Origin: a virus
Virus record (IMG/VR): IMGVR_UViG_3300027754_000358
Coordinates: 1 to 27,171 of that record
DNA: 27,171 bases
Reading direction: 5' to 3' (one strand)
Made by a program: the position numbers and the translations under genes
In this document: positions 1 to 27,171 of the stretch, one piece after another
Numbering within the stretch: the stretch's first letter is position 1
Layout of the letters: every line of letters starts with the position of its first letter
Notes under the pieces: model-generated
Database searches by the model: none
Told to the model about the DNA's origin: nothing
What the model saw: only the letters and a program-made list of their open reading frames with translations

Positions 1-1
1 G

Positions 2-196
2 TTAACCAACACGGTAATTGAAGCTGGCGACATTCTCATAATGAACCACATCAGCGCTGGCACTCCGGGTGCTTACTTGCTCAATGCTCAATCTGCTGCT
101 GGTTCGGCCAGCATTAACGTGCGAAATATCACTGCCGGTTCGCTATCCGAGGCCATTGTGATTGCGTTTGCAGTCATCAAAGCGGTCACGGCGTAA
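2..196 (+). CDS. 3' end of a small phage structural-type protein (partial)
   Basis: The frame is open from the left edge of the window to a TAA stop at 194-196 and gives 64 residues. The end reads like a compact beta-rich virion protein, with a hydrophobic stretch (AIVIAFAVIKAV) just before the stop. Its position directly before the tail-hub gene suggests a head or head-tail connector accessory protein. The family cannot be named from this fragment. Its stop is in the same frame as the next gene, whose TTG start follows immediately. The true start lies outside the window. Confidence 0.6.
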   Translation, partial: LTNTVIEAGDILIMNHISAGTPGAYLLNAQSAAGSASINVRNITAGSLSEAIVIAFAVIKAVTA

Positions 197-1834
197 TTGA
201 AAACGCCAATCCTCGGCGGCTCTTACGTCGCTCGGTCAATCAATGCGGCAGACAACCGCATGGTCAACCTTTTTGCCGAAGCTGTGCCAGAAGGCAGCGG
301 CGGGAAGGAGGCTGGGTTCTTGCTGCGTTGCCCCGGCCTGCGGTTGCTTGCAACTGTTGGCGACGGCCCAATCCGTGGGTTGTGGGTCACTAATGGCGTA
401 GCCTATGTGGTGTCCGGTAATGAGTTCTACAGCCTGAATACCAGTTGGGTTGCAACCTTGATCGGTTCCGTGTCAGGTACTGGGCCTGTTAGTATGGCTG
501 ACAACGGAACCCAGCTATTCATCGCCTGCAATCCGTTGAGTTACATCTATAACACCTCCACGGCGGTGTTTGCCCAGATTACGGATGTGGACTTCCCCGG
601 CGCGGGATCGGTTGGCTACCTCGACGGGTACTTTGTATTCAACGAGCCAAACAGCCAAAAGTTTTGGGTTACCAGCTTGCTGGATGGGACTGCCGTAGAT
701 CCATTGGACTTTGCAAGCGCTGAAGGCTACCCCGACGATGTAATTGCGCTGATCGTAGATCACCGCGAGATATTTCTATTTGGCACCACCAGCGTTGAGG
801 TTTGGTACAACGCAGGAACGCCAGACTTTCCCCTAGCGCGGATTCAAGGCGCGTTTCTGGAAGTGGGCTGCGAGGCCGCGTACTCTGTGGCGAAACTCGA
901 CAACAGCGTGTTCTGGCTAGGCTCGGACGCTCGGGGCCGGGGGATTGTCTACCGAGCCAACGGCTACACGCCTGCGCGGATTTCTACCAATGCAGTGGAA
1001 TACGCCATACAGAGTTACGGCAACATCTCTGATGCCATTGGCTACACCTACCAGCAGGACGGTCACCCATTCTATGTGCTGGTCTTCCCGTCAGCCCAAG
1101 CGACATGGGTTTATGACGTATCCACCCAGTTGTGGCACGAACGCGCTGGGTTTGAAAACGGGCAGTTCACCAGGCACCGCAGCAACTGCCAAACGTCATT
1201 CAACGACGAAATTGTGGTTGGGGACTATGAAGACGGGCGGGTGTACGCCTTTGATCTTGATATCTACGCCGATGATGACCAGATCCAGAAGTGGCTGCGG
1301 TCTTGGAGGGCGTTGGCTACGGGCCAAAACAACCTCAAGCGCACCGCGCACCACAGCCTGCAACTTGACGCCGAAACGGGTATTGGTCTAAACGCCTATC
1401 CCGCTTACAGCGCCGAAGATCTGGCTACTGAATCCGGCAACATTATTGTGGCTGAATTTGTGCAAGGGTATTTGACCACGCAAGCCGGTGACCAGTTAGT
1501 GACAGAAGCAAACGATGCGAATAACCCGTTGGTTACTCAAGTGCAACCCGCAGCAGATTACAACGGATACGCGCTGGATACTGAATCCTACTCTGCTGCG
1601 CCGGGGTACGACCCGCAAGTCATGCTGCGCTGGTCGGACGATGCGGGGCACACTTGGTCGAACGAGCATTGGCGGTCAATGGGCAAGCTCGGGGCGTATG
1701 GCACCCGCACTATTTGGCGGCGGCTCGGCATGACCGAGAAAATCCGCGACCGGGTGTATGAGGTGTCCGGCACCGATCCGGTGAAGATCGCCATCATGGG
1801 CGCTGAACTGTTTGTCACGCCAACGAGTAGCTAG
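197..1834 (+). CDS. P22 gp10-like tail hub / packaged-DNA stabilisation protein
   Basis: A 545-residue protein. Its order of motifs resembles P22 gp10 (phage stabilisation protein family): an N-terminal segment with VNLFAEAVPE, then PGLRLLATVGDGPIRGLWV, then VSMADNG, a central DHREIFLFGTTSVEVW strand, and a C-terminal IWRRLGMTEKIRDRVYEV segment. In P22 the protein closes the portal after packaging and forms part of the tail hub. Length is somewhat above P22 gp10 (about 470 aa). The TTG start directly after the previous TAA is chosen because the first residues (GGSYVARSINAADNR) look like the conserved N-terminus. The next in-frame ATG at 260 would remove them. No good Shine-Dalgarno precedes the TTG, so reinitiation after the upstream stop is likely. 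Its TAG stop overlaps the next GTG by one base. Confidence 0.72.
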   Translation: MKTPILGGSYVARSINAADNRMVNLFAEAVPEGSGGKEAGFLLRCPGLRLLATVGDGPIRGLWVTNGVAYVVSGNEFYSLNTSWVATLIGSVSGTGPVSMADNGTQLFIACNPLSYIYNTSTAVFAQITDVDFPGAGSVGYLDGYFVFNEPNSQKFWVTSLLDGTAVDPLDFASAEGYPDDVIALIVDHREIFLFGTTSVEVWYNAGTPDFPLARIQGAFLEVGCEAAYSVAKLDNSVFWLGSDARGRGIVYRANGYTPARISTNAVEYAIQSYGNISDAIGYTYQQDGHPFYVLVFPSAQATWVYDVSTQLWHERAGFENGQFTRHRSNCQTSFNDEIVVGDYEDGRVYAFDLDIYADDDQIQKWLRSWRALATGQNNLKRTAHHSLQLDAETGIGLNAYPAYSAEDLATESGNIIVAEFVQGYLTTQAGDQLVTEANDANNPLVTQVQPAADYNGYALDTESYSAAPGYDPQVMLRWSDDAGHTWSNEHWRSMGKLGAYGTRTIWRRLGMTEKIRDRVYEVSGTDPVKIAIMGAELFVTPTSS

Positions 1835-3651
1835 TGGCAAACCTCAACATCACCAACATCCCCGCGCCGAGGGTGCCGTTCATTGACGAACGCACCGGCC
1901 TGATGGCGCGGGAATGGTATCGGTTCTTTCTTAACCTGTTTGTCCTGACCGGCAGCGGCAACAACCCCATCACGCTTGAAGAATTGCAACTTGGGCCACC
2001 CAACCAGCCCGATCTGACCGAGTTGCTGATCCAGATCAACCAGAACATTGCCCCGCAGTACGAGGATCAATCGGGCGACTTTTTGGCTACTCTTGACACC
2101 GCGCAACTGATGTCCATGATGTCGCGGTTTGAAAACGCTGAAGCCGCCATCCAAGGGGCTTACCTCCAGCCGGTCGTGCAGACCGGCACCATTGCCAACT
2201 ACAACCTTGACGGTAGCCCGACAGCGGGTGGCATAGCCTACGGCACCGGCCCCGCGCTGGCGGTGAGCGCCGCAGGCACATCGGGCCAGGTACTGACCAG
2301 CGCCGCCGCAGGCACGCCCACCTGGACAACGCCGACCACCGGCACCGTGACCGCTGTTTCTGTGGTGTCAGCCAACGGGCTGGCAGGTACCAGCTCAGGT
2401 GGGGCAACGCCTGCGCTGACACTTTCCACGACCGTGACCGGCGTGGTGAAGGGTAACGGCACCGCGCTATCGGCAGCCGTAGCCGCAACGGACTATGTGG
2501 CCCCTAGCGCCTACGCCAGCGTCAACGGCCTCACGATGGCGACAGCAAGGCTTCTGGGCAGAACCACGGCAGCTACCGGCGCGGCTGAAGAGATCAGCGT
2601 GGCGGGTGGGTTGACGCTTTCTGGAGGCACTTTGACCGGAACCTCGGGGACGGTTACCAGTGTGACAGGCACTGCGCCTGTGGTCAGCTCGGGCGGCGCT
2701 ACGCCTGCAATCTCGATGCCTGCCGCAACGACGAGCGTAAACGGTTATTTGACCAGCACCGATTGGAATACGTTTAACAGCAAGGGCAGCGGCACCGTTA
2801 CCAGCGTCAGCTTTACTGGCGGGATCATCACCGTTGCAACCGCTACCACAACCCCCGCGCTGACGGTTGCTGGCACCTCGGGCGGCATCCCGTACTTCTC
2901 CAGCGCGTCTACCTGGGCATCCTCGGCGGCTCTTGCGGCGGGGGCGATAGTTCTTGGTGGTGGGGCTGGCGTAACTCCGGCTACGACCACAACCGGAACA
3001 GGCGTCGTCACTGCGCTCGGGGTCAATACCGGCACCGCTGGTGCGTTCGTGGTGAACGGCGGGGCGCTTGGTACACCGTCCAGCGGCACCGTCACCAACC
3101 TGACCGGCACTGCCAGCATCAACATCAACGGGACAGTTGGCGCAACAACTGCCAACACGGGTGCGTTCACTACGATCACCGCCAGCAGCACTATCACGCC
3201 ATCGCAAACGGCGGGGATTGTAGGCACTACGACAAATAATGCTGCAAACGCTGGGAGTGTTGGCGAGGTAATTACATCGTCGGTTGCCATAGGCGCGGCG
3301 GTTTCTTTAGTTAATAACGCCCCCAAAACAATAACCAGCATTTCGCTAACCGCTGGTGATTGGGATGTTTTTGGAACACTTGGTTTTAACGGAGGCGGCA
3401 CAACGAACACTACGTTACTTCTTGGCGGGATGAACACAACCAACAACACCTTGCCATCATTGTACGAAGAACGAGTAACCCAAAACGCAGCGTTAGCTGC
3501 ACCGTTTGGAACCAGTCCGGTAAGTTTTACAATTCCCACTACGCGGGTTTCTTTGAGCGGCACAACGACATACTATTTAGTGGCGTATGCGTTATTCTCG
3601 GTATCAACCTGCGATGGTTTTGGTCGCATAACGGCTCGCCGCAGTAGGTAA
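1834..3651 (+). CDS. Tail fibre protein with low-complexity shaft
   Basis: A 605-residue protein starting at GTG, which overlaps the preceding TAG by one base (TAGTG). Residues 1-50 (ERTGLMAREWYRFFLNLF) are typical of the virion-anchoring N-terminus of phage fibre proteins. A helical stretch follows to about residue 110. Then comes a long shaft rich in Gly, Thr, Ser, Ala and Val, with repeated GTVTSV and GGATPA motifs, to about residue 480. Residues 485-605 form a separate C-terminal module that recurs at the end of the next protein. Base composition drops visibly at about 3200, where that module begins. Inferred role: host-surface binding. The receptor cannot be predicted. Confidence 0.78.
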   Translation: MANLNITNIPAPRVPFIDERTGLMAREWYRFFLNLFVLTGSGNNPITLEELQLGPPNQPDLTELLIQINQNIAPQYEDQSGDFLATLDTAQLMSMMSRFENAEAAIQGAYLQPVVQTGTIANYNLDGSPTAGGIAYGTGPALAVSAAGTSGQVLTSAAAGTPTWTTPTTGTVTAVSVVSANGLAGTSSGGATPALTLSTTVTGVVKGNGTALSAAVAATDYVAPSAYASVNGLTMATARLLGRTTAATGAAEEISVAGGLTLSGGTLTGTSGTVTSVTGTAPVVSSGGATPAISMPAATTSVNGYLTSTDWNTFNSKGSGTVTSVSFTGGIITVATATTTPALTVAGTSGGIPYFSSASTWASSAALAAGAIVLGGGAGVTPATTTTGTGVVTALGVNTGTAGAFVVNGGALGTPSSGTVTNLTGTASININGTVGATTANTGAFTTITASSTITPSQTAGIVGTTTNNAANAGSVGEVITSSVAIGAAVSLVNNAPKTITSISLTAGDWDVFGTLGFNGGGTTNTTLLLGGMNTTNNTLPSLYEERVTQNAALAAPFGTSPVSFTIPTTRVSLSGTTTYYLVAYALFSVSTCDGFGRITARRSR

Positions 3652-3669
3652 CATTTAACAAGGAACACA

Positions 3670-5580
3670 ATGGCTACTCTGACCCCCGCGCCAAAACTAC
3701 AGTTTTTTGACTCCAATGGCGTCCCCCTATCTGGCGGGAAAGTTTATACCTACGCCGCAGGAACGACGACTCCGCTCACCACATACACCAGCTCGGCGGG
3801 AACCATAGCCAACACCAACCCCATCATTCTGGATAGTCGGGGCGAGGCAAATGTTTGGCTGGACAACTCGTTCTATAAAATTGCTCTGTATTCAGCAACC
3901 GACGTTTTGATATGGACTGTTGATAACGTAAGCACACCATTCGTAACCCTATCCCAATCGGATGGATCGTCTTACATAGGTTTCATGCCTTCCGGCGCTG
4001 GGGCAGTGGCAACCACTGTGCAGGCCAAGTTGCGTCAGACTGCCAGCGTGTTTGATTTTATGACCGCAGCACAGCAAGCAGACGTTATTGCCTACGGGTA
4101 CACGCTAGATGTAACCGATGCAATAAACGCGGCTTTAGCGGCTTGTGTGACACTACATTTCCCGCCTGGCGGCTACAAGATAACAAAGTCCGTTCGTTTT
4201 GTTCTGGGAAATACTTTATCGCAGCGCGTTGTATTTGACTCGGCAATAATCAAAGCTACGGGTGCGGTTACCAATTACGATCAGATTGTAAGTTCTTCCG
4301 GTAATACGGGTTTATACGCCATGCTCAATGGGTACTTTGGGCATGGGTTGACTGTAGATGGCGTCTTGAGATTGCAGGGCGAAGGAATAGCAAACATTGT
4401 CGGCATCGGTTCGTCCGTAGCAAACGTGTCACAAGGGCGTGGATTTGGAGATTGCTTTTTTAACGCATGGATGTTTTTTGACGGTTGCACTTGGGCAATC
4501 TATGCCCAGACAACCGTAGACGGCGGGTCGCTTTCAGGCATCAAGTTTAGCTTCCTAGAAGGAAACGGATCCGCCGGATTCATGTTCTTGGGTACGGGCA
4601 ACGACGATATTGAAATTGATACCGCACGAGTCCAAGGGCAAATACTGTGCTTGAATACTGGCCTGAGCATTATAAACTTTTACACTTATGGCCCTGATCC
4701 ATCAGCGGGGCCATTAGTTTCCACGGGTCTTAGTGTTGGCTCAAGTTGCAGCGTGACGATTACCCACGCATTCCCCGAGGGTAATTTTGATAATCCGTTT
4801 GTTGTGTCTGCAAATGCGTCATTAAAAATTGACCAGTTGCTGCCCGGTGGCGGAGCAATTGTTACAACAAACAACGCGTATATCTTTTGCAATGGCAACA
4901 ACCCTGTCATTGATGTCAGGGTTAGCCGCACTGAAGGAACGACAGGTTTTGTTGTTGCCAGACTTACCCAGACCACATGGGAAAGCAACATCAATGTCAC
5001 TTGCCCCTATATCTTAGACACAACCAATACGGTCAAACCGCAGCCATTCAAGTTGAATGTCGGCGGCGGGTCTGCGTCGGCAGCGGGGGTTATGTACGCC
5101 AACATGACAGACGGCACATGGCGCGGCGATTGGGGCGGCAGCACGTTGGTGTATCGTCGAGTGGAAAGTTTGGGCGCGTTGCAATCCGCGTCGGTAGAAC
5201 TTGGCTCTCCTGTCTCGCTTGTTACAGCTACAGCAAAAACAGTCACCAGCATTTCATTGACCCCCGGTGATTGGGATGTAGCTGCGTCAGTTGGCTTTAC
5301 CGGCGGGGCAACATCCGTGTTGAGCTTTATTGTTGGCGCGATAAGCACAACCACAAACACGCTCCCCAGTTCCTACACTGACCGAGTTCAAGAAGTGTAC
5401 CCCGCCGCATTTACGCCTTTTGCCACTAGCTCGATAGGGTTTGCGGTTCCCAGTGTGCGGATAAGTGTTTCGGTAACGACCACAGTGTACTTGGTTGCTT
5501 ACGCCAGTTTTACAACATCTACATGCTCCGCGTTTGGACGACTGAACGCCACTGCGGTCAATGTTGCTACGGCCCTATAA
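3670..5580 (+). CDS. Tailspike protein, beta-helix (pectate-lyase-like) type
   Basis: A 636-residue protein with an ATG start 8 bases after AAGGAA. Residues 1-90 (PAPKLQFFDSNGVPLSGGKVYTY followed by SRGEANVWLD) match the head-binding domain common to phage tailspikes. A linker (VQAKLRQTASVFDFM, about residues 117-132) leads into AINAALAACVTLHFPPGGYKI, the usual opening of a right-handed beta-helix. The central part is rich in short beta strands, as expected for a trimeric spike that may degrade or bind surface polysaccharide. No catalytic residues can be assigned. Residues 515-636 repeat the C-terminal module of the preceding fibre. The gene is more AT-rich than its neighbours, which suggests module exchange. 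Confidence 0.78.
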   Translation: MATLTPAPKLQFFDSNGVPLSGGKVYTYAAGTTTPLTTYTSSAGTIANTNPIILDSRGEANVWLDNSFYKIALYSATDVLIWTVDNVSTPFVTLSQSDGSSYIGFMPSGAGAVATTVQAKLRQTASVFDFMTAAQQADVIAYGYTLDVTDAINAALAACVTLHFPPGGYKITKSVRFVLGNTLSQRVVFDSAIIKATGAVTNYDQIVSSSGNTGLYAMLNGYFGHGLTVDGVLRLQGEGIANIVGIGSSVANVSQGRGFGDCFFNAWMFFDGCTWAIYAQTTVDGGSLSGIKFSFLEGNGSAGFMFLGTGNDDIEIDTARVQGQILCLNTGLSIINFYTYGPDPSAGPLVSTGLSVGSSCSVTITHAFPEGNFDNPFVVSANASLKIDQLLPGGGAIVTTNNAYIFCNGNNPVIDVRVSRTEGTTGFVVARLTQTTWESNINVTCPYILDTTNTVKPQPFKLNVGGGSASAAGVMYANMTDGTWRGDWGGSTLVYRRVESLGALQSASVELGSPVSLVTATAKTVTSISLTPGDWDVAASVGFTGGATSVLSFIVGAISTTTNTLPSSYTDRVQEVYPAAFTPFATSSIGFAVPSVRISVSVTTTVYLVAYASFTTSTCSAFGRLNATAVNVATAL

Positions 5581-5595
5581 ATCTAAGGAACTCAC

Positions 5596-5931
5596 ATGAC
5601 CGTCACCGTAAAAGTCCTCATTCCCGCCAAGATTGCGGAAGCCACCCAAGTCACGCAGTACACCGCAACGAACGTCACCACAATCATTGACAAGTTCACG
5701 GCGACCAACTACAGCGCAACAGCGGCGACGCTTAGTGTGAATCTGGTCACGGCGGCTGACACGGCTGGCAATCAGAACTTGATTACCAAAACCAAGACAC
5801 TTGCCGCCAGCGAGGTGTACACTTTTCCCGAGATTGTGGGCCAGGTGCTAATGGCGAGCGGGTTCATCTCGACCATCGCGGGGACGGCAACCGCTATCAA
5901 CATTCGGGCCAGTGGGCGGGAGGTTAGCTAG
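5596..5931 (+). CDS. Small structural-type protein, unknown function
   Basis: A 111-residue protein, ATG start, with a clear AAGGAA ribosome site 5 bases upstream. It is Thr/Ala-rich, has no cysteines, and alternates short polar and hydrophobic segments as in small beta-sandwich virion proteins. It lies between the tailspike and the cupin gene in the same operon, and its TAG stop overlaps the next GTG by one base, so the two are probably translationally coupled. A virion accessory or tail-tip role is inferred from position only. I do not recognise a named family. Confidence 0.65.
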   Translation: MTVTVKVLIPAKIAEATQVTQYTATNVTTIIDKFTATNYSATAATLSVNLVTAADTAGNQNLITKTKTLAASEVYTFPEIVGQVLMASGFISTIAGTATAINIRASGREVS

Positions 5932-6239
5932 TGGATATTCAGTTCCATGATGGGGGCGACGAAGGCGTTTTCATAGTGGAAACTACCGCGCCTGCGGGTA
6001 AGGTGCTGGTGTCCCACCGGCATGACCACGCGCACATGTCAGTGCTGGTGTCGGGAACTGCCGATGTGACCATTGACGGGCGCACGGAGCGCATGACAGG
6101 CTATCGTATGGTATCCATCCCCGCTAACACGCAACATAAGGTGGTTGCGGTGACCAATGTGATCTGGCTATGCCTATGGGCTGACCATCTGGCGCCAAAA
6201 GAAAAAACCGTTGCTTCGCTCAAGTTGGTGGCTGCGTGA
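5931..6239 (+). CDS. Cupin-domain protein
   Basis: A 102-residue single-domain cupin, GTG start overlapping the previous TAG by one base. Cupin motif 1 is seen as H29-x-H31-x3-H35 followed by G42 (HRHDHAHMSVLVSG). The usual Glu of HxHx3-4E is a His here. Motif 2 is seen as G57...P64-A-N-T-Q-H69. H29, H31 and H69, with H35 or H33, could bind one metal ion. Cupins of this size include dioxygenases, isomerases and sugar- or small-molecule-binding proteins, so the substrate cannot be read from sequence. It overlaps the following oxygenase gene by four bases (GTGA), which suggests the two proteins work together or are made in equal amounts. Confidence 0.75.
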   Translation: MDIQFHDGGDEGVFIVETTAPAGKVLVSHRHDHAHMSVLVSGTADVTIDGRTERMTGYRMVSIPANTQHKVVAVTNVIWLCLWADHLAPKEKTVASLKLVAA

Positions 6240-6769
6240 AGATAGAACGTCTGGCTCGCGGGTTGCCCGTTGCGGAGATCTACTGGAAGCTCCAGCAGAA
6301 CCCGCAGCTATGGAACGAACACGCCACCCGCACCGCAGACGAGGCCAGCCCGCATAACCAGTTAAGCGACATCTGGGCGCGTTACGGTGATCCCGAACGC
6401 GCTGTAGACGGCAAGCCACATGACGCGCATTGGTATCCCGCCGCAGATGTATTAGGCGTTAAGTCCTTGTGTTATGACACGATGCGGTTTGTGCAAGGCG
6501 TAGAGTTGGGTGGGGTGTTGATCACCCGCATCCCGCCGGGGGCTACTTGCAAGCCGCACATTGACAAGGGTTGGCACGCTTTGCGGTACGGTAAGTTTGC
6601 AATTCAGATCACCAGCGCGCCGGGGCAGTTGTTTCAGTTTGAAGGCGAAAGTCTGGAAACAATGCCGGGGGACGTTTTTACGTTTAACAACCAGTATTTA
6701 CATTGGGTCACGAACGACACACAATACGAGCGTGTCACCATGATCGTCTGTATTCGGAAGGAGCTTTGA
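6236..6769 (+). CDS. 2-oxoglutarate/Fe(II)-dependent oxygenase (aspartyl/asparaginyl hydroxylase-like)
   Basis: A 177-residue protein, GTG start within the overlapping GTGA of the cupin stop. The iron triad is visible as H108-x-D110 (CKPHIDKGW) and H156 (YLHWVTND). R166, ten residues after the distal His, fits the 2-oxoglutarate carboxylate ligand. The PGDVFTFNN strand before the distal His is typical of the double-stranded beta-helix fold. The spacing resembles the aspartyl/asparaginyl beta-hydroxylase group more than the PhyH or AlkB groups. Likely reaction: hydroxylation of a protein side chain or small molecule with 2-oxoglutarate and oxygen. Position among virion genes suggests a tail or fibre protein, or a host-surface molecule, as substrate, but this is inference. 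Confidence 0.75.
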   Translation: MKIERLARGLPVAEIYWKLQQNPQLWNEHATRTADEASPHNQLSDIWARYGDPERAVDGKPHDAHWYPAADVLGVKSLCYDTMRFVQGVELGGVLITRIPPGATCKPHIDKGWHALRYGKFAIQITSAPGQLFQFEGESLETMPGDVFTFNNQYLHWVTNDTQYERVTMIVCIRKEL

Positions 6770-6770
6770 T

Positions 6771-7718
6771 ATGCCTTGGCTTGAAGTAGCAGGAACTGTA
6801 GCGGGCGATGCTCTGTTGGGCGAAGTGGGTGTGTCTGCGTTGGCTGGCGGTGGTATGGACGCCTTCCTCTCCGGTACAGGTTCAGAACTTATGGGACTGT
6901 CGGGTGCCGGGTACACGTATGCTGGAGCTAATGCCGGCAGTGCTTCGCTTATATCGCAACTTGCCAATCTTACTGGTCTGTCAACGTCTGCCATTGAGCG
7001 TCTGGGCGGCGCGGGTATTAGCAGTTTGGCGAGCATGTACGGTGCGGGCAAGATAGGTCAAGCCGGGATGGACGCGGCAAATAAGCTGGCGGGAGCTAAC
7101 CAGACTGCAACGCAACTGCAATCGCAAATGTATCAAGACCAGATGGCGCGGTCGCAGCCGTACTATGACGTTGGCGTAAATGCGTTAAAGCCGTATACCA
7201 CGGGGATTATGGGCACACAGGAACAACAAGCCGCAGGGCAACCAGGCAAGTTGGTGCGCCCGTTTGATGTTACCCGCGATTACACGCAATCGCCTTGGTA
7301 TCAATACAGTTTAGATAAAACGCTAAAAGACTACACTAACAAATTAGCGTCGATGGGGCGTGTTGATTCTGGGCCAATGCGGCGTGGCGTGGTAGACATA
7401 GCAAAAGCAGCGGGGCAAGAAGATATTACGGGCGCTTACAATCGGTACAACGCGGATTTGAATACGCAACGCAGCGCGTTGGGGAATGTGGCTGGTTTTG
7501 GGCCGCCTGCAAATGCAGCGATGACCACAGCCGGCGCCAACTACGGGACTAACGTAAATAATCTTGGCATCAGCACGGCAACCAATTATGCCAACGCGGG
7601 GATGAATGCAGCGCAGGCAAACCAATCGGCCTATTTGGGCGCGGGCAATGCGTTTGCTAACGCCGCGTCACCAAACCCAATAAACGCTTACCTCAACAAG
7701 CTGATGGGGGTTGCATAA
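6771..7718 (+). CDS. Ejection / internal virion protein, small subunit
   Basis: A 315-residue protein, ATG with a strong AAGGAG seven bases upstream. The N-terminal about 90 residues are Gly/Ala-rich and mildly hydrophobic (AGTVAGDALLGEVGVSALAGG), as in phage proteins that enter or cross membranes. The middle has a Gln-rich helix (QTATQLQSQMYQDQMARSQPYYDVG). A YTQSPWYQYSLDKTLKDY segment and an Asn/Ala-rich C-terminus follow. This layout, and the two large helical proteins directly downstream, match the ejection-protein sets of P22-like podoviruses. The TAA stop overlaps the next ATG by one base. No enzymatic motif is seen. Confidence 0.6.
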   Translation: MPWLEVAGTVAGDALLGEVGVSALAGGGMDAFLSGTGSELMGLSGAGYTYAGANAGSASLISQLANLTGLSTSAIERLGGAGISSLASMYGAGKIGQAGMDAANKLAGANQTATQLQSQMYQDQMARSQPYYDVGVNALKPYTTGIMGTQEQQAAGQPGKLVRPFDVTRDYTQSPWYQYSLDKTLKDYTNKLASMGRVDSGPMRRGVVDIAKAAGQEDITGAYNRYNADLNTQRSALGNVAGFGPPANAAMTTAGANYGTNVNNLGISTATNYANAGMNAAQANQSAYLGAGNAFANAASPNPINAYLNKLMGVA

Positions 7719-9499
7719 TGGCTGACCTTAATTTTGGCCTTCTCGACACGCAAATGCCGGGCCGTTTTGCTGCCATTCCACAACAGCAGGAGGCGCAGCA
7801 GGCGCAGAACGCGTTGCAGTTGATGCAGCTCCAGCATTCGGTGGGGCAGAACGAACTGGCTAAGTACCAGTTGTCCTCGGCTAAACGTGCCGACACTGAG
7901 GCTGAACAACTGCGCGCCTTGTATGGCGGGGCATCAGCAGCAGGCATGACCGACCCAGAGTTTATCCGCAGGGTGTACGCGGTCAATCCAACGCAAGGCA
8001 TGGCATTGGAGAAAGCGCTTGCTGAACGCGCTACAGCGGGTCTGACTCAAAAGAACTTGACGAGCCAAATGAATGCGCGCGATCTGGAGTCGCAATACAA
8101 GGCCGCCGAACACGCCAAAGAGAACTTTAGTTTTTTGCGGGCTATCCCCGGCGGCGCAACAGATGCGGATATTGACGCCGTGGTCAAAGACGCTGCCAAA
8201 TCGTTAGGTATGCAAAGCGCGTTTAAGCTGGGGGAAGAGTTAAAAAAACTTTCGCCCGCCGACCGAAACTTAGCGTTTGACTCTTTGGGGTTGAAAGCTG
8301 ATAAAAGGCTTGAACTTCTTTCGCCAAAATTAACGGTTATAGGCGGCCAGGCATACCAAAGCAATTTTAATGCGCCAGGCTTTATGACGCCATTTACTAA
8401 CGTACCTACAATACCGCAAAGCGCGGTGGGTAGGGCGGGAGCAGATCTTGCCGCCGCGACAGCAAGAGGCGCGCCTCCTGAGGAAATTGCGGCGTTAACT
8501 GCTGCTGTTAACGCGCCGCGACTTGGGCAAGAAACAGCGCAAGGACAACTTACCGTAGCACGACGCAACGCGGCTACTAGCGAAGCGCGCCTTAAACTGG
8601 CGCAAGAAGCACCTAAACTTGGCTTGACTGACCCAGAGGACATTGACCGTGTTGCTGTAGCGGTTGCAAATAATCGGTTGCCGGTAGATAAGTTAAACAG
8701 CACCACCGCGCCAATGTTTGCTAAATTACTCAAAGCCAATCCAGACCTTGATTTTACCAAAACAAGTATTGATCAGGCGGTGGCTAGAACGGGTGCTGTA
8801 ACTACCGCACGAATTGGAGCCGAGCAAACACGCACTACAAGTCTTACCCCCGAAATGATACAGCAACACGGCGACGCGTATAACACCAACGGTAAATTGC
8901 CGTCGTTAGGCAGCGGGCCACAAGCAGCGGTAGATCGCGTAGCTATTTTGCGTTATGCCTCCGAAAACAACCCGACTGACGCCACAACAAAAGCGTTAAA
9001 TAAAGCGCAATTGGACGCCCTGGTTCCGTTGGCAAAACGAGAAACGGATGTAACAAGCTATGTTAAGACGTTTGACAAAAACATAGAGCTTGCGCGGGCG
9101 GCATTAACCAAAGTATCTAACACCAATATCCCCGCGCTTAATGCTTGGTTACTTAACCCCGCGCAACGTCAACTTACCGGCGATCCCGATCTAAAGGCGT
9201 TGGGCGTTTACGTCAGTAGCTTGCAAGCAGAATTTGCAAAAATTCAATCGGGAGCAATGGGTAACTCAGTAATCGCCGATGCCGCGATTAAACGCGCACA
9301 AGACACTATTAACACCGCCGACAGCCCACGAGCGTTTAGGGCTGCGTTGGATGCAATGGTAAAAGAAAGTCGTAACCGGATAGACAGTTTTGAAGATACG
9401 AGAAAAGAAATGGCGGCAAAAGTACGAGGGCAACCCGCGCCAACTACGCCCGCCGCAGCAACACCTGCGCCCGGTTGGGGCAAGGCGGAGGCCAAATGA
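7718..9499 (+). CDS. Ejection / internal virion protein, helical
   Basis: A 593-residue protein, ATG overlapping the previous TAA by one base. Residues 15-60 are Gln-rich and form a predicted coiled coil (QQQEAQQAQNALQLMQL). A segment with MTDPEFIRRVYAVNPTQGM follows, of a kind frequent in phage proteins at this operon position. The rest is mostly Ala/Lys/Glu-rich helix, with a Pro/Ala-rich tail near residue 575. There are no cysteines and no membrane segment. It probably forms part of the DNA-ejection conduit with its neighbours. Its TGA stop overlaps the next ATG by four bases (ATGA). Confidence 0.6.
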   Translation: MADLNFGLLDTQMPGRFAAIPQQQEAQQAQNALQLMQLQHSVGQNELAKYQLSSAKRADTEAEQLRALYGGASAAGMTDPEFIRRVYAVNPTQGMALEKALAERATAGLTQKNLTSQMNARDLESQYKAAEHAKENFSFLRAIPGGATDADIDAVVKDAAKSLGMQSAFKLGEELKKLSPADRNLAFDSLGLKADKRLELLSPKLTVIGGQAYQSNFNAPGFMTPFTNVPTIPQSAVGRAGADLAAATARGAPPEEIAALTAAVNAPRLGQETAQGQLTVARRNAATSEARLKLAQEAPKLGLTDPEDIDRVAVAVANNRLPVDKLNSTTAPMFAKLLKANPDLDFTKTSIDQAVARTGAVTTARIGAEQTRTTSLTPEMIQQHGDAYNTNGKLPSLGSGPQAAVDRVAILRYASENNPTDATTKALNKAQLDALVPLAKRETDVTSYVKTFDKNIELARAALTKVSNTNIPALNAWLLNPAQRQLTGDPDLKALGVYVSSLQAEFAKIQSGAMGNSVIADAAIKRAQDTINTADSPRAFRAALDAMVKESRNRIDSFEDTRKEMAAKVRGQPAPTTPAAATPAPGWGKAEAK

Positions 9500-12441
9500 C
9501 TACCTACAGCATTTCAGCACCCGACGGAAAAACTTATACCATAGACGGCCCCGCAGGAGCGTCGCAAGAACAAGTGCAAAATGAAGTTATACGGCAAAAC
9601 CCGCATTTGGCTGCGCCGCCGCCCGAAGTATCTGCCAAACGCAGTGTTGGCGGTTTTGTATCGAACATACTTCCCTCTGCGGGTCGTTTGGTTAGCGGTA
9701 TAGCCGACATGGTTATGCACCCAATCAACACCGTTAGCGGTGTTTTGGATATTGGCGCTGGCGCGCTACAAAACGCGCTACCAAAAACTTTTGTTGACTT
9801 TGTTAATTCAGGCGACAGTCCTGAAAAAGCAGCGTCTGTTAAGCGCGCTGTTGATGCCGCTAATGCAATGGGTGGTTTTCTTAAGGAACGATACGGTTCG
9901 CTAGACAAAATAAAAACCACGCTTTACAACGACCCCGTAGGCGCGGCAGCGGATCTCTCGATCCTATTCACCGGCGGCGGTGCGGCTGCAACGCGTGTGG
10001 CTGTTGCCTCGCGCGCGCCTATTGTGGCCGGCGCTATGGCCGGCCTTCCGGGCATGGAAGCTGCTGCCAGCACCTCCGGTGCGTTGCTCTCAACAGGTAA
10101 AGCGTTAAGCACCGCAGGGCAATACACAAACCCGTTAGCTGCAATTGGCCCGATAGCGGGTGTGGCGGGGAATATGGCTTTAGCGGTGCCGGGCGTTCAA
10201 CGGGGGGTAGACGTAAGTAAAGCCGTAGCAAAAAAAGCAGTTAGCACAGGATACAACCTTATTGAACCCGCGCTTCCAGGTGGCGCAGAAGCAATAAAAA
10301 ACCGCGCTATTATGTCGGCGTTTTCATCCGACCCAGTTAAAGGCGCGCCCGATATTGCCAAAATGAACCAGGCAATAGCCATGCTAGAAGGCGGCGCAAC
10401 TATTGAACAAGTAGCGGTTGCGCTAAACAGCCCGGGGCTGGCCGCAATGGCTAAAACATCCCAGAACGCTAACACGGCCTTGGCAGGTATTTATGCGGAA
10501 AGAGCGAAAGCGGTAAGAGAAAGTCGAGCCAATCAATTGGAAGGGGCAAGCGCGAATCTTAACGCACTGAGTCAGGCCAATTTGCCGCCTAGCGCGGGGT
10601 CACCTAACCTACCCCGCCAGGCAGTCAATACCGCACTAGCACAAGAACAAGCCGCGCTGGCGGCGCAACAGGCCGCTAGAACGGGTGCGCTGACAGCGGA
10701 GCAACAAGCCGCTGAAGCGGCGCTGGCGCAACAGCAAGGTCAACTAACAGCAAGCGTAGCCAACACTAGGCAAATGGAAGTTGGCGACACACTTACCAAA
10801 ACGCGCGCAGAGCTAGAAAAAGCGGTGCGCGAAAAAGTGGTTACGCCCGCGTATACCGCAGCGTTCAACGCGTCGGCCGAACCGTTCAGTTTTGCGCCGG
10901 TAGAAGCGGCGGCCAAAAAATTAGCCGCAGATCCATCTACGCAACTTAACCCGCAGATTGCCCCCTACACTACCGAAGCCTTGCGGATGTATGGGTCTAA
11001 GGTGCCAGAACCTGTGCCTGGCGCGCCACCTAGCGCGGTGCCTCCGGCACCTGTGCCGGCAATGGTGACGCTAGAAAGCGCAGATAAGCTGATAAAAGCG
11101 TTGAACACCGATCTAGCGGCTATTCGGGGGGCTAGGGATTCGGCGTCCAATATGACGCGCAAAAATTTAATGGAGCTTAAATCAGCGGCTGAACAAGCTA
11201 TTGCAAGCGGCGTGTCTAAAGAGGCCAACCAGCTATACAAGGAAGCGCGCACGTTGCACCGGACAAAGGTAGTCGAGCCATTCCTTAAAGGTTGGGTTGC
11301 TAACTTGGAACGCGAAGGCGCAACAGGTACACAAATACTGGCGCCCAGTAAGGTAACGCAGAAGATACTGAGTAGCGAAGAAGATGCCATTCGTGCGGTT
11401 GCGGCGTTTGGCGAATCGCCGGTAGCGTTGCAGGCCATCAAAGCGGGCGTAGAAGGTGAATACCGCGCTGCGGTTGTAGCGGGGAAAACACCACATAAAG
11501 ACTGGATGGACGCGCATCAGTTTCAGCTAGAAGCGCTTGATAAGGCCGGTCTGGGCCTGACCCAACGTCTGGAAAGTCTTGGCGGCAGCGCGCAAAAGTT
11601 AGAGCAAACTGCTGCTGAATTAAAAGCAACTCGTGCGGCCATACCCGGCAAAGTAAGCGCCGAATTTGAAGCGCAAAACAAAGCGTTAGCCGCAGTGTCC
11701 GCAGACTTGGAATTTAAGAACGTAGGCGAGCTACGCAAGTCTGTAGTCAAAGACGAAGCCACGATGAACCAAGCGTTGCGGCGCATGGACGAACCGGCGA
11801 AAGCCGCGCTAGCCCGAGGCGTCATGCAAGACGTAAAGACGTTGGCAGAATTAACCGCTAATGAACGGCCTATCATGGCTGCGCTGCGCGCTGCCGATCC
11901 TGCTACTGCTGCGCGTATCATGGCTAACGCCAAAGAAGCCTTTAACATACGTTCGTTGATAGAAGAGGCGCAAAAGGCGCGGCCCGCAAATGCTTTAGGC
12001 ACGACGCAGCGTGTCGCGGATTTAACCCAGGGGTTACCTGAAGTGCGGGCGGCGGTGCAAAAAATACAAGCCGAAATAAACCAAAGCACTAGCTTTGATA
12101 AACTGGCGGCGAAAGGTGTAGCCGCAGGCGGTGGTGTTGGAACCCTAGCTACTGAAGCTGCTGGCCCTGCGGTAGCAAGTTTAAACCACTACATGAGCAT
12201 GATAAATTTTGTGATGCGTAGGCTTAAAGGATTGACGGACGATAAGTTGGCCGCGCAGATTGGCGTTGAGCTTGCTAACTCACCTTCAGCAGCAGCGTTG
12301 ATATCTAAGGCGCAAGCCAAAGTCACCGCGCCAGCAGTTGCAAAACCACCTCGCTCTTGGTCTGGATCAATAGCACCCGGGGCAATAATGCTCAACCAAC
12401 TAGCACCGCAAGAATCGCAAAACAGACTGGCGGCACCTTAA
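9496..12441 (+). CDS. Large ejection / internal virion protein
   Basis: A 981-residue protein. ATG at 9496 is preferred over an in-frame TTG at 9475, because it sits in an ATGA overlap with the upstream stop and has GGCGGAGG just before it. The N-terminus (YSISAPDGKTYTIDGPAGAS) is a short beta module common at the start of phage ejection proteins. Residues 50-240 contain several amphipathic or hydrophobic stretches (VSGIADMVMHPINTVSGVLD, AIGPIAGVAGNMALAVPG). The remainder is long Ala/Glu/Lys helix with coiled coils (AEQQAAEAALAQQQ, about residues 400-420). A Pro-rich linker, PVPGAPPSAVPPAPVPA, breaks the helix near residue 510. No lysozyme or peptidase motif was found. Role in genome delivery is inferred from position and composition. 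Confidence 0.6.
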   Translation: MTTYSISAPDGKTYTIDGPAGASQEQVQNEVIRQNPHLAAPPPEVSAKRSVGGFVSNILPSAGRLVSGIADMVMHPINTVSGVLDIGAGALQNALPKTFVDFVNSGDSPEKAASVKRAVDAANAMGGFLKERYGSLDKIKTTLYNDPVGAAADLSILFTGGGAAATRVAVASRAPIVAGAMAGLPGMEAAASTSGALLSTGKALSTAGQYTNPLAAIGPIAGVAGNMALAVPGVQRGVDVSKAVAKKAVSTGYNLIEPALPGGAEAIKNRAIMSAFSSDPVKGAPDIAKMNQAIAMLEGGATIEQVAVALNSPGLAAMAKTSQNANTALAGIYAERAKAVRESRANQLEGASANLNALSQANLPPSAGSPNLPRQAVNTALAQEQAALAAQQAARTGALTAEQQAAEAALAQQQGQLTASVANTRQMEVGDTLTKTRAELEKAVREKVVTPAYTAAFNASAEPFSFAPVEAAAKKLAADPSTQLNPQIAPYTTEALRMYGSKVPEPVPGAPPSAVPPAPVPAMVTLESADKLIKALNTDLAAIRGARDSASNMTRKNLMELKSAAEQAIASGVSKEANQLYKEARTLHRTKVVEPFLKGWVANLEREGATGTQILAPSKVTQKILSSEEDAIRAVAAFGESPVALQAIKAGVEGEYRAAVVAGKTPHKDWMDAHQFQLEALDKAGLGLTQRLESLGGSAQKLEQTAAELKATRAAIPGKVSAEFEAQNKALAAVSADLEFKNVGELRKSVVKDEATMNQALRRMDEPAKAALARGVMQDVKTLAELTANERPIMAALRAADPATAARIMANAKEAFNIRSLIEEAQKARPANALGTTQRVADLTQGLPEVRAAVQKIQAEINQSTSFDKLAAKGVAAGGGVGTLATEAAGPAVASLNHYMSMINFVMRRLKGLTDDKLAAQIGVELANSPSAAALISKAQAKVTAPAVAKPPRSWSGSIAPGAIMLNQLAPQESQNRLAAP

Positions 12442-12605
12442 TGGCAACGACCAACGAGCTGGACGTGCGTCTGACCTCGCACGAGGCGGTCTGCGAGCTG
12501 CGCTACGACTCTATTAACGCCCGTCTGAAGCGCATCGAGCAGATTGGCATCAGCGTTGCGGGTTTCATCATTGCCCTACTCCTCCACATCATCTTGAAAG
12601 CCTGA
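12441..12605 (+). CDS. Small membrane protein of the lysis region (holin/XhlA-like topology)
   Basis: A 54-residue protein whose ATG overlaps the previous TAA by one base. Residues 1-33 form a charged, soluble helix (DSINARLKRIEQ) and residues 34-52 a single hydrophobic segment (IGISVAGFIIALLLHIIL) close to the C-terminus. A soluble helix followed by a C-terminal membrane anchor is the layout of XhlA-type proteins and some holin partners. It is the first gene of the lysis cassette. It could be a holin, an antiholin or a membrane regulator; sequence alone does not decide. The gene is small enough to be missed by length filters. Confidence 0.6.
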   Translation: MATTNELDVRLTSHEAVCELRYDSINARLKRIEQIGISVAGFIIALLLHIILKA

Positions 12606-12607
12606 AC

Positions 12608-13129
12608 ATGAAAAAGCTGCTCCTCCTCGCGTTGCTGCCTTTTAGCGTTGCCGCTGCCGACCTGATGGTCTGCAACGGTGAATATGCGCTATGTGCGGCG
12701 TCTGGCTCCACGCCTACGGGCAAGAAGATCACGGTCAAGGGCAAAGTGTTTGCCGAGGGCATGGCAGTCTGTCCGGTCTTAAAAGGCCGAAGCGTAGCCA
12801 ACGGTGCGCTGATGAAGAACTCCTGTGACGCGCCTCCCGGTAAGGTCTGGTCACTGTTCAGCACCGTATCAGAAGCCCCGCAAGCCCCGACATGGGCTGT
12901 GGCGCCACTGGTTCACCGCACCTTTGTGTTGAGCAAGACAGAGGGCATGAGCAACCAGTGGTCGTTCCTTTGCGACAAGCAAGCCAAGCTGGTGAACGGG
13001 GTACAGCTTGCGTCTTGCTACGGCCCGATAAACGAGTCTCCCCTGACTAACGGGCATGTGAAGATGGGATCGACCATTGTTACCGACGCTCCGGTTGGGG
13101 CGTTAAATCCTGTAGGCGGCAACTTCTAG
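12608..13129 (+). CDS. Secreted six-cysteine protein, unknown function
   Basis: A 173-residue protein. Residues 1-17 are a clear signal peptide (MKKLLLLALLPFSVAAA) with likely cleavage near residues 16-18 and no lipobox cysteine. The mature part holds six cysteines (C22, C29, C55, C73, C122, C137), consistent with three disulfide bonds in the periplasm. It contains no recognisable hydrolase, spanin coiled coil or second membrane segment. It sits inside the lysis cassette, two bases after the small membrane protein and nine before the holin candidate. Possible roles are a periplasmic lysis helper, an inhibitor, or a superinfection-exclusion factor; none can be chosen from sequence. Confidence 0.7.
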   Translation: MKKLLLLALLPFSVAAADLMVCNGEYALCAASGSTPTGKKITVKGKVFAEGMAVCPVLKGRSVANGALMKNSCDAPPGKVWSLFSTVSEAPQAPTWAVAPLVHRTFVLSKTEGMSNQWSFLCDKQAKLVNGVQLASCYGPINESPLTNGHVKMGSTIVTDAPVGALNPVGGNF

Positions 13130-13138
13130 GAGATTGAT

Positions 13139-13309
13139 ATGGGCTGGCTCAGAAATCGTTTTGGCGAAGCATCAACACTGGCGGGGCTGGGAGTGCTGTT
13201 TGCTGTCGGGATCCCGATGGTGCCACCGCAGTATCAGTTGCTGGTGCAAGGTATCGCTGCAGCTTTGGGTCTTGGCGGCGCGGTTCGGGCTGATCCCGGC
13301 AACAGGTGA
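13139..13309 (+). CDS. Holin candidate
   Basis: A 56-residue protein, ATG preceded by AGGAG about six bases upstream (the AG comes from the previous stop). It has two hydrophobic segments, about residues 12-28 (TLAGLGVLFAVGIPMV) and 33-49 (YQLLVQGIAAALGLGGAV), a basic N-terminus (MGWLRNRFGEAS) and a short charged C-terminus. Size, two-segment topology and the four-base GTGA overlap with the endolysin gene directly downstream are what is expected of a holin. The short polar turn between the segments (PPQY) supports a hairpin topology with both ends in the cytoplasm. Confidence 0.7.
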   Translation: MGWLRNRFGEASTLAGLGVLFAVGIPMVPPQYQLLVQGIAAALGLGGAVRADPGNR

Positions 13310-13728
13310 CCCCGCACTTTACCCTTGCGGAGCTAACCGTCACCGACCACCGGACGCTGGATAACACCCCAGATCCGGTGGCGCTGGCAAACCTGCAACG
13401 TCTGGCGGTGTTTCTGGAACTGGTTAAAGACAGGCTGGGCGGCAGGCCGGTGATGGTCACCTCTGCCTACCGCAGCAAGGCGGTTAATGATGCCTGTGGG
13501 AGCCGCGACACCAGCCAGCACCGCCTTGGCTGCGCGGCTGACATACGAGTGCCAGGTATGACCCCCGACGCGGTGGTGAAGGCTGTGATGGCGTCAGGGC
13601 TGGCCTACGACCAGATCATTCGGGAGTTCGACGCCTGGACACATATCAGCATCCCCAACCTGCCAACGCTCCCCCCGCGCAAAATGGCGCTTATAATCGA
13701 CAAGTCGGGAACCCGACCTTTTTCTTAG
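13306..13728 (+). CDS. Endolysin, peptidase M15 family (D-Ala-D-Ala carboxypeptidase-like)
   Basis: A 140-residue single-domain enzyme, GTG start in a GTGA overlap with the holin stop. Zinc ligands expected for the M15_3 family are present: H72 and D79 in SQHRLGCAADIRV, and H113 in WTHIS. The VTSAYRSKAVN segment (residues 51-61) is the conserved fold signature before the metal site. E107 or D109 could act as the general base. It would cut peptide cross-links in peptidoglycan. There is no signal peptide, so release depends on the holin. The gene's last codons overlap a terminator-like hairpin. Confidence 0.88.
   Translation: MTPHFTLAELTVTDHRTLDNTPDPVALANLQRLAVFLELVKDRLGGRPVMVTSAYRSKAVNDACGSRDTSQHRLGCAADIRVPGMTPDAVVKAVMASGLAYDQIIREFDAWTHISIPNLPTLPPRKMALIIDKSGTRPFS
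13704..13726 (+). terminator. Rho-independent terminator inside the endolysin 3' end
   Basis: A stem GTCGG / CCGAC with a GAAC loop is followed by CTTTTTCTT. It lies within the last codons of the endolysin and ends at the stop codon. It is the first of two terminators in tandem at the end of the late operon. Confidence 0.6.
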
Positions 13729-13750
13729 TGCCTGGTGGTATCCCCTTTGC

Positions 13751-13774
13751 CCCCGTCTAGCGGGGCTTTTTTTT
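13751..13774 (+). terminator. Rho-independent terminator of the late operon
   Basis: A perfect stem CCCCG / CGGGG with loop TCTAG is followed by C and eight T. It acts in the plus direction, 22 bases after the endolysin stop. The stop codon of the convergent zinc-ribbon gene (CTA, 13757-13759 on plus) lies within the loop, and the T run encodes lysines of that gene on the other strand. Confidence 0.85.
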
Positions 13775-13897
13775 GACTCGCTCCGCGCAGGGCAGACAAC
13801 GCCACTGCTTCTGCTTGCGGTTTAGGGAGTGCGTCAGGACAACGCCAGGCACCCGCTGGCAGCTCATGCAGGTTGGGTTGGGTGGTGTTATTCGCAT
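13757..13897 (-). CDS. Small Cys4 zinc-ribbon protein
   Basis: A 46-residue basic protein, ATG at 13897. Two CxxC knuckles, C10-M-S-C13 and C34-L-P-C37, are separated by 20 residues, as in zinc ribbons. The C-terminus is Lys/Arg-rich (RVKKKPR). It overlaps the end of the upstream gene by ten bases. Its last codons (AAA AAA AAG) are the antisense of the late-operon terminator T run. It may bind nucleic acid or a host protein; no specific function can be given. It is shorter than usual gene-calling limits, but the zinc motif and tight packing support it. Confidence 0.7.
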   Translation of the reverse strand: MRITPPNPTCMSCQRVPGVVLTHSLNRKQKQWRCLPCAERVKKKPR

Positions 13898-14046
13898 CGT
13901 TGCACTCGCGCCTTCCAGATTTCCCCATCTTTCAGCGGTACCCAGATCGTCGTGCCGTAGCTGTCGTTTGGATACTGGCTGCGGTAAGTCTGGATCATCT
14001 CCAGCAACTGCTCCCGTGTATCTGCTACTAGCTCATGGTCGATCAT
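13888..14046 (-). CDS. Small protein, unknown function
   Basis: A 52-residue protein with ATG at 14046, preceded by GGGAGG about nine bases upstream. Sequence features: an acidic helical N-terminus (MIDHELVADTREQLLEMIQ) and a Trp-containing beta-like C-terminus (TTIWVPLKDGEIWKARVQ). The start lies in an ATGA overlap with the stop of the upstream gene, and the ribosome site is within that gene's last codons. No family is recognised. It is part of the cassette of tiny, coupled genes downstream of the helicase. Confidence 0.65.
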   Translation of the reverse strand: MIDHELVADTREQLLEMIQTYRSQYPNDSYGTTIWVPLKDGEIWKARVQRCE

Positions 14047-14201
14047 TTTTTATACCCTCCCTCAATAACGCTGAACGTTGCGTCCAGCACCCGCAGATCG
14101 TTGGCCGCATCGCTAACACCATGCCAGTCGCCAATCCGCACGCACATGAGCAAGTACTCGGTGTACGCTGCGCGGTTCTTTTCGTATTCTGCTAATGTCA
14201 T
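14043..14201 (-). CDS. Small protein, unknown function
   Basis: A 52-residue helical protein (MTLAEYEKNRAAYTEYLLM, then RIGDWHGVSDAANDLRVLDA) with ATG at 14201. The start overlaps the preceding TGA by one base (TGATG) and the stop overlaps the next start by four (ATGA). The segment WHGVSDAANDLR followed by LDA is of a type often seen in short phage early proteins. No enzymatic motif is present and function is unknown. Confidence 0.68.
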   Translation of the reverse strand: MTLAEYEKNRAAYTEYLLMCVRIGDWHGVSDAANDLRVLDATFSVIEGGYKK

Positions 14202-14503
14202 CACAAACCCCTCGCTATTGCTGCATACGTCATGGTTGAGTAGACCGTTTCCTTTGCCATCTTGCGTACCGCGTCCCGGTCTTGTGGGCGTTGTGCGCCC
14301 GTCCTCTCAGCCCACGCAGCCACCTTGTCAAAATTCTGTGGGAACTGGAGCAGGGCGATTCTTTGCGGTTCTTTATTTGCTAGGGCGACTTCTTTGGCTC
14401 TTCGGGCAGTCTCCATTGCAATGTTCGCCTCGGTACTCCAGCAGTCGCTTCTGGCGCACATTGTGCTGGTACGTTTGCCGCACTGTTTACATGATAATTC
14501 CAT
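14201..14503 (-). CDS. Zinc-ribbon protein, unknown function
   Basis: A 100-residue protein. ATG at 14503 is chosen because GGGAGAG precedes it and the zinc motif begins directly after it. An in-frame start at 14545 would add 14 residues with no clear role. Four cysteines, C5-K-Q-C8 and C16/C21 (CKQCGKRTSTMCARSDC), can form one zinc site. The rest is helical and ends in TVYSTMTYAAIARGL. It overlaps the following gene by one base. A longer reading frame, 14380-14616, runs out of frame across its first 41 codons. Confidence 0.7.
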   Translation of the reverse strand: MELSCKQCGKRTSTMCARSDCWSTEANIAMETARRAKEVALANKEPQRIALLQFPQNFDKVAAWAERTGAQRPQDRDAVRKMAKETVYSTMTYAAIARGL

Positions 14504-14616
14504 ACGTCTCTCCCAAAGAAACCCAAAAAGAAAAACATTGAACAACTAAGAACTGAAGCCAGAATTACGGATCGCAGACCGTGGGGCATTTCCTCTACGA
14601 TGATGTGTTTGTTCAT
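14380..14616 (-). CDS. Possible small membrane protein overlapping the zinc-ribbon gene (doubtful)
   Basis: A 78-residue frame with ATG at 14616 in an ATGA overlap with the upstream stop, the same coupling used throughout this cassette. AGGA lies close upstream. Residues 14-34 are hydrophobic (RSVILASVLSCSMFFFLGFFG) and could span the membrane. The last 41 codons overlap the zinc-ribbon gene in another frame, which is unusual for this genome. It fills an otherwise empty 110-base gap. Either it is a real overlapping gene, a shorter product, or a degenerate remnant. Confidence 0.4.
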   Translation of the reverse strand: MNKHIIVEEMPHGLRSVILASVLSCSMFFFLGFFGRDVWNYHVNSAANVPAQCAPEATAGVPRRTLQWRLPEEPKKSP

Positions 14617-14933
14617 ACCTTCCTCGCTGCGTCAATTGCTGCATCCAGCATTTCGCCGTCGTCCCACAAACACGGTTCGGGGTACTCAAAACCCACGGGC
14701 CAAGGGAAGCTGTCTGCATCCCAGAGACGTTTTGATCTAAACCACCGGTACCTCTCGGCGTCCACTCTCAGCGCAGCGTTCTCCGCTTCCAACTTCAACT
14801 CTCGCCCAAGTGGGCTCATAGTAACTGCGGGTTGCTCTATCCACCCGCACATGCAGGCATATCTCCCTGCCGAATGCGTTGAGTTGCGGTCGAATCCGCA
14901 TTCAGGTGTGGTAATGTGCTTCGTATCACTCAT
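14613..14933 (-). CDS. Small phage early protein with AERYRWFR motif
   Basis: A 106-residue protein. ATG at 14933 is chosen because it overlaps the upstream TGA by four bases. A TTG start 15 bases earlier is less likely. It has a cysteine pair (ACMCGW, about residues 26-31) and a coiled-coil stretch ELKLEAENAALRVDAERYRWFR (about residues 50-71). Trp/Pro-rich residues follow, then a DGEMLDAAIDAARK tail. The AENAALRxDAERYRWLR block and the LDAAIDAA tail recur in many small phage proteins, some annotated as Ead/Ea22-like. Function is unknown. Confidence 0.72.
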   Translation of the reverse strand: MSDTKHITTPECGFDRNSTHSAGRYACMCGWIEQPAVTMSPLGRELKLEAENAALRVDAERYRWFRSKRLWDADSFPWPVGFEYPEPCLWDDGEMLDAAIDAARKV

Positions 14934-15076
14934 TGCGGCAGCGTCCAAGTAGGCTTGCGGGAAAACTTATCCAGAACCCACAAGTTCTTACGGCGAAGGT
15001 ATCTTATTGCCATCACCCACTTTGCGCCGTTGCGACGGTTGGGGTGCAGCTTTCTTGCTTGCGTGGTCAGGCTCAT
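14930..15076 (-). CDS. Small basic protein, unknown function
   Basis: A 48-residue, strongly basic protein (KLHPNRRNGAKWVMAIRYLR, then KNLWVLDKFSRKP) with ATG at 15076. Both ends show ATGA overlaps, with the DUF3310 gene upstream and the AERYRWFR gene downstream. The many Arg/Lys and aromatic residues would suit binding to nucleic acid, but there is no known motif. It is too short for standard length filters; the coupling on both sides is the main support. Confidence 0.65.
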   Translation of the reverse strand: MSLTTQARKLHPNRRNGAKWVMAIRYLRRKNLWVLDKFSRKPTWTLPQ

Positions 15077-15276
15077 TTTTGAATCCTCTTGATCTCACGC
15101 TCCAAATACCAGCGTGCTTTTCTCAGGTCAGCATCCGCTTCCCCTTTCAGCCCGGCGCGCCAGATGTACTTGATGGCGTTGCCCAAGTTAAAGTTCATAT
15201 GCTCGGTGATCTGGATGCACTCGATCCCCGACGGGTGCCCCTTGTAATGCTCTGGGTTGGTTGGGTCAGATGCCAT
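15073..15276 (-). CDS. DUF3310 family protein
   Basis: A 67-residue protein, ATG at 15276 with GGAGT about seven bases upstream. The whole length matches the DUF3310 pattern: PEHYKGHPSGIECIQITEH, then NFNLGNAIKYIWRAG, then DLRKARWYLEREI. Members are common in phage early regions and some are labelled nucleotide-kinase-like, though their activity is not established. The frame continues upstream for 46 codons without resembling the family, so the internal ATG is the real start. It overlaps its neighbours by 11 bases upstream and four downstream. Confidence 0.88.
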   Translation of the reverse strand: MASDPTNPEHYKGHPSGIECIQITEHMNFNLGNAIKYIWRAGLKGEADADLRKARWYLEREIKRIQK

Positions 15277-15451
15277 GAAGTAACTCCATCCGCTCCCGCG
15301 ACACGCGCAGGACGTTGTACCGCTGGTGCAGTCGCTCCAGCACCACCACGCGCCGGTCGCCCAGCTTCTCCGCTTGCAGCATCTGCAACACCTCGTCCTC
15401 GGTCTTGGCCGCAAGGACGTGATTTAGTTCACGCCAGGTTAGCCGCTTCAA
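15266..15451 (-). CDS. Small phage protein, unknown function
   Basis: A 61-residue protein with a TTG start at 15451, preceded by GGAG seven bases upstream inside the previous gene. It is helical and charged: LTWRELNHVLAAKTEDEVLQ, then VVVLERLHQRYNVLRVSRER. The ERLHQRYNxLRxxRER ending recurs in small phage early proteins, so the frame is believable. Function is not known. It overlaps the coiled-coil gene upstream by 23 bases and the DUF3310 gene downstream by 11. Confidence 0.68.
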   Translation of the reverse strand: MKRLTWRELNHVLAAKTEDEVLQMLQAEKLGDRRVVVLERLHQRYNVLRVSRERMELLHGI

Positions 15452-15587
15452 TTTTCTTCTCCAGTTCGTTGATGTTCTTCAGCACCCGCACCAGCCCCCG
15501 TTGCGCGGCGTTGAACTGCCGGTAACGGATGGTCAGTTCGGCCTCTGCCGCCTTCAACTTGCTCTTCAATGCGTCGATTCTCTTCAT
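15429..15587 (-). CDS. Small coiled-coil protein
   Basis: A 52-residue protein, ATG at 15587 in an ATGA overlap with the helicase stop. Almost the entire sequence is heptad-like helix (IDALKSKLKAAEAELTIRY, then RVLKNINELEKKIEAA). It may form a dimeric coiled coil or act as a partner of another protein. No membrane segment or signal is present. Function is unknown. Confidence 0.68.
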   Translation of the reverse strand: MKRIDALKSKLKAAEAELTIRYRQFNAAQRGLVRVLKNINELEKKIEAANLA

Positions 15588-16876
15588 TTCAAGGACTCCA
15601 TTGCCATCTCAGATAGGGATTTCTTGTCGTGCAGCGCCGCGTAGATCTTCTCGTCCACGGTCTTGTTCGCCATCAGGACGTAGCACCACACGTCGTGCTT
15701 CTGGCCGCTGCGGTGCAGGCGCCCGATGGTCTGCTCAAACAACTCCAGCGACCACGGCAGGGACAGGAACACGATCTTGCTGCCACCGTGTTGCAGGTTC
15801 AGCCCGTGGCCGGCAGACTTGGGATGCACCAGCAACAGTTCAATCTCGCCCGCGTTCCAACGGTCGATGGCCTCCGGCTCATCCAAGGTGGACGCCCGTG
15901 GGTAGCGGCGCTGCAACTCGGCCAGCTCGGCCTTGTACTGGTAGACGATGATCGTATTGGCGTGCTGGTTCTCGGTCAAGAGGTCATCGAGCAGCGCGAA
16001 CTTGGCGTCATCAAAGAACACCGCGCCTCGGTCGGTGTAGACAAACCCCGAGGCCATCTGCTGGAGCTTGCCCGTCACCACCCCGGCGTTGGCGGCGATG
16101 GCGGTGGTGGTAGGGAACTCCGCAATGAACTTCTTCTTCATGTCATCGTAGGGCGTCCGGTCGCCCAGATCGCACGTCAGCACGACCGTGTGCAGCGGCG
16201 GCAGCTTGTCGGCGTACACGCCCGCCTCCAGCACGAACGTGGCGGGCTTGATGCGCTCCATCACCTGTTCCAGCGCCCCGGTGGCGGGCGTCCACTCACC
16301 GAAGTCACGGTTGATGCAGTGGAAGTACTGTTGCAGGAACGCGCCCTTGGCCCGGCCCAACAGCGTCTGGTCGATCACCTTGCACTGGCCGAACACATCC
16401 TCCAGCCCGTTGCTGGTGAAGCTGCCGGTCAGCCCCCAGCGGATCCGCATAGCGTCCAGCACCTTGACCAGCGCCTTGAAGCGTTTGCCCGATGGGTTCT
16501 TCAGACGCGTCAGCTCGTCGAACACCACGCCATCGAAATGCAAGGGTTGCTCGGCCAGCCATTGCAGGTTGTCGTAGGTGGCGACGACCACTTGGACGTT
16601 GGCCTGGAGCGCCTTGACCCGTTGCGTCGGCGTGCCGATGACAACAGACAGCGACAGCGTGGGCGCCCACAGCTTGGCCTCTGACGGCCAAACGCTGACG
16701 GCCACACGCTTGGGCGCGACAACAAGGAACCGCTGCACCTCGCCAGCCGCCAGCATGTCGCGCATGGCGGTCAGGGTGATGGCGGTCTTGCCGGCACCGA
16801 CGGGCGCAAGGATCATCGCCCGGTCACGCTCGTACAGGAAAGTAGCCGCCACGTCTTGGTAGGGTCTCAGTTCCAT
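15584..16876 (-). CDS. SNF2-type superfamily 2 DNA helicase / translocase
   Basis: A 430-residue protein with both RecA-like lobes. Lobe 1 has LRPYQ (Q-like motif, residues 3-7), Walker A APVGAGKT (24-31), motif Ia VVAPKRVAVSVW (52-63), and motif II D120-E121-L122 in place of DEAH. The DELTRLKNPSGKRFKAL run after it is typical of phage SNF2 proteins. Motif III is LTGSF (149-153). Lobe 2 has motif V HPKSAGHGLNLQ (351-362) and motif VI QTIGRLHRSGQ (382-392) with both arginines. It probably remodels or unwinds DNA during replication or recombination. ATG at 16876 overlaps the methyltransferase-like stop by ten bases. Confidence 0.9.
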   Translation of the reverse strand: MELRPYQDVAATFLYERDRAMILAPVGAGKTAITLTAMRDMLAAGEVQRFLVVAPKRVAVSVWPSEAKLWAPTLSLSVVIGTPTQRVKALQANVQVVVATYDNLQWLAEQPLHFDGVVFDELTRLKNPSGKRFKALVKVLDAMRIRWGLTGSFTSNGLEDVFGQCKVIDQTLLGRAKGAFLQQYFHCINRDFGEWTPATGALEQVMERIKPATFVLEAGVYADKLPPLHTVVLTCDLGDRTPYDDMKKKFIAEFPTTTAIAANAGVVTGKLQQMASGFVYTDRGAVFFDDAKFALLDDLLTENQHANTIIVYQYKAELAELQRRYPRASTLDEPEAIDRWNAGEIELLLVHPKSAGHGLNLQHGGSKIVFLSLPWSLELFEQTIGRLHRSGQKHDVWCYVLMANKTVDEKIYAALHDKKSLSEMAMESLK

Positions 16877-17448
16877 TGTGCGGCCATTGCGTCGGCAATA
16901 CCTTGATACGTTGCGCTACGCAACTTCCAACGGTCAGCACTCGGGCCTAGTTTGTTCTGGCCGGAAGGCGTCTGATTGGCGCGGCGCGTCTTGTTGTCGC
17001 CCGGCAGCTTGTCGGTAGGCACCAACGGCGGCAGGTTCTTCAGCCACAGACACGTCTTTTTGCTGGCGTCATGTCCAAACCACCACGGTTGAATGATCTG
17101 ATCGGGCTTGCGAACGCGGGTGCTGATGATACTGACCGGGTTCTCCAGCGCGATCTTCTTGATGCGCGCACCCAGCAACAACTGCACAAACGCCAGCGCG
17201 TCTTCCGTTAACTCGGGGTCGCGCAACCCACGGGTTGTCCAATGCATACCGGACACCGACAGATAGGTGCAAGGCGGGTGGGCTATCATCATGTCCCATC
17301 CATCTGCGATAACGTCAGACACATCGCCTTGGTAATGCGGCCCCGGCGCGTCAGTTGGCAACAGATCGCAACTCATTGCGGTATGCCCCCCCCGTATAAA
17401 AGCATCGCGCACCACACCACTGTACTCACAAGCTACTAAGATACGCAT
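16867..17448 (-). CDS. DNA cytosine-methyltransferase-like protein (minimal)
   Basis: A 193-residue protein, ATG at 17448 after GGAAGAAG. It begins RILVACEYSGVVRDAF (motif I-like SAM-binding segment) and has the catalytic-loop pattern HPPCTYLSVSG with PPC at 58-60. LENPVS with ENP at 102-104 parallels the ENV motif. A C-terminal YQGIADAMAAQW helix resembles motif X. Cytosine-5 methyltransferases are usually above 300 residues with a target-recognition domain, and that domain is absent here. The 62-residue region 115-177 is basic and Pro-rich. It may methylate or otherwise modify phage DNA, or be a derived non-catalytic form. Confidence 0.65.
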   Translation of the reverse strand: MRILVACEYSGVVRDAFIRGGHTAMSCDLLPTDAPGPHYQGDVSDVIADGWDMMIAHPPCTYLSVSGMHWTTRGLRDPELTEDALAFVQLLLGARIKKIALENPVSIISTRVRKPDQIIQPWWFGHDASKKTCLWLKNLPPLVPTDKLPGDNKTRRANQTPSGQNKLGPSADRWKLRSATYQGIADAMAAQWN

Positions 17449-17701
17449 CGACTTCTTCCTTTGATCTAATCACAATGTAATTCATCCCCATGCGGCGCAT
17501 GTCGGCAGCAAACAGCTTCTGCCACGGTGACAAGCGACCCTTGGCGGTCTTCAGTTCCACGAACCACACCACACCACCAGGCAGCAGCACGATGCGGTCA
17601 GCCACACCGACATGGCCCGGTGACACCCACTTGTACGCCTTGCCGCCATGCTCGATGGCGCGGCGTACAAGGTAGCGTTCAATGTCACGTTCTAGTTCCA
17701 T
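17426..17701 (-). CDS. VRR-NUC domain nuclease
   Basis: A 91-residue stand-alone VRR-NUC protein (PD-(D/E)XK fold). Visible active-site residues: an acidic first helix (E2/E4), G32...D35 in VGVADRIVLLPGG, E49-x-K51 in FVELKTAKG, and Q61 in LSPWQKLF. Family members cut branched or flapped DNA and often accompany phage SNF2 helicases, as here, where helicase and nuclease are in one operon. It is the first gene of the minus-strand cluster, next to the divergent intergenic region. The ribosome site before ATG 17701 is weak. It overlaps the next gene by 23 bases. Confidence 0.88.
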   Translation of the reverse strand: MELERDIERYLVRRAIEHGGKAYKWVSPGHVGVADRIVLLPGGVVWFVELKTAKGRLSPWQKLFAADMRRMGMNYIVIRSKEEVDAYLSSL

Positions 17702-17712
17702 GAAAGAAACTT

Positions 17713-17741
17713 TAGCACAGAAATAAAAAGTGTGGTATTAT
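17713..17741 (+). promoter_or_regulatory. Extended -10 promoter candidate for the replication operon
   Basis: In the AT-rich divergent gap 17702-17772, TGG-TATTAT (17733-17741) forms an extended -10 element. The -35 region 17 bases upstream (TAGCAC) is poor, as tolerated by extended -10 promoters. AAAGGA at 17759-17764 is the ribosome site for the first gene. No equally clear promoter was found for the opposite, minus-strand operon in this gap. Confidence 0.5.
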
Positions 17742-17772
17742 TTTTTCTCCACTTCAATAAAGGACACTAAAA

Positions 17773-18096
17773 ATGGAACACCACGGTGACGAAGACTACA
17801 AGGCAGAACCTACCGAGCGCGAGCTAGAACTTGCGCTTGAGACAATAGTCGAGTGCATCCTCAACCACGGCGGTTATCCCGCACAGGGCCGCCGCCAGTT
17901 TGACCTGTACGATTTTCTTTTCGAGAACCGCGATCCTAGCTACGCAATGGAGATGTACGTTGCTGCCATGAGCAGCGACACGCTCTCGTTTGAGACTCGC
18001 ATCCACCGTGAGCGCAAGCTTGTCGAGGCGGTGCTGTTCAAGCATCTGACCGGATCCGAACTGGTCGCCGAGCGCGCAGCGGAGGACGCAGAATGA
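17773..18096 (+). CDS. Acidic protein, unknown function
   Basis: A 107-residue acidic protein, ATG with AAAGGA eight bases upstream. It is mostly helical (ERELELALETIVECILNHGG, then RIHRERKLVEAVLFKHLTG) with an acidic tail (ERAAEDAE). It is the first gene of the plus-strand replication operon and overlaps the DUF2800 nuclease gene by four bases (ATGA). No family is recognised. Tight coupling suggests a function linked to the nuclease, such as a regulator or partner, but this is inference. Confidence 0.7.
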   Translation: MEHHGDEDYKAEPTERELELALETIVECILNHGGYPAQGRRQFDLYDFLFENRDPSYAMEMYVAAMSSDTLSFETRIHRERKLVEAVLFKHLTGSELVAERAAEDAE

Positions 18097-19193
18097 AGCA
18101 CTCCACAGTCGTCGGCGGCTCGACCGCAAAGCGTGTGATGCACTGCCCAGGCAGCGTGGCGCTGGTGCAACTGGCACCACCGTCACCTTCCAGCGTCTAT
18201 GCTGATAAAGGCACACTGCTGCACACCGCCATCAGCGAGGTGCTGCTGGGCGAGGACAACGTGATCGGCATGACCTACGAGGGCCAGACCCTCGACCAGA
18301 CCCTGTTCGATGACAAGGTGCAAGTGGCCCTTGACCTATTGGACACGCTCGACCCCGACGGGCAGATGAAGCTCGCCATTGAGACTCGCGTCGGGTTTGG
18401 CAAGTTCTTGCCCGGTGCGTTTGGCTCTTGCGATGTGCTGGGCCGCATCGGTAACACGGCCTACGTCATAGATTGGAAGTTCGGTGATGGTGTGATCGTG
18501 GATGCGGAGCAAAACGAGCAACTGATGTACTACGCCGCTGCGGCCATGCGTACCCCCGAGGTCGCGTGGGTGTTTGATGGCGCGGTTGCCATTGAGTGCG
18601 TCATCATCCAGCCCCCGGTCATTCGCCAGTGGACAACAACGCCAGCGCGCATCAAGGCGTTCGAGAAGGATCTGAAACGTGCGGTGAAGATCAGCGCGCA
18701 GCCGGATGCCAAGTTGAACCCCGGTGATCATTGCCGCTTTTGCCCGGCGAAGCCGACCTGCCCCGCCATGACCGGCGCGGTGGATCGTGCGCTGAAGGTG
18801 AAGCTGGACGCGGTGGACGACGAGATGCTGGGCAAGTACGCCGCCAACGCCGTGCTGTTGCAGGGCTGGATCGACAGCCTGAACGAATTGGTGCAGACCA
18901 AGATCGAGAAGGGATATAAAATACCTGGCTGGAAGATGGTCGCCAAGCGCGGCACACGCAAGTGGGCTGACCCAAAAGCGGCGCCAGACGCCCTCAAGGC
19001 CCTTGGCATCAACCCCATCAAACAGGAGTTGGTGTCCCCGGCGCAAGCCGAGAAGTTGCTGAAGAAGAATCTGCCCGATGGACTGACCGTGTCAGTCTCA
19101 TCAGGCGATACGTTGGCACCGGAGTCAGATCCGAGGCCAGCGGTTTTGCAAATCGGGTCGCAACTTACCGCAGCCCTTTCTAAACTCATCTAG
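18093..19193 (+). CDS. DUF2800 RecB-type nuclease with four-Cys (Fe-S-like) cluster
   Basis: A 366-residue protein of the PD-(D/E)XK RecB/Cas4 group. Motifs in order: C18 in MHCPGS; GTLLH with H44; D114 in GSCDVLG; D127-W-K129 in VIDWKFG; Q143-x-x-x-Y in QLMYY. Then comes C214-x2-C217-x5-C223 (CRFCPAKPTC). C18 with the three C-terminal cysteines matches the iron-sulfur staple of AddB/Cas4 nucleases. The likely role is a 5' or 3' exonuclease in recombination or DNA-end processing. The following 220-residue gene would then supply a DNA-binding partner. The start overlaps the previous stop by four bases. Confidence 0.88.
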   Translation: MKHSTVVGGSTAKRVMHCPGSVALVQLAPPSPSSVYADKGTLLHTAISEVLLGEDNVIGMTYEGQTLDQTLFDDKVQVALDLLDTLDPDGQMKLAIETRVGFGKFLPGAFGSCDVLGRIGNTAYVIDWKFGDGVIVDAEQNEQLMYYAAAAMRTPEVAWVFDGAVAIECVIIQPPVIRQWTTTPARIKAFEKDLKRAVKISAQPDAKLNPGDHCRFCPAKPTCPAMTGAVDRALKVKLDAVDDEMLGKYAANAVLLQGWIDSLNELVQTKIEKGYKIPGWKMVAKRGTRKWADPKAAPDALKALGINPIKQELVSPAQAEKLLKKNLPDGLTVSVSSGDTLAPESDPRPAVLQIGSQLTAALSKLI

Positions 19194-19203
19194 GAGTACA
19201 GTA

Positions 19204-19866
19204 ATGTCTAATATCGTAACTTTCGCAGGTGCAAATCTCCCCGCAGTCTCGTCCCTCTCGCAGTCCCTTCGTAAGTTGGAGTCCACCGCAGGCCCATCGG
19301 GCGTTGTGATCTTGAAGATGGATCGCACCGGCCACTGGGTGTTCGGTGCAGACCAAACCGAGGTGGAGGGCGGCAGCCATTGGGCCGTCAATCCCTTTTC
19401 GTTCGTCCACGGCTTCATCGCCTGGGGCGATGGCGAGGTTCTCGGGGAGCGCATGGCCTCGGTCAGCGACCCGCTGCCGGAGCTGGACGCAGCGCCTCCC
19501 GGTGCCAAGAAAGGCTGGGAGACACAGGTCGGCATGAGCCTCAAGTGCGTCACCGGCGAGGACACCGGCATGGAAGCGCGGTTCACTACCACCAGTGTCG
19601 GCGGCAAGCGGGCCGTGCAGGAGCTGGCCGTCGCCATCGCGGCGCAGGTGGACAAGGATCAGTCCACCCCGGTGCCAATCGTCAAGCTGGAGAGTGAGTA
19701 TTACCAGCACAAGAGTTATGGCCGCATCTACACGCCAGCGTTCGACATGGTGGAGTGGGTCAGCCTGACCGCTGAGGCAGGCGCACCAGCAGCGCCCGCC
19801 CCGGCACCGGCAGTGGAGGCTCCGGCCCCCGCACCGGCTGGGCGTCGTCGTCGGGTGGTAGCGTAG
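19204..19866 (+). CDS. Probable single-strand DNA-binding / recombination partner protein (inferred)
   Basis: A 220-residue protein, ATG with AGGAG seven to eight bases upstream. The body (residues 1-185) is beta-rich with several aromatic residues (GHWVFGADQTEVEGGSHW, then YYQHKSYGRIYTPAFD). A Pro/Ala linker follows (APAAPAPAPAVEAPAPAPAG) and a short basic tail, RRRRVVA. Phages that encode a DUF2800 nuclease usually carry a ssDNA-binding-type protein beside it, often DUF2815. This protein holds that place between nuclease and polymerase but has no clear DUF2815 or OB-fold signature. The flexible tail is basic rather than acidic, unlike bacterial SSB. Function is inferred from position. Confidence 0.5.
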   Translation: MSNIVTFAGANLPAVSSLSQSLRKLESTAGPSGVVILKMDRTGHWVFGADQTEVEGGSHWAVNPFSFVHGFIAWGDGEVLGERMASVSDPLPELDAAPPGAKKGWETQVGMSLKCVTGEDTGMEARFTTTSVGGKRAVQELAVAIAAQVDKDQSTPVPIVKLESEYYQHKSYGRIYTPAFDMVEWVSLTAEAGAPAAPAPAPAVEAPAPAPAGRRRRVVA

Positions 19867-19876
19867 GGGCAGCAGC

Positions 19877-21802
19877 GTGATCTGGTTGGATTTTGAAACC
19901 CGATCACGCTGCGACTTACCCAGTCGCGGCGTCTACAACTACGCGCAGGATGCCAGCACCGAGGTGCTGTGCATGTCCTACGCTTTCGATGATGGCGAGG
20001 TGGCGACTTGGTTGCCGGGTCAGCCCTTCCCCAACATCAGCGGCCATCAGATCATGGCCCACAACGCCGCTTTCGAGCGGCTCATTTTTTGGTATGTCCT
20101 CTGCCCAGACATAGGTGTGCCTGAACCAAGGCTGGAGCAGTTCCATTGTACGGCAGCCCAAGCAAGAGCGAACTGCCTCCCCGGCAGCTTGGAGGACGTA
20201 GGTCGCGCCGTGTCCAGCAAGATGCGGAAAGACCATCGCGGGGCGCAACTTATTCGCCTCTTGTGCATCCCCCGCAAGGACGGCACCTTCAACACCGACC
20301 CCGCCGTGATGGCCGAGATGGTGGCCTACTGCGAGCAGGACGTGCGCGCCATGCGCGAGATCAGCAAGGGTATGCGCCCGCTGTCGGACACGGAACTCGC
20401 CGACTACCACGTGAATGAACGTATTAACGACCGTGGCGTGCTGGTGGATACTGACCTCTGCCATGCTGCGGTCAGCTACGCCGAGGCCGAGTTGGCCGAG
20501 ATACAGGCCATCGTGGCCGAGGTGTCCGAGGGCGCAATCACTAGCGTCCGGTCGCCCAAGATGCGCCAATGGGTGCAGGATCGCGTCGGCCCCGAGGCCG
20601 TCAAGCTCATGTGGACGGGTGAGCGGTTCAGCATCGACAAGTCGGTGCGGGCGAACCTGCTCACCCTCGGGCCTGACGAGGTGCCCGCCGATGTAGCCGA
20701 GGTCATCCAGTGCGCCGATGACCTGTGGGCGTCCTCCGTTGCCAAGTTCAAACGGCTGGCCGAGTTGGCCGACACCGAGGACGACCGGGTGCGCGGCGCG
20801 TTCGTCTTTGCCGGGGGCAGCGCAACAGGCCGCGCCAGTTCCTACGGCGCCCAAGTCCACAACTTTACCCGCAAGACCGCCAAAGACCCCGCCGCCGTGC
20901 GCCAGGCGATGGTGCGCGGTCACAAGATCGTCCCCGCCTTCGGCCCCCGCGTCACCGATGTTTTGAAAGGTATGCTACGCCCCGCGCTCATCCCGGCGCC
21001 GGGCAACGTGCTGGTGGTGGCCGACTGGTCGGCCATCGAGGGCCGCGTCAATCCGTGGTTGTCCAACTGCCCGGCAGGGGAGGCCAAGCTCGACGTGTTC
21101 AGGTCTGGGCGTGACCCGTACCGGGTCAACGCGATGGCGACCTTCGGCGTGGCCTATGCCGACGTGACCGGCGACCAGAGACAGGTCGGCAAGGTGCAGG
21201 AGCTGGCCCTTGGATTCTTGGGCGGTGAGGGATCGTTCGACACCTTTGGCCGGGTGTATGGTGTTAAGGTGGAGAACGTCCCCCGCGTGATACGCCTCTG
21301 GCGCACCGCCAACCCGTGGGCGATGCAGCACGGGCAGGATCTTGAGGCCGCCTACACCCGCGCCATGCGAAACGTCGGGCGCGAGTTCCCTGCGGGCCGC
21401 GTGGTGTACCTCTACGACGGCCAGCACCTGTGGTACGCGCTGCCCTCGGGCCGGGTGCTGTGCTACCCGTTCGCCAAACTGGAGGCCGATGGCGTATCCT
21501 ACCTCAAGGCCGCATGGAAACCCGCAGCCGATGCTACCGAGTGGCCCCGCGCCCGTCTGTGGCGAGGGCTGGCGGTCGAGAACATTACCCAAGCAACGGC
21601 CAACGATCTGCTACGCCATGCGCTGCGGCATCTGGAGGGCGTGGTGCTGCATGTGCATGACGAGGTGGTGGTGGAGTGTCTGGAGGAGGATAGCGAACGT
21701 GTCGCTGCGGAGGTGGAGCGTGTGATGTGCGAGGCGCCCGCGTGGGCCGTTGGCTTGCCGCTTGCGGCAGAGGTAAAGATTATGACAAGGTACGGAAAAT
21801 AA
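19877..21802 (+). CDS. Family A DNA polymerase with 3'-5' exonuclease domain
   Basis: A 641-residue replicative polymerase, GTG start with AGGGG seven bases upstream. Exonuclease domain (about 1-200): D5-F-E7 (Exo I), MAHNAAFERLIFW (Exo II region), YCEQD with D155 (Exo III), so proofreading should be active. Polymerase domain: motif A VVADWSAIEGRV with D383, motif B region RQVGKVQELALGFLGG, motif C HVHDEVVVE with D595. All catalytic acids are present. The DWSAIEGR form of motif A, instead of DYSQIELR, is typical of this phage group. No thioredoxin-binding or 5' nuclease domain is seen. The gene is followed by a strong hairpin before the primase gene. Confidence 0.93.
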   Translation: MIWLDFETRSRCDLPSRGVYNYAQDASTEVLCMSYAFDDGEVATWLPGQPFPNISGHQIMAHNAAFERLIFWYVLCPDIGVPEPRLEQFHCTAAQARANCLPGSLEDVGRAVSSKMRKDHRGAQLIRLLCIPRKDGTFNTDPAVMAEMVAYCEQDVRAMREISKGMRPLSDTELADYHVNERINDRGVLVDTDLCHAAVSYAEAELAEIQAIVAEVSEGAITSVRSPKMRQWVQDRVGPEAVKLMWTGERFSIDKSVRANLLTLGPDEVPADVAEVIQCADDLWASSVAKFKRLAELADTEDDRVRGAFVFAGGSATGRASSYGAQVHNFTRKTAKDPAAVRQAMVRGHKIVPAFGPRVTDVLKGMLRPALIPAPGNVLVVADWSAIEGRVNPWLSNCPAGEAKLDVFRSGRDPYRVNAMATFGVAYADVTGDQRQVGKVQELALGFLGGEGSFDTFGRVYGVKVENVPRVIRLWRTANPWAMQHGQDLEAAYTRAMRNVGREFPAGRVVYLYDGQHLWYALPSGRVLCYPFAKLEADGVSYLKAAWKPAADATEWPRARLWRGLAVENITQATANDLLRHALRHLEGVVLHVHDEVVVECLEEDSERVAAEVERVMCEAPAWAVGLPLAAEVKIMTRYGK

Positions 21803-21805
21803 CAA

Positions 21806-21832
21806 CGGCCCACGGGGAGGAACCGTGGGCCG
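21806..21832 (+). promoter_or_regulatory. Perfect 10-bp hairpin with Shine-Dalgarno-like loop
   Basis: The arms CGGCCCACGG and CCGTGGGCCG pair perfectly and enclose the loop GGAGGAA. It begins three bases after the polymerase stop and ends 32 bases before the primase start. There is no T run on the plus side, so it is not a normal terminator in that direction. The loop would expose a ribosome-binding sequence. It may regulate or protect the mRNA between the two genes. Confidence 0.6.
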
Positions 21833-21860
21833 CCAAGTAACAACCAACCAAGAGGAATAA
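21825..21860 (+). CDS. Possible 11-codon leader ORF before the primase gene (speculative)
   Basis: A GTG inside the right arm of the hairpin lies four bases after the GGAGG in the loop. It opens a frame of 11 codons (VGRQVTTNQEE) that ends with TAA at 21858-21860, four bases before the primase ATG. Its last two sense codons, GAG GAA, are the primase ribosome site. If translated it could couple polymerase-region translation to the primase. It is short enough to arise by chance. Confidence 0.25.
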   Translation: MGRQVTTNQEE

Positions 21861-21864
21861 TAGC

Positions 21865-24168
21865 ATGGAGTTTATTGAATTCGTCACGAGCCTGGCACCC
21901 GAAGGCGAGACTGTCTTATTTGTACAACAGAAAACCAAGGCGTGGATCCCGCAGTTGCCCACCGCCCCCCGCCGTGCCGGCGGTGCCTGGTACGTGTCGA
22001 GCGGCAGCTTCATCCTCGACCGCATGACCGGTGGCCTGTCGGCGAGCGCGGCCAACTGCACCCACGCGACCTTTCTGGGTTTGGACGACGTGGGCACCAA
22101 GAGCAAGACCCCACCGCTGGAACCTACTTGGAAGATCGAGACATCGCCGGGCAACTTCCAGTGGATTTACGTCTTGAGCGAACAGGTGCCCCTCGGCGTG
22201 GCCGGTGCTGCCGAGCGCGCCTTCGCCGAGGCGGGCTACACCGACGAGGGCGCCATCACGCCCGTGCGTAACTGGCGCATCCCCGGGTCGATCAATCTCA
22301 AAGAGGGCCGCGACCGCTTTGCCGCCCGCCTCGCCGAGTTCCACCCCGAGCGCGACTTTACCGTCGAGCAGGTCTGCGCCGCCTTGGGCGTGACCCCCGC
22401 CCCCGCCGACACCGCCACCGCGCGCGCGGTCACCTTGGACGACGACGGCACCGACGATGTGCTGGCTTGGTTGTCTGAGGCCGGTCACCTGACCGCCCGA
22501 GGCAACGCCGCCGGCTGGTGGGGCGTGGTCTGCCCCAACAGCGAGGCCCACACCACCGGCGAGATCGAGGGGCGCTACATGCCCGTGCACCGGGCCTATA
22601 CTTGCCTCCACGCCCATTGTGCCGAGTGGACGAGCGCCCGGTTTTTGTCCTGGGTGGCCGAGCAAGGCGGCCCGGCCCACTCGACCGGCCTGCGCGAGGA
22701 GCTGCTGGCGGCGGTGATGGCGACCACGCTCGCCAAGCTGACCCCCGGCGACCTCTTCAGCACCGGCACCGAGGCCGGCACCTTGATCGCCGCCGTGGCG
22801 CGTAAAGAGGTCGGGCGGGTCGCGAAGGCGGGCTGGTACGAGCGGTTCGCCTATTTGTTGTCCGATGAGGCGTACTTCGACATGCAAGAGCGCGCGCACC
22901 TCACCCGGGGCGTGTTCAACGCCCTGTTCCGGCACATCCCCTGCTATTCCATTCACACCGACGCCAAGGGCAAGTCGCGCCGCGTCGAGTCGTCGATCTG
23001 CTATGACGAGAACCGCCAGTCGATGGGCGCGCCCGCCTTGGCCGGTGTCACCTACTCCCCCGGCGACGACGTGCTGGTGACCCGCGACGGTGACGTGTTT
23101 GGCAACATGTGGCGCGACGCCCGCCCCGCCGTCAACCGCAGCCTGGAGGCCGATATCTCGCCGTGGCTAGACCACTGCGCCGCCCTAATCCCCGAGAAAC
23201 GCGACCGCGAGCACATTTTTGACGTGATGGCCTGCAAACTGCAACAGCCACGCACCAAGGTGAACCACGCAATCCTGATCGCCGGTTACCAAGGCTCCGG
23301 CAAGGATACGTTCTGGGCGCCGTTCTTGTGGGCCGTTTGCGGTCAGGGGCGCAACCTAGGCGAACTCAACAACAACACCATTAATTCCCAATGGGGCTAC
23401 GCCTACGAGTCGGAAGTGATCATGCTGCACGAACTGCGCGAGAGCGAGGCGAAGGATCGCCGGGCGCTGGCGAACCACCTGAAACCGATCATCGCCGCCC
23501 CGCCGGCCACCATCTTGGTCAACAAGAAATCGCAGCACCCCTACAGCGTGGTTAACCGGTGCCTGGTGATCGCGTCCTCTAACGACCGTGTGCCGATCGT
23601 CCTCGACTCCCAAGATCGCCGCTGGTTCTGTGTCTGGTCTGATCTGCCGCGTATGGATCCACCGGAGCGCGGCCAGCGCATGTGGCGCTGGTTTGAGTCA
23701 GGCGGCGGTTATGAGGCCATCGCCGCCTGGCTGTACCGCCGCGACGTGTCAGCGTTCAACCCCGCCGCCGCCCCGCCTGTCACCGAGTACAAGTTGAGTC
23801 TAATCGCTAACGGCCAATCGCCCGCCGAGTCGATCCTGTGCGAGATGATCCGAGGCCGTGAGGGGCCGTTCGCCGCCGGGGTTATCACCGCCCCGTTCCA
23901 CGTCCTCTGCGCCGATCTCACCCTGCGCGCGGGCCTGGCGCCGGGACAGCGCATCCCCGCCGCCGCCCTGCACCATGCCCTGCTAGAGTGCCAGTGGCTC
24001 GACTGCGGGCGCGTGACGAGCGCCGAGCTACCTACGCGCCGGCACGTGTACTGCGCCCCCGAGTTGATTCACGCAACCAAGTCAGAACTCCGGCGCCTGG
24101 TCGAGGTGCCGGTGAACTCTCCGCTGGCCGATGCCTTGCGAAAGCCGGGATTATCGGCGGTCAAATAA
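21865..24168 (+). CDS. Prim-pol / zinc finger / SF3 helicase fusion (replicative primase-helicase)
   Basis: A 767-residue protein, ATG with GAGGA eight bases upstream. Residues 1-190 resemble a RepB-like primase-polymerase: LGLDDVG (D74/D75) as the metal site, ETSPGNFQWIYVL, and RNWRIPGSINLK. Residues 223-252 form a likely zinc site (C223...H229, C247-L-H-A-H-C252). The C-terminal half is a D5/DUF5906-type SF3 helicase: Walker A GYQGSGKDTF with K480; Walker B-like EVIMLHELRE (E523); a sensor-like VVNRCLVIASSND. It would prime and unwind DNA for the polymerase encoded just upstream. The gene is noticeably GC-rich compared with the virion genes. Its stop abuts the terminator of the convergent operon. 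Confidence 0.87.
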   Translation: MEFIEFVTSLAPEGETVLFVQQKTKAWIPQLPTAPRRAGGAWYVSSGSFILDRMTGGLSASAANCTHATFLGLDDVGTKSKTPPLEPTWKIETSPGNFQWIYVLSEQVPLGVAGAAERAFAEAGYTDEGAITPVRNWRIPGSINLKEGRDRFAARLAEFHPERDFTVEQVCAALGVTPAPADTATARAVTLDDDGTDDVLAWLSEAGHLTARGNAAGWWGVVCPNSEAHTTGEIEGRYMPVHRAYTCLHAHCAEWTSARFLSWVAEQGGPAHSTGLREELLAAVMATTLAKLTPGDLFSTGTEAGTLIAAVARKEVGRVAKAGWYERFAYLLSDEAYFDMQERAHLTRGVFNALFRHIPCYSIHTDAKGKSRRVESSICYDENRQSMGAPALAGVTYSPGDDVLVTRDGDVFGNMWRDARPAVNRSLEADISPWLDHCAALIPEKRDREHIFDVMACKLQQPRTKVNHAILIAGYQGSGKDTFWAPFLWAVCGQGRNLGELNNNTINSQWGYAYESEVIMLHELRESEAKDRRALANHLKPIIAAPPATILVNKKSQHPYSVVNRCLVIASSNDRVPIVLDSQDRRWFCVWSDLPRMDPPERGQRMWRWFESGGGYEAIAAWLYRRDVSAFNPAAAPPVTEYKLSLIANGQSPAESILCEMIRGREGPFAAGVITAPFHVLCADLTLRAGLAPGQRIPAAALHHALLECQWLDCGRVTSAELPTRRHVYCAPELIHATKSELRRLVEVPVNSPLADALRKPGLSAVK

Positions 24169-24190
24169 AAAAGGGCGCCCTCGGGCGCCC
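24166..24190 (-). terminator. Rho-independent terminator of the right minus-strand operon
   Basis: Read on the minus strand, a 7-bp stem GGGCGCC / GGCGCCC with a CGAG loop (24173-24190) is followed by TTTTTTATTT. It overlaps the primase stop codon on the plus strand. There is no T run in the plus direction, so it serves the genes transcribed leftward. Confidence 0.85.
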
Positions 24191-24211
24191 CTGTTAGGTG
24201 GTGGTGGTGGT

Positions 24212-24490
24212 CTATTCGCGGGCAGACACGTCCCCATAATCGCGCGACCCGCGATTGTCCGGCGTCCCCTGGTCGCTGTAGCACAAGCCCATGAGCGCAA
24301 GCTCCTCGTGCCCGTAGACCTTATGCGCGCCGCAGCCCTCGCACCGGTACTTGCGCGCATCGGGTTCGACGCCGCCTTGATCGGCGCCGCAGGCCAGGCA
24401 CCAGCCCGTATTGTCGCGCTCAGCGCCCAGCAACCACGACGTGCTAGGCATGTATTGCATCGCGCCGTTCTTTGCTTTGTACTGTTTCAT
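24212..24490 (-). CDS. Zinc-ribbon protein, unknown function
   Basis: A 92-residue protein, ATG at 24490 preceded by GGGGGACACA. Two knuckles, C31-L-A-C34 and C50-E-G-C53, with GADQ and GAHKVYG after them, form a classic zinc ribbon. VYGHEELALMGL (about residues 58-69) follows. This knuckle plus YGxEELxLMGL pattern recurs in phage proteins of unknown function. It is the last gene before the operon terminator. It could bind DNA, RNA or RNA polymerase. Confidence 0.78.
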   Translation of the reverse strand: MKQYKAKNGAMQYMPSTSWLLGAERDNTGWCLACGADQGGVEPDARKYRCEGCGAHKVYGHEELALMGLCYSDQGTPDNRGSRDYGDVSARE

Positions 24491-24499
24491 TGTGTCCCC

Positions 24500-24577
24500 C
24501 TATAAGTCGAAAACGATAACCAACAACGCCAGACAGAGCAGCACGGCGAGCGCGATCAATCTGCCGCCCACAGGCAA
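24500..24577 (-). CDS. Tiny single-TM protein (possible)
   Basis: A 25-residue frame with TTG at 24577 (or GTG at 24571) and TAG at 24500-24502. Residues 5-24 (GRLIALAVLLCLALLVIVFD) are a nearly ideal membrane segment after a short basic N-terminus. It overlaps the end of the clamp gene by about 20 bases and ends just before the ribosome site of the zinc-ribbon gene. It fills the only gap in this stretch. The ribosome site is weak, so support is moderate at best. Confidence 0.35.
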   Translation of the reverse strand: MPVGGRLIALAVLLCLALLVIVFDL

Positions 24578-25137
24578 TCGCCGTCGCCCCAGCCGCCGGA
24601 GCGCATGGGCATAATGACGCCCATCGCGTCGTCGGTCAGGTAGACCAGTCCGCTACCGTCGCCGCCCGGCAGCAGGCCGAACAGGCCGAGATTCGATCCG
24701 AGATCCTCGGCCGCCCGCTTGAACCGCGCCAGCAAGTCCGGATCGTAGAATGCCGCCGCGCCGTCCGGCGCCTTGGGCACCACGCGCCGGTAGTCCGGGA
24801 ACGGCCCCGGCGCTCGCACGAACGCCAGCGCCTCGCCCGTCGCCCGTGTCAGCCGGCACGCAGGCTCGCCCGGGATCAGGATGATCGGGAGCGTCTTGCT
24901 ACCCTTCCACGCCAGCGCCGCCTTGATAACGTCCGACGGGATAATGCCCGTCCAGGTGTCAGTGTCAGGCTCGCCCGCCGCCCGCGCCACGAGCAGCACA
25001 TGCCCGTCAGTGGCAACCAGGCGCACGCCCGCGGGGGACGCCTCGACCAGCACGCCGTGCAGGGACAGGCGCCGGTCTTTAGAATCGGCTGCGAACCGCG
25101 CCGCCGCTTTGAGTTTAGCCCTATCAAGCATGATCAT
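24556..25137 (-). CDS. Beta sliding-clamp-like protein, shortened
   Basis: A 193-residue protein, ATG at 25137 with AGAGG upstream. It carries three landmarks of the bacterial polymerase III beta subunit, in order: LHGVLVEASPAGVRLVATDGH (residues 26-46), FPDYRRVVPK (113-122) and the extreme C-terminal VIMPMR (174-179). In E. coli beta the first two belong to domain 2 and the last ends domain 3. Here about 55 residues separate the second and third landmarks, against about 110 in E. coli, so domain 1 is absent and domain 3 is roughly halved. A 14-residue tail follows MPMR. It probably helps DNA-polymerase processivity, or competes with the host clamp. Confidence 0.8.
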   Translation of the reverse strand: MIMLDRAKLKAAARFAADSKDRRLSLHGVLVEASPAGVRLVATDGHVLLVARAAGEPDTDTWTGIIPSDVIKAALAWKGSKTLPIILIPGEPACRLTRATGEALAFVRAPGPFPDYRRVVPKAPDGAAAFYDPDLLARFKRAAEDLGSNLGLFGLLPGGDGSGLVYLTDDAMGVIMPMRSGGWGDGDCLWAAD

Positions 25138-25221
25138 AATGTACTTTCCTCTAATGGATTATGACGAGCAAGTGCCCGTCCGGCGCCGCCCGGGGTTACC
25201 AGGCGCCGCCGGCCGGGTACT

Positions 25222-25413
25222 CTAGTCTTCGAGCGCCGCCGTGGCGCGCGCGCGCCATGCGTCGTCGGCCGCCTCACCGTCAAGCGCCTCACGCAGCAGC
25301 GCATGGTGGTCTGCCGCCGCATCCTCCAAGTGTAGGATGCGGGCCAACAGCGCCGCGGTATGCACGTCGCCCGCGACGTACGCGTTCCGTTCCTGCTCTT
25401 CAATGGTTAGCAT
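25222..25413 (-). CDS. Small acidic protein, unknown function
   Basis: A 63-residue protein, ATG at 25413 with GAGGGG about eight bases upstream. It is helical and acidic (MLTIEEQERNAYVAGDVHTA, then HHALLREALDGEAADDAWRA). It overlaps the upstream gene by seven bases. The 84-base gap to the clamp gene holds two direct copies of GGCGGCGCC on the minus strand and the clamp ribosome site. No family is recognised. Confidence 0.65.
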   Translation of the reverse strand: MLTIEEQERNAYVAGDVHTAALLARILHLEDAAADHHALLREALDGEAADDAWRARATAALED

Positions 25414-25580
25414 GCTATGCCCCTCGTAAAATTGTAAAACAGCGTTTCGGTCGCCGCGTCATGATCGCCGCTATCCATCTCCGCGAATACCTCCGCATCC
25501 GCTTGGAACTGGGTGAGGTGTTCGTTTTGCACCGCTTTCGCCAACTCGCGTATCCAATCCTCTGCTCTAATATGTGTCAT
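25407..25580 (-). CDS. Small acidic protein, unknown function
   Basis: A 57-residue protein, ATG at 25580 with AAGGGG nine bases upstream. It is acidic and helical (HIRAEDWIRELAKAVQNEH, then DAEVFAEMDSGDHDAATE) and ends FYNFTRGIAC. Its stop lies seven bases inside the next gene. Short, acidic, early-type phage proteins of this kind are often host-takeover or inhibitor proteins, but nothing specific can be claimed. Confidence 0.65.
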   Translation of the reverse strand: MTHIRAEDWIRELAKAVQNEHLTQFQADAEVFAEMDSGDHDAATETLFYNFTRGIAC

Positions 25581-25583
25581 GGT

Positions 25584-25664
25584 CTAACCCCTTAAAATAA
25601 GATAAATAAAACAGATACATGCGCCAATGGCGCAAGCGTGCCCGACTATTGCGGATATTGTCAT
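25584..25664 (-). CDS. Tiny single-TM protein
   Basis: A 26-residue protein (residues 3-24 are ISAIVGHACAIGACICFIYL plus IL) with ATG at 25664 in an ATGA overlap with the stop of the upstream gene. Its TAG lies just before the next start, and its last codons carry the next gene's ribosome site AAGGGG. Nearly the whole protein is one hydrophobic segment with two cysteines and a final Arg-Gly. Coupling on both sides argues for a real gene. Function is unknown; it may be a membrane-targeted host regulator. Confidence 0.5.
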   Translation of the reverse strand: MTISAIVGHACAIGACICFIYLILRG

Positions 25665-25798
25665 GCGCGCGCCCGCGCATATGCCCGCGCAGCCGCGCGG
25701 GTATGAAACACTGCCAGCAGTTCGCGCCCGCGCCAAACTTGCCAGCCCGGTTCGTTGTAAGCGTTCTTAAACAGGCTGAATAGGTTGATGATCTTCAT
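25661..25798 (-). CDS. Small basic protein, unknown function
   Basis: A 45-residue protein, ATG at 25798 with AAAAGGA about nine bases upstream. The N-terminus is hydrophobic/aromatic (MKIINLFSLFKNAY), the middle contains GWQVWRGRELLAVFH, and the C-terminus is an Ala/Arg run (TRAAARAYARARA). An in-frame ATG three codons upstream is less likely because it touches the ribosome site. No family is recognised. Confidence 0.6.
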   Translation of the reverse strand: MKIINLFSLFKNAYNEPGWQVWRGRELLAVFHTRAAARAYARARA

Positions 25799-25811
25799 AG
25801 TGTGCATCCTT

Positions 25812-25913
25812 TTAAAGTAGGGCCGGCGGTAGTGCCGGCATGGGCGGATTCTTAACGGCCGGGCCGAAGGGCCAACCGAACCGTGGCGTGACGATCACGC
25901 GCGTTGTAATCAT
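25812..25913 (-). CDS. Tiny Pro-rich protein (possible)
   Basis: A 33-residue frame (begins MITTRVIVTPRFGWPFGP, ends PPMPALPPALL) with ATG at 25913 in an ATGA overlap with the stop of the DUF7227-type gene. It ends just before the ribosome site of the next gene. Apart from an initial beta-like stretch it is rich in proline. The overlap pattern supports translation; there is no functional clue. Confidence 0.45.
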   Translation of the reverse strand: MITTRVIVTPRFGWPFGPAVKNPPMPALPPALL

Positions 25914-26569
25914 GCTGCCAGCCGGATGTCGATGGTACGCTTGCGCGTGCCGTGGCCGGGAAAGCCTACGATCACGTCGCGCTGACGCGCACACAGCTCG
26001 CACGTCGTGCAGCTCACATTGTCGCGCTGCGTGGCCGGGCACACAACGACGGGCCGGCCGGCGGGCGTGCGAGTGTTAGCTGTTTGCGTGCTAGGTAGCA
26101 CGACAACTACCGGGCCGGCATGCTTGTCGGCCAGCGTATCGGCATCTTGCAAGTCATTGGCCGACAAATTAACAGTGAATCCCCAGGCATTGGCGTGCCT
26201 AATCCAATCGATGCTTGCTGTGTCGCGATGGTGAGAATAGGTGAATCCGCGCCGGCCGGTATTGGCATGCACCAGCTGGCCGAGTTTGACAGCGTCGATG
26301 GTGCCATTGTCAACAGGCAAGTCACCGGCCTGATTGTGACGCCATAGCTGGCCGTCGGGCAGGCCGGCGATGCTAGCGGTAAACGTCGGCCAGTCTGTGC
26401 CGCGCGCGCCGGACGTTACTTTCGCCCAATGCAACGCCAGCGGGCCGCTGGCCGCGTAACAGGCGTCGCGCATCGCGCAATCTGGCGGGCATGAGTCTTT
26501 AGTTGTCGTGCTAACAGGGATCGGGCCTGTCTTGGCATTGGCACTTTTAAGTGTGAGATGAACTTGCAT
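25910..26569 (-). CDS. DUF7227-type Cys-rich phage protein (GP88-like pattern)
   Basis: A 219-residue protein, ATG at 26569 with AAAGGA about nine bases upstream. The N-terminus reads KTGPIPVSTTTKDSCPPDC, and C27-x3-C31-x5-C37-Y forms a first Cys cluster. Then come LWRHNQAGDLP (75-85), GRRGFTYSHH (105-114), GFTVNLSAND (130-139), and a second cluster C177, C187, C190, C193 (VSCTTCELCA), followed by VGFPGHG. I recognise this as the phage family called DUF7227. The order CxxxC-CYA, H-x-AGDL, FTYSH and a C-terminal CxxCxxC also parallels the GP88 / Gp37-Gp68 phage proteins, which have a TIM-barrel, radical-SAM-like layout. Activity is unknown. It is the first gene of its operon. Confidence 0.75.
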   Translation of the reverse strand: MQVHLTLKSANAKTGPIPVSTTTKDSCPPDCAMRDACYAASGPLALHWAKVTSGARGTDWPTFTASIAGLPDGQLWRHNQAGDLPVDNGTIDAVKLGQLVHANTGRRGFTYSHHRDTASIDWIRHANAWGFTVNLSANDLQDADTLADKHAGPVVVVLPSTQTANTRTPAGRPVVVCPATQRDNVSCTTCELCARQRDVIVGFPGHGTRKRTIDIRLAA

Positions 26570-26594
26570 GTTGTGCTGTCCTTTACTGTATGAA

Positions 26595-26620
26595 CATGCG
26601 CGCCGGGGTTGGCGCGCATG
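26595..26620 (-). promoter_or_regulatory. 5'-leader hairpin of the right minus-strand operon
   Basis: Perfect 10-bp arms CATGCGCGCC and GGCGCGCATG enclose a 6-base loop. Transcripts from the promoter at 26634-26663 would begin a few bases before it, and the first ribosome site follows about nine bases after it. No T run follows on either strand. It may stabilise the mRNA 5' end, control translation, or act as an operator in DNA form. Confidence 0.6.
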
Positions 26621-26633
26621 GAGTTACGAGCTG

Positions 26634-26663
26634 AGTAGACCATAGTCTTTTCAGTTGTGTCAA
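26634..26663 (-). promoter_or_regulatory. Sigma70-type promoter for the right minus-strand operon
   Basis: On the minus strand a perfect -35 TTGACA (26663-26658) is followed after 18 bases by TCTACT (26639-26634), which has an extended -10 TGG immediately before it. The predicted start is near 26627, about 58 bases before the DUF7227-type ATG. Confidence 0.65.
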
Positions 26664-26730
26664 ATTATTTGTTCAATTCGCAGCGTGTTATTTCAAGCGC
26701 GCGCGTCGTTGTCTAGGGCGTATCTGTCGT

Positions 26731-26745
26731 ATAGGCCATATTTCA
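26731..26745. repeat. 15-bp direct repeat, copy 1
   Basis: ATAGGCCATATTTCA, identical to 26965-26979 and 234 bases away from it. Flanking bases differ, so the repeat is exactly 15 bp. It directly abuts the inverted repeat at 26745-26767 and lies about 70 bases upstream of the minus-strand -35 element. Confidence 0.8.
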
Positions 26746-26767
26746 GATAATCAGGAACTCATTATCT
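26745..26767. repeat. 7-bp inverted repeat in AT-rich DNA
   Basis: AGATAAT, nine bases, ATTATCT. The two-fold symmetry with roughly one helical turn between half-site centres is what a dimeric DNA-binding protein would recognise. It touches the first 15-bp direct repeat. Confidence 0.55.
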
Positions 26768-26828
26768 ATATATTAATGGGTATGTATACGGTAGGGCACG
26801 AGCGCCACAGCGCTGCGCTGGCGCCGAC

Positions 26829-26854
26829 ATTTACCGGGGTCAAAAAGGGTAAAT
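26829..26854. repeat. 7-bp inverted repeat
   Basis: ATTTACC, twelve bases, GGTAAAT. It is a possible protein-binding site or weak hairpin between the AT-rich stretch and the first tandem array. Confidence 0.5.
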
Positions 26855-26868
26855 AGTGTACATAGACC

Positions 26869-26944
<76 letters not shown>

Positions 26945-26964
26945 TGCCCGCTGGCATACACCAA

Positions 26965-26979
26965 ATAGGCCATATTTCA
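26965..26979. repeat. 15-bp direct repeat, copy 2
   Basis: Second copy of ATAGGCCATATTTCA, between the 7-bp and 8-bp tandem arrays. See the copy at 26731-26745. Confidence 0.8.
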
Positions 26980-27002
26980 CGCATTCCAGAGTCTACCGGC
27001 TC

Positions 27003-27082
27003 GACCGGCTGACCGGCTGACCGGCTGACCGGCTGACCGGCTGACCGGCTGACCGGCTGACCGGCTGACCGGCTGACCGGCT
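27003..27082. repeat. Tandem array, 8-bp unit GACCGGCT, ten perfect copies
   Basis: Ten uninterrupted copies, with a degenerate copy (TACCGGCT) just before at 26994-27001 and another (GACCAGGC) just after at 27083-27090. Two direct copies of GCATCGA follow at once. Confidence 0.9.
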
Positions 27083-27162
27083 GACCAGGCATCGAGCATC
27101 GAGAATTGTTGCAGCGCAGCATGGGGGAGGGCGGGCCTTGCGCCAAGAGCACAGGTCAGGGT

Positions 27163-27171
27163 AGATCGGAA
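27163..27171. other. Terminal bases identical to a sequencing-adapter start (possible artefact)
   Basis: The window ends with AGATCGGAA, the first nine bases of the common Illumina TruSeq-type adapter. This suggests untrimmed adapter at a contig end rather than biology. Confidence 0.5.

Follow-up and report, generated by a model that had tools for sequence, protein, structure and literature searches.

The recurring element at the locus studied here is a slot directly 5′ of a phage ejection gene, which holds modification-type enzymes of several kinds, and not the particular gene pair that occupies it in the virus we began with. Which type of enzyme the slot holds covaries with the opening residues of the ejection protein; this covariation indirectly supports the ejection protein as the target, and suggests that the enzymes may modify or handle it. 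The window we analyzed is a linear IMG/VR record of 27,171 bases from a podovirus-like phage, probably a fragment, in which the slot contains a cupin and an AspH-type Fe(II)/2-oxoglutarate (2OG) oxygenase, called AspH below.

An overlapping cupin/AspH pair in the late operon

The genes for the cupin (102 residues, positions 5931–6239) and AspH (177 residues, 6236–6769) are on the plus strand, as are all the neighbors for which we give protein lengths, and both have GTG start codons. The start of AspH (6236–6238) overlaps the TGA stop of the cupin (6237–6239) in a GTGA at 6236–6239. The GTG of the cupin at 5931 in turn overlaps the stop of a preceding ORF for a small protein of 111 amino acids (5596–5931), which often precedes the cupin but whose family is not AspH-specific. 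Downstream, an ORF at 6771–7718 on the same strand begins 1 nt past the AspH stop, with AAGGAG upstream. It encodes an ejection protein similar to P22 gp7 and T7 gp14 (phrog_598 'DNA ejection', P22 gp7 type, E = 1e-13), with the N-terminus MPWLEVAG, and is the candidate substrate. Two long presumed ejection proteins follow, one of 593 amino acids (7718–9499), recognized by its position and by partial similarity in relatives, and one of 988 amino acids (9475–12441), recognized by position; Pfam and PHROG searches gave no hit for either. On the upstream side are a gp10-like stabilisation/head closure protein (Hc3, phrog_578) and two tail-fibre-like proteins.

These Pfam and PHROG matches in the flanks place the pair between tail genes and ejection genes in a late virion operon, as the preliminary description had proposed, and the ORFs and sequence also bear out its lists of metal ligands and the GTGA join. 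The overlapping arrangement of the cupin and AspH is not due to chance. The two tail-fibre-like proteins (1834–3651 and 3670–5580) have a C-terminal stretch in common (51% identity over 128 amino acids), as if duplicated.

Folds and metal sites

AspH matches the aspartyl/asparaginyl beta-hydroxylases of Pfam family PF05118 with an E-value of 3e-8 (34.2 bits, gathering cut-off 22.6). Its AlphaFold2 model (mean pLDDT 95.5) has the double-stranded beta-helix hydroxylase fold, and every Foldseek match of this model is a 2OG hydroxylase or an AlkB-type protein. The top match is L-proline cis-4-hydroxylase (4p7w; 5e-8, TM 0.68/0.46, 15% identity), and further matches include other non-heme hydroxylases, proline 3-hydroxylase and human AspH. 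Free-amino-acid hydroxylases are among the nearest. A sequence profile of the phage protein gave weak matches to proline 3-hydroxylase (1e5r, E = 0.006) and to AspH. The cupin matches Cupin_2 (E = 6e-9, 35.8 bits, cut-off 27.2), and its model (mean pLDDT 90.6) has an RmlC-type cupin fold with generic RmlC-type matches.

Variable active-site residues in relatives would have counted against the preliminary description, but they did not vary: H108, D110, H156 and R166 of AspH are the same in all 29 relatives compared, which extend to 30% identity, and H29, H31, H35 and H69 of the cupin are invariant in an alignment of 14 diverse cupins. Estimates of dN/dS are 0.05–0.12 where computable, several of the cupin comparisons being saturated at synonymous sites. 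AspH retains every residue of an Fe(II)/2OG site and the cupin every ligand of a four-histidine metal site; both are under strong purifying selection and look competent.

The cupin also matches the profiles PHROG_12032 and PHROG_24280, annotated as 'short tail fiber protein / tail fiber adhesin' (PHA00672), with E-values of 1e-9 and 4e-6. The adhesin name is a transferred label without support for the window's cupin. Cupins with all four histidines (HHHH) are distinct from PHA00672-type cupins, in which metal ligands are lost, and the HHHH site is present in 63 of 65 cupins that adjoin AspH. Cupins 54–67% identical to the window's were found in Xanthomonas phages Elanor and Mallos and in Variovorax phages V45iii and VBv52. 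In Elanor and Mallos the gene is in the replication region, with a pyrophosphohydrolase gene as its neighbor; the two Variovorax records have no annotation. At the sensitivity used, AspH was detected in none of these four complete siphophage-type records. The near relatives of the window's cupin in Xanthomonas siphophages (54–62%; L004:6976–7341 and L005:7164–7529) have a nucleotide pyrophosphohydrolase gene next to them in the replication region.

AspH exchanges its partners

We searched IMG/VR with protein-seeded and profile scans; the profile scan yielded 299 relatives of AspH, and we kept 80 of them. Clustering all fetched loci at 95% left 90 non-redundant AspH genes. The cupin–AspH arrangement occurs in many contigs, from L010–L013 (AspH 78–82% and cupin 64–69% identical) to relatives of about 66% identity. 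A cupin adjoins AspH in 52 of the 90 clusters (48 upstream, 4 downstream), so the two genes are conserved neighbors in many independent phages, although this 58% share is not a population frequency because most of the sample was retrieved via AspH itself. The other partners are a protein of about 60 amino acids that we call HPG (15 clusters), a P-loop protein labeled sulfotransferase-like from its GLPRSGTAW motif and from weak hits in Pfam (10), and a GNAT (9). Four clusters have no partner within 600 nt; for at least two of these the distance limit is the cause, as a cupin (L123) or a GNAT (L131) lies slightly further off. No AspH locus has two kinds of partner together, and the partner has changed at least 16 times on the AspH tree.

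The HPG protein (WDxYFASVxSMSLHPGTTRD...ECAxIADEML) is conserved, belongs to no Pfam family, and stands in for the cupin next to AspH, before or after it. It is beside AspH in L038, L039, L041, L053, L067, L073, L079, L090, L096, L105 and L110, and in the ejection-gene sample described below it occurs only with AspH. At approximately L105:3080–3580 an HNH-like ORF (EGEIDHINGNKRDNRPDNLR), perhaps a homing-endonuclease insertion, lies between AspH and the HPG gene. Limnohabitans phage DC33 (L002, PQ492659.1) has an AspH+GNAT pair adjoining long genes as in tailed phages; its taxonomy line, Inoviridae, is probably wrong because its genome is 39 kb and the pair lies beside these tailed-phage-like genes. 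Pseudomonas fluorescens phage PfAn1 likewise has AspH+GNAT; both are cultured phages, and we found no cultured phage with AspH and a cupin.

Looked at from the cupin, the association is looser. In a sample of 81 cupins collected blind to AspH, AspH adjoins 21 and is absent beside 60, and the common default is a cupin directly before the ejection gene. We therefore rejected an obligate pair: 38 of the 90 AspH clusters have no cupin, and the 60 blind-sample cupins and the four complete phage records have no AspH. The preliminary description had called the pair an undescribed two-protein system, and in the strict sense this does not hold, since those 38 AspH genes have another partner or none and about three quarters of the blind-sample cupins lack AspH. 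In open-licence papers we found no description of the AspH/cupin pair or of the slot besides a remark on GNATs and T7 gp13, cited below.

The ejection-gene sample consists of 80 loci gathered with a single ejection protein as bait, and is biased toward the bait's relatives. In it, raw co-occurrence of cupin and AspH shows no excess (3 seen, 3.4 expected under independence). An association appears only when the cupins are split by metal site: HHHH cupins occur twice with AspH and once without, and incomplete ones once with and 15 times without. Divergence of AspH is correlated with that of the cupin (Mantel r = 0.39, p = 0.0005). The correlation is 0.18 with the ejection protein, although the bootstrap interval of the difference between these two values touches zero (−0.06 to 0.42), and lowest, at 0.13, with gp10.

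The slot upstream of the ejection gene

An ejection gene lies within 1.2 kb downstream of AspH in 78 of the 90 clusters. In the ejection-gene sample the preceding gene often encodes a modification-type enzyme: a cupin, AspH, a GNAT or a sulfotransferase-like protein. Further genes found in the slot encode a DUF6445 protein with an HSDD motif, a cupin–SET fusion and a sulfotransferase–GNAT fusion. In the closest relatives of the window the cassette remains about 80% identical, but a different ejection block (28% identity) has taken the place of the window's.

Single-ORF fusions of a sulfotransferase-like and a GNAT domain are in the slot at L126:2876–3934 and L142:2968–4005. At L136:439–1299 a PHA00672-type cupin is joined to a SET domain (PF00856, E = 3e-11; protein-methyltransferase-type) directly before the ejection gene. 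The DUF6445 proteins with HSDD (PF20043; L137:3303–3902 and L143:2727–3356, of which only L137 was scanned) are also directly before the ejection gene, and are perhaps 2OG-type oxygenases.

T7 gene 13 has the same position, directly before gp14. P22 gp7 and T7 gp14 are regarded as equivalents, and gp14 as an outer-membrane pore (PMC8954989). A GNAT encoded next to internal virion proteins has been likened to T7 gp13, as its possible counterpart, and to virion morphogenesis (PMC6775973). We rejected homology between T7 gp13 and the slot GNATs, for which the hhalign profile match was not significant.

The N-terminus of the ejection protein covaries with the slot

When motifs were compared between ejection proteins from loci with and without AspH, PWG, MPW and related N-terminal strings came top of 961 tests. 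Start codons of ejection genes were picked by Shine-Dalgarno sequence and spacing, without regard to motifs. Residue 2 is proline (Pro2) at 87 of 97 loci with AspH or a metal cupin, but at only 3 of 35 loci with a GNAT or a (non-metal) PHA00672-type cupin. By class, the counts are 64 of 68 for AspH (with AspH+GNAT set apart) and 23 of 29 for a metal cupin only, against 3 of 21 for a GNAT only and none of 14 for a PHA00672-type cupin. The AspH+GNAT loci do not follow the rule. No such difference is seen in the next gene downstream, where residue 2 is proline in 18 of 88 and 4 of 34 cases (background 18%). N-acetylation usually takes place on small second residues (Ser, Gly, Ala, Thr, Cys) and not on proline, so the pattern fits a division between GNAT and non-GNAT slots.

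The N-terminal clue is post hoc, having been found and tested on one dataset. On a tree of ejection proteins built without their first 30 residues, 12 phylogenetically independent pairs gave 9.7 concordant, 0 discordant and 2.3 unchanged contrasts between Pro2 and slot (p ~ 0.002). Residue 4, which is Gly or Ala with AspH, was rejected as an AspH-specific mark because it has only two independent contrasts.

A different cause of the covariation might be genetic hitch-hiking, if recombination moved a slot gene together with the adjoining 5′ end of the ejection gene. Mutual information between slot class and residue peaks at ejection residues 2–6 and drops with distance, as is also expected from linkage, and control positions in the contrasts lean in the direction of Pro2, more weakly. 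However, the MPW start is retained in 8 of 8 loci where one of three kinds of gene (cupin, HPG or sulfotransferase-like) separates AspH from the ejection gene, with gaps of 220–1065 nt, and Pro2 is common to metal-cupin-only and AspH loci despite the difference at residue 4. Where the separating gene is a GNAT or a PHA00672-type cupin, MPW is found in none of 10. We regard hitch-hiking as unlikely.

Possible roles of the slot enzymes

The explanation that we tentatively prefer, with somewhat less than even confidence, is that the pair represents one version of a modular cassette of late genes which would be made late and would prepare the ejection protein for the virion via its N-terminal region. 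Synthesis of AspH and the cupin would be coupled to that of the ejection protein, and they would act on, or hold, its N-terminal region, which after removal of Met would begin Pro-Trp/Phe-Gly/Ala in most AspH loci and Pro-Trp-Leu in the window. In this maturation model AspH would hydroxylate the N-terminal region and the metal cupin would supply a second oxidation or binding step; its explicit form, with modification of the N-terminus itself, we think unlikely as it stands.

In favor of a maturation cassette we count the invariant active sites with their low dN/dS, the ejection gene close 3′ of AspH, the AspH–cupin divergence correlation, the covariation of Pro2 with the slot in the counts and in the independent contrasts, the persistence of MPW across intervening genes, the proline hydroxylases among the oxygenase's nearest folds, and the position of T7 gene 13 together with the likening of GNATs to gp13. 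Other points are against maturation: the ejection block is replaced while the cassette stays, and the AspH–ejection protein correlation is weak; the AspH+GNAT loci fall outside the Pro2 rule; the cupin occurs outside the virion operon in Elanor and Mallos; and an alignment of 12 ejection proteins has no invariant Asp or Asn that could be the target. Our reserve about the model and its N-terminal form reflects these points, the post hoc nature of the clue and the chance that the 5′ end of the ejection gene hitch-hikes.

More generally, and doubtfully, podovirus-type phages may have an interchangeable N-terminus tailoring cassette for the ejection protein that forms the outer-membrane pore, the substrate N-terminus and the enzyme set being exchanged together. 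Pro-Trp/Phe N-termini would be processed by an enzyme resembling AspH and proline hydroxylases, together with a metal cupin, an HPG protein or a sulfotransferase-like protein, and those with small residues by GNATs.

The enzymes might instead modify some other virion protein–a tail fibre, the tail or the 111-amino-acid protein–with the slot merely a convenient late position. It is to this reading that the closest relatives lend support, because the 111-amino-acid and gp10-like proteins stay with the cassette (69–90% identity) when the ejection block is replaced. But the tail genes adjoining the slot vary widely, gp10 has the lowest divergence correlation with AspH, and the 111-amino-acid family is found at 31 of 87 AspH, 21 of 80 ejection-sample and 40 of 80 cupin-sample loci. 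Without enrichment of its family alongside AspH, the 111-amino-acid protein was rejected as an AspH-specific substrate, and we consider another virion target quite unlikely.

We think it improbable that the pair acts on a host molecule late in infection, such as an envelope component or a metabolite, perhaps altering the surface or preventing superinfection. PF05118 includes enzymes with non-protein substrates, which agrees with such a role, as do the free-amino-acid hydroxylases among the nearest folds and the related cupin in the siphophage replication region. A host target would nevertheless leave unexplained both the proximity of the ejection gene and the covariation of its N-terminus, and in the sequence we noted neither a transmembrane nor an export feature. 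It is just as improbable that the slot encodes morphogenesis factors, or chaperones of the ejection protein, that do no catalysis and have enzyme folds only as scaffolds, much as has been suggested for the role of T7 gp13. T7 gp13 in the slot (a 'probable scaffold protein' in Pfam), PHA00672-type cupins without metal ligands and the exchange of very different folds would fit, but AspH and the metal cupins retain full catalytic sites across long divergence, for which a scaffold would have no need.

Returning to the maturation cassette, membrane-active ejection proteins of podoviruses must be kept inactive in the virion until they insert during ejection, and their preparation is poorly understood. 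If slot enzymes and substrate N-termini are indeed matched, post-translational control of ejection proteins would become testable, and hundreds of phage cupins, oxygenases and GNATs labeled hypothetical, accessory or tail fibre would have a function.

Comparison with known systems

Phage AspH has the fold, the HxD...H metal site and the 2OG-type arginine of human AspH (5apa/6yyu) and of the bacterial proline hydroxylases (4p7w, 1e5r). It differs from them in being a short, single-domain protein encoded in a late operon and in having a conserved N-terminal motif of its own, RT...SPH...DIWxR...WYP, and its structural identity to them is 10–18%. The cupin likewise has the fold and the metal-site position of Cupin_2/RmlC-type cupins (plu4264, KdgF and quercetinase domains), but its fourth ligand position is histidine (H35), where glutamate is usual, and it belongs to a phage-specific family. 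The PHA00672-type cupins of phages VPMS1, VvAW1 and DSL-LC05 occupy the same slot as the window's cupin; unlike it, cupins of this type lack a complete histidine site and are mostly without AspH. The Elanor, Mallos, V45iii and VBv52 cupins have the same histidine cluster, in the three that were aligned. Finally, T7 gene 13, like the GNATs likened to gp13 (PMC6775973), resembles the window's pair in its late-operon position before a gp14-like ejection gene, but T7 gp13 belongs to PF11090, for which neither the cupin nor AspH has a Pfam hit, and the pair's folds and families are different.
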